Origin: Myxococcota bacterium
GTDB taxonomy: Bacteria; Myxococcota_A; Polyangia; JAAYKL01
Length of the DNA stretch: 64,000 bases
Direction of reading: 5' to 3'
Assembly: GCA_030065855.1 (NCBI GenBank)
Contig: JASJCT010000017.1
Location: forward strand, 54,470 to 118,469
Below, piece by piece: positions 1-64,000 of this stretch (positions are counted from its first letter, which is position 1; each line of letters begins with the position of its first letter). The notes below the pieces were generated by a model, which worked only from the letters and a program-made list of their open reading frames with translations, was not told the origin of the DNA and ran no database searches. The position numbers were made by a program, and so were the translations under genes.

Positions 1-75
1 CTGTATCAGTGTCCGTATCAGTATCAGTGTCTGTATCCGTGTCTACATCAGTGTCCGCATCAGTATCTGTGTCAC
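1..75 (-). repeat. GAYACN hexamer simple repeat encoding (TD)n linker
   Basis: A degenerate six-base repeat reads as alternating Thr and Asp on the minus strand. It encodes the linker of the partial lipoprotein and runs off the left edge. Confidence 0.8.
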
Positions 76-274
76 TCGAGGTGGCGGTGTCTGTTGTATC
101 ATTGTCTGTTTCGGCAATGCACGTGCCATCGACGCAGATCTCCCCTGGGCTGCAGTCAGACGAAAAACTACATTCACTACTGCTGTCATCGTCTCCGCAG
201 CTGGTAAGCGAGAGGCAAAAAAGACCTGTAACTGCACTAACGACAACTGATTTTAAACTGGACCGAGAAGACAT
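1..274 (-). CDS. SD/TD-linker lipoprotein, N-terminal part (cut by window edge)
   Basis: The reading frame is open from an ATG at 274 down to base 1, about 91 codons, so the C-terminal part lies outside the window. A strong ribosome site (GGAGGAGGGG) sits just upstream of the ATG. The N-terminus is a basic and hydrophobic signal with a lipobox ending LTSC, so the product should be a lipidated exported protein. After the Cys come Asp/Ser residues, a small Cys-rich piece of the type CSxxEICVDGTC, and then the start of a Thr-Asp repeat linker. The terminal domain cannot be seen and the function is unknown. The architecture matches seven other lipoproteins in this window. Confidence 0.8.
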   Translation of the reverse strand, partial: MSSRSSLKSVVVSAVTGLFCLSLTSCGDDDSSSECSFSSDCSPGEICVDGTCIAETDNDTTDTATSSDTDTDADTDVDTDTDTDTDTDTDT

Positions 275-339
275 ACACCCCTCCTCCGTACTTTTTATCT
301 AAACCCACCTAAAAAAAGACCTGAGAACATCAGCAAACA

Positions 340-3300
340 TTAGTATGACAGCTGAATCGCATAGGGACCATTATTGCTCGCACGTCTGCCGTCCACGAGC
401 AGATAGTAGGGCGACAGAGCAGGGCTGAGCGTTGAGGTGAAATGCGGCCGGTTCGTGCCACACCCATTGGTGTTGCTCGCCACTTGATTGTGCATACAGT
501 CGTAAAGCTTGGCCCGGCTACGGCTAAAACAGCTGCCACTGCCGCTGCAACAGCTGAACGTGACTGTCGCCGTCTGCGTCACATCGATGCGCCACAGATC
601 ATCCGGGCCTCTCCAATAGAGCACGTCATAGTTGGACGCCGACCCCGAGCTCGTATCCCCAGAGATCACACTGCCCGGCGAAAAGCCTGTGCCGTCAACT
701 GTGTAGGTGCCAAGGATGGGGCCGCCGTACCAAGTGCTCGGATCCACGCAGGCAGCCGGGCACCCTCCCTCAGTGACAGTGATTTGGTAGTTGCAATCAT
801 CTCCGCCTGCAGGAGAGCAGACCTTATTGATCCTGCTGTACTGGGAAACGCCTATCAAATAGAGGCGATCCGCTGCAGCAGTGAATTCCCATCTGACATT
901 ATTTCCGTCGTTGTTGCGCCTGCACCCCACGCCTGAGTAAGATTCATCGCAGATGGTAAGGGCACCTGACCGTCTTCTGGAAACATCGACTACCAGGTCT
1001 GCGGCATCGGCAATCGATTCATCGGTCTCGATGCAATAATTCTGACTCCCTTCAGCGGCAGTCCTGAAAATTTTAAAATGTTCGCTATTGGGCCAAAATT
1101 CGTTTTCCGATCCTGACCCGTGGCAACTTGTCTTGCCCGACCAGCCACAATCACAGCCGTACCCGCCGCAAGAACCTCCACAGTCGTGCACGCTGTTGAC
1201 CACGTTGGCCAAGGTACCGGTAAAGGTCTCGCCGGTAGTGCCCACGTGGGTGACGTCGTACACACGGGCGTCGTCGTTGATCCGGTCGCAGGGACCGGCC
1301 CACCACCTGCGTTTTTCCACAGTGAGGTAGAAGTTGCCCTTAGTGCTGTCCACGCCGTCGATAAAGACGAAGACTTTACGCCAGGATCCATCGGTGGCTC
1401 CATCAGGAGAGATTACAGCACTCGCAGCATAGTCATAGTCATCGTAACCTGGATCGCCAGCAGGCGTTTCAGAGTCGCAATTAAACGGGTCTTCAGGGTA
1501 CACCCAGAGATCGTCGCAGGTGCCCAGATGGGTCCATTCGTCGTATCCCGGGCCACCTGCACCGTCGCACATGTCGCAGCTCGTGCCGTCGTAGTTGTAC
1601 CCGCGCTTGCACCACTTGTACCCGCAGTACTCGCCTTCAATGCATGGATCGCAGCACTCCTGATTGTTTAAAATATTGCCGCTATCGTCGCACTCATCTT
1701 CAACCACCGGGGGCATGGGCGTGTTTTGATAGGGATAGGCGCATCTATTGGAGCTGACACCGAGGAATGTGTCGGCCGGGTCGTCCATATCCGGGTTATT
1801 GCCCTCTGGACAGTCCCCGGCGCTGCTGATGTCGGTCTTCAAGTAGATGCCCACGTCGTAATCTGCTTCCACTTTCACGATGTAGGAGTAGAGCTCGTAC
1901 TGCTCGGTGCCATTGGTCTGGTACTCGAACACGTAGACCAGCTCTGGGCCGCCCTGGCCAATGGGGTTTGACGTAACTTGCTCAATGCATTCGTCACCTG
2001 TGGCCCAGTAGTTGTTGTTGGCGCACCGGGTGCTCCCGGTCGTGGTGAGAAGGGCCGCTGCACCCCCAGTTACCGTGTTGGGAATGGCGCCGAGATATGA
2101 ATCAGCGGTTGTGTCGACAACCGTCGGTGACCCAGAGACAAACACGTCCGAGCACAAATTGTTATACGCGGCGTGCCCAGTGGGCTGGCAGATACCCGCG
2201 GCATCGCATAACCCGTCGTAGCAGTTCGGTGGGTAGTCTGCTTGGCTGTAGTCCGTACACGCCGACCCCACCGGCTCTGGGTCGCACACGCACGTGCCGC
2301 TGTCACACGCAACTTGAGTACATCCCACGGGCGGTGGATTGCAGGTCACGATGCCCGTGCAATCCGCAGCGTCATTGCACTCGGGGCATGGGTCGATGGG
2401 TGTGTAGACGCAACCGCTCAATGGCGCGCATGTATCCTGGGTGCAGCGATCTCCATCGTCACAATCAATGGGCGTTCCCGAGCAGGATCCACCCGCACAC
2501 ACATCGCTCTCAGTGCAGGCATTGGCGTCGTCACAGGCATCTGTGTTGTTGGCATAGGTGCAGCCAACCCCTGGGACGCAAGTGTCGTCTGTGCACGGGT
2601 TGGCGTCGTTGCAATCCAGGGGCGTGCCACCGCAGGCACCATCTGCACACACATCGTTCTCAGTACAGGAATTGCCATCGTCACAGCTCGCCGTGTTGTT
2701 GTCATACACACAGCCGAGCAGGGCATCGCAGGTATCATCTGTGCAGATATTGCCGTCGTCGCAGTCCACAGGTGCGCCCCCGCAGGTGCCGTTGGAGCAG
2801 ACATCGTTTTGCGTACAGGCGCTCCCGTCGTCGCAGGCGTCTGTGTTGTACGTATGAACGCATCCAATATCCTTGTCGCAGGAATCGTCTGTGCACGGGT
2901 TCTCATCGTCGCAATTGATAGTGTACAGGTATGGATCCGGGCCGTTCCCATTGTCGTAGTCTCTGGCCACGTCTTCGGGCTTCCAGTAGCGTTCGTCCAC
3001 AATCGCTTCATCGATTTCCACATTGCCCTCTTGGGTGCCTAAGAAATACGCAGGACCTTCACCGCCCGCGTGGAACGTCGCGTCGAACGTGATGATCTCG
3101 ATATTGTTCACATAGACGTGCACGGTGGTGCCGTCAAAGGTCATGGCCATGCGGGCCCAGACACCGGACTCGATGGTAGAGGGCACCGAAGGTTTTGAAA
3201 ATCCCACAAAGGTATTGCCATAGCCCGCAAAGATCTGGTTGATGCCATCAATGCCCAGATAGAAGCGCTTGCCCCCGCCGCTGAACGATCCCACGGTCTG

Positions 3301-5172
3301 GTGGCCGGCAAAGACATTGTCGAATTTTATCCAAAAGGCCATGGTCCTCGAGTTGGCGTGCACCCGGTAGGATGTCTCCACCTGGCCCACATTGCCTCCG
3401 GCGCCAGGATCGAACCTGCCGGCCTGGCCCACCTTGCCGTTGGCAATGGGGTAGGCGTCGTTGTCGGACGTACCGTGGTACATATCTGCGGAATCGATGA
3501 CCTCGTCAGGGGTGCCATCCCAATGATCCTCTTCGAACCGCCAGTGAATCAGCACACCAGCGCATTCTCCCAGGGAGCAATGGTCGTCCACGGTGCAGGC
3601 GTTGCCGTCGTCGCACTCGTTTTCTTCGTTAAAGGCATAAACGCAGCCAAGTGCAGCATCGCAGGAATCGTCTGTGCAGAAGTTATCATCATCGCAGTCA
3701 ATGGGCGCACCTGTGCAGATGCCGCCCACACATGCGTCGCCGCTCGTGCAGACAGTCAGATCGTCGCAGGGATCGGTATTATTGGTAAAAACGCAGCCGA
3801 TTGCAGGATTGCAGGTATCATCTGTACAGACGTTCGTATCGTCGCACACGGCAGGTGCACCGGGCTGGCAGGATCCATCTGCACAAACATCGTCAACGGT
3901 GCAGGCGTTGCCGTCGCTGCAGGCTTCGGTGTTGTTGGCGTTGATGCAACCGGTTGCGATATCGCAGCTGTCATCCGTACAGATGTTGGCATCGTCGCAA
4001 CTGACCGGTAGACCGGCGCACACCCCGTTTGCGCAGACATCTCCTTCTGTACAAGCATTGGCATCGTCACAGACATCGGTGTTGTTGTCATAGACGCACC
4101 CGGTAGCGGTGTTGCAGCTGTCATCGGTGCAGGGGTTCCCGTCTGAGCAGTCCCGGGGGGCGCCCACACAAACCCCATCCGTGCAGACATCGTCTACGGT
4201 GCATGCGTTGTTATCATTGCAGGGATCGGTATTGTTGGTGTAGTAGCATCCCGTGGCCGGGTCGCAGGCGTCATCTGTGCAGGGGTTGCCGTCGTCGCAA
4301 TCGACCGGATCGCCAATACAGGTGCCGCCAGAGCAGGTGTCGTTCTCTGTACAGGCATTGCCATCGTCGCAGGCATCGGCGTTGTTAACGTAGACACATC
4401 CCAACTCGGGATCGCAGATGTCATCGGTGCAGATATTGCCGTCATCGCACAGTGTATGATTGGGATCGTATACGCACAGTGTGGTATCCAGATCGCAATA
4501 ATCCTCTGTGCAGGCCACGCCGTCATCGGGGCAGTCTTCGTCGGATTCACAGGCATCCCCACCCTCGCTCTCGTCGCACGTGAAATCGGCTGAGCAAAAC
4601 CCGATCTCAGCGTCGGTTTCCTCGCGCAAATCCGGGTGAATGGGGTACTTGCCATTGCAACAGGCCATCTCTTCGGCTTCGCACAACATGGCAGGCGTGT
4701 TGGACGGTATGATGTCAGTGCACCCACCCCAGCAAGAGCAAATTTTGTAGCCATTGCAGTAGGACGGTCCGCAGACACCGAGCGATGTGCACACGCCAGC
4801 ACCGCATTCGGTGGCCGCTGTGCACGTGCAAAGCCCGTACGTCAGATCACAAGAATTGGAAGCGCAGTCACTGTCCGCTGTGCAGGTGACCCCGTCCATC
4901 TCAGCGTCTTGTGTCCAGCACTCTGCGAGCTGCCCTGGTTCAGTGCAACACTCGTCGTCCCGTGCGTCCCGAACCGAGGACTGGCTGCCCATTCGCCCCC
5001 AATCTGTTGCCATTTGGAGATCAAAAGACGAGGCGCTCGATGGGCTTTCCTGTTGAGCGATTTTAAGAGGGATTGGTTCTGGCGCGCTGGAAGAGCTGGA
5101 TTCAGAAACACAGCCCAGGATGCCCGCAGCAATGCCAAGAATTCCAATAATGCACTGTATCCGCCTTTGCAT
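340..5172 (-). CDS. Giant CTDC-repeat lipoprotein with embedded LamG-like domain
   Basis: This 1610-residue protein has a signal peptide with lipobox ILGC (Cys21) and a good ribosome site (GAGGAGG) before the ATG. From about residue 210 there are 13 Cys-rich units of the pattern CDDxNxCTxDxC, like the Dictyostelium CTDC repeat. A concanavalin/LamG-like domain follows at about 542-740, then seven more CTDC units to about residue 930. The rest is Cys-rich, with two or more regions resembling bacterial pre-peptidase C-terminal (PPC) beta-sandwiches; the last ends the protein. No catalytic motif is visible. It is probably a surface-exposed, disulfide-rich adhesin or carbohydrate-binding protein, but the ligand is unknown. 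It has no SD/TD linker, unlike its left neighbour. Confidence 0.85.
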   Translation of the reverse strand: MQRRIQCIIGILGIAAGILGCVSESSSSSAPEPIPLKIAQQESPSSASSFDLQMATDWGRMGSQSSVRDARDDECCTEPGQLAECWTQDAEMDGVTCTADSDCASNSCDLTYGLCTCTAATECGAGVCTSLGVCGPSYCNGYKICSCWGGCTDIIPSNTPAMLCEAEEMACCNGKYPIHPDLREETDAEIGFCSADFTCDESEGGDACESDEDCPDDGVACTEDYCDLDTTLCVYDPNHTLCDDGNICTDDICDPELGCVYVNNADACDDGNACTENDTCSGGTCIGDPVDCDDGNPCTDDACDPATGCYYTNNTDPCNDNNACTVDDVCTDGVCVGAPRDCSDGNPCTDDSCNTATGCVYDNNTDVCDDANACTEGDVCANGVCAGLPVSCDDANICTDDSCDIATGCINANNTEACSDGNACTVDDVCADGSCQPGAPAVCDDTNVCTDDTCNPAIGCVFTNNTDPCDDLTVCTSGDACVGGICTGAPIDCDDDNFCTDDSCDAALGCVYAFNEENECDDGNACTVDDHCSLGECAGVLIHWRFEEDHWDGTPDEVIDSADMYHGTSDNDAYPIANGKVGQAGRFDPGAGGNVGQVETSYRVHANSRTMAFWIKFDNVFAGHQTVGSFSGGGKRFYLGIDGINQIFAGYGNTFVGFSKPSVPSTIESGVWARMAMTFDGTTVHVYVNNIEIITFDATFHAGGEGPAYFLGTQEGNVEIDEAIVDERYWKPEDVARDYDNGNGPDPYLYTINCDDENPCTDDSCDKDIGCVHTYNTDACDDGSACTQNDVCSNGTCGGAPVDCDDGNICTDDTCDALLGCVYDNNTASCDDGNSCTENDVCADGACGGTPLDCNDANPCTDDTCVPGVGCTYANNTDACDDANACTESDVCAGGSCSGTPIDCDDGDRCTQDTCAPLSGCVYTPIDPCPECNDAADCTGIVTCNPPPVGCTQVACDSGTCVCDPEPVGSACTDYSQADYPPNCYDGLCDAAGICQPTGHAAYNNLCSDVFVSGSPTVVDTTADSYLGAIPNTVTGGAAALLTTTGSTRCANNNYWATGDECIEQVTSNPIGQGGPELVYVFEYQTNGTEQYELYSYIVKVEADYDVGIYLKTDISSAGDCPEGNNPDMDDPADTFLGVSSNRCAYPYQNTPMPPVVEDECDDSGNILNNQECCDPCIEGEYCGYKWCKRGYNYDGTSCDMCDGAGGPGYDEWTHLGTCDDLWVYPEDPFNCDSETPAGDPGYDDYDYAASAVISPDGATDGSWRKVFVFIDGVDSTKGNFYLTVEKRRWWAGPCDRINDDARVYDVTHVGTTGETFTGTLANVVNSVHDCGGSCGGYGCDCGWSGKTSCHGSGSENEFWPNSEHFKIFRTAAEGSQNYCIETDESIADAADLVVDVSRRRSGALTICDESYSGVGCRRNNDGNNVRWEFTAAADRLYLIGVSQYSRINKVCSPAGGDDCNYQITVTEGGCPAACVDPSTWYGGPILGTYTVDGTGFSPGSVISGDTSSGSASNYDVLYWRGPDDLWRIDVTQTATVTFSCCSGSGSCFSRSRAKLYDCMHNQVASNTNGCGTNRPHFTSTLSPALSPYYLLVDGRRASNNGPYAIQLSY
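2390..2918 (-). repeat. Second CTDC repeat array (7 units)
   Basis: Seven units with the core CDDxxxCTxxxC are encoded here, C-terminal to the LamG-like domain. Two alternating unit types recur (one ending with a Gly-Cys after Asp-rich text, one with GxC), which suggests amplification of a two-unit block. Confidence 0.75.
3565..4540 (-). repeat. First CTDC repeat array (13 units)
   Basis: Thirteen Cys-rich units lie N-terminal to the LamG-like domain. The same two unit types alternate as in the second array, so the LamG domain appears to split what was one array. Confidence 0.75.
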
Positions 5173-5373
5173 GGCGTTACCTCCTCAGTGCGTTCGGCGA
5201 TCCGATGTTTGATGTTTCGCAGAATTCGAACGGCAAAGGCAAAAAAAGAGCAAAACGCCCAACGTGCCCCATTTATGGCATTCAATCTGCAAAATCATCT
5301 TAAGATCGCTTATCGCTTATGTTTTTCCATATCTGTTGCAACCCGAAAGAGGGCGATTCTATTTTAGTATAAT

Positions 5374-5391
5374 CATTATTTTACAATAATG
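5374..5391. promoter_or_regulatory. Perfect A/T palindrome in divergent intergenic region
   Basis: The 7-base arms CATTATT and AATAATG are separated by four bases. It sits in the roughly 360-base AT-rich region between the divergent genes starting at 5172 and 5534. It may be an operator or a DNA bend; no gene was found in this region. Confidence 0.3.
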
Positions 5392-5476
5392 CTACATTTC
5401 TCTTCATTAATAGTCGGGGCAGCGGGGGTTGGTTTTTTTCTCGTGCCCTGGTGGGAATTGGGGCTGGCAAAATTAG

Positions 5477-5506
5477 TTGACAGCTGTTCTCCAAATTTGT
5501 TTTATT
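5477..5506 (+). promoter_or_regulatory. Candidate sigma-70 promoter for the 5534 gene
   Basis: TTGACA at 5477-5482 is a perfect -35 box. After 18 bases, TTTATT at 5501-5506 gives a moderate -10 box. Transcription would begin about 20 bases before the ATG at 5534, which argues against the longer TTG-started reading frame that begins inside this -35 box. Confidence 0.4.
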
Positions 5507-5533
5507 CTGCCTATCTTTGATGCCAGAAACCAA

Positions 5534-7090
5534 ATGCGAATCTCCGAATTTATAAACAAGTACAGCGCCCTCTGGTTAGGTGTGCTGACATTGGTCTTCG
5601 CGGTTTTCTTCTCGAGATACGCTTTCTACTCAAGAGACCATTACTCCCAGCTGCCCACCATTCTTCACTATTTTGACAACGCCCTGTATCAAAGGGATCA
5701 CGAAATGCAGCTCCTCAACCCGATTGCCGTCAAGGTGGTGCTGCACCTCATCTTATACACTATCGCTAAAATCACGACGTTGAGTCCGATGCACGTTTAC
5801 TTCGGTGCTTACATCATCAATGTGTTTTTTGTCTTTTATTTGACCTACAAAATAACGTATAAAATGTACGGCAGCTCAATTGCCGGCGTTTTGCCGTGTT
5901 TGCTGATATTCCTGTTGTCGGACAACATCGACCTGGCGTCGTCTCGGTTTTTCATCCAGACCAGAGCCGTGGTCCCGTACTTTGCCGGTTTGGCCCTGCA
6001 CCTTTTTTGCTTCTACCTAGTCCTGCAACAACGGCGGGTGTGGTCGGTCATCATCTGCGGCGTTTTGTTCTTCATCCACGGGCAGATCAGCCTATTTACA
6101 GCCACGGCTGTGTTTACGGTTATTGGGTTTTCCCGTCAGGGGCTTTTGTATTTTGTCAAATGCCTGGGTTTGTACGTGCTGCTCATATCGCCGGTAATCG
6201 TTTCGTTGGTCATGAATTTCGGCAACCCAGACACGGGAGAAGCGCAATATTCAATTCTGGAGCTCACCAAATTCCGGGTACCCCACCACATCTTTCCGCG
6301 CACCCACCGCTTGGTAATCTTTTTCTGCGTGATCGTTGCGATTGTCGCGATGTTACGTCTCGGTAAAAACCACCTCAAAAAAGAGGTGCCGATCTTCGTG
6401 TATCCCTTGATAGGCGTCTATCTGGCGGGTATCGTGTTCACCCGGTTTATCCCAGTGGATTTCGTTTTGATCATGTACCTCCTGCGGGTCGATACCAGCC
6501 TTCGCATCATCTTTTTCATCCTCTTTTCCGGCAATATTATCCGATCTATCCGGAGATTAATCCGCAAGGAACGGTTCAACGTAAGGCACTGGGTCGAACT
6601 GGGAGTGGTAAGCAGCCTTCTCTTGTTCCTGACGGTCGTCTACGCACGGGACCCCATCGGGGTCCGGAAGCCGAAAATCTCACCGCCCAAAGGGGCGTAT
6701 GCCGACATGGCGCGCTACGCGAGGGACAACACACCAAAAGACACCCTGTTCATCACCCCCCCTCACGGGAAGGGATTCCGGCTCCACGCCGAGAGGAGCA
6801 ACCTGGTCGAGTTCAAGATAAACCCCATCGGAAGGGGCCATAAGCTCCAGGACGAATGGATGAACCGCATCTTGGCGCTGTGCAACGTGAAGAAGTTCAA
6901 ACGAAAAAGCTTTGGCATGAGAAAGGAATGCCGCAAAGGCTATTACAAGATGACCCGTTCCGAGTTCGAGGGCCTCTGCAAAACCTACGACGCTGACTAC
7001 TTCGTCACCGGCCTTGAAAACCCATTCGAAGACAGACAACAAGGGCTGGTCCACAAAAACCGCAAGTACAGTCTATACGAGTGCCCGTAA
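5534..7090 (+). CDS. Polytopic membrane protein with soluble C-terminal domain
   Basis: The product (about 518 residues from ATG 5534) begins with a transmembrane helix and has roughly ten hydrophobic segments through residue ~370. A soluble tail of about 130 residues follows, with a TPP-type loop and an FRLHAERS-like stretch. The layout recalls GT-C-like or DUF6798-type membrane proteins, but I cannot see a convincing sugar-transferase Asp motif in the first loop. A role in surface polysaccharide metabolism is a guess supported only by the neighbouring envelope operon. The start is uncertain: no clear Shine-Dalgarno precedes the ATG, and a TTG at 5477 extends the frame by 19 codons. Confidence 0.6.
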   Translation: MRISEFINKYSALWLGVLTLVFAVFFSRYAFYSRDHYSQLPTILHYFDNALYQRDHEMQLLNPIAVKVVLHLILYTIAKITTLSPMHVYFGAYIINVFFVFYLTYKITYKMYGSSIAGVLPCLLIFLLSDNIDLASSRFFIQTRAVVPYFAGLALHLFCFYLVLQQRRVWSVIICGVLFFIHGQISLFTATAVFTVIGFSRQGLLYFVKCLGLYVLLISPVIVSLVMNFGNPDTGEAQYSILELTKFRVPHHIFPRTHRLVIFFCVIVAIVAMLRLGKNHLKKEVPIFVYPLIGVYLAGIVFTRFIPVDFVLIMYLLRVDTSLRIIFFILFSGNIIRSIRRLIRKERFNVRHWVELGVVSSLLLFLTVVYARDPIGVRKPKISPPKGAYADMARYARDNTPKDTLFITPPHGKGFRLHAERSNLVEFKINPIGRGHKLQDEWMNRILALCNVKKFKRKSFGMRKECRKGYYKMTRSEFEGLCKTYDADYFVTGLENPFEDRQQGLVHKNRKYSLYECP

Positions 7091-7096
7091 TCGATC

Positions 7097-7123
7097 ATAG
7101 ATGTCGGCCACATTGACATCTAT
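7097..7123. terminator. Stem-loop between convergent genes
   Basis: The arms ATAGATGTC and GACATCTAT are perfect 9-base complements around a 9-base loop. They lie seven bases after the stop of the rightward gene and before the end of the leftward operon. No long T-run follows on either strand, so it may be a factor-assisted bidirectional terminator or an RNA-stabilising hairpin. Confidence 0.4.
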
Positions 7124-7172
7124 AAATCGGTAGCATCACGTTCAGACACAGGTCTCCCCATCATCTCAGGGC

Positions 7173-7760
7173 TTATGGCTCGCCCTCTGCTTTGCGGCTT
7201 CGACGATGATAGATGAAGTACAGATTTCTCATGTAGACGATCCAGCCCGTGGACTGGCCCATGATCCCGATGATGTCCTTTCGCCAGATAAAGTATACCA
7301 ATAGCATGGAGGCGCCGGCCAGGCTCAGCCACCAAAATACCGGTGGCACCACTGATTTTCTTCGCTTCTCAGATGCGATCCACTGGAGGAGCATCCGGCC
7401 GGTGTACATCAACTGCCCCAAGAACCCTAACCCCACCCACAAGATGCCCTGCCAGCTCGATGTGCTCAGTAGCATCTGCCACCAGGTGCGCTTGGACTGG
7501 CGTTCATAGGCGGCCTCGGCAAACTGGTCAGGGGTGAGATCGTAGGCCTGTCCGCTGATGTCCTCGAGGTGAAACAGGTATTCGTCTCCCTTTTTGGCGA
7601 GATGGATCGATTTCACATTCGAGAGGTTGGTCTTGATACTGACCGGCTCTTCCACAGGGCTCTGGGCGATCAGGCTCAACGGCAGCACCAGGAGGGGTAT
7701 CATCAGGAGCAAAAAGTACCGGTGGCGATACTGTCTCATGGGAAAATGGTCTGGATTCAT
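7173..7760 (-). CDS. LAB_N-domain membrane protein
   Basis: This 195-residue protein has an N-terminal membrane anchor or signal, a short periplasmic segment, and a three-helix C-terminal region with the lipid-A-disaccharide-synthase N-terminal (LAB_N, PF07578) pattern: GQxxYTGRMLLQWxxSEK followed by PxxFWWLSLAGA. LAB_N proteins typically sit next to DPM-like glycosyltransferases and resemble small membrane flippase-like proteins. Here the ATG directly abuts the stop of the upstream GT2 gene (TGA then ATG), implying translational coupling. A joint role in adding or moving a lipid-linked sugar is inferred from family and context. Confidence 0.75.
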   Translation of the reverse strand: MNPDHFPMRQYRHRYFLLLMIPLLVLPLSLIAQSPVEEPVSIKTNLSNVKSIHLAKKGDEYLFHLEDISGQAYDLTPDQFAEAAYERQSKRTWWQMLLSTSSWQGILWVGLGFLGQLMYTGRMLLQWIASEKRRKSVVPPVFWWLSLAGASMLLVYFIWRKDIIGIMGQSTGWIVYMRNLYFIYHRRSRKAEGEP

Positions 7761-8558
7761 TCAGTTGCTTTCGGTCGTGTCATAGGTCACGGGCTGCAGC
7801 CGCTTGGTCATCCACCGCACGGCCAGGAGATCTAAAAGTCCGGGGATCGCCCGGTTCCACATGTTGTACTTGGCCCTGCCACTTGTCCTGGGAAGGTGGT
7901 GCACGGGAATCTCGATCACCTTGTACCCCAGCAGGTTCACATAGTACCCGATGAAGCGGTGCATCCCCCTGTATTGCAGGGGGACCTTCAGTGCTACGTC
8001 TTTCCTGATGATCCGGATGCCGCACGACGTATCGCGCACCACGTCTCGAATGATCATTTTTCTGAACGCCTTGCCCACTTTGGAAGAGAACTTTCGAATC
8101 AGGTTATCCTTGCGCTTTCCCGACCTGTCCCCTTGTACCATCGGCGCTTTTTCATCAACGGCCCGTTTGTACATCAGGGGTAGGTCCGCGGGATCATTTT
8201 GGCGATCCGTGTCGATGGTGGCGATATAACGCCCCTGGGCCACCTGAAATCCGGCCAGATAGGCGGCCCCTTTGCCATCCCCGGTCACTGGTGGGCGATT
8301 GGTCATGGTGATGCACCGCAGCCAGGGCTTGTCCCTCATAGCCACCTGTACCTTGGCGCGCGTCTCGTCGGTAGAACCGTCGTCCACCACAATGGCTTCG
8401 AACGATATTGTAGACTGCTCGAACGCACGCCCCAAATCCTCCAAAAATGGAATAATGTTATCCTCTTCGTTTTGAGCGGGCGCAACCACAGAAAGATCTA
8501 CGGAAGATTTTGGTGCGGTGGTGTTTACTTCGCTATCCACGTCGATGCTCTTTATCAA
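7761..8558 (-). CDS. Family 2 glycosyltransferase (DPM/ArnC-like)
   Basis: The 265-residue GT-A protein has the N-terminal pattern SVVAPAQNEEDN, then VVDDGSTD, then a DTD metal-binding motif in TIDTDRQNDP. The length and the region after the domain (a basic segment and RTSGRAKYN near residue 227) match single-domain dolichol/undecaprenyl-phosphate sugar transferases. It should move a nucleotide-sugar residue to a polyprenyl phosphate at the inner membrane. The start is weakly defined: TTG at 8558 gives the longest frame, and a GTG at codon 7 is an alternative. It is third in the minus-strand envelope operon. Confidence 0.8.
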   Translation of the reverse strand: MIKSIDVDSEVNTTAPKSSVDLSVVAPAQNEEDNIIPFLEDLGRAFEQSTISFEAIVVDDGSTDETRAKVQVAMRDKPWLRCITMTNRPPVTGDGKGAAYLAGFQVAQGRYIATIDTDRQNDPADLPLMYKRAVDEKAPMVQGDRSGKRKDNLIRKFSSKVGKAFRKMIIRDVVRDTSCGIRIIRKDVALKVPLQYRGMHRFIGYYVNLLGYKVIEIPVHHLPRTSGRAKYNMWNRAIPGLLDLLAVRWMTKRLQPVTYDTTESN

Positions 8559-8621
8559 TCCGCTTGAAAAAAGGATACACCCAGGTAGAAAAAATCAAAA
8601 GAAAATATCGTGAAACGCCAG

Positions 8622-9236
8622 CTAAGTAGCCAACTCCCGGAAAACAAGCTGGATGCCCTCGGCCTTTAGTTCGTTGGCAAGTGTTTGCCAGACCTGAGCA
8701 TTGGGATCGGCTGTCCCAGCTGCTTCGCATACTAGTATGACGCGACGGGGTCTTTTTCTCAATACTTCTGCAGAGATCCGATCTGCCACGCGGCTCAAAC
8801 CCTCTGGATCAGAAAGGCCGATCGTCGCGGCCACGACAGTGCGCTCATCTAACCTGAAGATAGGCGTTCGCTCGGCGGCAAACCGCGTCCATTTGGCCTG
8901 CCAACTGGTTTTTTCTGCATGGGATATCCGCTCTGCAGCAAGCGGGGCAAGGTGGGTTGCCCATGGTATGGCGGCAATGCCGCGGGCGGCGATGGCTGTG
9001 TCGATCGATACTAAGGCCCCGATGATCCTTGCGGTAGGGAGGTTTGAGGCAGTCAGGTGCTCTGCAATTGCTGAGATGCGTTCGATCGCATCCCGACAAG
9101 CCAGGTGGTCATTGCTTGGCAGTGGCGTTTCTGCCGCCGGTAACAGTGCCTCGGCAATGGCACTGAGTACCTTGTCCGATGACTGGGCAAGGGCGGTTAA
9201 AACAGCTTTTTTGATTGCCGTGCCGGTCCGGGTCAT
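8622..9236 (-). CDS. Small protein of unknown function, possible C-terminal STAS-like fold
   Basis: The start is set by an ATGA overlap with the stop of the acyltransferase gene (ATG at 9236, TGA ending at 9233), giving 204 residues. A longer frame begins inside that gene and is unlikely. The N-terminal half is helical and Ala-rich. Residues ~120-204 alternate strands and helices (FRLDERTVVAATIGL, then RRVILVC, then GIQLVFREL), which resembles a degenerate STAS domain without a recognisable phosphorylatable Ser/Thr. I do not recognise a family. Tight coupling to LpxL suggests an accessory role in the envelope operon. Confidence 0.55.
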   Translation of the reverse strand: MTRTGTAIKKAVLTALAQSSDKVLSAIAEALLPAAETPLPSNDHLACRDAIERISAIAEHLTASNLPTARIIGALVSIDTAIAARGIAAIPWATHLAPLAAERISHAEKTSWQAKWTRFAAERTPIFRLDERTVVAATIGLSDPEGLSRVADRISAEVLRKRPRRVILVCEAAGTADPNAQVWQTLANELKAEGIQLVFRELAT

Positions 9237-10123
9237 GGCAACGCCTCGCTGCTGGGTCTTGTTTTCCAGCGCTCGTGAAACCACACCCATTGGGATGGAT
9301 GTCGCCGGATATGTCTCTCCAGTGCCCCGGTTAGCACAGCTGTGGCTGCTTGTGGATCCATGGGAATGGGGCACTGTTCAATATCCACGATGTGGGTGCG
9401 GTGAGCAGCCCGATGAATGGCCCCTATCACTACCGGCGCCTGGGTTCGGGTAGCAAAGGTCGCCGCTCCCAAGGGGGTATGGGCGAGCCTACCAAAGAAT
9501 TTTACAAACACACTGGGCACGCGCGTGTCCTGGTCGATGAGAAAGCCGAGGATGCGACCTTGCTTGAGCGCACGGCGCATGGCCACAGCAGATCCAGGGC
9601 GTCCGCGGTAGATCGCCTCGACACCCGACCGGGTACGAAACCCATGGATCAGGCGCGTAAACCGCGGATCGTAACTCTCTTTGACAACCGTGGAGATAGG
9701 AAATCCCTTTGAAACAAGTGCGCTAGCCAGGAGTTCCCAGTTCCCAATGTGCCCTGTGACAAAGACAACCCCACGGCCAACCGCAAGGGCTTTGTCGAGT
9801 GCTTGGCGGGCAGTGTCGGGAATAATAACCTCTGGAGAGTTGTCTTTAGACCTGAAAAGACGGCACAACTCTACGGCGCTCAGCCCGAGTTGAAAAAAAA
9901 CACCCCGGGTGAGCAGCCGGACCCGGGGGTCGGCCGCATTTAGACGAAACGCAAAGGACAATTGCTGGCGCGCCAGTCTGCGTTCTCGGCCGGCAATGCG
10001 GTGCGCCAATGCACCAATGCATTTCCCAGCTCGATAAATAAATCGATCGGGCGTGATCCCGATCAGGGTGACGGCAACCCGGGTTAGGTGGTAAATAAGA
10101 GCGTTTTTAAGTGCACGGAGCAT
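9233..10123 (-). CDS. lpxL: Lipid A biosynthesis acyltransferase (LpxL/HtrB family)
   Basis: The 296-residue protein has the LPLAT signature: the His-x4-Glu catalytic motif in GHIGNWE, followed by YRGRPGSAVAMRRAL and LIDQDTRV, and a C-terminal WVWFHERW motif typical of lauroyl/myristoyl transferases. It should add a secondary acyl chain to Kdo2-lipid IVA, or a related lipid, on the inner face of the inner membrane. It is the first gene of a four-gene minus-strand operon with the STAS-like, GT2 and LAB_N genes. No clear ribosome site precedes the ATG. Substrate chain length cannot be told from the sequence. Confidence 0.88.
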   Translation of the reverse strand: MLRALKNALIYHLTRVAVTLIGITPDRFIYRAGKCIGALAHRIAGRERRLARQQLSFAFRLNAADPRVRLLTRGVFFQLGLSAVELCRLFRSKDNSPEVIIPDTARQALDKALAVGRGVVFVTGHIGNWELLASALVSKGFPISTVVKESYDPRFTRLIHGFRTRSGVEAIYRGRPGSAVAMRRALKQGRILGFLIDQDTRVPSVFVKFFGRLAHTPLGAATFATRTQAPVVIGAIHRAAHRTHIVDIEQCPIPMDPQAATAVLTGALERHIRRHPSQWVWFHERWKTRPSSEALP

Positions 10124-10226
10124 TTTGTTTTTGGCGATACTACCACAGATGACAGAAGATGACTGAACAAGCTACGCTGGCAACGGCGATGGCCCAGGGC
10201 CCGCACGTTGGCATGATGGAGTGCAA

Positions 10227-10871
10227 ATGACAGATATAATTAACTTTCTCGCACGCGGCGGTGTGATTATGATCCCAATCGGTCTGGGATCGGTTATCGC
10301 GCTCACTATTTTTCTAGAGCGGATATGGTCACTCCAAACATCCCGCATCCTACCTTCTGATCTGCTCGACCGCGTCATTGGGGCTGTCCGGGAAGGCCGA
10401 GTAAAATCAGCGCGCGAAGCATGCCTAAAGAGCAACACCCCCCTTGGAAACGTGCTGTTGGCAGGGCTGGACGGAAAGAATTTGAGCCGCAATGAACTCA
10501 AGGGTGTGATCGAGGAAGTGGGCAAACGGGAAGTCTCCAGGATGGAGCGGTTTATCGAGGCCATGGGCACCACGGCAAGTGTCGAGCCCCTGCTCGGGCT
10601 GCTCGGTACGGTCGTAGGCATGATTCGGGTGTTTCAAAAGGTCGTGGTGACGTCCCGTGTGGGCGCTGTAGATCCAGGTCAGCTTGCCAACGGTATCTGG
10701 CAAGCATTGATCACCACCGCTGCCGGGCTCAGCGTGGCGATTCTGGCGTTTATCGGCTATCGCTACCTACTCTCCCGCAGCAATCGCTACGCACTCGAAA
10801 TGGAAGAGGGGGCCCTGAAGCTGGTGGATGCACTGCACCCCATGGACGCCCAGGGTGAGAGGAGCGAGTAA
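10227..10871 (+). CDS. exbB: MotA/TolQ/ExbB proton channel protein
   Basis: The product is 214 residues from ATG 10227, preceded by GGAG at 10218-10221; the GTG at 10221 overlaps that ribosome site and is less likely. One N-terminal transmembrane helix is followed by a cytoplasmic loop. Then come the family signatures MGTTASVEPLLGLLGTVVGM and the final two helices with GIWQALITTAAGLSVAI. With ExbD it forms a proton-driven inner-membrane motor that energises TonB- or Tol-type work, or gliding in some Myxococcota. ExbD follows after four bases. No TonB, TolA or Pal gene is adjacent. Confidence 0.88.
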   Translation: MTDIINFLARGGVIMIPIGLGSVIALTIFLERIWSLQTSRILPSDLLDRVIGAVREGRVKSAREACLKSNTPLGNVLLAGLDGKNLSRNELKGVIEEVGKREVSRMERFIEAMGTTASVEPLLGLLGTVVGMIRVFQKVVVTSRVGAVDPGQLANGIWQALITTAAGLSVAILAFIGYRYLLSRSNRYALEMEEGALKLVDALHPMDAQGERSE

Positions 10872-10875
10872 ACCA

Positions 10876-11298
10876 ATGGACTTTAGCAGTCGACAAAAAG
10901 CCCGCGGTGCCATTGTTCTCGAAATTACACCCCTGGTTGACGTCGTGTTTCTCCTTCTCATTTTCTTTTTGCTGACCGCGACCTATGTCAAAAACCCAAA
11001 CCTCGATATCAATCTGCCCAAAGCTTCGCTCAATCAAACAACCAGTCAAAAAAAGGATATCGCCATCGCGATTAAGACCAGTGGCGAAGTCCGGTTCAAC
11101 AACCAAGAGGTATCTCTAGAAAAATTGGAAGGGATTCTAAGAGCAGAATATGCGGAAAACGAGGATGCGATTGTAGTGGTACAAGCAGATCAGGACGCAA
11201 AGCACGGTAGGGTGGTAGATGTTATGGATTTGGCTAAAAAGGTCGGTTTTGCCAAGTTGGCAATCGCAATTCAGGCAAGCCCTGCTGAAATTGATTGA
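10876..11298 (+). CDS. exbD: ExbD/TolR-family biopolymer transport protein
   Basis: The 140-residue product has a short cytoplasmic start, one transmembrane helix preceded by ITPLVDVVFLLLIFFL with the conserved Asp of the family, and a periplasmic domain ending VMDLAKKVGFAKLAIA. The Asp in the helix is the proton-path residue in ExbD/TolR. Four bases separate it from the ExbB stop, so the two genes are one operon. The longer frame starting at 10828 lies inside exbB and is rejected. Confidence 0.88.
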   Translation: MDFSSRQKARGAIVLEITPLVDVVFLLLIFFLLTATYVKNPNLDINLPKASLNQTTSQKKDIAIAIKTSGEVRFNNQEVSLEKLEGILRAEYAENEDAIVVVQADQDAKHGRVVDVMDLAKKVGFAKLAIAIQASPAEID

Positions 11299-11338
11299 TC
11301 TTTAGACAGTTAGACGCAATTCGCCCCCCTTGAATCCG

Positions 11339-11367
11339 TTGACACCGATAAGTCGATCACCTAGTCT
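11339..11367 (+). promoter_or_regulatory. Candidate promoter for the FrzS-like gene
   Basis: TTGACA is a perfect -35 box at 11339-11344. After a 17-base spacer the hexamer TAGTCT is a poor -10 box (3 of 6). It lies about 70 bases before the ATG at 11438. Confidence 0.3.
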
Positions 11368-11437
11368 TTCTGATGTAGACTTTCTAAAATGAGGATTCGC
11401 CAACATTAAAATTGGACACCACCAATAGGAGTGACGC

Positions 11438-13609
11438 ATGTCTGGAAAGCACATCCTGGCCTTTGAGGCAGATCCGATATATGGGAGAATGTTGACCGAG
11501 GAGCTGGGAGAAAAGGGCTATACGGTCGAGGTGGTCAGCGATGGCATCGAAGGCCTCGAAAAAGCGGTGTCATCATTTCCAGATCTCATCTACCTGTGCA
11601 TCGAATTGCCGAGGATCAGCGGCTTCTCTATCTGCAACAAGCTTCGAAAAAGTACCGAAACCAAGCATATCCCGTTGGTGATCACGTCTGCCGAGGCCAT
11701 GGAGGAGACCTTTGCAAAGCACAAGAAGTTGAAAGTTAGAGCAGATGAGTATCTGCGAAAGCCGTTTGACGCTGAAAAGATTACTGACGTGATACAACAA
11801 CTCATTGGCAGCAGCGATGATGATGACACAGATGACGTATTCCTCGAGGATCTGGATGATGCGCTGTCGGTTAGCGATTCTGCCGAAGTTATCATCGATG
11901 ACAGCGATGAGATTGAAATCGAGGATATTGATAATCTGGAAGACATGGATGATATTGAAGATTTAACAATTGAAGATGCGGACGTAGATGCTGAAGTAGA
12001 GGCGTTTACCGACGAGGCTTTTGCATCATTGGAAATAGATGATGAACCCGACACCCCGGAAGCACTTGAGCTCGAAGAAGAGGCCGAAGCGATAGTCGAA
12101 CCGGCTACCCCTGCTGATGCTGTACCCGCTGCAGCAACAACGCAGGAACCCGCACCTGACACCGAGGCCGTGCCTGACACCGAGGCCGTGCCTGACACTG
12201 AGGCCGTGCCTGACACTGAACCAGATCAACCCGCATCAGAGGCAGCAGGCAAAGCAGACGAAGGTGAGCATGAAACAAAGAGCCAGTCAGTGACAAAAGA
12301 GTCCATTCTCCAAGACGAGATCGAGCGGCTTGATGTCGAAAATACTGAGCTCAAAGGGAAAATTGCGAGGCTGGAAGAAGAGGTAAAGGAGCCTAAGGTT
12401 TCAAAGGGGGGCGGTGTATCGAGCCGCGAGTTCCTCGATTTAAAGGAACTATTAAACAAAAAGGATCGGGAGCTGCTCGATCTAAAAGACAGCCTGACCG
12501 GTATGGAGAAGCAACTCCTTGATGCGCGGGATCGCACGACCCAGCTCGAGCGGGAGAAGTTTGATTTTGAGGAGAAAATCGAAGAAGCCGAACAGGCAAC
12601 CGAAACCCTCCAAGAGACGACAAACACCCTTCGCTCTGACAAAGACGTGCTGGCCAAAAAAGCAGATGACCTCCAGGCCAGGATCGCCCATCTTCAGACC
12701 AAAAACGAAGACCTCGAAGTGGAATTTGAGCAATTGAGCGAGACGTCCAATCGGGAAATCGAACGCCTCGCAGCGGAAAGGGCCGAAACAGAGCGCTTGC
12801 TTGCAGCGGAAAAGGAAGCCCTTGACGAACAGATTTCCGAGAAAACGGCTGCGATAAATAAGCTCAAAGAAGATTTGGAGGCGGAAAAAGAGGCTGCCCT
12901 TCAAGCACAAAAAGAGGCACTTGAATCAGAAGCAAACCAAAGCAGCGAAGCCGCGCTCACCGAACAGCGGTTTCGGCATGAAGCAGAGCTTGAAGAGATC
13001 AAGAAAACCCTGGCCGAAGAGAAGCAACAGGCGCTAGAAGATCAAGCAAGAGACCACGACGTCAGGGTTTTTGAAATCGAGGATGAACAGCGGCGAACAG
13101 TATCGGATCTCGTCGAAAAACTTGCAGAGGAACAGCAAAAATCCGCAGCTGCCACTGAAAAAAATATCGACCTCGAGGCGTCGTTAAAGGAAGCCCGAGA
13201 AGAACTCGACGCCAGCCAGCAGCAGGTCGACGCGTTGACTGAATCCCTTCGCAATACCCAAAACGAACTAGAGGAAGTGGTTCAAGCAACTGCAGCAGCA
13301 AGAGAGGCACTAGCGAAGAATAAAGATGAAGTCGAGGCGCTAGAAGGAAAGATTGAAGCGCTTCAGAACCAGGTCAATGGGTTTGATGCTCAGAAGCAGG
13401 CACTAGAAACCACCATTGCCGAACAAAAAGAGCGCGCGACTCAGACCGAGGCAGAGCTCGATGAGGCAAACGAGCTTTTAGCCCACAACAACGAACTCGC
13501 CGTAAGAACCCGCAAAGCCCTGACCATTGCCACCCAACTGCTGGAAGAGATCGACTTTTCTGCGGTTGAGGAACTCGACATGGATCAGCTAGAAGAGACT
13601 GAAGAATAG
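11438..13609 (+). CDS. FrzS-like pseudo-receiver plus long coiled coil
   Basis: This 723-residue protein opens with a CheY-like receiver domain (residues 1-125). At the phospho-acceptor position it has Cys54 (IYLCIEL) instead of Asp, so it cannot be phosphorylated in the usual way. The KHKKLKVRADEYLRKPFDAE segment closely resembles the pseudo-receiver of Myxococcus FrzS as I recall it. A very acidic linker (~126-280) includes four tandem PDTEAV-like units. Then a nearly uninterrupted coiled coil runs from ~285 to ~710. FrzS acts in polar switching of type IV pili-driven motility; a cell-pole or motility role here is inference. GGAG lies before the ATG. Confidence 0.75.
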   Translation: MSGKHILAFEADPIYGRMLTEELGEKGYTVEVVSDGIEGLEKAVSSFPDLIYLCIELPRISGFSICNKLRKSTETKHIPLVITSAEAMEETFAKHKKLKVRADEYLRKPFDAEKITDVIQQLIGSSDDDDTDDVFLEDLDDALSVSDSAEVIIDDSDEIEIEDIDNLEDMDDIEDLTIEDADVDAEVEAFTDEAFASLEIDDEPDTPEALELEEEAEAIVEPATPADAVPAAATTQEPAPDTEAVPDTEAVPDTEAVPDTEPDQPASEAAGKADEGEHETKSQSVTKESILQDEIERLDVENTELKGKIARLEEEVKEPKVSKGGGVSSREFLDLKELLNKKDRELLDLKDSLTGMEKQLLDARDRTTQLEREKFDFEEKIEEAEQATETLQETTNTLRSDKDVLAKKADDLQARIAHLQTKNEDLEVEFEQLSETSNREIERLAAERAETERLLAAEKEALDEQISEKTAAINKLKEDLEAEKEAALQAQKEALESEANQSSEAALTEQRFRHEAELEEIKKTLAEEKQQALEDQARDHDVRVFEIEDEQRRTVSDLVEKLAEEQQKSAAATEKNIDLEASLKEAREELDASQQQVDALTESLRNTQNELEEVVQATAAAREALAKNKDEVEALEGKIEALQNQVNGFDAQKQALETTIAEQKERATQTEAELDEANELLAHNNELAVRTRKALTIATQLLEEIDFSAVEELDMDQLEETEE
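12158..12221 (+). repeat. Four tandem 18-base repeats (PDTEAV)
   Basis: Inside the acidic linker of the FrzS-like gene, a near-identical 18-base unit repeats about four times, encoding PDTEAV. It is a likely site of slippage length variation. Confidence 0.6.
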
Positions 13610-13679
13610 ACGCCCAGCAAAGAGACGTATGAGTGAATGCCACCGGCAAACGGGTCGTATTCACTGCTCCGTTAAAGGG

Positions 13680-14069
13680 TTAAGACAATGGGTCACCCTC
13701 GACCCATTCGGTTGCGTAGTCGTCAATGGCCGGGACAACGCAGAGGAACTGGACCGGCATCGCTCCCCGGTTCTCGAAAGCGTGGACAGTCCGCGGTGGG
13801 ATGTAAATCGCGTCCCCTTCCCTTGCCAGCGTTGTCTCGCCGTTTAGATGGACCGTCATCTCGCCTTGCAGGATGACCTGGTGATGTTCGATCTTGTCAT
13901 GCCGATGGGCCGGAATGCTACCACCCGGTGCCATGGTGAAGCGCCGCGTGTAGTAGTTGGGCATACCGTCGTCCGGACCCAGCAGTACCTGGATCGTCAC
14001 CCCGATTGCCGTGTCTACTTCTGTTGCCAGAACGTCTTTGAGCTCTCGAATTAATGGTTCATTGGCCAT
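13680..14069 (-). CDS. Single-domain cupin protein
   Basis: The 129-residue protein has a complete small cupin barrel. The first cupin motif shows HRH followed by a Glu (HRHDKIEHH), and the second shows PPRTVHAFEN with the conserved His, so metal binding is likely. It could be an isomerase, dioxygenase or sensor; nothing indicates the substrate. It converges on the FrzS-like gene and no clear ribosome site precedes the ATG. Confidence 0.75.
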   Translation of the reverse strand: MANEPLIRELKDVLATEVDTAIGVTIQVLLGPDDGMPNYYTRRFTMAPGGSIPAHRHDKIEHHQVILQGEMTVHLNGETTLAREGDAIYIPPRTVHAFENRGAMPVQFLCVVPAIDDYATEWVEGDPLS

Positions 14070-14140
14070 TGTGTTAACACTCAGATAGAAGCATCATCTT
14101 CGGGATAGATAGATCCCTTAGACGGCAAGACAGTAACCGT

Positions 14141-14740
14141 CTAGTCGCAGTTCTTGAACCACGCCTTGACGTTCATCCCTTCCAGGACTGCACCTGTTGG
14201 CGTACCAGTGACATTCAGGGCACCGCTGCAGATGATTTGCACGAACACATCAAACGGGTTGCTGCCGTAATCCTCCTGGGACAGCTCGCCTTCGTCTGCC
14301 TCGGCATAAAGTCTGACATAGCAGGATCCATCATCGGGAATGTCGTCTTCTTTCACTTTCCAAGTGTGGACATTCACGATTTTGGCGCTTGAGAATGTGG
14401 TGTAATTATCCTCATCGTTCTTAATTTGACCGTCGCTGTTGTAAACACCATCTTCTGGGGGACCGTCAATCCCGCGGATCTCAAAATATTTGCCGTTTCC
14501 GAACCCGTCGAGGCTGGGGTTATCCGAACCGACGGCGATATTCAGATCGTCCCCATCCCGTTCACACCACCCATAGTAATCTTCCCCGCTTTCAGCGACT
14601 GATCCATTGACTTCGAGTCTGCCGTCGCACTGGTCACAATCAAAATAACCATACACAAGGGTTGGTGCTGATTCATCCTTACACGTTGACAAAAACAGCG
14701 CGGGTATTGCCAGACTAATGCCGATAATGCGCATTTTCAT
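14141..14740 (-). CDS. Lipoprotein of unknown function
   Basis: The 199-residue product has a signal peptide with a lipobox ending LSTC (Cys20), and AAGGAG eight bases before the ATG. The mature part is acidic, with paired cysteines near the start (CDQCDG) and more Cys near the end that may form disulfides. No known domain was recognised. It stands alone between cupin and trpS on the same strand. Confidence 0.7.
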   Translation of the reverse strand: MKMRIIGISLAIPALFLSTCKDESAPTLVYGYFDCDQCDGRLEVNGSVAESGEDYYGWCERDGDDLNIAVGSDNPSLDGFGNGKYFEIRGIDGPPEDGVYNSDGQIKNDEDNYTTFSSAKIVNVHTWKVKEDDIPDDGSCYVRLYAEADEGELSQEDYGSNPFDVFVQIICSGALNVTGTPTGAVLEGMNVKAWFKNCD

Positions 14741-14811
14741 GTCGGTATCTCCTTATTCCTTTGACGAGCGATCTCTACTAGGTGGATTCTATCGCTCTTT
14801 GGGAACTCTTC

Positions 14812-16044
14812 TCAACCCCCAATGGATGATTTTTTTAACGCCCCCGGACCGATACCCATTGCCTCGCGCACTTCAGTCATGGTTTGGCCGGCAATTTTGC
14901 GGCACCTCTCAGCCCCCTGGTCGAGCGCCTCGATGACGCGCTTGGGGTTCGCTTCCAGGTCTTTTGCCCGGTTTCGAATGGGCTTAAGGGCGACATCGAT
15001 GTGCTTGGCAGCGATTTTCTTACAATCAAAGCATCCGAGTTTCCCTGCGCGGCAGTCGGTCTCTATCTCGGCGCAGATTTCTTTGGGCGTAAAATAAGTG
15101 TGAATTGTAAAGACATTGCATACTTCTGGTCTCCCTGGATCTGTTTTTCGCAGTCGCTTTGGATCAGTGAAGGCGCGGGCCATTTTTTCCTCAATCATAT
15201 CAGGAGGATCGAGTACGCCAATGGTATTGCCGAGGCTTTTAGACATTTTTTGTTTACCGTCCAGACCAAGAATGCGCGGGGCTTGCCCAGGTATGCGTGC
15301 CACAGCTGGAAAGATATTTCCAAATCGGCGATTAAACCGCTCTGCAATCTCTCGACATAGCTCCAAGTGCTGTTCTTGATCCTCGCCAACCGGCACGAGG
15401 CCTGCCTTGTACAGCAATATGTCCGCGGCCTGAAGCACCGGGTAGTCGAACAGGCCTGCCGAAGCATTGGACACGCCCAAGCCCACTTGTAGCTGTTGCA
15501 TAATGTTGCCCATACCGTCATTGAGTCGGGCTACCAAATCCTCGTTTGGATCAGCTGTGGGATCTAAAGCGGCCAGGTCTGGGCCGATCTGGGCTGCATT
15601 TTCGAGCACAGTGGTCGCCACACCCTTGATTTGGTGAAGGATTGTTGCTCGGGCGCCGCCGCTCTTCTTAGATAGGGCCTTGCGAAGTGCGCTTCTGGTC
15701 TTCTCCTTGAACTGAATCATCCGAAACAGGGAGCCCAAGGGCGTCACCGAGTTAAAGAGCCATGTGAGCTCTGTATGCTCTGGTACGTGGGATTGCACGA
15801 ATAGGGTACACGCTTCCGGGTTGATGCCACAGGCCATCACCGCGCGTGCGGCCTCAAACGATCGAATCGGTAGGGACTTGGGGTCAAATTCCACCGTGAT
15901 CGCGTGGTTATCGACAATGCAATAAATAGCATCGTGGACAGTCGCTATTTCGACCCATTTTTTTATAGCGCCGAGGTAGTTCCCAATGTGAATATCACCG
16001 CTCGGTTGAATACCTGAAAATACCCGTTTCTGTTCACCGTTCAT
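14812..16044 (-). CDS. trpS: Tryptophanyl-tRNA synthetase with ~75-residue insertion
   Basis: The class I synthetase motifs are clear: IHIGNYLGA (HIGH-type) at ~18-26, SHVPEHTELTWLFN, YPVLQAADILLY, VGEDQEQHLEL, and KMSKS at 266-270. It charges tRNA-Trp in the cytosol. At 410 residues it is longer than the usual ~330. The excess lies mainly between FKEK (~114) and NASAGLFDYP (~193), inside the Rossmann region where bacterial TrpS normally has only a short loop. The inserted stretch is helical and contains LARLNDG-like text. The reading frame is intact. A purine-rich ribosome site (GAAGGAG) precedes the ATG. Confidence 0.92.
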   Translation of the reverse strand: MNGEQKRVFSGIQPSGDIHIGNYLGAIKKWVEIATVHDAIYCIVDNHAITVEFDPKSLPIRSFEAARAVMACGINPEACTLFVQSHVPEHTELTWLFNSVTPLGSLFRMIQFKEKTRSALRKALSKKSGGARATILHQIKGVATTVLENAAQIGPDLAALDPTADPNEDLVARLNDGMGNIMQQLQVGLGVSNASAGLFDYPVLQAADILLYKAGLVPVGEDQEQHLELCREIAERFNRRFGNIFPAVARIPGQAPRILGLDGKQKMSKSLGNTIGVLDPPDMIEEKMARAFTDPKRLRKTDPGRPEVCNVFTIHTYFTPKEICAEIETDCRAGKLGCFDCKKIAAKHIDVALKPIRNRAKDLEANPKRVIEALDQGAERCRKIAGQTMTEVREAMGIGPGALKKSSIGG

Positions 16045-16154
16045 TGCGCGTCTCCTTCATTCATGCGGATGGGAGTAGACCAGATACAAAGGCGCTGTGT
16101 CAATATTAGCGCAAGGCTTAACGCCCAAATTATAACGAATTACAATTTTTTACT

Positions 16155-16183
16155 TTTTATCACAATGTCGACAATGCTATAAT
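16155..16183 (+). promoter_or_regulatory. Candidate extended -10 promoter
   Basis: A perfect TATAAT at 16178-16183 is preceded by TGC, an extended -10 element. The -35 region is AT-rich but lacks TTGACA. It lies about 38 bases before the ATG of the lipoprotein at 16221. Confidence 0.5.
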
Positions 16184-16220
16184 TCGGCACGAGGGGCATC
16201 TCGTAGTTGAGGTTTGAAAG

Positions 16221-17183
16221 ATGCAGAAAACTCTATTTGTAAGCTTCCTAATCCCCTGGCTCATAGCTTGCGGCAAAGAACCCCCGGAATTGCAAGTATT
16301 TCCAGACACAGAAGATATAGCTACGGACAGCGATGCTGATAGCGATGTTGATTCAGATACGGATACAGATACAGATACAGATACAGATACGGATGCAGAC
16401 AGTGATACTGACACTGATACAGATAGTGATACTGATTCGGATTCGGATTCAGATATGGATAGTGATACCGATTCAGATTCAGATTCAGATACGGACACTG
16501 ATACGGATACGGACACTGATACCGAAATTGACACAGATACGGGCATCAATTTAGATGATTGCTTGGAAGCGCTTCCGTTTTTCAATTTCGAGCCTGGGCC
16601 ACAGGGCTTCACGCACCACGTTACTGTGCCAAACATGACAGGTGCCTGGCAATACGGCGTGCCTGCGTGGCAGCAGTCGTTCTGTCATTCGAATTACAAT
16701 TGTTGGGGCACTGGACTGAAATTTTTTCAACCTTCCTATCCCAACTGTGTTTCCGGAGACCTCGTCTCCCCCCCCATCGACTTGACGGCTTGTATCAGCG
16801 AGACCGGTAGCTCCTACGAGCCGTTGGTACTTCGATTCTGGCACAGATACGACCTGCCGGCAGCGCAGACGAATGGGAAGTATACCGATGGTGGCATGGT
16901 TCAGTTATCCCGAGATGGGAATACATGGGAGGACGCCACCCCAGATGTAGGCTATACCGGCATACTTGATGGGCGTTATAGCCAATGCATGAATGTCGCT
17001 GAGATCGACGGCCAACTCGCATGGTCCGGTCAACAAGACCCCGCAGCGTGGCAGCAGGTGACCGTAGAAATCCCCTCGCGTTTGTACACCGTCGCGTTCC
17101 GATTTCGGTTCCTGTTCGGAAGTGATCAGTCCCAGTCAGGTAGTGGATGGTATGTCGACGACGCGGAAATCGCTCAGAAGTAG
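16221..17183 (+). CDS. SD/TD-linker lipoprotein with jelly-roll-like C-terminal domain
   Basis: The 320-residue protein has a lipobox ending LIAC (Cys17), then an Asp-rich linker of mixed Ser-Asp and Thr-Asp repeats to about residue 110. A Cys-containing globular domain (~113-320) ends in [12 protein letters not shown]. The ending and the strand pattern resemble the jelly-roll modules found after M6 or immune-inhibitor-A-type peptidases and MAM-like adhesion domains. No protease motif is present. It is probably a surface-displayed binding protein. It shares its anchor-plus-linker design with seven other genes in the window. Confidence 0.75.
16319..16546 (+). repeat. SD/TD linker simple repeat
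   Basis: A degenerate hexamer repeat (GATTCN and GATACN types mixed) encodes the acidic linker of the lipoprotein. Confidence 0.8.
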
Positions 17184-17226
17184 CGTCTAGCGCTTTTTGA
17201 CGCGCACCGCCGTCCTTAGATCTCCC

Positions 17227-19008
17227 CTATTTTTGGTACACAACCTCTCCGCCGATGATAGTAAAGAGCACTTCTGTCTTTAGGATCTCGTCGTTGGGCA
17301 CGGTCATGATGTCCTTGGACAGGACGACGATATCGGCGAGTTTGCCTGGCTTTAGGGAGCCTTTGAGCGATTCTTCAAATGCGGCATAGGCCCCGTTTAT
17401 TGTATAGGACCGCAGGGCTTGCTCCCGGGTCATTCTTTGATCTGGAAAAAAGACCGTACCGTCCTTGAGTTGCCGTGTCACCGCAGCATGGAAGTTGGCG
17501 ATAGGATCGACGTCTTCGACCGGTGCATCCGTGCCATTGCATACCATCGCTCCTGTTTCCATGAGCTTTTGCCACACATAGGCGCCCTCTTCAGCCCGTT
17601 TCTTACCGAGCCTCTTAAACACCCATGGGCCGTCCGAAGTGCAGTGAATGGCCTGCATCGACGCCGTCACGCCGAGATCCCCAAACCTGGGAATATCTCG
17701 TTCTGAAAGGTGCTGGGCGTGCTCGATGCGCCAGCGCAAATCTTTTTTGTCTGGGTGCCTCTTAAACGCTGCTTCATAGATATCGAGGGTCTCCTGATTT
17801 GCCCGATCTCCTATGGCGTGGGTTGCCAGTTGAAACCCGTTTTCAATTGCAATCTCAGCTACTTCCTTCATTGAATCGATAGCTTCAGTGTTCAGGCCCG
17901 TACTTGTCGGGAGGCTATTGTAGGGCGCGAGCAGCCATGCACCGTGGGCCCCCAACGCACCGTCTATCAGCCGCTTAATGGTGCGAACCGTCAGGTGATG
18001 GTCTTGACCGCCTATGATTTTGTAGTCGCGAAGGTGTTCCTTTAGGGTTTTGTTATCTTCACTGACCATGACATTGAAGCGCAGCTTGAGCGTGCCTTCT
18101 TTCAGGAGATGCCTCATAAGGTCGATGGTTGCAAAGTCGGTCCCAGCATCGTGAAAGGTGGTAATTCCTTTTGCCAAGCATTCCTTTTCAGCCAATGTCA
18201 TCGCTTTGATCGCTGCTGCTTGGTCTTGATCGCCCACTTGTGCCTCTTCGTTCTGGTGCTCTCCTCGTTCCAAAAGATCTGTCGCTGTCTCGCGAAAAAC
18301 ACCGATGGGCTCGCCCGCAGTATCTTTTACTATCTCACCGCCCTTGGGATCCCGAGTCTTTGCGGTGATGCCGGCGACCGCCATTGCTTTGGCGTTGGCA
18401 ATGCACGAGTGACCACTGGCGTGGGTCAAGATCACTGGGTTGCGAGGTGAGATAGCGCTCAATGGCCCGTGCACGGGTAATCCATCTACGTTTGGCTCGG
18501 GTGGGGCCGTCCATTTTTCCTGGTGCCAGCCCCGGCCGTATATCCGCTCTCCTGGCGTTGCCTGCTTCACGGCCCTGGCGACCCTATCCAAAACCTCTTG
18601 CCAGGTGGTTGTGTCGGTCAGATCCAATCGCATCTTTGCATGGCCCAAGCTCAAAAAATGGGCATGGGATTCGATGAATCCGGGCATTGCGAGCTTGCCC
18701 ACCAGGTCGATGACGCGCGTTTCTTTGTGGATATATCGCTCGATCTCTGCTGCACTCCCCATGGCCAAAATGCTATCGCCTTTTATCGCGATGGCGGCGA
18801 CCTCCGGCACATCCGCCTCCACCGTAACGATCTTCCCATTGGTCAGCACCAGGTCGGCTGGCTGGGTGTCAGACGGGGTTACCGTGGCCTCAACTACTTG
18901 GGTGCCACTGGGATCACTGTGCAGCGGGGGTTTAGCAGCAGGACAGCAAAGCACCCCGGAAATCCCCACTATCACCGCGCAAAGCATTGTGTACTTTTTG
19001 GCTATCAT
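17227..19008 (-). CDS. Lipoprotein amidohydrolase, family 3 (YtcJ-like)
   Basis: The 593-residue protein has a lipobox ending LCC (~21-22), then a complete amidohydrolase family 3 domain: LVLTNGKIVTV, the PGFIESHAH metal motif, HAIGDRANQETLD, RIEHAQHLSERDI, NGTDAPVEDVDP and the C-terminal GSLKPGKLADIVVL. Such enzymes are metal-dependent hydrolases of amide, N-formyl or related bonds; the natural substrate is not readable. The lipid anchor puts it on the envelope, unlike the many cytosolic members. It converges with the preceding lipoprotein and is divergent from the Nudix-like gene. Confidence 0.85.
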   Translation of the reverse strand: MIAKKYTMLCAVIVGISGVLCCPAAKPPLHSDPSGTQVVEATVTPSDTQPADLVLTNGKIVTVEADVPEVAAIAIKGDSILAMGSAAEIERYIHKETRVIDLVGKLAMPGFIESHAHFLSLGHAKMRLDLTDTTTWQEVLDRVARAVKQATPGERIYGRGWHQEKWTAPPEPNVDGLPVHGPLSAISPRNPVILTHASGHSCIANAKAMAVAGITAKTRDPKGGEIVKDTAGEPIGVFRETATDLLERGEHQNEEAQVGDQDQAAAIKAMTLAEKECLAKGITTFHDAGTDFATIDLMRHLLKEGTLKLRFNVMVSEDNKTLKEHLRDYKIIGGQDHHLTVRTIKRLIDGALGAHGAWLLAPYNSLPTSTGLNTEAIDSMKEVAEIAIENGFQLATHAIGDRANQETLDIYEAAFKRHPDKKDLRWRIEHAQHLSERDIPRFGDLGVTASMQAIHCTSDGPWVFKRLGKKRAEEGAYVWQKLMETGAMVCNGTDAPVEDVDPIANFHAAVTRQLKDGTVFFPDQRMTREQALRSYTINGAYAAFEESLKGSLKPGKLADIVVLSKDIMTVPNDEILKTEVLFTIIGGEVVYQK

Positions 19009-19157
19009 CGATCTTTCCTCCTAAAACAACTGTTCACCAGCTATTGTCCACATCCCCGTGTCTCGCAACGATGAAATCGCCCGGTGGCTTGACGGTGGAT
19101 ACTCACCCGTGCAACGTTGGCAGCGTTACGGAACTGTACACAAGGAGCGCCAAGGCT

Positions 19158-19808
19158 ATGAACGATAAGTATAAAGGGGAACGCGTGCTTGTTTTTGAGC
19201 GCAACCTGTTCGATGCCCTCGGGCATTTCAATGGGATAAATAAGGATGCGAATCACTACCTCGATGCTATCTTGGACAAGAAAAACAACCACTTTCACTT
19301 GCGCTACCTCGCAGAAGGGGACGAATCGTTAAAGCAAATCATCCCATATGTCCTGCTGTGCTATCAAGACCAGATCTTTTCATACGTCAGGGGCAAGCAG
19401 GCTGGAGAAGCCCGGCTCGTCGGCAACCGCTCGGTGGGCATTGGCGGCCACATCAATCCACAGGACGAAATGCTCTTTCAAGACGAAACCTTGGCCACGG
19501 ATCGCCAGCTGTACCTAGAAGCGGTAGAGCGTGAAATTAAAGAGGAAATCGCCGTTGACCAGGTGCTGAATCCCGAAATCGTCGGCCTCATCAATGACGA
19601 TTCAAACCCGGTGGGCCGGGTTCATTTCGGCGTTGTCCACATCTGCCGCCTATCGAACCAGAATGTGCGCAAGCGGGAACAACAGATAACTCAGACAGGG
19701 TTTCTACCAATTGCCGATCTGGCTGGACCCAAGCGGGAGGAGCTCGAGACCTGGTCCCAGTTGTGTGTGGATTTTCTTGTGGAAACCCGATCCTTTGAGG
19801 GCGCCTAA
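19158..19808 (+). CDS. Nudix-like hydrolase with extended Nudix box
   Basis: The start was placed at ATG 19158, which has AAGGAG at 19142-19147; the longer frame from 18987 runs through the promoter region of the divergent gene. The 216-residue product contains GIGGHINPQD, then an insertion, then YLEAVEREIKEEI, which supplies the REx2EE core of a Nudix box with more residues than normal between Gly and the Glu-rich helix. Similar proteins are annotated as Nudix-type phosphoesterases. The substrate is unknown. Confidence 0.65.
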   Translation: MNDKYKGERVLVFERNLFDALGHFNGINKDANHYLDAILDKKNNHFHLRYLAEGDESLKQIIPYVLLCYQDQIFSYVRGKQAGEARLVGNRSVGIGGHINPQDEMLFQDETLATDRQLYLEAVEREIKEEIAVDQVLNPEIVGLINDDSNPVGRVHFGVVHICRLSNQNVRKREQQITQTGFLPIADLAGPKREELETWSQLCVDFLVETRSFEGA

Positions 19809-20008
19809 TAATAATAAAAGTTCTATTTAAAAGTTCCCTCTTGTATTTAACCCCGCTTTGCGTATAAACTCCTCCTATTGGAATTATTCCTGTCTTGCAG
19901 GAAGCATCATTATAGAAAGGTAAAATAGCAAGGGCACGACGGGGTGCATAAAGATCGGTTAGTAGCAACCAACGGTATAACGTTATTCATTTTCAGGGAG
20001 CGTTTTTG

Positions 20009-20647
20009 ATGAGACATTTTCTACTATTGAGCTGGATAGTGTTTTTTGGATATTTGGCTGGGTGTCAAGAAACAGATCCAATGCCATCTGGAAATTCCGA
20101 TTCTGACTCTGATTCTGACTCAGATTCTGACTCAGACTCTGATTCCGATTCTGACTCTGATTCTGACTCAGACTCTGATTCCGATTCCGATTCTGACTCT
20201 GATTCTGACTCAGATTCTGACTCAGATTCTGACTCAGACTCTGACTCGGATACCGACACCGATACCGACACGGATACGGATACGGACACCGATACGGACA
20301 CAGACACAGACACAGACACAGACACAGATACCGACACAGACACAGACACAGATACCGACACAGACACAGACACAGATACCGACACAGAGACAGATCCGCA
20401 TATTAACGGCGGGGATGACCCACCACAGGTAACGTCAAGTCATCAAGGATGGCGAGAGCCAAACTGTCGAGATTGCCACGACTTAAACCCCGACGTCACT
20501 GTCACAGCTGAGTGTGCAGAATGTCACGGAACCAACGGTGCACGTCCGTATTGTGGTAATGGAAGTAATTGTTCAGGGTGCCACGGCAATCGTCACGGGT
20601 CGCAAGTCTCCACGTCAAACACGCAATGCAGATTCTGCCATCTCTAG
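20009..20647 (+). CDS. SD/TD-linker lipoprotein with four CxxCH heme motifs
   Basis: The ATG at 20009 has GGGAG eight bases upstream. The 212-residue product has a lipobox ending LAGC (Cys19), then one of the longest linkers here: about 50 residues of (SD)n followed by about 50 of (TD)n. The last ~80 residues contain four c-type heme-binding motifs: CRDCH, CAECH, CSGCH and CRFCH, plus an extra Cys. The product should be a lipid-anchored tetraheme cytochrome held away from the membrane by a charged stalk. A role in extracellular or periplasmic electron transfer follows from the heme motifs but no partner is adjacent. Lipidation and heme attachment are predictions. Confidence 0.8.
20095..20394 (+). 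repeat. Long (SD)n then (TD)n simple repeat
   Basis: About 100 codons of a hexamer repeat switch from GATTCN (Asp-Ser) to GACACN (Asp-Thr) near 20250. This is the most regular linker in the window. Confidence 0.85.
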
Positions 20648-20675
20648 GTAACCAATCGCCTTAGATATCTCTCCG

Positions 20676-21437
20676 CTAAAACAAAAATGGAATGATGGCC
20701 CGGCGCTCCTTTGGATATTCTGGGAACTGTTTGCGATACCATTGATGATTGGACCAGGCTCTGGGCACCAGGTTTGCCGCAGTCCAGATCAAAAAAATAA
20801 ACCCGGCTGGCGTCCACGTGGCGATCGCCCATCCAGCCCACTGCACGAGCTCGCCGAAATAATTGGCCGATGACACTTGCTTGAACAATCCACCCCGGGG
20901 TATGCGATAGCCTGACTGACCGGGTTGGCGCAGGCCGCGCAACAGCATATCTGAGTGCAGGTGAATGCCGAATCCCCCAAAAAACAGTAAAAATCCCAAA
21001 ACAAAACGCCACCCCATCAGCCAACTGTCCGGGCGGGGATCCAGCAGGTAGAAGAGACAAAACCCATTGAGATAGCCGTTACACAGGTTAAACAGGATAC
21101 CGAATAGAACCGTGATCGCGGTCATTCGCTTTCCCCCAGTACGCATGCGCATGGGAAAGATGACGGTGCGATACAAATAATGCATCTCCCAGATAACCAC
21201 ACATGCTATCGATGCGGGTTCAAACCGATTTGTGCTGAAGGCAAACATCACCGCCAGCACCACTACTGCCGGCGATTCCATCGCGATCCAGCCCAGCTTT
21301 TGATGCACTGTCGGGCCCCACCCCTGACGCGTAAATTTACCGTACGGCGCTGGAACAAAAAAAAGTGCAATGGATACGATTACCGCAAGCGCGGTCCATA
21401 TGATCATAAACCAAGTAAAAAAAGCAAAATCATTCAT
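20676..21437 (-). CDS. Steroid 5-alpha-reductase family membrane protein
   Basis: The 253-residue product (ATG 21437; a TTG lies just before it) has six or seven hydrophobic segments and ends with the family signature: SANYFGELVQWAGWAIATW, then WYRKQFPEYPKERRAIIPF. In eukaryotes this PF02544 fold reduces delta-4 steroids or polyprenols with NADPH, and bacterial homologues are often linked to membrane lipids. The bacterial substrate is unknown; sterol, hopanoid or isoprenoid are possibilities. It converges on the tetraheme lipoprotein gene. Confidence 0.8.
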   Translation of the reverse strand: MNDFAFFTWFMIIWTALAVIVSIALFFVPAPYGKFTRQGWGPTVHQKLGWIAMESPAVVVLAVMFAFSTNRFEPASIACVVIWEMHYLYRTVIFPMRMRTGGKRMTAITVLFGILFNLCNGYLNGFCLFYLLDPRPDSWLMGWRFVLGFLLFFGGFGIHLHSDMLLRGLRQPGQSGYRIPRGGLFKQVSSANYFGELVQWAGWAIATWTPAGFIFLIWTAANLVPRAWSNHQWYRKQFPEYPKERRAIIPFLF

Positions 21438-21465
21438 CAATGGGGATACCTAGAGAACATGCGGT

Positions 21466-23283
21466 TTACAAAAGCGCGCGCAGCTCGTCTCCGTCTATCT
21501 GTTCTCTCTCAAGGAGTTTGGCTGTGACAACTTCAACTTGATCGCGGTATTCGGTAAGCACCTTATTCGCTCTTACCATTGCCTCTTCAAGTACCATTTT
21601 CACTTCAGCATCGATCTTGTCGCTCACCATGCTGCCATGCTCGCAGCTCGGCATGAAGTCGCTTGTCGGCAAGATAGCCTTGTTTTCTGGATCATAGGCC
21701 ACTGGGCCCAATTCATCGCTCATGCCATACTGACGAACCATTGCCCGGGCAATGTCTGTGGCGCGGGAGAGATCGTTCTGTGCACCAGTGGTAATATCGC
21801 CGATAAAGATCTTTTCTGCGGCGCGACCGCCGAGCAGGGCAGCGATCCGATCCCGCAGCTCAGACTTGGTCAGCAGATAGCGATCTTCTGTGGGACGCTG
21901 CCATGTCATGCCCAATGCCGCCATACCCCGGGGCACAATAGAAATCTTGTGGGTCTTTTCCGCATGGGGCAGAACTTCTCCCACGACCGCGTGTCCCACC
22001 TCGTGATAGGCCACTATCTTGCGCTCCTTTTCCGAGATCAAGCGTCCCTTTTTCTGGAGCCCTGCGACCACCCGGTCAATGGCCTCCTCGAACTCATCCA
22101 TGGTGACCTTGCCCTTTTTACGGCGCACCGCGAGCAAGGCGGCTTCGTTGACCGCGTTGGCAAGGTCAGCACCGGCAAAGCCCGGGGTGCGCAGTGCCAC
22201 GGTCTTCAGGTCAACATCTGCCTCCAATCGAACCTTGTCCGCGTGGATGCGCAGGATGGCTTCGCGGCCCGTGAGATCCGGGCGATCCACCAGCACCTGT
22301 CTATCGAATCGACCCGGGCGCAGGAGCGCTGGATCCAAGACCTCAGGTCGATTCGTGGCGGCCATAATGACCACGCCCTTGTTTGGATCAAAGCCGTCCA
22401 TCTCCACCAGGAGCTGGTTCAAGGTCTGCTCCCGCTCGTCGTGTCCGCCCATCATGCCGCCGGCACCCCGCGCTTTGCCCAGAGCGTCGAGCTCGTCGAT
22501 GAAGATAATGCACGGAGCTTTTTCCTGGGCCTGCTGAAACAGATCCCGAACGCGAGACGCGCCCAAGCCAACGAACATTTCGACGAAGTCAGAACCGCTC
22601 ATCAAAAAGAACGGCACGCTTGCCTGGCCAGCAACGGCCCGGGCCATGAGGGTTTTGCCGGTGCCTGGCGGACCCACCAGCAGCACGCCCTTGGGGATAC
22701 GCGCGCCAATGCGGGTGTACTGCTCGGGTTCTTTTAAAAAGTGGACTATCTCCTGGAGCTCCACCTTGGCCTCGTCCAACCCGGCCACGTCGTCAAAACT
22801 GACCTGAACATCCTTTTCTCCAACGATCTTGACCCGGTTCTTGCCAAAGGACATCACCCCTCCCTGGGCCATCTTGCCCATTCGCTTCATGATAAATCCC
22901 CAGATTAGGATCATCAGGCCAACTGGCAGAATCCAGGCGAGCAGGATCGATCCAAATCCCTCCCGCTCGATAACCCCGGTCGACTGAACGCCCCTTTCTT
23001 CTAGGCGCTGGACCAGATCTGGCTCTTCAATGCGAATGGTCTCGAAGCGTTCTCCTTGAACACCGTGATCCCCCTTTAGTCGGCCGACAATCTTTGTCTC
23101 CCCGACGTGCACTTCCTGTATCTTGCCCTGGTCGAGGTATTCTTTGAAGGTGGTGTAGGAGATTTGGCGCTGTTGTTCAGAAAGCGTCGACTGAAGCCAC
23201 CACAGGAATACCAGTCCCAGGATAATATAGATCAGCGTGACTCTGGATCGATTATTCAATGCCTTCTTCCTCCGGCTGCTCAC
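21466..23283 (-). CDS. ftsH: ATP-dependent zinc metalloprotease FtsH
   Basis: The 605-residue protein has two N-terminal transmembrane helices around a periplasmic domain, an AAA+ module with [17 protein letters not shown] and an RPGRFDR second region of homology, then the zinc motif HEVGH (usual HEAGH) and the downstream Asp. It degrades membrane and short-lived cytosolic proteins. The start is uncertain: GTG at 23283 has no ribosome site, while TTG at 23259 has GGAGGAAG upstream and gives the usual MNNRSRV-type start. A small candidate frame ends eight bases before the GTG. Confidence 0.93.
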
Positions 23284-23291
23284 AGGGTATT

Positions 23292-23372
23292 TTATTTGCC
23301 TGTGACGGATTGCATCATAAACAGCAGATGAGGTTTCTTGTCCAGGGGGAGCTGGATAAGTGAGCTCATCAT
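23292..23372 (-). CDS. Candidate 26-codon leader peptide upstream of ftsH
   Basis: A short frame begins with two ATG codons (23372, 23369), has GAGGA eight bases upstream, and ends in TAA eight bases before the FtsH GTG. Its product would be [14 protein letters not shown] followed by about a dozen hydrophobic residues. It may couple translation to ftsH or be chance; no homologue is recognised. Confidence 0.3.
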
Positions 23373-23442
23373 TTTCTTGTCCTCAGATATGGCCTGTTCA
23401 AAAAGGTCTGACCGATCAGCGGGGTGTATGGGATAGCAGCGG

Positions 23443-25479
23443 TCAGTGGGCGTCGATAAACGCGGTTGTGGATCCCTCGAACTGGGCGAGCAACCGTACG
23501 GCACCGTCGTTGACGGCAAAGAGGTTTATCACGTTGCCCGCGTCGATGCTGGGTAAACTATAACTGAGGTCTGGTGTCGCGTCATTGTCCACATCAAACC
23601 CGAGGGAGTAAGCCCCAGCTGGCAGGTCGAGGTAGTCTCCGATCCCTGCGAAGTCTACGTCCTCGTATAGAATGGCAGGATCCGAGCCCGCAGTGATGTT
23701 CCAGATGTCGACCTGGCCCACGCCGGCTGCAGCGTGGATGCCTCTCACGCGGAAATTGGCAGCGTCAAGACCATCATAGTCATCAACCAGTGCCATGGCT
23801 TGTATTGCGGCCAGTTCGTTAAACGCCACCGCAGTGTACCGCTTCCCAGGCATCAGGAAGATGTTTTCAATCGACAGTACTGCATCGCCAGCAGATTGCC
23901 CCTCTGCGCTGACAAAGAAGCTGTGACCGGCTGCAGGCAGTGCGACATAGTCGGTGGACTGGCCAAAAGCGAGGCCAGTAATGGCCGGGGTTGCGCCGCT
24001 ATCGACAAATACATCCACGGCCGGCGCATCTGGCGACAGGTGGAGTACCCGAATCTCGGCTGTGGCCGGGTCGATCTGCGCAGTTATGTTTGCTGAGAGT
24101 TGGGCGATGAGAAATACGCTGTCTCCCTGGTTCACTGCAAAGAGGGTGGCCACGGTGCCGCCTGGTACATCTGGCAAGGCAAAGGTGAGGTCAGGAATGG
24201 CGTCCTCATTCACGTCAAGGCCAAGGGTGTAGGCGCCTGCGGGTAGGTCGAGATAATCACCCACCGCGCCAAAGGGCACGTCGTTGTAGAGCTGCTGTGC
24301 ATCACCAGATGCCGGGATGTTCCAAATATCCACTGGACCCACGGCCGGGGCTGCGTGAAATGCCCGCACCCGAATGTTGCCCATGTCTAGCGCGTCGTAG
24401 TCGTCCACCAGGGCCGACCCTTGAATGGCAGCCACCTCGTTGAATGCCAGGGCTGTGTAGCTACCACCCACGCCAAGGGCGATGTCTGCTAGTGTCAATA
24501 CCACGTCAGTAGTGCCTGCAGGTGTTACCTCAAAGGTGTAGGTGCCCGCGGGGATAGTGAGGTAGTCTGAGCTGGCTTTAAACGCCAGCCCCTCGATGAC
24601 CTTGGCGCCGTTTGCCCAGATGTCTACGGCAGGGGCGTCTGACGATAAGTGTATGACCCGGATGTCAGCAGTTGCCGGGTTAATTGTGGCCGTTGTGCTC
24701 CCTCCGAGCTGAGCCACTAGAAACACATTGTCACCTTGGTTCACTGCAAAGAGGGTGGCCACGGTGCCACCTGCGAGCTCTGGAAGGGCAAATGTAAGAT
24801 CAGGCACAGCATCCTCGTTCACATCAACGCCGAGGGTGTAGGCGCCTGCTGGCAGGTCAAAGTAATCTCCCACAGCGCCAAAAGGCACGTCGTTGTAGAG
24901 CTGCTGCGGATCCCCGGTCTCTGGCAAATTCCAGATATCAACTGAACCCACGCCCGGCGCTGCATGAAATGCGCGCACCCGAATGTTGGCCATGTCTAGA
25001 GCATCATAGTCATCTACTATTGCGCTGCCCTGAATGGCAGCGACTTCGTTAAACGCTAGGGCTGTGTAGCTTTCACCAGCGCTGAGCGCAACGTCAGCAA
25101 GGGTCAGCACCACGTCAGTAGTGCCCGCAGGTGTTACCTCAAAGGTGTAGGTGCCCGCAGGTACGGCGAGGTAGTCTGAGCTCGCGGCAAAAGCCAGGTT
25201 CTCGATAACCTTGGTACCTCCTGCCCAGATGTCCACGGCCGGGGCATCTGCGGACAAGTGGATGACCCTTATCATTGCGTCGTCCCCATCTGTGGCCGTG
25301 TCGGTTTCGGTGTCGGTGTCCGTGTCAGTGTCGGTGTCCGTGTCCGTGTCCATGCTCGAGTCTGTGTCAAGGGTTTCGTTGTCGTCGTCATCGTCGTCGC
25401 AAGCGACAATGCCAATGGTCAGAGCCGGCACAATGACCGTCCAGTACTGAATGTGTTTTCCAAGTTTCTTAACAAACAT
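23443..25479 (-). CDS. SD/TD-linker lipoprotein with three DUF4397 repeats
   Basis: The 678-residue product has a lipobox ending IVAC (Cys27), six Asp, a short TD linker, then three tandem units of about 200 residues starting near residues 70, 276 and 482. Each contains two DUF4397-type halves (IRVIHLSxDAPAVDIW and RVRAFHAAPxVGxVDIW). Units 1 and 2 are nearly identical at the DNA level, with a period of about 609 bases; unit 3 is diverged. The fold is probably a beta-sandwich; function is unknown. A good ribosome site (AAAGGAGG) precedes the ATG. A sigma-54-like promoter at 25595-25610 points at this gene. Confidence 0.82.
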   Translation of the reverse strand: MFVKKLGKHIQYWTVIVPALTIGIVACDDDDDDNETLDTDSSMDTDTDTDTDTDTDTETDTATDGDDAMIRVIHLSADAPAVDIWAGGTKVIENLAFAASSDYLAVPAGTYTFEVTPAGTTDVVLTLADVALSAGESYTALAFNEVAAIQGSAIVDDYDALDMANIRVRAFHAAPGVGSVDIWNLPETGDPQQLYNDVPFGAVGDYFDLPAGAYTLGVDVNEDAVPDLTFALPELAGGTVATLFAVNQGDNVFLVAQLGGSTTATINPATADIRVIHLSSDAPAVDIWANGAKVIEGLAFKASSDYLTIPAGTYTFEVTPAGTTDVVLTLADIALGVGGSYTALAFNEVAAIQGSALVDDYDALDMGNIRVRAFHAAPAVGPVDIWNIPASGDAQQLYNDVPFGAVGDYLDLPAGAYTLGLDVNEDAIPDLTFALPDVPGGTVATLFAVNQGDSVFLIAQLSANITAQIDPATAEIRVLHLSPDAPAVDVFVDSGATPAITGLAFGQSTDYVALPAAGHSFFVSAEGQSAGDAVLSIENIFLMPGKRYTAVAFNELAAIQAMALVDDYDGLDAANFRVRGIHAAAGVGQVDIWNITAGSDPAILYEDVDFAGIGDYLDLPAGAYSLGFDVDNDATPDLSYSLPSIDAGNVINLFAVNDGAVRLLAQFEGSTTAFIDAH
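25297..25369 (-). repeat. Short (TD)n simple repeat linker
   Basis: About 24 codons of the GAYACN hexamer encode the linker of the DUF4397 lipoprotein, the shortest linker of this kind here. Confidence 0.75.
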
Positions 25480-25594
25480 CTTTAGCCTCCTTTGGGCTGG
25501 GCTTTGGTGCCCGTTGTTGATTGTCCAACCAAGGACAACAGTTCATCATCAACCACTGTTCTCGCTATTTGCGTTCATCTCAATGGGCTGCATT

Positions 25595-25610
25595 TGCTAG
25601 AACTGTGCCA
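25595..25610 (-). promoter_or_regulatory. Candidate sigma-54 promoter
   Basis: The minus strand reads TGGCACAGTTCTAGCA. It has GG and GC separated by ten bases and matches the TGGCAC-N5-TTGCA consensus except for TA in place of TT. Transcription would start near 25584, about 105 bases before the DUF4397 lipoprotein ATG. The divergent gene encodes a sigma-54 activator. Confidence 0.55.
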
Positions 25611-25652
25611 GAGAGCGTTGCTTTCTTTTTGATTGTCATTAAAATCCACCCC

Positions 25653-27086
25653 ATGGTCGACGCACCGCCCAGCTATCGTTCTGAGCTGATACCGCCAATG
25701 CGACCGCGGTCTGAAACAAGGCTGCTGCTAGTGGATGACGACCCGGACTTGGTGGCCCTGACCAAGAAGCGGCTGGAGAAATACGGTTTTGTTGTTGCTT
25801 GCGCTGACAATGCTGAAGCCGCCCTTTTGGCGAGTGAAACCGACAACTTCGATGCGGTGGTCACCGATTTGAGCATGCCCGGCATGACCGGTATCGAGCT
25901 TACGGAGCGGCTCTCACAAAACCGCCCGAGCATGCCAGTCATCGTCATGACCTCTTTTGGAGATTTGGATACGGCCATTGCCGCGATTCGCGCTGGCGCC
26001 TATGACTTCATCACCAAGCCCATTGAGCTCAAGGCACTGCTCCTCGCCTTGGAACGCGCTGTTCAGTTCGGATACCTTCGGGAAGAAGTTCGGGTACTTC
26101 GGCACGCGGCTCGCAATGTAGATCGCTTTGAATCGCTCAAGGGCGAGAGCCAGGCAATGCGCGGAATGTACGAAATTATCGCCAAGGCGGCTGAGACAGA
26201 TGTTACCGTATTAATCACCGGCGAAAGTGGCACGGGAAAGGAGCTGATTGCCCGCGCCCTGCACGATCGCAGCTCCCGCCGCAGCGGTCCGTTTGTCGCG
26301 GTGAACTGCTCTGCCCTGCCAGAGAACCTCCTCGAAAGCGAGCTGTTTGGCCATGTTAAGGGCGCCTTTACCGACGCCAAAACCGCGCGCACAGGCCTCT
26401 TTGCCCAGGCCCGTGAGGGCACGATTTTTTTAGACGAGATCGGCGATATGCCGCTTGGCCTACAGGCAAAAATCCTTCGCGCCCTGGAGGCGCGGAAAAT
26501 TCGACCGATCGGCGGCAGTGCAGAAGTTGCCTATAACGCGCGCATCGTGGCCGCGACCAATCGAAATCTCGCAACTGCGGTCAAGGAAAAGCTCTTTCGC
26601 GAGGACCTGTTCTACCGCCTCAACGTGGTGCAGATCGCGGTCCCCCCCTTGAGCGAACGCGGGCGGGATATCTTGCTCTTGGCACAGCATTTTATCGAGC
26701 AATTCTCGACCGATATGAAACGGGATGTCGCAGGCCTGACAACAGCGGCTGCGGCCCGCCTGCTCGCCTACCACTGGCCCGGCAATGTTCGAGAGCTGCG
26801 CAACTGCGTCGAGCAGTCCGTGGCACTGTCTAGTACGAACCAGATAACGGTCGATGATTTACCCGAGCATATCCGTGGCTACAAAGCCAATCATGTGCTG
26901 GTTTCAAGCGCTGATCCATCAGACCTCGTACCCCTGGAGGTCATGGAGCAGAGGTACATCAAGCGCGTGCTCGACGCAGTACACGGCAACAAGGCTATGG
27001 CAGCCCGGATTCTGGGCTTGCACCGCAAAACCCTGTACCGCAAGCTGGAACACCATGGCCTGATCGGGACTGACAAATCCGAGTAA
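25653..27086 (+). CDS. NtrC-family sigma-54 response regulator
   Basis: The product (about 477 residues from ATG 25653) has a receiver domain with VVTDLSMPGMTG (phospho-Asp) and the conserved Thr/Lys downstream, then a sigma-54 AAA+ domain with GESGTGKE, GAFTDA, FLDEIGDMP and the RVRR-type region, then a Fis-type helix-turn-helix (AARILGLHRKTLYRKL). It should activate RpoN promoters on phosphorylation. A TTG at 25521 extends the frame but would overlap the sigma-54-like promoter; neither start has a clear ribosome site. No kinase gene is adjacent; the histidine kinase at 28.4 kb is a possible partner. Confidence 0.88.
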   Translation: MVDAPPSYRSELIPPMRPRSETRLLLVDDDPDLVALTKKRLEKYGFVVACADNAEAALLASETDNFDAVVTDLSMPGMTGIELTERLSQNRPSMPVIVMTSFGDLDTAIAAIRAGAYDFITKPIELKALLLALERAVQFGYLREEVRVLRHAARNVDRFESLKGESQAMRGMYEIIAKAAETDVTVLITGESGTGKELIARALHDRSSRRSGPFVAVNCSALPENLLESELFGHVKGAFTDAKTARTGLFAQAREGTIFLDEIGDMPLGLQAKILRALEARKIRPIGGSAEVAYNARIVAATNRNLATAVKEKLFREDLFYRLNVVQIAVPPLSERGRDILLLAQHFIEQFSTDMKRDVAGLTTAAAARLLAYHWPGNVRELRNCVEQSVALSSTNQITVDDLPEHIRGYKANHVLVSSADPSDLVPLEVMEQRYIKRVLDAVHGNKAMAARILGLHRKTLYRKLEHHGLIGTDKSE

Positions 27087-27113
27087 CACCGCTCATCCAC
27101 CCCCCTTACATCG

Positions 27114-27153
27114 ATGTGTGTCAAATGGTCCCATGTGTCGAATGGACACACAT
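27114..27153. promoter_or_regulatory. Inverted repeat with TGTGTGTC arms
   Basis: ATGTGTGTC and GACACACAT, perfect 9-base complements, are separated by 22 bases, 28 bases after the response regulator stop. Related TGTGTGTC words recur at 27235 and 28337. The rest of this ~320-base region (27087-27408) is AT-rich and I see no gene in it. Confidence 0.45.
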
Positions 27154-27234
27154 TTGCAAATGAGCCGCGAAAAGAAACGTCATTCTATCATCTGGATAAC
27201 GCTGTAATTGTAGAAGTTTAGTCAGGTCGATAAA

Positions 27235-27254
27235 TGTGTGTCATACGGCGCCAT
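27235..27254 (+). repeat. 20-base direct repeat, left copy
   Basis: TGTGTGTCATACGGCGCCAT matches the copy at 28337 at 18 of 20 positions. The two copies bracket the frameshifted lipoprotein gene. Confidence 0.5.
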
Positions 27255-27408
27255 CTCCCCTTAAATTTTTCAATGATGAGCTGCAGTGACATTGTTGCGT
27301 TGATGTTTTGGTCGAGGTTGGGGTAGAATATAAAGTTTGTGCTGGATAGTAAAAGAGGAGAATTTAACCACATGGTAACAATCCAGAATAAAAGGGCAGA
27401 GTGATGAA

Positions 27409-28315
27409 ATGGGAGGTTCCGCGTTAGCTCGACAGAGAATAATCGTTGGTTTGCTCCATATCGCGCTTATTTGTACAGGAACATTTTGCGCATGCACTGA
27501 AAACAATGATAGCGATGGTTCAAGCGAAGACGATGACAACGAAAATAGCAGCGATGTAGATTCGGACGCTGATTCAGATTCGGACGCTGATTCAGACACT
27601 GACGCTGATTCAGACACTGACACCGATTCAGATACTGAATCCGACACAGGCATAGACACCGATCCTGATAAACGGCGATTACGCCTTTGTTCAAAACCCA
27701 AAGATAACGCGCATCACACCGAGCGGGTCAATCTCGACATTGAACCCCAACATACCAAGTGCCAACGGCATTACGTTGGATCGTGAAGGATTTCTCTATT
27801 TGTCAGATGATGAAATCATCAGAAAGTTAGATCCAGATTCTGGACAGAGTACGGATTTTGCCAGAGTGCCTGCCGATGATTCCAACGGCATTACGTTCAG
27901 CCAAGATTATAAAATATTATATGTGAGCACTTGTGGCGGCCATAGCCCTCCGCATGACGGCAAGGTCTATAAAATACCCATTAAAGAGGACGGAACCGCA
28001 GGCGAAACAGAACTATTTGCTGAACTTCCAGTGGATTCCCATATGAACGGAATAACAATGGATGAGTGTGGAAATCTGTATGTCGTTGCGTCGATCGGTC
28101 TTATCTATCGGCTCTCGCCAGATGCAGAGTGGGAAATGGTGATTGATCTAAACACGAGGGGCGCAGGGAAAAATATGGATATTTCGTCTATTAATTTTGG
28201 AAGCGGCATTGGGGGTTGGAAGAATGATTCAATATACATCGCCCCATATAAAAACGATGGCTTTTATGAAGTTGATATGGGGGTGCGCGGCAAATGGGAA
28301 CCGCATCTCTATTGA
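27409..28315 (+). pseudogene. SD/TD-linker propeller lipoprotein split by a frameshift
   Basis: Two overlapping frames make one recognisable protein. The first (27409-27786) has a signal with a lipobox-like FCAC, then an Asp-Ser/Thr linker, and runs out in an unrelated tail. The second frame, open from about 27654, continues with GDYAFVQNPKITRITPSGS and an SMP-30/NHL-like propeller with repeated NGITLD-type strands to 28315. The switch must fall between the TAG in the second frame at ~27651 and about 27675, near GATAAACGG, and needs a +1 shift. It is either a real inactivating indel, a sequencing error, or less likely programmed frameshifting. The intact protein would be about 300 residues. 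Confidence 0.65.
27553..27665 (+). repeat. SD/TD linker simple repeat
   Basis: Degenerate Asp-Ser/Thr-Ala hexamers form the linker of the frameshifted lipoprotein. The frameshift lies just after its end. Confidence 0.7.
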
Positions 28316-28336
28316 AGTGATCGGCGGTGATCGTTT

Positions 28337-28356
28337 TGTGTGTCATAAGGCGTCAT
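28337..28356 (+). repeat. 20-base direct repeat, right copy
   Basis: TGTGTGTCATAAGGCGTCAT is the second copy of the repeat at 27235. It overlaps the stop codon of the convergent histidine kinase gene. Confidence 0.5.
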
Positions 28357-29468
28357 ATCGGCAGATAGAGGCTAAACCGAGCCCCGCCCTCGGGTCGATT
28401 CTCTGCCCAAATTCTTCCATTGTGGGCTGCTGCGATCTTTTGGGCGATGGCAAGCCCAAGTCCCTGCCCCTCTCCATTGCCCTGGCGCGGGGCTGATCCC
28501 CGCCAGAACGGTTTGAAGATGCTCTCAAGCTCGGCAGTCGGTATGCCAAGCCCCTCATCTTCGACCGTTATGGTGAGTCCAGATGGTCCCCGCTGGCACG
28601 TCAGATAAACAGTTCCGCCAGCAGGGGAATGGGCAACTGCATTTCCCAAAAGGTTGATGATTACCTGCTCGATCTTGCCTTCATCCAACTGCTGGGATGG
28701 CATGGCATCGCACTGACCGAATTCGAATCGAACATTTTTATTTTTGACATCGATACGCGCCAATTCAATGCAGTGGGTTAAAATATCGTCGAGTCGGGTT
28801 GCTGTAGGGTGAATCTCAAACCTGCCAGCCTCGATGGCCGAGTAATCCAAGAAATCGTTGACGATTTTCGTCATTGCCTGACTGCGCCGCGCTATCATGC
28901 CCAAATATTGGCTGTGCTCCTCGCCGATCTCTTCCCCGATCTCTTCGATGAGCAGCTCAGCAGATGATTGAATAACGCTGATGGGCCGCTTTAAATCGTG
29001 CGCAGCCATGGCCAAAAAACGGTTCTTGAGCGTATTTTGCCGGTCGAGTTCTGCCCGGTTGCGCTCAAGCTCCCGGTTGAGATTTAGCAGTTCGTTGTTG
29101 AGGCTGAGGAACTCCTTGCGCAGCTTCTCCTGTTCTGCAAAATCCACCGCGCCGAGCGCTGCTATCTGATCGCCTAGGTCGAAAAACCGAAAATACAAGG
29201 TCTCTGGGAAGTCGATGAATGTATTCAGCGTGAGCAAATGGGTGCGCTCGTGATCCTGCAAAAGTGTTGTGAAGTCGAAGTCGTTGCGAGCTGTAAAGAA
29301 CAAATCCGAAAGCGTCTCACCGGTCACATCTCGACCCAACATCCGGGTTGTCTGGGGGCTGCTGTTGAGGATTTTGCCACTGCGATCGAGCAAAAGGAAG
29401 ACAACAGGCGCATGGTGTTGCACGTAGCGCCTAAACACAGCGTCGAGGTCAGACCCTTCCAAGCTCAC
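28353..29468 (-). CDS. PAS-domain sensor histidine kinase
   Basis: The product (about 371 residues from GTG 29468, or 369 from TTG 29462) starts inside the 3-prime end of the B12-domain gene, so translation is coupled. An N-terminal PAS-like domain (VVFLLLDRSGKILNSS) is followed by a coiled linker. Then come a HisKA motif with the phosphorylated His in AAHDLKRP and an ATPase domain with NLLGNAVAHS, DEGLGIP and GQGLGLAIA. There is no transmembrane helix, so it is cytosolic. A longer frame from 29546 is possible. Its partner regulator is not adjacent; the preceding cobalamin domain is the likely sensor input. Confidence 0.88.
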   Translation of the reverse strand: MSLEGSDLDAVFRRYVQHHAPVVFLLLDRSGKILNSSPQTTRMLGRDVTGETLSDLFFTARNDFDFTTLLQDHERTHLLTLNTFIDFPETLYFRFFDLGDQIAALGAVDFAEQEKLRKEFLSLNNELLNLNRELERNRAELDRQNTLKNRFLAMAAHDLKRPISVIQSSAELLIEEIGEEIGEEHSQYLGMIARRSQAMTKIVNDFLDYSAIEAGRFEIHPTATRLDDILTHCIELARIDVKNKNVRFEFGQCDAMPSQQLDEGKIEQVIINLLGNAVAHSPAGGTVYLTCQRGPSGLTITVEDEGLGIPTAELESIFKPFWRGSAPRQGNGEGQGLGLAIAQKIAAAHNGRIWAENRPEGGARFSLYLPI

Positions 29469-30108
29469 CCACCTTAAGTACAAAGTTCTCCACCTCGTGG
29501 AGGGAAGATAGATATCGCACGGCTTTGAAGCGGTTGAAAAAATCACCCACGTCCTGCATAAACGCCTGCCCCCCCACCAGTACAGGCAGGTGGGGCATTG
29601 CGTCCTGAATCCGCTTGATGGCCTCGGCGAGTTGATCGAGGTTGAAGATCATGCTGAGGGACAGGCCCAGCACATCGGTCGGGGTTTGGATGAGGAATTT
29701 AATCAGGTCGTCGACCGGGGTATTGGCCCCAAAGAAAAACCCGTTCCAGCCGTGCAGCTCGAACAGATCACAAACCATCTTAGCGCCGACTTGATGGTAT
29801 TCATTGGCTACGCAGGCCACGGCAATGGATTTGTTGACGTGATCGCGCTGAAACAGCATTGGATATGTCATCGCCATCAGCCGTTCGGTAATGGCGGTGG
29901 AGAGGTGCTCCGTGGCAACCGAAAGCGCGTTGCGCTCCCATAGATGACCGATGTCGTATAGGGACCGCTGGAACAGCTCGGTATATAACGGCTTGAGGCC
30001 AATGCCCGCTTCGATGAACCCGGCCACTATCGCCTCGCACGCATGCCTATCCCCACGTCTCAGTGCTGAAAAATATGTCTTGTATTGCTTTTCAGGGATT
30101 GTTTCCAT
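29449..30108 (-). CDS. Free-standing cobalamin-binding sensor domain (CarH C-terminal type)
   Basis: The 219-residue protein has a helical N-terminal subdomain with W57, then E67-H68: the Wx9EH signature of CarH/LitR-type adenosylcobalamin photoreceptors. A Rossmann B12 domain follows with YHQVG (His105, expected lower Co ligand), GANTPVDDLI, and PVLVGGQAF. CarH normally also has a MerR DNA-binding domain; here none is present. It sits between a radical SAM gene (16 bases upstream) and an overlapping histidine kinase, so it may pass a light or B12 signal to that kinase. B12 binding is strongly supported by motifs; light sensing is inference. Confidence 0.82.
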   Translation of the reverse strand: METIPEKQYKTYFSALRRGDRHACEAIVAGFIEAGIGLKPLYTELFQRSLYDIGHLWERNALSVATEHLSTAITERLMAMTYPMLFQRDHVNKSIAVACVANEYHQVGAKMVCDLFELHGWNGFFFGANTPVDDLIKFLIQTPTDVLGLSLSMIFNLDQLAEAIKRIQDAMPHLPVLVGGQAFMQDVGDFFNRFKAVRYLSSLHEVENFVLKVGELGRV

Positions 30109-30124
30109 AACGAGTTATTTTGGG

Positions 30125-31864
30125 CTATGTCGACCGGTCCGTACCAACCATGGCTGCCACCGCCTTTGAGGGGGCGATATCTTCGATAATCGACGCCCCT
30201 GTCCCTAATATGGGAGCGCTCAGCTCGCTTCTCATGCGTTCTTCCGGACTGAATTTTGTAACAATCGTAGCAGGTTGTATCATATCGCCAAACAGACGAA
30301 CCCTTTGTTTCCAGAGCCCTGCTAGAAGAGATAACGCCACTCTTGAAGCCCTTTCCTTAACAGTTGGCGGTCCAAGGTGAGCAGCGATTTCCTCATCCAA
30401 CGCACGCGCCCGATGTCGCTCTTTGTCATTTACTGCATATTTCGCGATGACGGGCAATACCATTCCGTATTCTTTTGTCCTTTGGGCCAGTTCCGCCTTG
30501 CGTGTCTCAAGGCATGTATCGAGCTCAGGTGCTGCACACAATGCTTTGTACCCCCTAAAGCACGTCTCAACGATGCGATACAGGGAGCTCGAGTTGACCT
30601 CGAAATCCTGGCGAAACGCTGCATTTAGCCATTTTTCCGGCTCGCCGTCAGCAAATGCTGGATGTGTGTAGTTGAGGCACTTCTGCCCGTGGGTATCTTC
30701 CCACGCCACGTCTTCTCTGAATGTTTTTCTCGCCTTATGTTCCTCGTAAAGTGCTGTCACCGGCATGGGCGTGAGCAGCATGAACTGAACCATGTCTGCA
30801 TTGAGATCGACCAGAAAGTCAATGTCCTCCTGCATATTGTCCGGCGTGTGGTGCTCCATGCACAGAATGCCAGATGCCAAAACACTGATACCCCGGTCGC
30901 GCAGGTCCTTCACCAGTTGCTTCGCGTCAATGCCTTTGTTTTTGACAAACCGCTCTTGATGACTCCTCGATTCGAATCCAATCCACACAAACTGGGCCCC
31001 AAGGCGCACGAGGTTATCAATACCAAACGCCGTGAGCGCTTCAGCAGAAGAAAAGATATGAAAACCAAAAAAGCGCTTTTCTCGCTCCATCTCTGCAATG
31101 AGGTCAAGGGCCCGCTGTTTGTCCTTTAAAAAATTTTCGTCCATAACAAAGAAGTTGTCGGTGCCGCGGGCATCTGCGATGCGCTGAGCAGTCTCGAACA
31201 GTTCCCTGCCAGACGATATAAACGACGTGTATTTTCGGCCGAAAAAATGGGATGTACAGCAAAAACTGCAGGCGTTGACACAGCCCACACCGGTTACGAG
31301 CATGCTCGCGCAGGTGCCCGGAACCGGCGCTCCAAAAATAGATTGCCGCTCCGTAGACGGGAGCACAGGGTGGACAATCGGCGCGTTGGGATCCTGGCCC
31401 AGATAGGTCCTAAGCCATCGAATGCCCTCCCCTTGCACCACGTGGTCGCAATCTATCAGATCTTTGACCCCTTCAATCGCAGCGCCGTGCCCACCCAGCA
31501 AAATCGTTGAACCAGCCGCGTGAACTCGGGTCAAGCGGGCCATTTCTTTGGCCTTTAAAAAATTTGGAACGATAAACGAAACACCCACGATGTCGTATTG
31601 CTTCTTTATCTCCCGGACGAACCTGGCCTTTGAGGGAAAGTCGAGGACAGTGACGTCTGCGTCCACATTTGAGGCGATGAAATACAGGCCAAAGGAGCGA
31701 TGATGAAAGCGTAAAGACGCTATCCCCTGAGCCTTGGTGACCTGGTTGTGGTACAGCTCCATGATGTTTTCTTTACGCCCGTAAGCGTCATCCACCCCGT
31801 AGGGGCCGAACACACTGGTGAGCAAGATGCGTTTGCGCGACCCTTTTTCTCTTTTATTTTTCAT
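30125..31864 (-). CDS. B12-binding radical SAM protein
   Basis: The 579-residue protein has an N-terminal Rossmann cobalamin-type domain with ILLGGHGA, then a radical SAM core with the [4Fe-4S] motif C195-x3-C199-x2-C202 (GCVNACSFC), and a helical C-terminal third. Class B radical SAM enzymes of this layout methylate unactivated carbons or rearrange lipids and cofactors. The substrate is not evident; a lipid or tetrapyrrole is plausible. It is the first gene of a three-gene minus-strand operon with the cobalamin sensor and histidine kinase. No strong ribosome site precedes its ATG. Confidence 0.85.
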   Translation of the reverse strand: MKNKREKGSRKRILLTSVFGPYGVDDAYGRKENIMELYHNQVTKAQGIASLRFHHRSFGLYFIASNVDADVTVLDFPSKARFVREIKKQYDIVGVSFIVPNFLKAKEMARLTRVHAAGSTILLGGHGAAIEGVKDLIDCDHVVQGEGIRWLRTYLGQDPNAPIVHPVLPSTERQSIFGAPVPGTCASMLVTGVGCVNACSFCCTSHFFGRKYTSFISSGRELFETAQRIADARGTDNFFVMDENFLKDKQRALDLIAEMEREKRFFGFHIFSSAEALTAFGIDNLVRLGAQFVWIGFESRSHQERFVKNKGIDAKQLVKDLRDRGISVLASGILCMEHHTPDNMQEDIDFLVDLNADMVQFMLLTPMPVTALYEEHKARKTFREDVAWEDTHGQKCLNYTHPAFADGEPEKWLNAAFRQDFEVNSSSLYRIVETCFRGYKALCAAPELDTCLETRKAELAQRTKEYGMVLPVIAKYAVNDKERHRARALDEEIAAHLGPPTVKERASRVALSLLAGLWKQRVRLFGDMIQPATIVTKFSPEERMRSELSAPILGTGASIIEDIAPSKAVAAMVGTDRST

Positions 31865-32055
31865 TAAACATACTCGCGGTTTCTTCTAGGCGCTGGCAGA
31901 AGGGATCCTATTTTCGGTTGCGCTTAGAGATACGGTATAGGGACATAGATAGGTTAAGTCATGGCAATGTCACAGCAACTCAATTTCAACAAAAACGGAA
32001 AATTTTATTTGCTTCAAATATACCCCTTGTTTCGAAATGGCGTGACATGCGCGGC

Positions 32056-32084
32056 TTGACACTGAAGGGGGCCTCTTCTATACT
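32056..32084 (+). promoter_or_regulatory. Consensus-like sigma-70 promoter
   Basis: TTGACA (32056-32061), an exact 17-base spacer and TATACT (32079-32084) form the best housekeeping-type promoter in the window. It drives the HEAT lipoprotein at 32183, leaving a leader of about 92 bases. The rest of the 31865-32182 region holds no convincing gene. Confidence 0.75.
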
Positions 32085-32182
32085 CCTGTGCGGCGCTAAT
32101 GTCTGTAAAGACTTGTTTTTAAAAAGAAATTCGTCAGCTGCAAAACCGCGCGTGCGCCGCGCAGAAAGACGAGGGTAGGTCC

Positions 32183-34027
32183 ATGAAGAGGTTCCCAAGT
32201 TTCTTGCTTCTCGCAGTCATCATTGTCGGAAGTCTGATGGTCGGGTGTCGGGATGAAAACGACCCGGATTATTGGCTCGACCAGATGCACGATCGGCCAT
32301 GGCGAGAGAGATCGCTCAGGACGCTGAACGAAATCTTCAACCGCGCGATGCAGAAAAACAACAACGATTTGGAAAACCCAGAAGTCAAGAAAATCGTTGA
32401 TATTATGGTGCCAAAGCTGATGCAGGGGTATCGGGAATTTACCCGCGATAAGTTCAATCGAACAGAAATCATCAAACTGCTCGCTCAGATGCGAGACCCT
32501 CGGGCAATCGACGTCTTTCTGGATGGCCTCACGCTTGAAAGTACGAACGACTCCATGATGTTCGAGGTTTCAGCCAATGCCCTTCGTCGGCAAGCTGTGG
32601 AAACAGCCCTGCCCAAGTTGCTCTCGGCCTATGACGCCATTGTCGCTGCGAGGAGTCGTCGACCCGGGGCTCCGTATACCAACAGCGAGAATCAGATCGC
32701 GCAGGCAGTGATATCAGCAGCGTCGTCTATCACTTCGAAGAATCTGGGCAGTTCGAGCAAAGGCAGGGTTGTAAAGATGCTCTGCGATATCGCTGAGACC
32801 TCGGATGAGCTGCAGGAGCTCCGCCTCAACATGAAAGCCCTACAGGGACTCGGCAGAATCGGCGATGCCGCTGGCATTCCCACCTTGGTGAAGGGAATCG
32901 CGATGAAGGGAAAACGGCAGCCCATCGGCCTGGGGCAAATAGCTGTCGCTTCCCTGCAACAGATTCACAACCGGGATGCTGTGGTCGATGCAGTTATCAA
33001 ATTCGCCAACGGAGAAGATGCCTCCTTTAACGATTACTACAAAGATGAGCTGAAGTTCGACCCGCTCATGAGGAATCCCCTTTGGGTGCGGCAAGAGGCC
33101 ATGACATTGTTCGGCAAGCTGAACTACCCTTCGCCCAAGGTTATGGGATTCTTGACCTCAGAGCTAAATCATACCGAACCCGATGGGCTGGATGAAAAAA
33201 CCGCGGGTATGACAGACCTAAAAATCACGTTCGATGCAAGTGGATGGGCGGTCATGCGGCGCAATTGGGCAGCTGTCTCCCTGGCCGAGTTGAACCATAA
33301 ACCCCTACTGGGCACGATCAAAGAACGCATGGGGTCTGGAAAGGGCAAAAAAGGCGGCTCTGGCCTGCAGGCAGAGGAAACAGTGGGATACGTGCGGTCG
33401 CTAGGTCTTTTGCAGTACCCAGACCAGTCGTGTGGCATCTTGCTCAAGGTCGCCAAATCGGGCGATGACTCCCTGCGGGACAAAGCCTACTACAACGCCG
33501 CGCTGATGTGTGACACCAAGTTCGTAAAGACCATGAATCGTTCGAAGAATAAAATCAACTGCGACAAGATAGTCAAAGAACGATTTCCAGACGGCGCGAG
33601 CAAAGAAGATGAGAAGCAAGCGCGTAATGAATGTGATATCATGAAAAAGCGCATTCAAGGATACATCGATCGTATTGAGTACGGTGAAAAATGCGGCACC
33701 ACACTGGATTGCTATGCGAAGACCCTTGAAAACAAAGGGGATCCAAATGTGGAGCGGGCTGTCAATTCGATTTATCGCATCGCCCGCGACGATCCAAATC
33801 AGCGAGAAAAGGCAATCGCGGCCTTGTCTAGCAACCTGAACAACCCGGCAGTGAACTCCTTGCAGGCATCGATTCTCGCACTCGATCGACTGACACCCAA
33901 GGGAGATAAGAAGCTCGTCGAGCGGATTCAAACGGTTTGGAAAGAATTCTCCCGCCAATCGGCCTACAAGGACAGGGCCCGTCTGTTAGAGGCGTTTATC
34001 GGCCGCGTGCGCAACAGAGCGCGTTGA
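32183..34027 (+). CDS. HEAT-repeat lipoprotein
   Basis: The 614-residue product has a signal ending MVGC (Cys22). Helical repeat pairs of HEAT/PBS-lyase type fill most of the mature protein: MRDPRAIDVFLDGL, IGDAAGIPTLVKGI, and others at irregular spacing. Such repeats form protein-binding solenoids. It should be an envelope-anchored scaffold; the partner is unknown. Two smaller HEAT-type exported proteins occur at 57-60 kb. Confidence 0.8.
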   Translation: MKRFPSFLLLAVIIVGSLMVGCRDENDPDYWLDQMHDRPWRERSLRTLNEIFNRAMQKNNNDLENPEVKKIVDIMVPKLMQGYREFTRDKFNRTEIIKLLAQMRDPRAIDVFLDGLTLESTNDSMMFEVSANALRRQAVETALPKLLSAYDAIVAARSRRPGAPYTNSENQIAQAVISAASSITSKNLGSSSKGRVVKMLCDIAETSDELQELRLNMKALQGLGRIGDAAGIPTLVKGIAMKGKRQPIGLGQIAVASLQQIHNRDAVVDAVIKFANGEDASFNDYYKDELKFDPLMRNPLWVRQEAMTLFGKLNYPSPKVMGFLTSELNHTEPDGLDEKTAGMTDLKITFDASGWAVMRRNWAAVSLAELNHKPLLGTIKERMGSGKGKKGGSGLQAEETVGYVRSLGLLQYPDQSCGILLKVAKSGDDSLRDKAYYNAALMCDTKFVKTMNRSKNKINCDKIVKERFPDGASKEDEKQARNECDIMKKRIQGYIDRIEYGEKCGTTLDCYAKTLENKGDPNVERAVNSIYRIARDDPNQREKAIAALSSNLNNPAVNSLQASILALDRLTPKGDKKLVERIQTVWKEFSRQSAYKDRARLLEAFIGRVRNRAR

Positions 34028-34066
34028 TTCATTCGTCGCCATCCTGAAATGGCCCTTTTTTCGCGC

Positions 34067-34110
34067 AAACCCATCGTCCCGCTCTCCCTTCCCTGCGCGG
34101 GAAGTGGAGA
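34067..34110. repeat. AAACCCATC element with long hairpin (copy A)
   Basis: AAACCCATC is followed by a pyrimidine-rich run and a hairpin: TCTCC-CTTCCC, loop TGCGC, GGGAAG, one bulged base, GGAGA. It lies between the convergent HEAT lipoprotein and DUF523 genes. Related elements occur at 53392 and 63831. Confidence 0.45.
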
Positions 34111-34135
34111 CAGAAATAGCTTCAATAACAATAAG

Positions 34136-35101
34136 TTAAGCGTGGTTGCGCAATTTCAGCTCTAGCGGATGCGGAGAGAGGTAGATCTGCTGCTGTAGGT
34201 AGGTCACTTTGTATTTTCGCACATAGTGGTTCAACAAGGTAATCGGAACGATTAAGGGCAGATCCCCTTCTTTGTAACTGTCGATTAGTGCCAGCAGCTC
34301 TTGTTTCTCGTCGGTTGATAGGTCTCTCTTAAAATAACCCATCGCGTGATGCATCACATTGGTCTGCTTGGCCGGTGTCGCACGCAGTCGAAGGGCGGCC
34401 ATCAGCAGTTGTTGGTACTGCTGCAGTAGTTCCCGCCAGCGTTTTTTTGATTTTCCCACCTTGCCCTCGGTGCCTGCCACCAGACGCCCCAACGCCTGGT
34501 AGTGCTTGGGGCTGTGGGAGAGGATTAGGAGTTTGTGCTGTGTGTGAAACGCCACCAATTGCCCGGGCGTGCCATTGGTTTCCAGGAACCTGCGAAAGCG
34601 GGCGCAAACAAAGATCCGTTCGATAAAATTCTCCCTCAGCAAGAGGTCGTTGAGGCGCCCCTCTTCTTCTACCGGCACCAATGGAAAATGGTCCATAAAC
34701 ATGCGGGCAAAGATGCCGCGACCTACCCGACGGGGCATGCCCTTTTCACTATAGACCTTTACTCTCTCCATGCCGCTGGACGGGGATTTACTCTTAAAAA
34801 TAAATCCGTCCAGGTGTTCGGCCTCGAGCGCCTTTACCCGGCGTTCAGCCCATTGGGTCATTTGCTCGGTAAGATCAACCCGGGTTCGGCTGGTGACCAG
34901 GCGCGGCTGGTCTGGATCGCCGACCAAGCGCATTGCCTCTCTAGGCACGGCCAGTCCACACTCGACCTCTGGACACACTGGTACGTAATTGACAAATGCG
35001 CCCAATGAATCCCTGAGAAAGCGGTCCAGCTTGTGGCCGCCATCGTAGCGCACAGGCTCCCCAAGCAAACAACTGCTGATGCCCAAGCGTATCTTTTCCA
35101 C
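34136..35101 (-). CDS. DUF523-DUF1722 fusion protein
   Basis: The start was placed at GTG 35101, which has GGAGG close upstream; a longer TTG frame from 35164 is unlikely. The 321-residue product has an N-terminal DUF523 domain (GISSCLLGEPVRYDGGHK, then VPVCPEVECGLAVPRE) and a C-terminal DUF1722 domain (YbgA-like). DUF523 is related to the TudS thiouracil desulfidases, whose conserved Cys residues bind an iron-sulfur cluster; the SSCL and CPE cysteines are present here. The gene is divergent from sbcD. A role in thio-nucleobase or sulfur metabolism is inference. Confidence 0.8.
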   Translation of the reverse strand: MEKIRLGISSCLLGEPVRYDGGHKLDRFLRDSLGAFVNYVPVCPEVECGLAVPREAMRLVGDPDQPRLVTSRTRVDLTEQMTQWAERRVKALEAEHLDGFIFKSKSPSSGMERVKVYSEKGMPRRVGRGIFARMFMDHFPLVPVEEEGRLNDLLLRENFIERIFVCARFRRFLETNGTPGQLVAFHTQHKLLILSHSPKHYQALGRLVAGTEGKVGKSKKRWRELLQQYQQLLMAALRLRATPAKQTNVMHHAMGYFKRDLSTDEKQELLALIDSYKEGDLPLIVPITLLNHYVRKYKVTYLQQQIYLSPHPLELKLRNHA

Positions 35102-35213
35102 CCTTTCCTCCACGTCTTTGAAACACACTGCCAGTTGTCCAAGCAGATGGGGTTTGTTATACAACGGGTCGGCGCACTACGACCGCAAAAATCGAAATTA
35201 CCGATTGGACCCG

Positions 35214-36446
35214 ATGAAGCTGATCCACACTGCTGACTGGCATTTGGGCCACAAGTTCTGCGATGTGGACCGTTTTGCAGAACACGCTGCGTTTCTCGAC
35301 TGGCTCGTTAAAACGATCTGCGAGCGAGAGGTCGATGCACTGCTCGTGTGCGGCGATATCTTCGATACGGCCAACCCGCCCGCTGAGGTGCAGGAGCAGT
35401 GGTACCGCTTTCTCGCGCGATGTAAACGCGCCAAGTCGAGCGTGGACATCATTGCAATCGGTGGCAACCACGACGCTGCAGGGCGGCTCAACGCGCCGAA
35501 CCCGTTACTGAAGGAGCTCGGCGTTCAGATAGTCGGTGGCCTGCCGCGCTGTGGACGGGAAGTCATCGTGGACGAGGTGCTAAAGCCGATTACTGATCAG
35601 GACGGCAACATTGCTGCCTGGGTCACTGCAGTGCCGTTCTTGCGGTCACCTGATTTGCCGCTCGTACAGCGTGACGACCCTCTCATCGAGGGGGTGCGCC
35701 AGCGGTATCGAAAGGTCCTCGACGCAGCCCGTGACCGGGCAGGGGATGATTGCGCCATCATCGCCATGGGCCACCTCTACCTTGCTGGCACCCGGATCAG
35801 CGAGCTGAGCGAGAGAAAAGTGCTGGGCGGCAACCAGCACGCCCTACCGGTCGATATATTTCCCGAGGATGTGACCTACGTCGCCCTGGGCCACCTACAT
35901 CGGGCCCAAACAGTTGGCCGCGAAAACGTAAGGTATCCCGGTGCGCCGTTGCCCATGTCAATGCCCGAGCGAACTTACCAGCACCAGGTCGTGGAAGTAG
36001 TGCTGGATAAGGCTGAACTCGTCGAATGCGAGCCTATGAAAGTACCCCAGACCCGGCATTTGATGCGGATACCCGACACCGGTGCCATTCTGATGACCGA
36101 TCTCTTGAGCGCATTGGCAACCCTCCCCGGAGCAGAAGCAGCGACGGGCGAGCCCCCACTGCTCGAAGTGGCAGTCCGACTCGATCGCCCAGAGCCCGGC
36201 TTGCGGCGCCAAGTGGAACAGGCCCTCGAGGGCAAACACGCCCGGCTCGTCGCCCTCTTGGCTGACCTCACCGGCCATGAAAAAGCCCTGGCAGATAATC
36301 AACAATTCGCGCGTTTGGCAGACCTCCACCCCGAGCAGGTTTTTTTTCAGGCTTGGCGCAAAGCATTTGAGAAAGACCCGCCCCCACAGGCGCTCGAAGC
36401 GTTTCACGACCTCGTTGACCAGGTGATGCAGGGGACGGACCGATGA
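35214..36446 (+). CDS. sbcD: Exonuclease subunit SbcD
   Basis: The 410-residue protein begins MKLIHTADWHLG with the first metallophosphoesterase motif, then VCGDIFD and GGNHDAAGR, and a later GHLHRAQ motif. With SbcC it forms the Mre11-like nuclease that opens hairpins and protein-blocked DNA ends. The start at 35214 fits the family; the frame extending to 35079 crosses the divergent gene. Its TGA overlaps the SbcC ATG as ATGA. Confidence 0.93.
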   Translation: MKLIHTADWHLGHKFCDVDRFAEHAAFLDWLVKTICEREVDALLVCGDIFDTANPPAEVQEQWYRFLARCKRAKSSVDIIAIGGNHDAAGRLNAPNPLLKELGVQIVGGLPRCGREVIVDEVLKPITDQDGNIAAWVTAVPFLRSPDLPLVQRDDPLIEGVRQRYRKVLDAARDRAGDDCAIIAMGHLYLAGTRISELSERKVLGGNQHALPVDIFPEDVTYVALGHLHRAQTVGRENVRYPGAPLPMSMPERTYQHQVVEVVLDKAELVECEPMKVPQTRHLMRIPDTGAILMTDLLSALATLPGAEAATGEPPLLEVAVRLDRPEPGLRRQVEQALEGKHARLVALLADLTGHEKALADNQQFARLADLHPEQVFFQAWRKAFEKDPPPQALEAFHDLVDQVMQGTDR

Positions 36447-39253
36447 GAATCCTGGCCATTCGCGGTGAGAACCTGGCCAGCCTCGAAGGCCCATTCGAGG
36501 TCGAGCTAGACGGTAAGGTTCTCGGGCGGTCCGGCATATTTTCAATCACCGGCCCCACAGGCGCGGGCAAGAGCACCCTCCTCGACGCGATGTGCCTGGC
36601 CCTATACGACCAGATTCCTCGCCTCAGTGATGCCAAGGTCGTTCGCATCGGCAGACAAGATGCCGAGAGGGACCGGGAGAATGCAAATGACGTGAAGTCG
36701 ATCATGCGCCGAGGCGCGGGGTGCTGCCGCGCCGAAGTGGTATTCATCGGCAAGGATGGTGCCCAGTACAAGGCCAAATGGGAAGCACGGCGTGCCCGCA
36801 AGAAGCCAGAAGGACGGCTGCAAGACCAGGAGGTCACCCTGGAGCGGCTCGATACGAAAGAGGTGATCGGCCACACAAAGACCGATACCCTGAACGCTAT
36901 CCAGGAGCGGATTGGCCTCACATTTGATCAATTCCAACGGTCGGTCCTGCTGGCTCAAGGGGATTTTGCAGCGTTCCTCAAGGCAGACGCCACGGCCCGC
37001 GCTGACCTGCTCGAGCGTATGACCGGTACGGATATCTATTCCCACATATCCATCGCAGCCTTTGAGCGCATGCGAGCCGAAGAGAACGAGCTGAAAGAGA
37101 TCAGCGATGAACGGGGTCGCCTTGAAATAATGGGAGATGGGGATCTGGCTGAGCTGGCAGGCGCACTATGCGGCCTAAGGTTTCGCCTCAGGGAAGAAAA
37201 AGCCGTCCAAACGCGAGCAGGCAAAGCCGTTGCCTGGTACGAAAGGCTGGCGTCCCTTCAGCAACAAGTGGACGCTCAAGAGCGAGCCGTTGAAGCAGCA
37301 GAGCAATGTTGGGACAATGCCGCATCTCGGCGGGACATCATCGCCCGCATAAAAGAGGCCGAACCGTTTCGCAGTGCTGTCCAAGGGATCGATCGCATAG
37401 CAGGACAGCGCGAAGAAGCGAAAAAAAAGCGCGATACTGCCCGGGCCCGAGAACAGGAGGCCAGGACCCATTGGGAAGTCGCACAGCGAGCAGTTTCCGG
37501 AATTTCATATCAGCTGGCCCAGCACTGCGTCGAGGCCGAGCAAAACATACGCGATGCGGATCAATGGCTCTCAAATCACGATCATCTGGGAGCGATCGAA
37601 AAGATTTGGCATCAGTGCGCCAGGGATATCCACACACTGGCAAAGAAGAGCGCGGCCCTGAATCAGGAGATAACCAAGGCAAAAAAACTCGTACCAGCGC
37701 TCGAGGGGTTATCTGGAGCTGATTTTGACAAAGCGCTTAAAGTTTCGGTTGTGGATGCTGGAAAAAAGCTAAAAGCAGCCGAAAATGTGCGGTCCCTGGA
37801 TGACTACCGGGCCGATCTGGTCGACGGCGAACCATGCCCCCTCTGCGGCTCGGCAACCCATCCCTGGGCCAGCGGCTCGCCCCTGTCCAGCCTCGTTCGC
37901 GAGCGCCAAGCACTGCTCGATGCCCTTGAACACATCGAACGGCAAATCAGCACATGCAAACCAGTCCTCGAAGATAACCGCGCTCGAATGGCAGATACAC
38001 TTGCGCCACTGAAAGACTGGGAAACCCAGGTGGAAACAAACGCAAAGAGATTTATCGAGACGCTGGACGAGGATGTGAAGCAATATCGCAAGGAGCGCCA
38101 GATACGAACAGCGTCCAAGCAGTTGCTGGACCGGATAGATCTGCTGTTTTCCCCAGAGGATCGCGCGGAAATAGCAGCATCCCAGACCGACCCCAGCGAC
38201 GCGATCTGGGATTTCGACCCGGATGGGCTCATTGACATGCTGGGAAAGGCGCGCAAGGAGGCCCAGGCCGCCCATACACGAGCGACAGATGCATCTGCCA
38301 CTATCAGGGCGATTACCGAGCAAATCGAGGCGCTCGATGCCGAGTGGGAAAGCCAGTGTAAGCTACTCGCCTCGGACGCAGCAGTAGCAGCGATTTCACT
38401 AGCAGAACTTAAAGAACGCCTCTCATTCGCGCCGGCTTGGGTGGCTGCCGAGGAGAAAACCCTCGCTCAAATAGACCAGGCCTTCCAGACCGCAAGGATT
38501 GTGCTCATCGACCGGAGCCGCCTAAAGAAAGCCCACCTGGATACTGCCCTCCCTGGGATGACTGAAGCTCAGGCGCAGACCGAGATAGTGCGGGTCGATG
38601 GTCTCATTGAGGCATTGCACAAAAATATTGCCGCCCTGGAAGCCGATGATAAGAGAGATAGAAAAGCGCGGGAAAGGGCAACGCATCTCGATGGGGAGAT
38701 CGAAAGCCAAGAAAAAAAGACGCAGCTCTGGCAATGTCTCGGGAAGGTCATCGGTTCCGCAGATGGAAAAAAGTTTCGCAGATTTTCCCAGAGCCTTACC
38801 CTCGAAGTATTGATAGTCCACGCCAATGTCCATCTCGAGGCGCTCGCGCGCCGCTACAGGCTCGAACGCGTGCCCTTTACGGATATGGATATTCAGGTGG
38901 TCGACCAGGAGATGGCAGACGAAATTCGAGGCGTGAACAGTCTTTCCGGAGGTGAGACCTTTCTGGTGTCCCTGGCCTTGGCCTTGGGCCTGGCCTCGCT
39001 CTCGGCTCGCGAGATGTCTGTCGAGACTCTGTTCATAGACGAAGGATTCGGCTCCCTCGATCTGGATACATTGGAGATCGCCCTAGCTGCCCTTGAAAAC
39101 CTCCAAGCCACAAATCGCCAGGTGGGAATCATCTCCCACGTGCAGGGCCTGGCCGATTGCATCGGTGCCCAGATCAAAGTAGAAAAGGTCGGCGCGGGAC
39201 GCAGTCGCGTATTGGTTAGTGAAGGGGGCGCAGTTAATGATGGTGAGACATAG
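36443..39253 (+). CDS. sbcC: SbcC ATPase subunit with zinc hook
   Basis: The 936-residue SMC-like protein has Walker A GPTGAGKSTLLDA near residue 37, two long coiled coils around a CPLC zinc-hook motif (GEPCPLCGSATHP) near residue 465, the ABC signature NSLSGGETFLVSLALALG and Walker B LFIDEGFGSLD near the C-terminus. It is the Rad50-type partner of SbcD and overlaps it by four bases. All key motifs are intact. Confidence 0.93.
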   Translation: MRILAIRGENLASLEGPFEVELDGKVLGRSGIFSITGPTGAGKSTLLDAMCLALYDQIPRLSDAKVVRIGRQDAERDRENANDVKSIMRRGAGCCRAEVVFIGKDGAQYKAKWEARRARKKPEGRLQDQEVTLERLDTKEVIGHTKTDTLNAIQERIGLTFDQFQRSVLLAQGDFAAFLKADATARADLLERMTGTDIYSHISIAAFERMRAEENELKEISDERGRLEIMGDGDLAELAGALCGLRFRLREEKAVQTRAGKAVAWYERLASLQQQVDAQERAVEAAEQCWDNAASRRDIIARIKEAEPFRSAVQGIDRIAGQREEAKKKRDTARAREQEARTHWEVAQRAVSGISYQLAQHCVEAEQNIRDADQWLSNHDHLGAIEKIWHQCARDIHTLAKKSAALNQEITKAKKLVPALEGLSGADFDKALKVSVVDAGKKLKAAENVRSLDDYRADLVDGEPCPLCGSATHPWASGSPLSSLVRERQALLDALEHIERQISTCKPVLEDNRARMADTLAPLKDWETQVETNAKRFIETLDEDVKQYRKERQIRTASKQLLDRIDLLFSPEDRAEIAASQTDPSDAIWDFDPDGLIDMLGKARKEAQAAHTRATDASATIRAITEQIEALDAEWESQCKLLASDAAVAAISLAELKERLSFAPAWVAAEEKTLAQIDQAFQTARIVLIDRSRLKKAHLDTALPGMTEAQAQTEIVRVDGLIEALHKNIAALEADDKRDRKARERATHLDGEIESQEKKTQLWQCLGKVIGSADGKKFRRFSQSLTLEVLIVHANVHLEALARRYRLERVPFTDMDIQVVDQEMADEIRGVNSLSGGETFLVSLALALGLASLSAREMSVETLFIDEGFGSLDLDTLEIALAALENLQATNRQVGIISHVQGLADCIGAQIKVEKVGAGRSRVLVSEGGAVNDGET

Positions 39254-39342
39254 CCGAGCCGCACGCACACATCGTTCGGCACGTGACTTGTTCGCCCAAC
39301 AATCCTTGTTATAAGCAGCTAACAACAAGAAGAAGAAAAAAA

Positions 39343-41781
39343 ATGACGAGACCCAGTGTAATTGTAATCGGAAGTGGTTTTGGCGGATTGGCAGCTGCGG
39401 TGCGCCAACTCGCCAAGGGATATCAGGTCACTGTCCTCGAAAAGTTGGCCAGTCCCGGGGGTCGTGCGCGCTCGTTTCAGCAAGACGGCTTTGTCTTTGA
39501 TGCCGGCCCTACAGTGGTCACCGCACCTCAACTATTTGAGGAATTGTGGGCATTGGCCGGTGCTTCGCTTGGCGATTCAGTTCAGTTGAAAGCTGTCGAA
39601 CCCCTGTATGCGGTGCGATTCCACGACGGCGACACCTTTCATTTTTGCAGCGATGAGGATCAAATGGAGGACCAGATCCGCAGACTGGCTCCTGAGGATC
39701 TGGAGGGGTATCGGGATTACATCAACCTCAGCCGCGATATCTTTGACGTGGGGTTTAAGCGCCTCTCAGACGTGCCCTTTGATTCGTTTGGTTCGATGGC
39801 CAAAATCGCGCCGAAGATGATTCGTCTTAAAAGCTACCACACGGTGTATGGTCTGATAAAAAAATACATCAAGAACGAAAAACTACGGCAGGTCTTGAGC
39901 TTTCATACCCTACTGGTGGGAGGTAATCCGTTTACTACGACATCGATCTACTGCCTTATCAGCTACCTGGAACAAAAATGGGGGGTCAAGTTTCCCATGG
40001 GCGGCGTGGGTGCGTTGGTCAATGGACTGGTCGAACTGATCAAACAGCAAGGGGGGGAGGTGCGCTTCAACGCCGAGGTCAGTGAGATAGTGGTTCAAGA
40101 TGGCCGGGCCACAGGCGTACGACTCAAAAGCGGTGAGACCCTTTCCGCAGACGTTGTCATCGCCAATGCAGATCCTGCTTGGACTTACCGCCACCTCATT
40201 CCAGAGGCAGCGCGCCAGCACTGGACCAACCGCCGCATCGAAAAGGCGAACTATTCCATGAGCTGTGTGGTGTGGTACTTCGGTACCAAGCGGCAATACC
40301 CGGACGTGCATCAGCACACAATCTTGCTCGGCCCTCGATATCGGGAGCTGCTCGACGATATTTTTCACCGCAAGGTGCTGGCTGAGGATTTTAGTCTCTA
40401 CCTGCACCGCTCCACAGCTGGGGATCCATCCCTGGCGCCCAAAGGGTGCGATACGTTTTACGTACTGGCACCAGTGCCCAATTTGGCCGCCGATGTGGAC
40501 TGGACCCGGCAGGCAGAGCCGTATCGAGATGCGATTGAGCAATATCTCGGCCAGACCGTGCTGCCTGACTTGAGCACTGAGATCTGTACCTCACACGTGA
40601 TAACGCCCCTTGACTTTAGAGATAATCTGCTCTCTTTTCAGGGAGCTGCCTTTGGCATGACCCCGCTGTTTCGTCAAAGCGCCTACTTTCGTCCGCATAA
40701 CAAAAGTGAGGACGTCGAAAACTTGTTCTTTGTCGGTGCTGGCACCCATCCTGGCGCGGGCATCCCTGGGGTGTTGTCTTCAGCCAAGGTGGTCGATCGC
40801 CAGCTGCCGATTGCGCCCTATTTTGTTCAGCGCAACGGCAATGCTGCACTGCCAACAGACGATTCACACTTATCCCTTGAGGCAGATCTCCAGCGCTGCA
40901 AGGCAATCCTGAAAAAAGGCTCCAAGAGTTTTGCAGCTGCTGCCTTGCTCATGCCGCGTCGACTGAGATCTCCAGCGGCAGCGGTGTACGCGTTTTGTCG
41001 CGTCGCAGACGACGCGGTCGATTTGGCTGAAGTGCCAGGTGACGCCGTAGCTGCCCTTACCGATAAGCTCGATCGCATCTATCGGGGCTGTCCAGACGAC
41101 CATCCAGCCGAACGCGCATTTTGTGATGTGGTCCACAGGTTCGGCATACCCCGGCCTGTGCCGCAAGCGCTGATCGACGGCTTCCATTGGGACGCCACCA
41201 ATCGGCAATACCAAACATTGGCCGATCTGGAAGCCTATTGCGTACGGGTCGCGTCCACGGTCGGCGTGATGATCACACTGCTGATGGGCCGTAAGGAGCC
41301 AGAGGTCCTTGCCCGGGCCTGCGATCTGGGCTTGGCCATGCAGCTGACCAACATCTGTCGCGATGTGGGCGAAGATGCAGCCATGGGACGCCTCTACTTG
41401 CCCCGATCCTGGTTGACCGAGGCCGGGATCGATGCGGAGCAATTCCTGCGCGCGCCCCGATTCGACGACACCCTCGCCGGAGTGGTGCAGCGACTGTTAG
41501 AGACAGCAGACGACTACTACCAAAGAGCTGACGTGGGCATCAGCCATCTACCAAGGGATTGCCGCCTCGGCATCTACTCGGCTCGTTTGATTTACGCGGC
41601 CATTGGCAGCCAAATAAAACAAAATAAATATGACTCGGTCTCAAAGCGCGCCTACACCTCAAAGGGGCAAAAGGCCGGCTTGATCCTACGCGCACAAAAC
41701 GCCCGCTTCTGGCGACCGAGGCCCAACGATGCTCCCCCAGCGCCGGCCGCCCGATTCCTGGTCGATGCGGCAGCGGATTAA
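39343..41781 (+). CDS. Phytoene desaturase-phytoene synthase fusion (CrtI-CrtB)
   Basis: The start was placed at ATG 39343 (812 residues). Residues 1-~490 are a CrtI-type FAD-dependent desaturase: GSGFGGLAAAV dinucleotide fold, FDAGPTVVTAP, and the FVGAGTHPGAGIPGVLSSAK ending. After a 20-residue linker, ~512-812 is a phytoene synthase with both Asp-rich motifs (DDAVD and NICRDVGED). One polypeptide thus joins two geranylgeranyl-PP molecules to phytoene and desaturates it toward coloured carotenes. Both halves look intact. The fusion order CrtI-CrtB is unusual. The gene stops at TTAA shared with the convergent regulator. Confidence 0.9.
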   Translation: MTRPSVIVIGSGFGGLAAAVRQLAKGYQVTVLEKLASPGGRARSFQQDGFVFDAGPTVVTAPQLFEELWALAGASLGDSVQLKAVEPLYAVRFHDGDTFHFCSDEDQMEDQIRRLAPEDLEGYRDYINLSRDIFDVGFKRLSDVPFDSFGSMAKIAPKMIRLKSYHTVYGLIKKYIKNEKLRQVLSFHTLLVGGNPFTTTSIYCLISYLEQKWGVKFPMGGVGALVNGLVELIKQQGGEVRFNAEVSEIVVQDGRATGVRLKSGETLSADVVIANADPAWTYRHLIPEAARQHWTNRRIEKANYSMSCVVWYFGTKRQYPDVHQHTILLGPRYRELLDDIFHRKVLAEDFSLYLHRSTAGDPSLAPKGCDTFYVLAPVPNLAADVDWTRQAEPYRDAIEQYLGQTVLPDLSTEICTSHVITPLDFRDNLLSFQGAAFGMTPLFRQSAYFRPHNKSEDVENLFFVGAGTHPGAGIPGVLSSAKVVDRQLPIAPYFVQRNGNAALPTDDSHLSLEADLQRCKAILKKGSKSFAAAALLMPRRLRSPAAAVYAFCRVADDAVDLAEVPGDAVAALTDKLDRIYRGCPDDHPAERAFCDVVHRFGIPRPVPQALIDGFHWDATNRQYQTLADLEAYCVRVASTVGVMITLLMGRKEPEVLARACDLGLAMQLTNICRDVGEDAAMGRLYLPRSWLTEAGIDAEQFLRAPRFDDTLAGVVQRLLETADDYYQRADVGISHLPRDCRLGIYSARLIYAAIGSQIKQNKYDSVSKRAYTSKGQKAGLILRAQNARFWRPRPNDAPPAPAARFLVDAAAD

Positions 41782-43187
41782 CGCAATCCCCACTTCTTGG
41801 TATAGATCCCGAGCCAACGACGGCTGCATCGAATACCGCTTGACCGCAACATCCGCTCGGTCGCGGTGAGATTGCCGCGGCATTGCTCAAAGGCGATTTC
41901 TATCTGTTTGCGATAGACCTCGTAATGGGAGCCGACGTCGCCATTTCCAGCGGCAGGTGTATCGACATCGCCCATGGGGGTGGCCGGCTGAGAGGTTTTA
42001 TTCGTGGCATGTCGCGTTGCCACTGGGCCGTTGCCAAATCGCTGCTGGAAGACCACAGCTACGGCCTCTTTGGGCGGGATGCCAGTGACCATCTTGGCCA
42101 CCAATCGATCTACCAAGTCTAGGATGCCGCGGACGTTGGTCGCTGCAAAACCATCCAAGCACATGGCTTCGAAGTGATCGGCCCCTAACTGACGAAACAC
42201 CGCCTCCTCTCCCAATCCGTTCCGTTCGAGCTCCCTCGAAAGCGCGACCATGAAAATGTCAGGGATATCCGCAATGCGCTCTCGCAACGGGGGTATGGTG
42301 ACCACGCGAAGGCGTGCCAACAAGTCGTGGGCCAATCCATAACCAGGGGGCGGCTCGTTTGATGCAAGTACAAACGTAACCTCCGTGGATCGCCTTTTGG
42401 ATTCGCCAATGCGCGAGTAGCAATCACCCTCGATCGTACGCAGCAGGGAGCGCTGCACGCGGACCGGGAGATTGTGCACCTCATCCAAGAAGAGTACACC
42501 GCCCCTTGCTTGCTCGATCAATCCCGGTCTTGCATCGACATTGGAAAATACGCGGGGGGCCACGCCAAAGAGCGTAGCTGTGGCCTCGTCCTCAGATGTA
42601 AACCGGGCTGCATTGTAATCCAGCATCGGCAAGGGGGATTCAGTGGTGCTGAGCATGCGACAGAGGGCACTTGCGGCGAGCTCTTTGCCTGCACCGGACG
42701 GCCCAGTGAGTAAAACGTGTCGACTCGACCGCGCCGCTTCGAGGAGTCCCTGGATGATGGTTCCCGAATGAAAGGACCCAGCCATGCCAAACCGATCTAA
42801 CGGCGGCGGCGTCACCATCGGTGCTGCATCTCGATGAAATACCAGCACAGCTTTACCTAATCGGATCACCGCACCATCCGGACAGGACCGTGCTGCGATA
42901 ACGCGCGCGCCGTTCAAAAAAGTACCGTTTGTGCTGTTGAGATCCTCGATGGTAAATCCCGCGACTGTGCTGGCCAACGTGAAGTGCCTTTTTGATACCT
43001 TCTCATCATCGAACGGAAAATCGCACACAGAGCTTCTGCCCACGGTGAATGGGACGCGAACCAAGCACCGATCCGTGGTCACCGCGCCAGCAGGGGCATG
43101 GGCCACCAAAATCCCCGGCCCAGCTGCCTGTGCGCCAAAGACGCCACTGTGTCTGGTCGAACGCAGGGTGGTATCATCGCCGGTCAT
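41778..43187 (-). CDS. FHA-domain AAA+ regulator lacking GAFTGA
   Basis: From ATG 43187 the product is 469 residues (TTG at 43232 is possible). An FHA domain (~40-115) has the GRSSVCD, SKRHFTL and NSTNGTFLNG motifs that bind phosphothreonine. A sigma-54-type AAA+ domain has Walker A GPSGAGKE and Walker B VLFLDEVHNLP, but the GAFTGA loop is replaced by RVFSNV-type text, so it probably cannot open sigma-54 polymerase in the standard way. The C-terminus has a Fis-like helix pair (AFEQCRGNLTATERML). It is divergent from a Ser/Thr kinase, which likely phosphorylates an FHA partner. Confidence 0.8.
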   Translation of the reverse strand: MTGDDTTLRSTRHSGVFGAQAAGPGILVAHAPAGAVTTDRCLVRVPFTVGRSSVCDFPFDDEKVSKRHFTLASTVAGFTIEDLNSTNGTFLNGARVIAARSCPDGAVIRLGKAVLVFHRDAAPMVTPPPLDRFGMAGSFHSGTIIQGLLEAARSSRHVLLTGPSGAGKELAASALCRMLSTTESPLPMLDYNAARFTSEDEATATLFGVAPRVFSNVDARPGLIEQARGGVLFLDEVHNLPVRVQRSLLRTIEGDCYSRIGESKRRSTEVTFVLASNEPPPGYGLAHDLLARLRVVTIPPLRERIADIPDIFMVALSRELERNGLGEEAVFRQLGADHFEAMCLDGFAATNVRGILDLVDRLVAKMVTGIPPKEAVAVVFQQRFGNGPVATRHATNKTSQPATPMGDVDTPAAGNGDVGSHYEVYRKQIEIAFEQCRGNLTATERMLRSSGIRCSRRWLGIYTKKWGLR

Positions 43188-43290
43188 CCCATCCAATGGA
43201 TACAAGAATACGCGATCAATGGAAAGAACCAATATCTCGCGTTGCTAGCTGTCGTTGCCGTCACCTAGCTGTGATAGACTACTGATACAG

Positions 43291-44331
43291 ATGCGTTCAC
43301 CTTTATCAGATACACTGACGCCAGGATCGCTGATCGATGAAAAATATTGCGTCATCGGATCGATTGGTACTGGCGGCATGGGAACGGTTTACGAAGCTGT
43401 CACCACAGCCGGTGAAAAAGTGGCCATCAAGGTCCTGCACACGCGATATATTTGCATTACAGAGGTTATCAAACGCTTTCACCGGGAGTCGCGACTCGCA
43501 GCAGCCATTGGCCATGTGCACATCTGCGAAGTCATCGATGCGGGAACAGACGCCAATGGCATCCCATACCTGGTCATGCCGCTGCTCGACGGGTGTCCGC
43601 TCTCGGCCCTGACAAAATCCGAGACACCCCTTACCTGGGAACGCCTCCAAACCATTGTCTGCCAAACCCTGTCAGCACTGAGTGCTGCCCACCAGGCCGG
43701 GGTTGTTCACAGGGATCTGAAACCGGACAACATTTTTATCACATCTCGCAACGGAGAAGACTTCGTCAAGCTGCTCGACTTTGGCGTATCCAAAGTCGCG
43801 TCGCCACAGCCCGGGTCGGTTTACACAAAGGAGGGCGCCATTATCGGGACGCCCCATTACATGGCACCGGAACAGGCGAAGAGCGCAAAAAACATCGATC
43901 ATCGCGCTGATATTTACGCTGTGGGGGTGATTCTCTACGAACTGATGACCGGCAAGCGGCCCTTTGTCGGAGGCAACGCCAATGAAACGATTTTTAAAAT
44001 CATTGCCGAGCCGTTTTTATCGCCCAGGCGGCTCAATCCGACGATCTCCAAAACAGTGGAGCAGGTGATTCTAAAGGCCATGGCCAGGGATCCGGCGTTC
44101 AGATTTTCTAGCGCCCTTGAGATGCGGCAGGCCATAAAAAGCGTCGACCATACCCCATCCATGCCCCCATCGAGGGAGACCTCTGTCCCCACCGAAATCT
44201 CCCACAGCGGGGTGCCTTTTGATGCTTTAAATACCACCTCGAAATCCATAAATACCCGGATTGCTTTTATTGTCTTCGCCGCCTTGACCGCGGTCGCCAT
44301 TGCCGGCACGCTCTTTTTTTTAATTTCTTAG
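43291..44331 (+). CDS. Membrane-anchored Ser/Thr protein kinase
   Basis: From ATG 43291 the product is 346 residues. The Hanks-type kinase motifs are complete: GTGGMGTVYEA, VAIKVL (catalytic Lys), HRDLKPDN, DFGVSK, and GTPHYMAPEQ. A linker and one C-terminal transmembrane helix follow; there is no extracellular sensor beyond a few residues. It phosphorylates Ser/Thr in cytosolic targets. It sits divergent from the FHA-AAA+ regulator, a typical kinase-reader pairing, while the PP2C phosphatase is 12 kb away. Confidence 0.88.
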   Translation: MRSPLSDTLTPGSLIDEKYCVIGSIGTGGMGTVYEAVTTAGEKVAIKVLHTRYICITEVIKRFHRESRLAAAIGHVHICEVIDAGTDANGIPYLVMPLLDGCPLSALTKSETPLTWERLQTIVCQTLSALSAAHQAGVVHRDLKPDNIFITSRNGEDFVKLLDFGVSKVASPQPGSVYTKEGAIIGTPHYMAPEQAKSAKNIDHRADIYAVGVILYELMTGKRPFVGGNANETIFKIIAEPFLSPRRLNPTISKTVEQVILKAMARDPAFRFSSALEMRQAIKSVDHTPSMPPSRETSVPTEISHSGVPFDALNTTSKSINTRIAFIVFAALTAVAIAGTLFFLIS

Positions 44332-44388
44332 CGATTTATTTTCCTAAAGTATTTGCATACTTGCCACTAATATGCTACATTTGTATAC

Positions 44389-45585
44389 ATGAATAGAAAG
44401 AGCCATCTTACCCCTGTTACCCTTTGTAAGGTGGCTCTGATCACTGCATGTGTATTTTTTGCCACATATACGGTTCGCGGAGATACCGTGATCAAGGCGA
44501 TTCCACCTGTGGATATCGTCTATCCGACCACTGAAAATAAACAAACCGAACAACCGGATTTGCCAGGCAGTGAGCTCGGAGACCAGGGACGGGATGTCCG
44601 CGGCATTTACGTTCCAACGAGCCGGTTCAGGCTTAAAGAGCCCCGTCCTATTGTGGATTGGATTGTCAAACGTGTTGGTGCGACCGCAGTTATCATCGAT
44701 GTCAAGGACGATTTTGGCCGCATCACGTTCACCACCGATGTTCCCGAAGCACGGCCCATCTCGAACGTTGTCACGCGCCGCATCCCCAAAGTCGTAGAGC
44801 AGCTCAAGGAAATCGGCATTTACGTGATCGGACGCCTGGTCTGCTTTAAGGATAATTTATATCCCCGCGCACACCCGGAAGACGCGATACGGGATCGCCG
44901 CACAGGCAAGCTCTGGCGCGATCGATCAGAAATGTCCTGGATCGATCCCTATTCGCCTGCTGCCAGGGAATATATCGCCACGGTGGCCAAGGCCGCCCAA
45001 GCAATCGGGTTTGATGAAATCCAGTTGGACTATGTTCGGTTCCCGGTCGAGCCAGAGGCGCGGTACGGGCTTTTTCCAAATCGAGAGGGGAAAGGTGAGC
45101 GATACGAAGCCATTGCCGCACTCCTGGCACACGTCGACAGAGAAATCACTATCCCCCTCTCCATTGATGTCTTTGGACTAACCGCATACACTTCAGGAGA
45201 TCCAGATGGATTGGGCCAATCTCTGGAGCACTTGGCACCCCATATCGATGCCATATCCCCAATGCTGTACCTGGCGAACTTCCCCAGTCGATTCTGGGAA
45301 AATCCAAAACCAGAGAGCACCTACGCGCTTGTCCACAACGCGGTTCGGAATATTCGACGCCGTCTGGGCGACCACATCGCCGTGCGTCCCCTGTTGCAGG
45401 GATTCCGGTACCGGGCCCTGAACTATGGCGCTGCGTTCCTCAGAAACCAAATCGAAGCGGCCAAGAACGCCGGCTCGTCCGGATATCTGTTTTGGAATCA
45501 GACAGGGGGCTACAGCGTGCTCGCCGCGGTTTGGCGGCCCTACCGCGCACCCCACATCCTCACCCCAAGGCCGGACGCAAACTGA
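44389..45585 (+). CDS. DUF4015-family exported protein (putative glycosidase fold)
   Basis: The 398-residue product has an N-terminal signal or anchor helix and a DUF4015 (PF13200) domain: DVRGIYVP, AVIIDVKDDFGRI, IGRLVCFKD, GFDEIQLDYVRFP, FGLTAYT, and QGFRYRALNYG. The family folds like a TIM-barrel glycoside hydrolase, but activity is not proven. It is likely periplasmic. No clear ribosome site precedes the ATG. Confidence 0.82.
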   Translation: MNRKSHLTPVTLCKVALITACVFFATYTVRGDTVIKAIPPVDIVYPTTENKQTEQPDLPGSELGDQGRDVRGIYVPTSRFRLKEPRPIVDWIVKRVGATAVIIDVKDDFGRITFTTDVPEARPISNVVTRRIPKVVEQLKEIGIYVIGRLVCFKDNLYPRAHPEDAIRDRRTGKLWRDRSEMSWIDPYSPAAREYIATVAKAAQAIGFDEIQLDYVRFPVEPEARYGLFPNREGKGERYEAIAALLAHVDREITIPLSIDVFGLTAYTSGDPDGLGQSLEHLAPHIDAISPMLYLANFPSRFWENPKPESTYALVHNAVRNIRRRLGDHIAVRPLLQGFRYRALNYGAAFLRNQIEAAKNAGSSGYLFWNQTGGYSVLAAVWRPYRAPHILTPRPDAN

Positions 45586-45646
45586 TCCCCTTAAGTTCGG
45601 ATGGCAAAGACGTATCTCATGGGGTATAAATAGGATACTTAGTTGT

Positions 45647-45663
45647 GTGGCCACAGCGGCCAC
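45647..45663. promoter_or_regulatory. Perfect palindrome in lipoprotein leader region
   Basis: GTGGCC and GGCCAC flank a 5-base loop about 30 bases before the ATG at 45694. TATAAA/GATACT-like hexamers lie just upstream (45625-45639), so it could be an operator or leader hairpin. Confidence 0.3.
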
Positions 45664-45693
45664 GATTGGGTTTGGCGATGATGGAGCAGTATT

Positions 45694-46176
45694 ATGAGAA
45701 CTGAGAAAAAAGCTTATCAATGGTCCCTTTTATTCATATGCATGTTATTCATTCACGCTGGGTTTTGCCTGACAGGATGTAACGAGGAAGCAGAGGACGC
45801 GTTGTACTGCGATGCCTGGTTCGGCACGTATGAAAAGCAATATGACGCCACTGGCGATCTCGTTAGATGTGTCGGCGAGCTGACCCCTGGCTGCCGGTTC
45901 CCCGATGGTGAACAGGTGAATGATGCGACGACAGGCGGTCAGGTCTCTTGGGATTTCAGAACAAGGGGTGACGTACGCCTCACTGCTGTTAAATGGAGCC
46001 CCCTCTACGGTACCCAAAGCCTCGCTGTCTTCGAAAGCACGCCCCACAACGGACACTGCGGCTCCGGCCGGATTTCCGTCACCGTGGACGACGGGACCGG
46101 TTTAAAAGGCCGGGATATACTGAAGATCTCTGACGACGACTGGGCAGCTGCACGCGACGTGGTCTTCTCAAAGTGA
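45694..46176 (+). CDS. Small lipoprotein of unknown function
   Basis: The 160-residue product has a lipobox ending LTGC (Cys29) and GGAG near the ATG. The mature part has two Cys pairs and a beta-rich composition, with no recognised domain. It precedes xerC on the same strand with an 80-base gap. Confidence 0.7.
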   Translation: MRTEKKAYQWSLLFICMLFIHAGFCLTGCNEEAEDALYCDAWFGTYEKQYDATGDLVRCVGELTPGCRFPDGEQVNDATTGGQVSWDFRTRGDVRLTAVKWSPLYGTQSLAVFESTPHNGHCGSGRISVTVDDGTGLKGRDILKISDDDWAAARDVVFSK

Positions 46177-46256
46177 CGTCCCGTTGACCCCAACATCCTG
46201 GCTGACCAGCGGTCACTATTTCGCATAAAAACCCGTATTGAGGTATCATTCCATTC

Positions 46257-47198
46257 ATGACGATGACACTCGATAGTGCGCGATCCATTTACCAGGCGTA
46301 TCTGCTTCACGAGTTGCGCGCATCTGACCATACGATCGCCGCCTATAGCCGAGATATAGTTGAGTTTATTGCGTTTGTTTTGGAAAAAGGCCTACCCAAC
46401 ACCCCCGTTCAGATCGATGCTCGAATCATTCGGTCCTATCTGGCCAGCTTGTACGGCAAAAACATTCCGGCCAGTATCGGCCGCAAACGCTCGGCACTTC
46501 GCAGCTTTTTTAAATTCCTAAAAAAAAGGGGCTTTGTCGAGGCAAATCCGGCGCTGGAAGTGCGAGGCCCTAAAATGAGGCGCAAATTGCCGCATTTTTT
46601 ATCGGTGGATGAAGCCGTGGGATACGTTCAATACGATGCGGGCAACCGCCCGATAGACAAGCGCAATACTGCTATTGTCGAGGTGCTGTACGGCAGCGGC
46701 CTCCGGGTGAGCGAGCTCGCCGCACTGGATCTGCACGCCATCGACCTGGAAGCAGGGACCGCTAGGGTGATTGGCAAGGGAAACAAGGAGCGGATCGTGC
46801 CCTTGGGACGATGGGCGGTTCGGGCGCTTCGCACTTACCTCGATAGTCGCCGCGAACTGGTTCTCGACAGGTACCAACCCGATGCACACGCCCTGTTCGT
46901 TAGCAGGTTCGGGCGCAGATTATCAACCCGATCCATTCAACAAATGGTCTCCAACCGGGGCCTTAGCATGGGTACACGGGCGTCGATCCACCCCCATCTG
47001 TTGCGGCATTCTTGCGCGACCCATCTTTTGGGAAGCGGTGCAGATATCAGATCGATTCAGGAACTGCTTGGCCATGCGAGCTTATCAACGACCCAAATAT
47101 ACACCCATGTCAGCGTGGAGCGACTGACGCAAGTATACGATAACGCACACCCTCTGGCGCGCAAAAAGCCCCTGATGCGAAAGGAAAACACAGCATGA
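46257..47198 (+). CDS. xerC: Tyrosine recombinase XerC
   Basis: The 313-residue integrase has the N-terminal SAM-like domain and a complete catalytic set: Arg in [10 protein letters not shown], Lys in [34 protein letters not shown] with the Tyr nucleophile. It resolves chromosome dimers at dif. Its context with hslV/hslU is the conserved bacterial arrangement, and its stop overlaps the hslV ATG as ATGA. Confidence 0.92.
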
Positions 47199-47740
47199 GC
47201 GACGAACACCCCAAATTCCATTCGACCACGATTATCTCTGTTCGCCGAAACGATAGGGTAGCAATGGCAGGCGACGGTCAGGTAACCATGGGGGAAACCG
47301 TGGTCAAGACAGGGGCGCGGAAAGTACGCGGACTGGCAGAAGGCCGGGTGATCGCTGGATTTGCCGGCGCAAGCGCGGACGCGTTTACCCTGTTTGCCCG
47401 ACTCGAAAGCAAGCTCGAAGCGTTCAACAACAACCTCACCCGCGCCGCTGTGGAGCTCGCCAAGGACTGGCGCACGGATCGCATGCTCAGACGCCTAGAA
47501 GCCTTGTTAATCGCGGTGGACAAGACCTCTTCTTTGCTTATTTCAGGCACCGGCGACGTCATAGAGCCGGACAAAGGCATATTGGCCATTGGATCCGGGG
47601 GATCCTACGCCCGGGCAGCTGCTGTTGCCCTGATGACCCACACGGACATGACCGCAAGTGAAATTGCCCGGGAAGCATTGACAATCGCCCAGACGATCTG
47701 CATCTACACCGGAGGTGACATTGCCGTGGAGGAACTTTGA
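47195..47740 (+). CDS. hslV: ATP-dependent protease peptidase subunit HslV
   Basis: The 181-residue protein has the N-terminal nucleophile motif TTIISVRR; the Thr after HS is the proteolytic residue exposed by processing. [20 protein letters not shown] and [11 protein letters not shown] follow as in the family. With HslU it forms a cytosolic proteasome-like protease. It overlaps xerC and is followed closely by hslU. Confidence 0.93.
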
Positions 47741-47742
47741 GA

Positions 47743-49113
47743 ATGCGCAACGCACTGCCGACTGGAATGACCTTTACACCTCGAGAGATCGTATCAGAAT
47801 TGGACCGCTACATCATCGGTCAGAACAAGGCCAAGCGCGCGGTCGCCATTGCCCTTCGCAATCGATGGCGGCGGCAGCAGGTACCTGAAGATCTCCGGGA
47901 CGAAATTGCCCCGAAAAACATCATTATGATCGGCCCCACCGGTGTGGGTAAGACGGAAATCGCCCGCAGACTGGCGCGTTTGGCCCAGGCCCCGTTCGTA
48001 AAGGTGGAGGCTTCAAAATTCACAGAAGTGGGATATGTGGGAAGAGATGTGGATTCCATCGTCCGAGATCTGACAGAGATTGCCGTGGCGCTCGTACGCA
48101 AGGAGGAACAGGATCGGGTGGAAACCAAAGCGCGGGATCTGGCCGAGGACCGGGTCGTGAAGATGCTCTCCCAGAACGAAGCCCAAACCGTGGCAGCCCC
48201 ACCCCCCTACGAGCTAAAGGATCCCACACCTGCCGACGACAAGGAAGAAATTCGAAAGCGCCTTAGGGCCGGTGAGTTTGATGAGCGATACATCGAGCTC
48301 GAAGTGTCGGACACGAGCTTTCCCATGGTGGAGGTTTTTACGGCCGCGGGAATGGAAGATATCAATCTGAAGGACATGTTTCAAAACCTGCCCGGGTTTA
48401 AGGGGCGCAAGAAGCGGCGCAAAGTCAAGGTGCCAGAGGCGCTCGAAATCTATACCAGCACTGAAGCGGAACAACTCATCGACATGGACGGGGTGCAGCA
48501 AGAAGGCCGGCGTCGGGCCGAGCAGGCAGGCATTGTGTTCATCGATGAGATTGACAAAATCGTCGGTCGCAGCCGGGGTGAACGCGGTCCTGATGTCTCG
48601 CGTGAAGGCGTGCAGCGAGATCTATTGCCGCTGGTCGAGGGGACGACGGTCAATACCAAGTACGGTCCGGTTAACACAGACCACATTCTATTCGTCGCTG
48701 CCGGGGCATTTCACGTCTCCAAACCCGCGGATATGGTGCCCGAACTCCAAGGCCGGTTTCCCATCCGCGTCGAACTCGATTCTTTGGGAGAGGAAGAATT
48801 TGTCCGCATCCTGACAGAGCCGAGAAACGCACTGATAAAGCAATATATCGCCCTGATGAAGACCGAAGGCATTGAGCTCATCTTTGAAACGAATGCTATC
48901 CAGGCGATCGCAGCCATTGCTGCCCAAGTCAATCAGGCAATGGAAAATATCGGCGCCCGACGCCTGCACACAATCATGGAACATTTGATAGAGGATATTT
49001 CGTTCACCGCACCGGAGCGAGCCAATGAAACCATTCGCATCGATGCCGATGGTGTCCGAACACCGCTTAAGGATGTTCTAGAAGATCAAGACCTTTCCCG
49101 TTTTATATTGTAG
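47743..49113 (+). CDS. hslU: HslU ATPase subunit
   Basis: The 456-residue AAA+ unfoldase has [12 protein letters not shown] (Walker A), FIDEIDKI (Walker B), the I-domain with the [16 protein letters not shown] insertion, and the conserved C-terminal RFIL-type tail that docks into HslV. ATG 47743 has GGAGG upstream; TTG 47737 is an alternative. It completes xerC-hslV-hslU. Confidence 0.93.
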
Positions 49114-49170
49114 AATCATCATTAAACGGGACGACCTTATTTTTGGTTTATAATAATAGTTGGAACGCGG

Positions 49171-50517
49171 ATGAGATGCCCCGATGCCAATTTGATTCCC
49201 AGTCTAGCTGGCAATAACCAAGTGCACAGCGACTTGGATGCCATCTCGCGGCTCGTTTTTTCTTCAGTGGACGGTCAGATGTCGATTCGCGAGATCAGTT
49301 ATCAATGTGGGTTGGATGAGGCACTGACATGTAGGATCGTGCTGCGCCTGATAGATCGAGGCGTGATCCAACTACCTGGATATAAAAATGTTTCTGACGA
49401 GGCATCCCACCCGACCGATACTGGTACCGGCCATACTCCCACCGAGGGCGCCAGTGCTGTCACCAGTATATTGCCCGAGACCGGCACCCTGTACGATTTG
49501 CTCGGCGTGGATCCGGATGTGTCCAGGCAGGATCTGAGAACCAAATACTTTGAGCTTTCCAAAAAATATCACCCAGACCGGGTGTTCGATAAGACCAATC
49601 CCGACCTCAGACAAAAAATGGAGCGGGTGTTTCGCCGCATGACCGACGCCTACAATACCCTCTCCAATCCCAGGTCGCGCGAGGCCTATGACGCAACCAT
49701 CGCGGATGAAATCGCGCTAAAGGCAATTGAAAAGCAACTCAAGACCGCGATCAGCCAGCCAGCATCGCCAGCATGGCAGGACGCGCAACCTCAAGATACC
49801 GACTCAGGGCGTGCGTCCCAGCCGTCCTCCAGACCGTCTTCAAAGGTACAGACATCCTCATCCCAAAAATCGCCGACACCGCCACCGCCCACTTCTCGGC
49901 CGTCCATACCAGAACACGATGCGCGCCGTCTCCAATGGAAAAGAGAGCGGGCCGGGCGGGCAATGGCAGCGATTTTGAACAGAAACTCCATCTCACCGCC
50001 AGTCATGGCCCAAGCCAAGGCCCGCCTTGCCGATGCTGAATTCGCACTGGAGCAGGAACGATATGCCAATGCCGTTCAATTACTTTCCGAGGTCCTAGCG
50101 ATCGACCCCAAGCATGAGCAGGCCCAACAGTTGATAGAAAAAGCCAGGGCAGGATACGCGGTGACCATCGCCAAAGAGAACGTGACCAAGGGACTGCACT
50201 TGCAGCGACAGGGGAAGCTGGGGGACGCAGCCCGCCATTTTGAGCAGGCCATGCAGGCCGATGCCAAAAACCTGGACGCCCGGCACTTGCTCGCATCCGT
50301 GCTTTTGGAGCAACGGCGAGAGCTGCCCCGGGCCCAGGCCCTGATGAAGGAAGTCATTGGATTAGGGGGTGAACGGGCCAGATATTTTGCTACAATAGGG
50401 GATATTTACCTGCTGGCCAAAGATCTGGACCGGGCGGCCCGGGCATTTGAAAGAGCAGTTTTTCTGGCGCCTGACAATAAAGAATATAAAAAAAGAATAA
50501 GAGCATGTAAAAAGTAG
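49171..50517 (+). CDS. DnaJ-domain protein with winged-helix N-terminus and TPR C-terminus
   Basis: The 448-residue protein has an N-terminal winged-helix-like module (~18-70: LVFSSVDGQMSIREISYQCG, then LIDRGVIQL). A J-domain follows (~110-172) with the HPD motif in KKYHPDRVF. A Ser/Pro linker comes next, then TPR-like helices (~290-440). The HPD motif should stimulate the Hsp70 ATPase. The dnaK-like gene begins 27 bases downstream, so they act together. The same winged-helix module recurs at the end of the third gene of the cluster. Confidence 0.82.
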   Translation: MRCPDANLIPSLAGNNQVHSDLDAISRLVFSSVDGQMSIREISYQCGLDEALTCRIVLRLIDRGVIQLPGYKNVSDEASHPTDTGTGHTPTEGASAVTSILPETGTLYDLLGVDPDVSRQDLRTKYFELSKKYHPDRVFDKTNPDLRQKMERVFRRMTDAYNTLSNPRSREAYDATIADEIALKAIEKQLKTAISQPASPAWQDAQPQDTDSGRASQPSSRPSSKVQTSSSQKSPTPPPPTSRPSIPEHDARRLQWKRERAGRAMAAILNRNSISPPVMAQAKARLADAEFALEQERYANAVQLLSEVLAIDPKHEQAQQLIEKARAGYAVTIAKENVTKGLHLQRQGKLGDAARHFEQAMQADAKNLDARHLLASVLLEQRRELPRAQALMKEVIGLGGERARYFATIGDIYLLAKDLDRAARAFERAVFLAPDNKEYKKRIRACKK

Positions 50518-50544
50518 GGTTGGATTTCAAAGAAGGCTACACTG

Positions 50545-52368
<1,824 letters not shown>

Positions 52369-52400
52369 GCACCAACTAATGGGGTGTATCTCACAGGTAG

Positions 52401-53384
52401 ATGGGCGAAGATAAAAAAAAGAACAAATGGGTCAAATCCCTCAATGAGGCGGGACTCATCGACGAGGTAGACGACGTATGGGTGCTCGAAGACGACCGCG
52501 CTACCATTACCGTTGCACCAAAAGAAGAAGACCCCGAAGCGAACGACGACACTGAGACGGCAGCGAAACAAGACGTGCCGTTTGCCGTGCCTGTACCGAC
52601 GATCGAACCACCACCGCCAGATGGAGAGGGTAATGGACCGTTTCGCTTAACCAGCTCTGAGCCGCCCCATAGTGCACATCAAAACCCGGTTTCTGCTGAT
52701 CTGCCAGAACATTTACCCTTAACAAAAACCATACCAGACACCATCGATAAAGCTTTACAGCGGTCCACTCGGGATTTTGCCAATGAGCCGTCCGAAAAAA
52801 ACATCGAGATTGAAATTCTGGACAATGAGAACCCACCCCGGGGCGATATTGCCCGTCCAGCCTCCTTTGTCAACGTTCGCGGAAAGCGCATATCCGTGTC
52901 TGCGGAAAGTCACACCTCTGAGGCATTAGCGTCTGACGAGCCTATCCTTGACGAGCCGCCGATCTCAGATGCAGCATTTACCAAGTCCTCGTCCGAGGCC
53001 AAGAGTAGGGTTAAGATCCAACACGCCGTCGCTGAGATGAAGGAGTTTCAAGAAGTCGGGAACTATTCAGGGGCGCTGGCATCTGCCTTGGAAATACTCC
53101 AAGACGATCCTGAAAATGCCGAGGCCATAAAATGTCGAGATGCCGTCAAAGAGGTATTGACAGAGATGTATGCCTCTCGAATCGGATCCTTTGATAGGGT
53201 GCCCAGGGTGGCGATCTCTAATCAGGAAATTATCTGGCACAACCTGGACGTGGGGACTGCATTTATCCTGTCCCGAATCGACGGCCTCGTCACCTTCGAA
53301 GACATCCTCGACATATCTGGCATGCCGAAATTCGATACCTGCCGTATTCTCGACCAATTACTCCGAGACGGCATTATTGAGTAG
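52401..53384 (+). CDS. Acidic linker protein with C-terminal winged-helix-like module
   Basis: The 327-residue protein starts with GEDKKKNKWVKSLNEAG, has a disordered acidic and Pro-rich middle, then a helical stretch (~200-245) and a C-terminal module (FILSRIDGLVTFEDILDISG, then LDQLLRDGIIE). That module closely resembles the first module of the DnaJ-TPR gene, two genes upstream. The gene lies 32 bases after dnaK. It may be an adaptor or client of the Hsp70 system. No enzymatic motif is visible. Confidence 0.65.
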   Translation: MGEDKKKNKWVKSLNEAGLIDEVDDVWVLEDDRATITVAPKEEDPEANDDTETAAKQDVPFAVPVPTIEPPPPDGEGNGPFRLTSSEPPHSAHQNPVSADLPEHLPLTKTIPDTIDKALQRSTRDFANEPSEKNIEIEILDNENPPRGDIARPASFVNVRGKRISVSAESHTSEALASDEPILDEPPISDAAFTKSSSEAKSRVKIQHAVAEMKEFQEVGNYSGALASALEILQDDPENAEAIKCRDAVKEVLTEMYASRIGSFDRVPRVAISNQEIIWHNLDVGTAFILSRIDGLVTFEDILDISGMPKFDTCRILDQLLRDGIIE

Positions 53385-53391
53385 CTGCTAA

Positions 53392-53430
53392 AAACCCATC
53401 CCCCCTACCCTACGCGGGTGGTGTAGGTTT
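53392..53430. repeat. AAACCCATC element (copy B)
   Basis: AAACCCATC plus a C-run and an imperfect hairpin (CTACCC, TACGC, GGGT..GTAG) lie between convergent genes, as in copy A at 34067. Confidence 0.4.
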
Positions 53431-53432
53431 GG

Positions 53433-54386
53433 TTAGCAACCAGATGCGGTTGGGGGAAAACCAAAATCGCCAAAGTCATCCATTGGATGGGCAGTGTAGT
53501 ATTGCAGGACCTGGAATTCATCTTCCCCGAGGTAGGGCGAAGCATTGCAGCGACGCAGGACCACGTCTTTCCAAGGCATGTCAGCAGGTCTGACAACAAA
53601 TTGGCCGAACCCATCGACAGTGCCGCTGGGCCCAGTCAATTGAAGTCTGTCATCACCGCCAAATCCAGTTACCCCGGACTGGATGTCACAGGTGAGCAAG
53701 TCTGCCCGACTGTGGCAGATAGTGATGACTGATCGAGCCGGCAACAGGCGTATTGGTGCGTTGGGTTCGAGCTCCGAAAAGTAAAGGGTTACACCACACG
53801 CCGTGTTGTCGTTGGAAATCAGGCATATCGCGTAATCTGTGAGATCGATATCCTCAGCACCGCAATTGTAAAGCTCGATACCCTTGTTCCAACCAGGACC
53901 TTCGATATATTCGGAGATGATCAAACACGTATCTTCGGAAATTTCCGTATCTTCCTCTCCACCATCCACGCTGGCATCAATATCTGTATCCGTGTCCGTG
54001 TCTGTATCCGTGCCCGTGTCTGTGTCTGCATCCGTGTCCGTGTCTGTGTCTGTATCCGTGTCTGTGTCTGCATCCGTGTCTGTGTCTGTATCTGTGTCTG
54101 CATCCGTGTCTGTGTCTGTATCCGTGTCTGTGTCTGTATCTGTGTCTGTATCCGTGTCTGTATCCGTGTCTGCATCGGCATCCATCCCCGATTCAGAGTC
54201 CGTATCCATTTCCCCGGTCTCATCTGTGTCGTCTGTTGTGGTACTCGTCTCTGGATCATCAATCAAACTGTCCACATCGAGATCACACTGGGTCTGCACC
54301 AATCCCAGCAGCAGTAGCACCGCCATCAGGACGCACCGAAATCCACCGGTCGTTTGGGTTGCTTGTTTTCTCGTCACATACACCAT
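53433..54386 (-). CDS. SD/TD-linker lipoprotein-like protein with lamin-tail domain
   Basis: The 317-residue product has a hydrophobic signal ending VQTQC (Cys34); the lipobox is atypical. AAGGAG lies eight bases before the ATG. A long (TD)n linker with scattered Ala follows (~64-140). The last ~165 residues form a lamin-tail domain (LIISEYIEGPGWNKGIELYN, then GDDRLQLTG, and a PxxMPWKD stretch). LTD domains occur in many surface and secreted bacterial proteins and mediate binding. It joins the linker lipoproteins of the window. Confidence 0.78.
   Translation of the reverse strand: MVYVTRKQATQTTGGFRCVLMAVLLLLGLVQTQCDLDVDSLIDDPETSTTTDDTDETGEMDTDSESGMDADADTDTDTDTDTDTDTDTDTDTDTDADTDTDTDTDADTDTDTDTDTDTDADTDTGTDTDTDTDTDIDASVDGGEEDTEISEDTCLIISEYIEGPGWNKGIELYNCGAEDIDLTDYAICLISNDNTACGVTLYFSELEPNAPIRLLPARSVITICHSRADLLTCDIQSGVTGFGGDDRLQLTGPSGTVDGFGQFVVRPADMPWKDVVLRRCNASPYLGEDEFQVLQYYTAHPMDDFGDFGFPPTASGC
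53979..54187 (-). repeat. (TD)n simple repeat linker
   Basis: A very regular GAYACN hexamer repeat with occasional GCN codons encodes the linker of the lamin-tail lipoprotein. Confidence 0.85.
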
Positions 54387-54409
54387 TATGTTACTCCTTT
54401 CGCACGGGT

Positions 54410-54427
54410 CGCCGACACACGTCGGCG
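54410..54427. promoter_or_regulatory. Perfect palindrome upstream of lipoprotein
   Basis: CGCCGAC and GTCGGCG around ACAC form a 7-base perfect stem about 25 bases upstream of the minus-strand ATG. The rest of the 54428-54697 region is AT-rich with no gene seen. Confidence 0.35.
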
Positions 54428-54697
54428 CGTTTGGGGGTTTGTGCCCCTCCTATCGACCGGTCCGGCAAAGGCGTTTCCACCTTAACCGGCCAAAAATGGT
54501 TCCCTTTTGATAACGGTTCGAAAATATTAGAATATTTGGTTCATTTTTTTTACATATAGCTTCTCGAGTTCCCAGAATTCGGACAGCGCGGTTCAATTTA
54601 TGGGATATCCCAGGATCTGCCCCCCCACCGAGGCTTGACCCCGACGTCAACTTCAGAGACCCTCAAAGTACGTTTGAAAGAAGTTAGTGTGAAACAA

Positions 54698-55693
54698 ATG
54701 AACGCGTCTCAGAAAGCAGCCAATCGGTGGATGTCAGTGCTGTGCTACTTGGGCCTATCTCCTATTTTGCCACCGGTCTGGCGAGGCGTTCTGGCTGATT
54801 CACTGCATCTACAGGGTCGGCGCGCCGCAGCTTTGTGGGGCCTGCATTTAGCATGGTGGATGCTGTTCCTCCTGCTATGGGTGGGCTTGGCGTTGCTGGT
54901 CAACGCCTATTACCCCGAGTTGATCTGGGCGGGAGAGTGGTTGGGATTGTGGATACCGTATCATCCACTGGTGCTTCTCAGTGTGGCTGGAATACTGCTC
55001 TGGTTCGTAGGTCTCGGTTCGGTGCTGATTCAGCTGCCTAGAAAAATCGTGTTGCTGGATCGGTTGGCAGCGATCCCTTGGGTAGTCAAGACCGGATTCT
55101 ACTGGAACGGTCTCGTGCTCGCCCTATTACTCACGTTCGCAGGCCTTTCACTGCACGCACATACCCTGGTGGCTCAGCCTCAGCGGCCGGCGAAAGTATA
55201 CATGCTCTATCACAACACGCCTTTTGTACCCTCCTGGGTGCTTGAGCTGGGTTTCTATCGCACCGCGCTCGCTTCCCGGCAAAAATGGGGATCGAACGCT
55301 GTGGCCGTTTTGCCCATCTCCAAATCGACATTGACCGAAGCACTGCAGCATGGAGAGGTGATCTGGTTTTCGCTTCACGGGTACTCCCTCGATCGCATGG
55401 GAGATTTCGCCCTTTGCGAATCCATTGACAGCCCCTGCAAGCCCATCGGACCAACGGAGGTGTCCAGGATCGGAATTGGGGAAAATCTAAGACTCGTCTA
55501 CTTGGGGTGGTGTTTCGGCATGCAGAAAATAGAGCAGTGGAAAGCAATCTTCGCCCCAGCCGAAACAGCGAAAAGCTATCCGAATATTTCCCTCTACCCC
55601 GAACACCTCTACTGGATCTGGTGGGCATTTCCAGAGAAAATAGAATCTATGGAGGGTTGCGAAAGGAAAATCAGTCGAGCAGCTCCACGATGA
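54698..55693 (+). CDS. Membrane protein with CHAT/caspase-like His-Cys domain
   Basis: From ATG 54698 the product is 331 residues. About four transmembrane helices (~40-155) precede a soluble domain (~165-331). In the soluble part, VIWFSLHGYS and, 45 residues later, LVYLGWCFG lie at positions expected for the His and Cys of CHAT/caspase-fold proteases (His227, Cys272). The segment before the His (STLTEALQHG) fits the helix that precedes it in CHAT domains. The similarity is my reading and needs fold search. The gene overlaps the 3-prime end of the PP2C gene by 23 bases, convergent. A TTG at 54635 is an alternative start. Confidence 0.5.
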   Translation: MNASQKAANRWMSVLCYLGLSPILPPVWRGVLADSLHLQGRRAAALWGLHLAWWMLFLLLWVGLALLVNAYYPELIWAGEWLGLWIPYHPLVLLSVAGILLWFVGLGSVLIQLPRKIVLLDRLAAIPWVVKTGFYWNGLVLALLLTFAGLSLHAHTLVAQPQRPAKVYMLYHNTPFVPSWVLELGFYRTALASRQKWGSNAVAVLPISKSTLTEALQHGEVIWFSLHGYSLDRMGDFALCESIDSPCKPIGPTEVSRIGIGENLRLVYLGWCFGMQKIEQWKAIFAPAETAKSYPNISLYPEHLYWIWWAFPEKIESMEGCERKISRAAPR

Positions 55694-56429
55694 CTGCCGT
55701 GATGTTATCCTTTCCTCCGCGCTCGTTGGCGAGGTCGATCAGTACATCACAGGCTGTGCTGGGATCCTGGGCCAAGATACTGGGAATCTCTGTATCTTCG
55801 ATATAGCCGTGGAGACCGTCAGAGCAAATGAGGAATTTATCCCTGGGGCATACTGAGATGACCTGGGTGTCCACCTGGACGTAGTCTTTATTGCCGACAG
55901 CTCGGGTAATGACGTTCTTGTGGGGGGCGTATTTGGCCTCTTCCTTGGTGATAATGCCCTCTTGAATTTGCCAGTTTATCAGGGTGTGGTCTTCGGTGAG
56001 CTGAATTGCCTTATCGTCTCGGACACAATAGATGCGCGTATCTCCAACCTGTCCTGTGACCGCATATGCCCCAATGAGGAGCAGCGCTGAAAATGTGGTC
56101 CCCATACCCTGATAGCTCGGCTTTTGCTCGGCAATGCCGTACACCAGATAGGTGGCGGACTGCAATGCACTCTCGACAAGACGACAGATAGCGCTGGATG
56201 TATTATCGGTTATGGGGTTTATACGAAATTGCTCTATGGCATCGCGCCCTCTTGATATCATCGCAAAAGCCGCTTCGACCGCCTCCTGGGCTGCCACCTC
56301 TCCCCCAGCATGTCCCCCCATGCCGTCTGCAACAGCGTAAAACCCGGTTTCGTCGTCTAAAAGGAAGGCGTCCTGATTCATCTTGCGGCGTTTTCCGATA
56401 TCGGTTTTACCGAACGAGATGACCCGCAT
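55671..56429 (-). CDS. PP2C-family Ser/Thr phosphatase
   Basis: The 252-residue protein has the PPM motifs NQDAF, VADGMGGHAGGE, LICSDGLHGYI, and GGKDNITAVIVE with the metal-binding Asp residues. It is cytosolic and should reverse Ser/Thr kinase phosphorylation. A good ribosome site (GAGAGGAG) lies upstream. The kinase at 43.3 kb is a candidate opponent. It converges with overlap on the CHAT-like membrane gene. Confidence 0.9.
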   Translation of the reverse strand: MRVISFGKTDIGKRRKMNQDAFLLDDETGFYAVADGMGGHAGGEVAAQEAVEAAFAMISRGRDAIEQFRINPITDNTSSAICRLVESALQSATYLVYGIAEQKPSYQGMGTTFSALLLIGAYAVTGQVGDTRIYCVRDDKAIQLTEDHTLINWQIQEGIITKEEAKYAPHKNVITRAVGNKDYVQVDTQVISVCPRDKFLICSDGLHGYIEDTEIPSILAQDPSTACDVLIDLANERGGKDNITAVIVELLD

Positions 56430-56496
56430 CGACCCTCTGGCTCCTCTCTAAATCAACTTACAGTATGTGTTGTAGCATGATTATACACACTGCGCA

Positions 56497-57114
56497 CTAG
56501 ATCAGTACGCCTGTCAATAGTACATCTACCACCTGATTGGCAAATTTTTCGAGTGCTGCCCGGGAGCTGAATCGATAATAGGGCGGTGTCAAAAACTCAA
56601 ACAGGTTGGCCAGCAGCTGCCCGGCCTCCTGGGGATCGTCGCTCTTAAATTTACCGAGTTCCCTTCCCTGCTCGATGATCTGGCCGAGCAATTGGCCGTG
56701 TCGATACACGTATCGATTGAGGCGTTCGACGATTTCCGGGAGCATGGCAGCGATAACGTCCTGGCTGTGTGGATATTGGTGAACCAAGTCGTACAAGGTC
56801 ATGATGCGGTACAACAGGCAGCGACGCAACCGCTCCTCTGGGGGATCACTCCCCGAAGTGATTTGTTCGAGCGCTTCTTGAATGCGTTGATTGGTAAGGT
56901 CAGTGAGCGCGAGCATGATCTCGGTTTTTGACCGAAAGTAGATATACACCGTTCCCTTACCCACACCGGCCCGTTTGGCGATATCGTCGATGGTGGTCTT
57001 GTTGTATCCGTAGTGTCGGATCAATCCCCATGCGGCCTGGAGGATGATGTCTCGCTTTTCTTTTTTACTACTGGGCGTTTTTTCGTCTGCTATCATTTTA
57101 GCAATATATTCCAT
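56497..57114 (-). CDS. TetR-family transcription regulator
   Basis: The 205-residue protein has a TetR DNA-binding head (AKRAGVGKGTVYIYFRSK, the recognition helix) and a helical ligand domain. It probably represses its own gene or the divergent HEAT gene at 57.2 kb. No ligand can be inferred. Confidence 0.88.
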   Translation of the reverse strand: MEYIAKMIADEKTPSSKKEKRDIILQAAWGLIRHYGYNKTTIDDIAKRAGVGKGTVYIYFRSKTEIMLALTDLTNQRIQEALEQITSGSDPPEERLRRCLLYRIMTLYDLVHQYPHSQDVIAAMLPEIVERLNRYVYRHGQLLGQIIEQGRELGKFKSDDPQEAGQLLANLFEFLTPPYYRFSSRAALEKFANQVVDVLLTGVLI

Positions 57115-57209
57115 ACGATGGACGGATCATCAAGAGAAATTCCGCTTGGCAGCGGCCCGCGGCCATATCCCCTCGCGCGAAACGGGGAGTCGTGCTATGA
57201 GTGCATCCG

Positions 57210-58655
57210 ATGAATGTACGCGCAGTTCTCGTAGGCCTCCTCATGCCAGTCCTGAACGTCCCGGCAGCTTTGGTGTGGGCGCAACCCCAGTCCAGCCCAG
57301 ATCCCTTCCAATGGCCGGACTACGGAGGTACACCGGATATCCCGGTCGCCGAAGGGGTTGGACTCTCCACAGCGGAGCTCGACAATTACCTCTCCAATCT
57401 CTCCTCTCCCAGCCAGTCCGACCGGGCCAAGGCAGTGCGGGACATTGTCATGAACGCCCCGGGATCTGAACAGACATTCCAAAAAGCCCTCTGGGCCCGC
57501 CATGGCGCGACCAACGCCGAGATGAAAACCGCGATTCGAACCGCCGTGAAGCAACGTGGGGCCAGCCAGGGTGATCCAGCGCTCGTCGATGCGCTCGTCG
57601 CCATCCCAAGGGAGCATCATACAGCGCTCAGCCGAGGTGTATTGGGCGCCCTGCGGATTCTGTCCATGCTTCAAGGCCTCAATACACTAAACACCCTGGC
57701 CGCTTATAAAATCATGATTGCATTTTCTCCCAGGCACGCCGGTGTGTTTCGCCATCACATCGGGCAGATGATAGTGGCTCACGGCCTGGATGCCTTGCCC
57801 CCGCTTGTCTACAGCCGGGGTAGCGACAATCCAGAGATCCGCATGTTTGCGGTGAAATGGATTCGAGATATGGGCAACCCACTGCTCAGCGAGCAGGTAA
57901 AAATAAAAAACCCAAGGCGCTTGGCCCAACTACTTGAGGCCTATGCATCGGTCAACGACCTCGACGTCATTCAAGTCACCCTATCCCTGACCAACCACGA
58001 CGCGATTTTTGTGCGCACCGCGGCGAGGAAGTGCACTGCCTTGTACGGCCGAAACGCCAGATGGCCCCTGCATCGCCTGTATGAAAATACATTTGGCGAG
58101 ACACCGCCAAAGACCGCTGACGCGGACAAAATGGCATCTAAGCTCTACGCGTATTTCGACGCGCAACGACTGCGGCCGATGATGCAACAGTTTGATGCTG
58201 GCCTGGCAGCTTACAGGGCTGGGCGCTTGGAGCAGATGGCAACTGCGTATCGGGACGTGCTCAAGCACGAGCCCATGTTTCCAAAACGGCGTGAAATGGC
58301 CGAGGGATTTTGGGCGTTTAGCAATGCGCTGAGCCGACAAGATCGCACAGATGAGGCCATGACAATGCTCCGTCTGGCAGAGCGCACAGCAGATATGGCA
58401 TCCCCTTTGGGCAAGCGCATTCGCGCCCACCGCCTCTTTTTAGAAGCCGAGGCACTGCGCGAGACCGGTCTCATCGATCCTGCCCGCTATGTCGAGGTTA
58501 TCGAGCGCGATCCTGAGCACGAGGCAGCCATTGCGCGATTGCGCGAGGTAACCCAGCCCCACGCCCCCAGTGAAAAGCTGGCAATGAAATCCCTCATCGT
58601 CTCGTTTGTGGTCTTTTGTGCCGCACTGCTCGTGTACGTGCGGTTGAGGGGGTAG
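57210..58655 (+). CDS. Exported HEAT/TPR-like protein
   Basis: The start is at ATG 57210 (GTG 57201 is an alternative). The product has an N-terminal signal or membrane helix, helical repeats of mixed HEAT and TPR type (SDRAKAVRDIV, AYRAGRLEQMATAYRDVLKHE), and a C-terminal transmembrane helix (LIVSFVVFCAALLVYV). It is probably an envelope scaffold. It converges on the OmpA-like lipoprotein with four bases between stops. Confidence 0.7.
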   Translation: MNVRAVLVGLLMPVLNVPAALVWAQPQSSPDPFQWPDYGGTPDIPVAEGVGLSTAELDNYLSNLSSPSQSDRAKAVRDIVMNAPGSEQTFQKALWARHGATNAEMKTAIRTAVKQRGASQGDPALVDALVAIPREHHTALSRGVLGALRILSMLQGLNTLNTLAAYKIMIAFSPRHAGVFRHHIGQMIVAHGLDALPPLVYSRGSDNPEIRMFAVKWIRDMGNPLLSEQVKIKNPRRLAQLLEAYASVNDLDVIQVTLSLTNHDAIFVRTAARKCTALYGRNARWPLHRLYENTFGETPPKTADADKMASKLYAYFDAQRLRPMMQQFDAGLAAYRAGRLEQMATAYRDVLKHEPMFPKRREMAEGFWAFSNALSRQDRTDEAMTMLRLAERTADMASPLGKRIRAHRLFLEAEALRETGLIDPARYVEVIERDPEHEAAIARLREVTQPHAPSEKLAMKSLIVSFVVFCAALLVYVRLRG

Positions 58656-58658
58656 CTA

Positions 58659-59426
58659 TTACTCGATCATGCTTTCGAGGGAGGAGAGATCCGGGAGCTC
58701 GTCGAGATTGGGCTGGAGGACAATCTCGATGCGACGGTTCTGGGCCTTCCCTTCTGCGTCATCGTTGGATGCGGCGGGTTGGGTTTCGGCATATCCGGCT
58801 GCAGATAAATTCTCCATGGCAACGCCGTTTTCGATGAGATGCCGCACCACTGCCACTGCCCGGGCTGCCGATAGGGACCAGTTCGATTTAAACCGCTTGT
58901 TCTTGATGGGTACGTTGTCTGTATGGCCAGCCACCTGAAAGTTGCGATCCGTAATCGTGGCCAATATACCAGCCACTTCGGTGAGGGCTTCTTCACCTTC
59001 ATCGGAGAGCTTGGCACTGCCGCTTGGGAAGAGAATCGCAGACGCCATCTCTACGAGCATCTTGTTGTTGACGATCTTTATTTTCAGCTTGCCAGATTCG
59101 ACCATGGACCGGAATCTTTCGAGCATCTTGCGGAATGTCTCCATCCGCTTTTTCGCCGCTGCTGCCAGCCGGGCGTACTCGCTGCTCTCGCTCGCTATCC
59201 GGGCCAGCTCGGCGTTCAGGCCCTTGAGCTGTTGCTCTAACCCCTCTTTTTCAGTGCGCATACTTTCCAGGGCGGCATTGGTCTGCCCCAGTTCACCTCT
59301 GGTTTTTTCGATTTCCGCCTTTAGTGCCGCAATATCTGCGTCGTACTTCTCCTGAGGAACGCCGCAGCCAACGGCAATCATGCCGAACACGGCAACCAGG
59401 CCTACATACAATCGGAATGAACGCAT
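58659..59426 (-). CDS. OmpA-family lipoprotein
   Basis: The 255-residue product has a lipobox ending AVGC (Cys21), a coiled-coil stalk (~30-100), then an OmpA C-terminal domain (NWSLSAARAVAVVRHLI, LSAAGYAETQP, NRRIEIVLQP) that binds peptidoglycan. It should bridge membrane and cell wall like Pal. The domain is complete. Similar proteins are common in Myxococcota. Confidence 0.88.
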   Translation of the reverse strand: MRSFRLYVGLVAVFGMIAVGCGVPQEKYDADIAALKAEIEKTRGELGQTNAALESMRTEKEGLEQQLKGLNAELARIASESSEYARLAAAAKKRMETFRKMLERFRSMVESGKLKIKIVNNKMLVEMASAILFPSGSAKLSDEGEEALTEVAGILATITDRNFQVAGHTDNVPIKNKRFKSNWSLSAARAVAVVRHLIENGVAMENLSAAGYAETQPAASNDDAEGKAQNRRIEIVLQPNLDELPDLSSLESMIE

Positions 59427-59568
59427 CTAGAACTCCTTTCTTTGCCTTTCATCACCTTACCTAACTTATGATTAGAGAGTATTGTCGAATTCGTCGAGTG
59501 AGGCAATGCAAAACGACAGCACCGTTCCCACATTTCCCATCTTTGTGGGCTTCGCATTGTGCGAGGCA

Positions 59569-60528
59569 CTATCGCGATGTTGACGTGGGTCTGCTCCCGT
59601 TGCCGTAGCGAGATTGATGCTGCAATAGATCCCAGTAGTTGGAAACTGATTTATCTGGATGGCCCAGGGCCACGTCGATGAGGTCAGCCCTTGCCGCCAC
59701 AGAAAAGCGGTTCAGACATCCCAAAATTGGACCGATACTGTCTGCGGGCATTTCCGCGTTGCCGAGGATCGCCCGGAGGATGTGGGATAGGTCTTTGGAT
59801 GGCTCTGACACCCCGTGTGCGCGGGCGTTTTCACAAAGGAGTGCTGCGGCTTGGCCCTTGAGCTGTAAATCTGTGTCGTCTGCTGCCATTTCAGCGAGGA
59901 GGGGCAGGTATCGCTCTTGTATTGGTGGCAGAAGTGCGGCAAGTGCGGCGCCCCGAATCGCGGGATCGCTTTCTTTGAGCAGGTCGCTGAGATCGGTTTT
60001 ATCAAGGTGCTCCTGCGTGAATAGATGGTGGACAGCAGCAATGGCCGATACCCGAATATCCACGTCTAGGCTGGGATCCGTGGCAACAGACCACACCTGG
60101 CTTCCAAGGGCCTCTAGCTGCCCCGGTACAGTCTCGGCGAGATCTGTATCTGGTGCTGACCAGAGCTGATTGATATGGCGGGTGAGCGCTGCAGCGGCGC
60201 GAGCAGCGACCTGCCTCTCCCGAGCGCCCATGAGGGCTGCCAGATAGGGCAGCACAGCAACAGGTTGGCCCTCACATCCCGCAACGTCGATGGCGAGGAC
60301 GCGCTGGGCCCGAGTGCCCTCGTAGATGGCGTGGACAAGCTCGTCAAACAAAGCGAGATCGGCGAAATAGCACACCGAAGCGGGGTCTGGATCCGCGATC
60401 AACCGATGCCAGTTCAGCTGCGATGGGGCAGGGGTGGATTTGGCCTGCGCGCCCATGTCTTTGCCAACGCCAAACACCGCAGCTACTAGAAATGCAAAAA
60501 TTGAAATACTGTTGCGGCAGGCTCGCAT
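59569..60528 (-). CDS. Exported HEAT-repeat protein
   Basis: The start is at ATG 60528 (GTG 60540 is an alternative). The product has a signal peptide (MRACRNSISIFAFLVAAVFG) and then HEAT-like repeats (DPAIRGAALAALLPPI and others). It resembles the larger HEAT proteins at 32.2 and 57.2 kb and is probably a periplasmic scaffold. Function is unknown. Confidence 0.65.
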   Translation of the reverse strand: MRACRNSISIFAFLVAAVFGVGKDMGAQAKSTPAPSQLNWHRLIADPDPASVCYFADLALFDELVHAIYEGTRAQRVLAIDVAGCEGQPVAVLPYLAALMGARERQVAARAAAALTRHINQLWSAPDTDLAETVPGQLEALGSQVWSVATDPSLDVDIRVSAIAAVHHLFTQEHLDKTDLSDLLKESDPAIRGAALAALLPPIQERYLPLLAEMAADDTDLQLKGQAAALLCENARAHGVSEPSKDLSHILRAILGNAEMPADSIGPILGCLNRFSVAARADLIDVALGHPDKSVSNYWDLLQHQSRYGNGSRPTSTSR

Positions 60529-60570
60529 GTTGATGCCCACCCTATATCATCCCGGGATACTTGTCGAAGT

Positions 60571-62073
60571 CTAATGGCCATCTAATGGCGACGTAATGAC
60601 CACCATATCGAGGGAAAAGCCGGTCATATCGCTGTAGGTATAGGCGCCGACAAGGCCTTCGACGGTTTCGTAGGAGTGATCCGTTGGATCGACGCGATAG
60701 GCCCGATCTCCATACCGGGGGATGGACCAGACATACCCGTCGAAGTCAATGGCCACACCCCATAGCTCGCCCTCGGGCAATGTAATCGTGTCTACTACTG
60801 CCAGGGTATTGATGTCGATGGCATAGAGCTTATCGTTAATCGAGTTCCACAAGATGTCCTCACCATCGGTCATGCAGCCGCCTGCGTGACCATAGAACCC
60901 CTGCCAATCATCGATGAGCTCGGGCCCCTCCCACGTCTCGCTCAGCGGATCGAACCGAGCCACATGGCGATTGCAGGTCCACACCTTGCCGTTTTTGTCC
61001 ACTGCGATGCCATAGGTGTCCGCGGGCTCATCGTAGATTTTGTAGGAGAAATCGATAAAGTTCACTTTAAAGAGTTGGCTCTTGTGAACCTGCGCGATCC
61101 AGAAGTTGTTTCTGGTATCTACCACGCCGCCGTAGCCGCCGTGACCAATGGGCAACGCTGCCTCGGGAATGGGAATCGTCTGCTCCACTGCGCCGGTATC
61201 ACCGTTTAGAAGAACGACCTCCATGGATCCCGCGGCCGCACTGTTGCCAGTGGCCCAAACCTTGGTGTTTTCCCATATCCCGGTTGCCTCGTTGAGCTGA
61301 CCCGAGGTCCAAGCAATGGCCCGCATGTTAGAGTATTGTGGGAAGGGCGTATACCAAGCGCGGCATTCTTCTTGGTCCCAGGCCAAAATGTCGTTGGGAC
61401 CGGTGGAGGTCTGGATACCTGGCGTGCCGTTGGTGTCCAAGCACTTCGTGCGGTCAGAATGGAACATGGAAATCCCGCCCAGCCGCGCTGCCACCACCAC
61501 GTCTCCGTTCAAGTTTACGGACGTACGGGATGGGCTGCCGCCGTTGTCTGATCTCACCCAATAGCGGCCGAGCTCCACGAGTTGGCGCGTGTTGATCTTT
61601 GACACGCTGCCCTCATTTGAATTGGATATCCAAATATAGGATGTTTTGACCGGGTCCGGATCTTCGGGATCCTCATCTGTCAGGCCGTCACAGTCGTCAT
61701 CAATGCCGTTATCCAGGATCTCCTCCTGACCGGGATTGACATCTGGATTGGTGTCGTCGCAGTCAAAGTCAACGCACCAGTTATCATCGTCCGCATCCAC
61801 GCAACCTGTATCAGTGTCAACATCTGAATCAGTGTCTGTATCGGTATCTGAATCAGTGTCTGTATCGGTATCTGAATCAGCGTCTGAATCTGAATCCGAA
61901 TCAGAATCGGCATCAGAATCGGCGTCAGTGTCTGCATCAGTGTCAGTATCAGTGTCTGAATCTGAGGTTCCAGTCTCATCTGTCGATACATTGGCGTCTC
62001 GTGAACTGCTTTCACAACCAACTACAAAGATGAGAACGAATAACGCCCAAGTCCTCTTTTTTGGACAAATCAT
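60571..62073 (-). CDS. SD/TD-linker lipoprotein with MopE-type motif and propeller
   Basis: The 500-residue product has a lipobox ending VVGC (Cys20) and GGGAGG five bases before the ATG. An acidic SD/TD linker is followed by a MopE-type metal-binding motif (DCDDTNPDVNPGQEE, then DNGIDDDCDG), then a large beta-propeller-like domain with NHL/YncE-type strands. The motif is calcium-like (Asp-rich). It is paralogous to the next gene and shares nearly the same domain order, suggesting tandem duplication. Confidence 0.82.
   Translation of the reverse strand: MICPKKRTWALFVLIFVVGCESSSRDANVSTDETGTSDSDTDTDTDADTDADSDADSDSDSDSDADSDTDTDTDSDTDTDTDSDVDTDTGCVDADDDNWCVDFDCDDTNPDVNPGQEEILDNGIDDDCDGLTDEDPEDPDPVKTSYIWISNSNEGSVSKINTRQLVELGRYWVRSDNGGSPSRTSVNLNGDVVVAARLGGISMFHSDRTKCLDTNGTPGIQTSTGPNDILAWDQEECRAWYTPFPQYSNMRAIAWTSGQLNEATGIWENTKVWATGNSAAAGSMEVVLLNGDTGAVEQTIPIPEAALPIGHGGYGGVVDTRNNFWIAQVHKSQLFKVNFIDFSYKIYDEPADTYGIAVDKNGKVWTCNRHVARFDPLSETWEGPELIDDWQGFYGHAGGCMTDGEDILWNSINDKLYAIDINTLAVVDTITLPEGELWGVAIDFDGYVWSIPRYGDRAYRVDPTDHSYETVEGLVGAYTYSDMTGFSLDMVVITSPLDGH
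61806..61971 (-). repeat. SD/TD simple repeat linker
   Basis: Mixed Asp-Ser/Asp-Thr hexamers form the linker of the propeller lipoprotein. Confidence 0.8.
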
Positions 62074-62109
62074 GAGTACCTCCCAAGTGCTCCTACATAT
62101 AAAATGGTT

Positions 62110-63627
62110 TTAGGTTACGGGAATAATGGCCAGCTGCATACCGGTCATATCGCTGTAAGTATAAGGCTTTGTGCCGATCTCGACGGTCGTATGTGTTTCG
62201 CTGTCCGGGTCGAATTTATAGACTTCGTCTCCCCCTTGGGAGACCATCCACACATATCCATCGATGTCGATACCAATGCCGATCGTCTCGCCGATACCCA
62301 GATTGTAGACATCGCTCAAGGTCACGTTCTCCTGGTCGAGTTTCAAAAGCCGCCCGCCGTTCTCAGCAGCCCAGACATAGCCGGCGCTCTTTTCAATGCC
62401 TGTGCCCGCGCCCCGCGCCGTGTAGTTGGCCGTGAAGTTTAGTGTTTCCAGGGTGCCGGTCTGGGGATCGTAGCGCTCCACGCAAGACGGTCCAAAGCCG
62501 CCAATGGCCCAGACGCGCAGGTCTGTATCCACAGCCATACCATAGCCGCAGCTCGTGGGGATGGTCTGTTCGACAGTCAGTGTTATCAGATTGAATTTAT
62601 GGAGTGCGTATTTGGCCGCCCGATCCACAATCCAAAGGGCGTCCCGAGATGCCATGGCCGCGCCATAGGCGCATCCCTCAAACGGAATAGTTTCGAGGAT
62701 CTCTCCGGTCTCTCCGTCCAGCTTGAAGAGAAAATCATCCCGGCCAGGGGACTCTAGTTTGTAGCAAGTGCCCACCCAGACATTGCCGCCTGCGCCCGTA
62801 TCTGGATCGGTCGACCCATCCCATGCAGCAGCGCGGGCGCCTTTGACGCCGGAGCCTAGGGACGTATGCCAAGCCATGCACTCGTCTTGACCCCAGGGCA
62901 GTACATTGTCCGGCCCAGTCGATGTTGTAATGACGTTGTCGCCATTGGTATCGATACACTCTTTCTTATCTGAGATAAACTTGGTCACCGATGCCGGTTC
63001 AGCTCCAAATTGGTTGGGGTGTTGGCGATTGACCACGACCATGTCCCCGTGGCGGTTGACCGATGTGCGGGATGGATCCCCGTCACTGACAGCGCCCAGG
63101 GGGCTGGTGATATATCTGGCGACTTCGATTTCGGAGCGCGTGTTCACCTTTGAGAGCGTGCCCTCTCCTGTATTGGCAATCCATATAAAGGACAGTGCAA
63201 CCGTTTCCTCATCTGTATCTGCCGGGTCTTCGTCGATCATGCCGTCGCAATCATCATCAATATTGTTGTCCGGGATCTCAACTTGGCTGGGATTGACATC
63301 TGGATTGGTATCGTCGCAATCAAAATCAATACACCAGCCGTCCTCGTCTTCGTCCACGCATCCAGTGTCTGTGTCAATGTCTGAATCCGCGTCCGAATCC
63401 GAATCTGAATCCCCATCTGTGTCTGTATCCGTATCAGCGTCCGAATCCGAATCACTATCTGAATCCCCATCTGTGTCTGAATCCCCATCAGCATCTGTAT
63501 CAGCGTCCGTGTCCGCATCAGTGTCGCCGTCTGCACCAGTATCGAGGTTTGATGAAGGTCTTTCTCCTTCACATGAAAGAAGAAGAAAAAGCAGAGAATA
63601 TATTAAAACCCTAAAATAAATGCCCAT
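62110..63627 (-). CDS. Paralogous SD/TD-linker MopE/propeller lipoprotein
   Basis: The start is set at ATG 63627, which has GGAG six bases upstream; the frame-opening ATG at 63639 contains that site. The 505-residue product has a lipobox ending LLSC, an SD/GD/TD linker, a MopE-type motif (DCDDTNPDVNPSQVE, then DNNIDDDCDG), and a propeller like that of the gene at 60.6 kb. The two share most strands and loops (TSVNxxGDxVV, GYVW, YTYSDMTG) but differ across the propeller. Function is unknown; surface or ligand-binding use is likely. Confidence 0.82.
   Translation of the reverse strand: MGIYFRVLIYSLLFLLLSCEGERPSSNLDTGADGDTDADTDADTDADGDSDTDGDSDSDSDSDADTDTDTDGDSDSDSDADSDIDTDTGCVDEDEDGWCIDFDCDDTNPDVNPSQVEIPDNNIDDDCDGMIDEDPADTDEETVALSFIWIANTGEGTLSKVNTRSEIEVARYITSPLGAVSDGDPSRTSVNRHGDMVVVNRQHPNQFGAEPASVTKFISDKKECIDTNGDNVITTSTGPDNVLPWGQDECMAWHTSLGSGVKGARAAAWDGSTDPDTGAGGNVWVGTCYKLESPGRDDFLFKLDGETGEILETIPFEGCAYGAAMASRDALWIVDRAAKYALHKFNLITLTVEQTIPTSCGYGMAVDTDLRVWAIGGFGPSCVERYDPQTGTLETLNFTANYTARGAGTGIEKSAGYVWAAENGGRLLKLDQENVTLSDVYNLGIGETIGIGIDIDGYVWMVSQGGDEVYKFDPDSETHTTVEIGTKPYTYSDMTGMQLAIIPVT
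63366..63545 (-). repeat. SD/GD/TD simple repeat linker
   Basis: Hexamer repeat with Asp-Gly units mixed into Asp-Ser and Asp-Thr encodes the linker of the second propeller lipoprotein. Confidence 0.8.
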
Positions 63628-63663
63628 GTTTTGCTCCATTTTTGAGGCTCGTTGATATTAATC

Positions 63664-63692
63664 ATTATTTATTATGTGCCCGCGCTAATCAA
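63664..63692 (-). promoter_or_regulatory. Candidate promoter for the 63627 lipoprotein
   Basis: On the minus strand TTGATT, 17 bases, then AATAAT gives a plausible sigma-70 promoter about 30 bases before the ATG. The rest of 63640-64000 has no gene seen. Confidence 0.45.
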
Positions 63693-63830
63693 AAAAACAT
63701 GTCTAATTATCCATTTTTGATCAATTTTTGTCTGATATCTAGAAGATTATCTGTTTGATTTGGCAATTTACCTTTCTCGTTCTATTAACTCAGGTAACTC
63801 ATGGCCATCCCGGAATAACCCTTTTTACGA

Positions 63831-63860
63831 AAACCCATCCCCCAACCCCCTTCCCTGCAA
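63831..63860. repeat. AAACCCATC element (copy C)
   Basis: AAACCCATCC with a C-run and CCTTCCCTGC, matching the words of copies A and B, lies at the window end; the hairpin is not complete here. Confidence 0.35.
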
Positions 63861-63920
63861 GTCAATGGCATTCGGTTAAGGATTTTTGGGTGTTTTTATA
63901 GCGTAGGATCGCCAGAAAAG

Positions 63921-63951
63921 AATCCCCCTTGAAAAAGGGGGCAGGGGGATT
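63921..63951. repeat. G/C palindrome with nested arms
   Basis: CCCCCTT, GAAA, AAGGGGG is a perfect 7-base hairpin, and AATCCCCCT with a later AGGGGGATT forms a nested pair. This is typical of dispersed palindromic elements near gene ends, or a terminator if transcription comes from the left. Confidence 0.4.
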
Positions 63952-64000
63952 TTCAATTGTCCAAGCAATTGTTTTCAAAGGTAAAATTCGATTGGACGTG

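What the first reader, a model, noticed from the sequence alone, without database searches (positions are those of the whole stretch)
28353..31864. Free-standing CarH-type B12 sensor translationally coupled to a histidine kinase and a B12 radical SAM enzyme
Seen: the 219-residue protein has W57 and E67-H68 with the exact Wx9EH spacing of CarH-class adenosylcobalamin photoreceptors and a lower-ligand His (YHQVG), but no MerR DNA-binding head. It overlaps a soluble PAS histidine kinase by about 20 bases, and a B12-binding radical SAM gene lies 16 bases upstream. Known: CarH senses light through coenzyme B12 and represses carotenoid genes. Inference: here the same sensor may control a phosphorelay instead of DNA directly, giving a cobalamin (light or B12 level) two-component system. 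A CrtI-CrtB carotenoid gene sits 8-10 kb away.
Basis: partly seen in the sequence, partly recalled or inferred. Interest (0 to 1): 0.78.

Follow-up and report, generated by a model that had tools for sequence, protein, structure and literature searches.

The report
B12 sensor paired with kinase
The gene of a free-standing protein predicted to bind vitamin B12 overlaps the gene of a histidine kinase, a pairing that recurs in genomes labelled as many different phyla, so the first protein likely tells the kinase about light or B12 supply instead of binding DNA itself.

Summary
Window 29449-30108(-) encodes a 219-aa free-standing B12-domain protein with GxxW-x9-EH and the lower-ligand His but no MerR head; it overlaps by 14-20 nt a soluble PAS histidine kinase (28353-29468). 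Its best solved relatives are photocobilins, ahead of CarH. The pairing is not local: among 80 named loci found with a family alignment, the next gene begins with the same PAS-coil module in 72 of 77 assessable loci, and carries a kinase in at least 54. Other ORFs of these loci gave 1 and 22 of 421. The PAS-coil is the constant part; outputs differ (kinase, hybrid kinase, GGDEF, CxxC tail). A globin-fold gene (42 of 80) or a heme-oxygenase-domain protein (10) often lies near, never both; the window has neither. The upstream B12 radical SAM gene is not part of the conserved unit, and no carotenoid link was found. Likely mechanism: an adenosylcobalamin sensor docks on the PAS-coil and switches the kinase; green light is the likelier signal, B12 supply the main rival. 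Most relatives have NxxH where the published light signature has GxxH. A new variant of a kind already foreseen (photoglobin/B12 signalling; B12-globin-HO clusters).

The parts
29449..30108 (-). free-standing B12-domain sensor, 219 aa (cap domain 11-80, Rossmann B12 domain 94-184)
   Evidence: Pfam PF02607 and PF02310; best PDB match photocobilin 8j2w/8j2x
29938..29940 (-). codon of W57, cap of the adenosyl face in CarH
   Evidence: 81 of 81 genome proteins, independent of the search patterns
29905..29910 (-). codons of E67-H68 (EH of Wx9EH)
   Evidence: 120 of 120 listed homologues
29794..29796 (-). codon of H105, predicted lower cobalt ligand, in N102-E-Y-H-Q-V-G
   Evidence: 81 of 81 (partly by construction); 112 of 120 fit [ND]E.H..G
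28353..29468 (-). soluble PAS histidine kinase (start GTG 29468, or TTG 29462); overlaps the sensor gene
   Evidence: HisKA and HATPase_c above cut-off; model pLDDT 88.7
29148..29456 (-). PAS domain of the kinase (residues 5-107), followed by the coil to residue 177
   Evidence: predicted secondary structure; module found next to the B12 gene in 72 of 77 loci
28998..29000 (-). codon of phospho-acceptor His157 (HDLKRP)
   Evidence: invariant in 42 rows of A3
30125..31864 (-). B12-binding radical SAM gene, 16 nt upstream; probably co-transcribed here but not part of the conserved unit
   Evidence: Radical_SAM above and B12-binding just below cut-off; 0 relatives in 80 loci

Best explanation
The window encodes a two-gene signalling unit, repeated in genomes labelled as many phyla, in which a free-standing protein predicted to bind adenosylcobalamin likely docks on the PAS-coil of the overlapping kinase and would change its activity when green light breaks the cobalt-carbon bond. 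Shown: the gene pair, its recurrence, the kept B12 residues, the kept kinase motifs, and different outputs behind one PAS-coil. Inferred: B12 binding, docking, light as the signal. The version here lacks the globin or heme-oxygenase gene that many relatives carry, so it would be a one-chromophore form. The target response regulator is unknown.
For: The next gene carries the PAS module in 72 of 77 assessable loci, with a kinase match in the same ORF in 54; of the other 18, Pfam shows kinases in two more (L088, L137) and GGDEF in three (L104, L116, L136). The profiles were built from the window kinase, L046 and 40 of the 80 partners; with the window kinase alone as query 70 of 80 loci match at 1e-7 or better and 55 at 1e-30 or better. 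Background: 1 PAS and 22 kinase matches in 421 other ORFs. Gaps in 69 measured pairs: median 1 nt, range -26 to 30, 30 overlapping (the start nearest the stop was chosen, which favours short gaps). Own genome: a globin-B12 fusion overlaps a GGDEF gene with a weak PAS-module match (4e-9). G083 has B12 protein, PAS kinase, globin and a receiver-ATPase gene in a row. GxxW, EH and GxxxP of the published light signature are present. Two corrinoid adenosyltransferase families occur in the genome. No His or Cys is 90% conserved in the PAS part of A3, so no sign of a PAS cofactor. In print, standalone photocobilin acted on a separate enzyme by protein contact (PMC10979010, passages).
Against: No biochemistry. 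GxxH of the light signature is NxxH here and in 106 of 120 homologues; 61 of 81 loci have N and 6 have G. Many carriers are labelled as sulfate reducers, Bacteroidales or Candidatus Methanofastidiosum, for which light use is not obvious. The three same-family genomes with the free-standing form (G004, G011, G013) have a CxxC-tail partner and a globin, not a kinase. The window sensor is a lone long branch without supported kin. No response regulator directly adjoins the pair.
Confidence: 0.5

Rival explanations
1. The pair is a B12-supply sensor: bound versus unbound adenosylcobalamin, not light, sets the kinase.
For: NxxH in place of the light signature's GxxH; carriers labelled as anaerobic lineages such as Desulfobacteraceae, Bacteroidales and Candidatus Methanofastidiosum; a B12 radical SAM gene just upstream.
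Against: W57 and EH, whose counterparts contact the adenosyl group in CarH and are called crucial for its photoreceptor activity (PMC9304148 passages), are kept in 81 of 81. No cobalamin riboswitch reached Rfam's threshold in the window or in 11 of the 80 loci.
Confidence: 0.28
2. The window sensor works as a photocobilin assembled in trans, with the globin domain of the fusion protein encoded on contig C98.
For: B12 domain closest to photocobilins; globin-fold genes near 42 of 80 relatives; one globin match in the genome, fused to another B12 domain.
Against: That globin already has its own B12 domain and a GGDEF partner; no PF01126 heme oxygenase in the genome.
Confidence: 0.08
3. The kinase senses its own ligand through PAS and the B12 protein only tunes its amount or place.
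For: PAS domains often bind ligands (general knowledge); no sensor-kinase complex was modelled here.
Against: The PAS-coil is kept next to the B12 gene across different outputs; no His or Cys is 90% conserved in the PAS part.
Confidence: 0.08
4. The 219-aa protein is a corrinoid carrier serving the upstream radical SAM enzyme, and the kinase is an unrelated neighbour.
For: 16 nt spacing to the radical SAM gene; weak, below-cut-off matches to corrinoid proteins MtgC, MtbC and MtaC.
Against: Radical SAM linkage in 0 of 80 loci, PAS linkage in 72 of 77; Wx9EH cap motif in 120 of 120.
Confidence: 0.04

Closest known systems
Photocobilins (SasPcob 8j2w/8j2x, AbDPcob 8j2y; PMC10979010)
   Same: B12 module is the best solved relative (4e-30 by profile); standalone forms act on a separate enzyme by protein contact (passages)
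   Different: no globin domain fused here; partner is a PAS histidine kinase; NxxH, not GxxH
CarH/LitR (5c8d, 3whp)
   Same: Wx9EH cap and E-x-H-x-x-G lower-ligand motif
   Different: no MerR DNA-binding head; NCBIfam CarH 46.2 bits against a cut-off of 400; weaker PDB match
BBAG-2 globin / B12 protein / heme oxygenase clusters, largely of Myxococcales (PMC10151467, passages)
   Same: separate genes for a B12 protein and a globin, as in many relatives found here
   Different: no kinase named in the passages seen; the small globins here have invariant HGF, and no RGMC was seen in them; the window has no globin or HO gene
Photoglobin-B12 signalling prediction (Schneider et al. 2022; paper not held, content recalled)
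   Same: predicted photoglobin and B12 domains linked with signalling domains
   Different: not readable here, so whether this very gene pair is in it is unknown
AerR/PpaA of purple bacteria (recalled, no call)
   Same: free-standing B12-binding protein acting through a protein partner
   Different: partner is a transcription factor, not a kinase

Membership tests
CarH photoreceptor-repressor | Wx9EH cap motif | tested here: met
   W57, E67-H68
CarH photoreceptor-repressor | lower-ligand His in the E-x-H-x-x-G motif | tested here: met
   E103-Y-H105-Q-V-G108
CarH photoreceptor-repressor | N-terminal MerR DNA-binding domain | tested here: not met
   no MerR match in Pfam; the cap domain starts at residue 11
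CarH photoreceptor-repressor | NCBIfam CarH equivalog cut-off | tested here: not met
   46.2 bits against 400
CarH photoreceptor-repressor | AdoCbl-bound oligomer changed by light | not testable with these tools
   needs purified protein
Photocobilin | B12 domain homologous to SasPcob | tested here: met
   best PDB matches 8j2w/8j2x, 4e-20, 4e-30 by profile
Photocobilin | bilin-binding globin domain in the same chain | tested here: not met
   219 aa hold the B12 domains only; the genome's one globin match is on another contig
Light-responsive B12 signature GxxW, EH, GxxH, GxxxP (PMC11796333 section 8) | all four elements | tested here: not met
   GxxW, EH and GxxxP present; GxxH is NxxH (N102)
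Histidine kinase of a two-component system | HisKA with phospho-acceptor His, and HATPase_c | tested here: met
   59.3 and 97 bits, above cut-offs; H157, N272, N276, D304, G308 invariant in 42 rows
Histidine kinase of a two-component system | cognate response regulator | tested here: inconclusive
   none adjoins; an NtrC-type regulator lies at 25521-27086(+); receiver-like genes follow the kinase in several relatives (Pfam-checked in G083 only)
Photoglobin/phycobiliprotein-type globin (third gene of relatives) | globin fold | tested here: met
Photoglobin/phycobiliprotein-type globin (third gene of relatives) | binds bilin, not heme | tested here: inconclusive
   heme globins and bilin proteins score alike; a His (H94) is invariant in 20 of 20, and 5 of 20 rows hold any Cys

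The most novel reading that the evidence does not exclude
A widespread class of B12-gated two-component systems: a free-standing adenosylcobalamin photosensor plugs into a conserved PAS-coil socket whose output can be swapped (kinase, hybrid kinase with receiver and Hpt, diguanylate cyclase, CxxC tail), with a globin or a heme-oxygenase protein as an optional second module; the window holds the minimal one-chromophore kinase form, and its NxxH would hide it from the published light signature.
Probability: 0.45. Interest if true: 0.72.

Novelty: new variant of a known kind. Interest (0 to 1): 0.56.

Why it matters
It would extend green-light or B12 sensing from repressors and photocobilins to ordinary phosphorelay signalling in many lineages, including sulfate reducers and one archaeal genus (by MAG labels). 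The separable sensor and PAS-coil socket can be tested with two purified proteins and would suit optogenetic kinases. It also poses a concrete question: what a photolabile cofactor senses in organisms that may seldom see light.

Tried and rejected

Limits of the counts. The 80 loci are the best 80 of 197 and were found through two peptide patterns, so E67, H68 and H105 counts there are partly by construction. The PAS and kinase profiles were trained on the window, L046 and 40 of the 80 partners, the globin profile on L041 and 19 genes of the 80 loci. Left out of the 77: L112, L119, L127 (under 400 nt left on the contig). Without the PAS module next door: L086 (heme-oxygenase protein next), L125 (heme-oxygenase protein, then a PAS kinase), L139 (globin, then a weak PAS-kinase match), L098 (a kinase fragment), L115 (broken B12 gene). 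Of the 18 PAS partners below the kinase threshold: 9 CxxC tails, 3 GGDEF (L104, L116, L136), 2 kinases by Pfam (L088, L137), 3 cut by the contig end (L089, L111, L122), 1 broken (L102). Taxon names are record labels, mostly of MAG contigs. For globin versus heme oxygenase, short contigs may hide genes; on the 49 loci of 9 kb or more it is 24 globin, 8 HO, 0 both, 17 neither (hypergeometric 0.0024, and 0.00029 for all 80); relatedness is not corrected for.
Full report
What is there. On the minus strand 28353-31864 lie three ORFs read in the order radical SAM (30125-31864), B12 protein (29449-30108), kinase (28353-29468). The B12 protein has the two Pfam domains of CarH-like sensors, the helical cap and the Rossmann B12 domain, and no other Pfam match. 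G54xxW57, E67-H68, H105 and G127xxxP131 are in place; three residues before the ligand His is Asn, not Gly. The kinase has HisKA and HATPase_c above cut-off. Its AlphaFold model (pLDDT 88.7) shows by its secondary structure a PAS-like N-terminus, one long helix (110-177) and a kinase core; the fold search lists a WalK model and chimeric LOV-histidine kinases at the top. The start is GTG 29468 or TTG 29462, so the two genes overlap by 20 or 14 nt.

What it is related to. By sequence the B12 protein is nearest to photocobilins 8j2w/8j2x, then 8j2y and CtMerR 8jbs, with CarH weaker. A protein search found 435 relatives and listed the best 120; apart from the window's own copy they are 44-52% identical, and 119 of 120 carry the two B12 domains alone, one (P0089) an HTH domain as well. 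All 120 keep Wx9EH; 106 have N and 6 have D before E-x-H, and 8 did not fit that pattern and were not read further. The published mining of light-responsive B12 domains used GxxW, EH, GxxH, GxxxP (PMC11796333, sections 8, 11 and 12 read); a strict use of GxxH would pass over most of this family. In CtMerR that Gly acts through its main-chain carbonyl (section 11), so Asn need not abolish function; this is inference.

The conserved unit. A profile scan of species genomes gave 197 relatives; the best 80 became loci, labelled as Spirochaetota, Thermodesulfobacteriota, Bacteroidota, SAR324, Planctomycetota, Verrucomicrobiota, Myxococcota, Acidobacteriota, Pseudomonadota, Nitrospirota, Omnitrophota, Fibrobacterota and others, and two as the archaeal Candidatus Methanofastidiosum. 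In 72 of 77 assessable loci the next gene on the same strand begins with the kinase's PAS-coil module; in 54 the same ORF passes the kinase threshold and in two more (L088, L137) Pfam finds a kinase ATPase. Background in the same loci is 1 PAS and 22 kinase matches in 421 ORFs. With the window's kinase alone as query, 70 of 80 loci match at 1e-7 or better and 55 at 1e-30 or better, so the result does not hang on the trained profiles. Outputs behind the PAS-coil differ: plain kinase; kinase with receiver and Hpt (L064, L083; L087 with Hpt just below cut-off), kinase with Hpt (L094), a second PAS with ATPase and receiver (L088), GGDEF (L104, L116, L136), and a CxxC tail in nine of the 80. The helix after PAS (LNxELxNLxRELxKKNAEL) is shared across outputs. 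This is why I take the PAS-coil as the socket and the B12 protein as its plug: inference, not shown.

Nearest genomes. Of 13 same-family genomes three (G004, G011, G013) have the free-standing form at E below 1e-50, each with a globin upstream and a PAS-CxxC protein downstream. In a draw of 377 genomes of the phylum 15, the window's own included, match at 1e-25 or better; G083 shows B12 protein, PAS kinase, globin and a receiver-ATPase gene in a row. So among those close relatives the window's kinase version was not met, and its closest genome records by identity are a Spirochaetaceae MAG (L060, 51%) and a PVC-group MAG (L078, 50%).

What is not part of it. The radical SAM protein has relatives in 11 of 13 same-family genomes, but in G004, G011 and G013 on other contigs than the B12 gene, and 0 of 9 non-own loci have the B12 or PAS module close by. 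Carotenoid genes are not near the relatives, and the genome has its own MerR-B12 protein (Pfam) with no crtI or crtB match in the 17 kb read around it.

How it may work. AdoCbl can probably be made: two corrinoid adenosyltransferase families are present. In CarH, CtMerR and photocobilin light removes the adenosyl group, and in CtMerR the EH residues move (PMC11796333 section 11). The same cap residues here would relay this to the PAS-coil and the kinase. The rival is B12 supply as the signal; NxxH, carriers of anaerobic lineages and the missing globin keep it alive.

Print. PMC10979010 (passages and section 9) describes standalone photocobilins acting through protein contact. PMC10151467 (passages) describes clusters of B12 protein, globin and heme oxygenase; its single hit for 'kinase' is in the reference list. 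PMC9304148 (passages) covers Wx9EH in myxobacteria. Searches for photocobilin, photoglobin, Wx9EH and for B12-binding with histidine kinase listed no paper that, from title and start of abstract, reports the B12-PAS-kinase gene pair; full texts were searched only as terms. Schneider et al. 2022, which predicted photoglobin-B12 signalling links (recalled), is not held, so priority cannot be settled.

Noticed in passing
L041:10192-12253 (own genome, contig C98): A globin-B12 fusion (374 aa, GTLW-x9-EH kept) overlaps a GGDEF gene with a weak match to the PAS module: a cyclase version of the same plan in the same genome.
   Followed up: partly
L073, L081, L084, L086, L088, L097, L099, L124, L125, L134: Two-domain proteins of about 430 aa with a heme-oxygenase domain and an unknown C-terminal half (motif RGMP) lie near the B12 gene, never together with the globin gene (0 of 80).
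   Followed up: partly
L036, L062, L117, L118, L121, L126, L129, L130, L133, L135: PAS-coil proteins ending in a CxxC...CxxC tail of unknown function take the kinase's place next to the B12 gene.
   Followed up: partly
alignment A2, residue 94 of its first row: The small globins have an invariant His in an HGF motif (20 of 20), which would fit a heme ligand as well as a bilin site.
   Followed up: no
window 30125-31864: The B12 radical SAM protein has relatives in 11 of 13 same-family genomes (32-70% identity), three copies in G004; function unknown.
   Followed up: partly
window 39283-41781: Phytoene desaturase and phytoene synthase are fused in one 832-aa ORF.
   Followed up: no
window 20006-20647, 23443-25479, 27409-27786: Lipoprotein-like ORFs with long SD/TD repeats after the N-terminus; similar ones in family relatives (L034, L036) and elsewhere in the genome (L041).
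   Followed up: no
L082, L093: Two Candidatus Methanofastidiosum MAG contigs carry B12 protein, PAS kinase and globin in a row; contamination of the bins was not checked.
   Followed up: no
L098, L102, L115: Copies whose B12 or kinase frame is broken, by mutation or assembly error; left as found.
   Followed up: no
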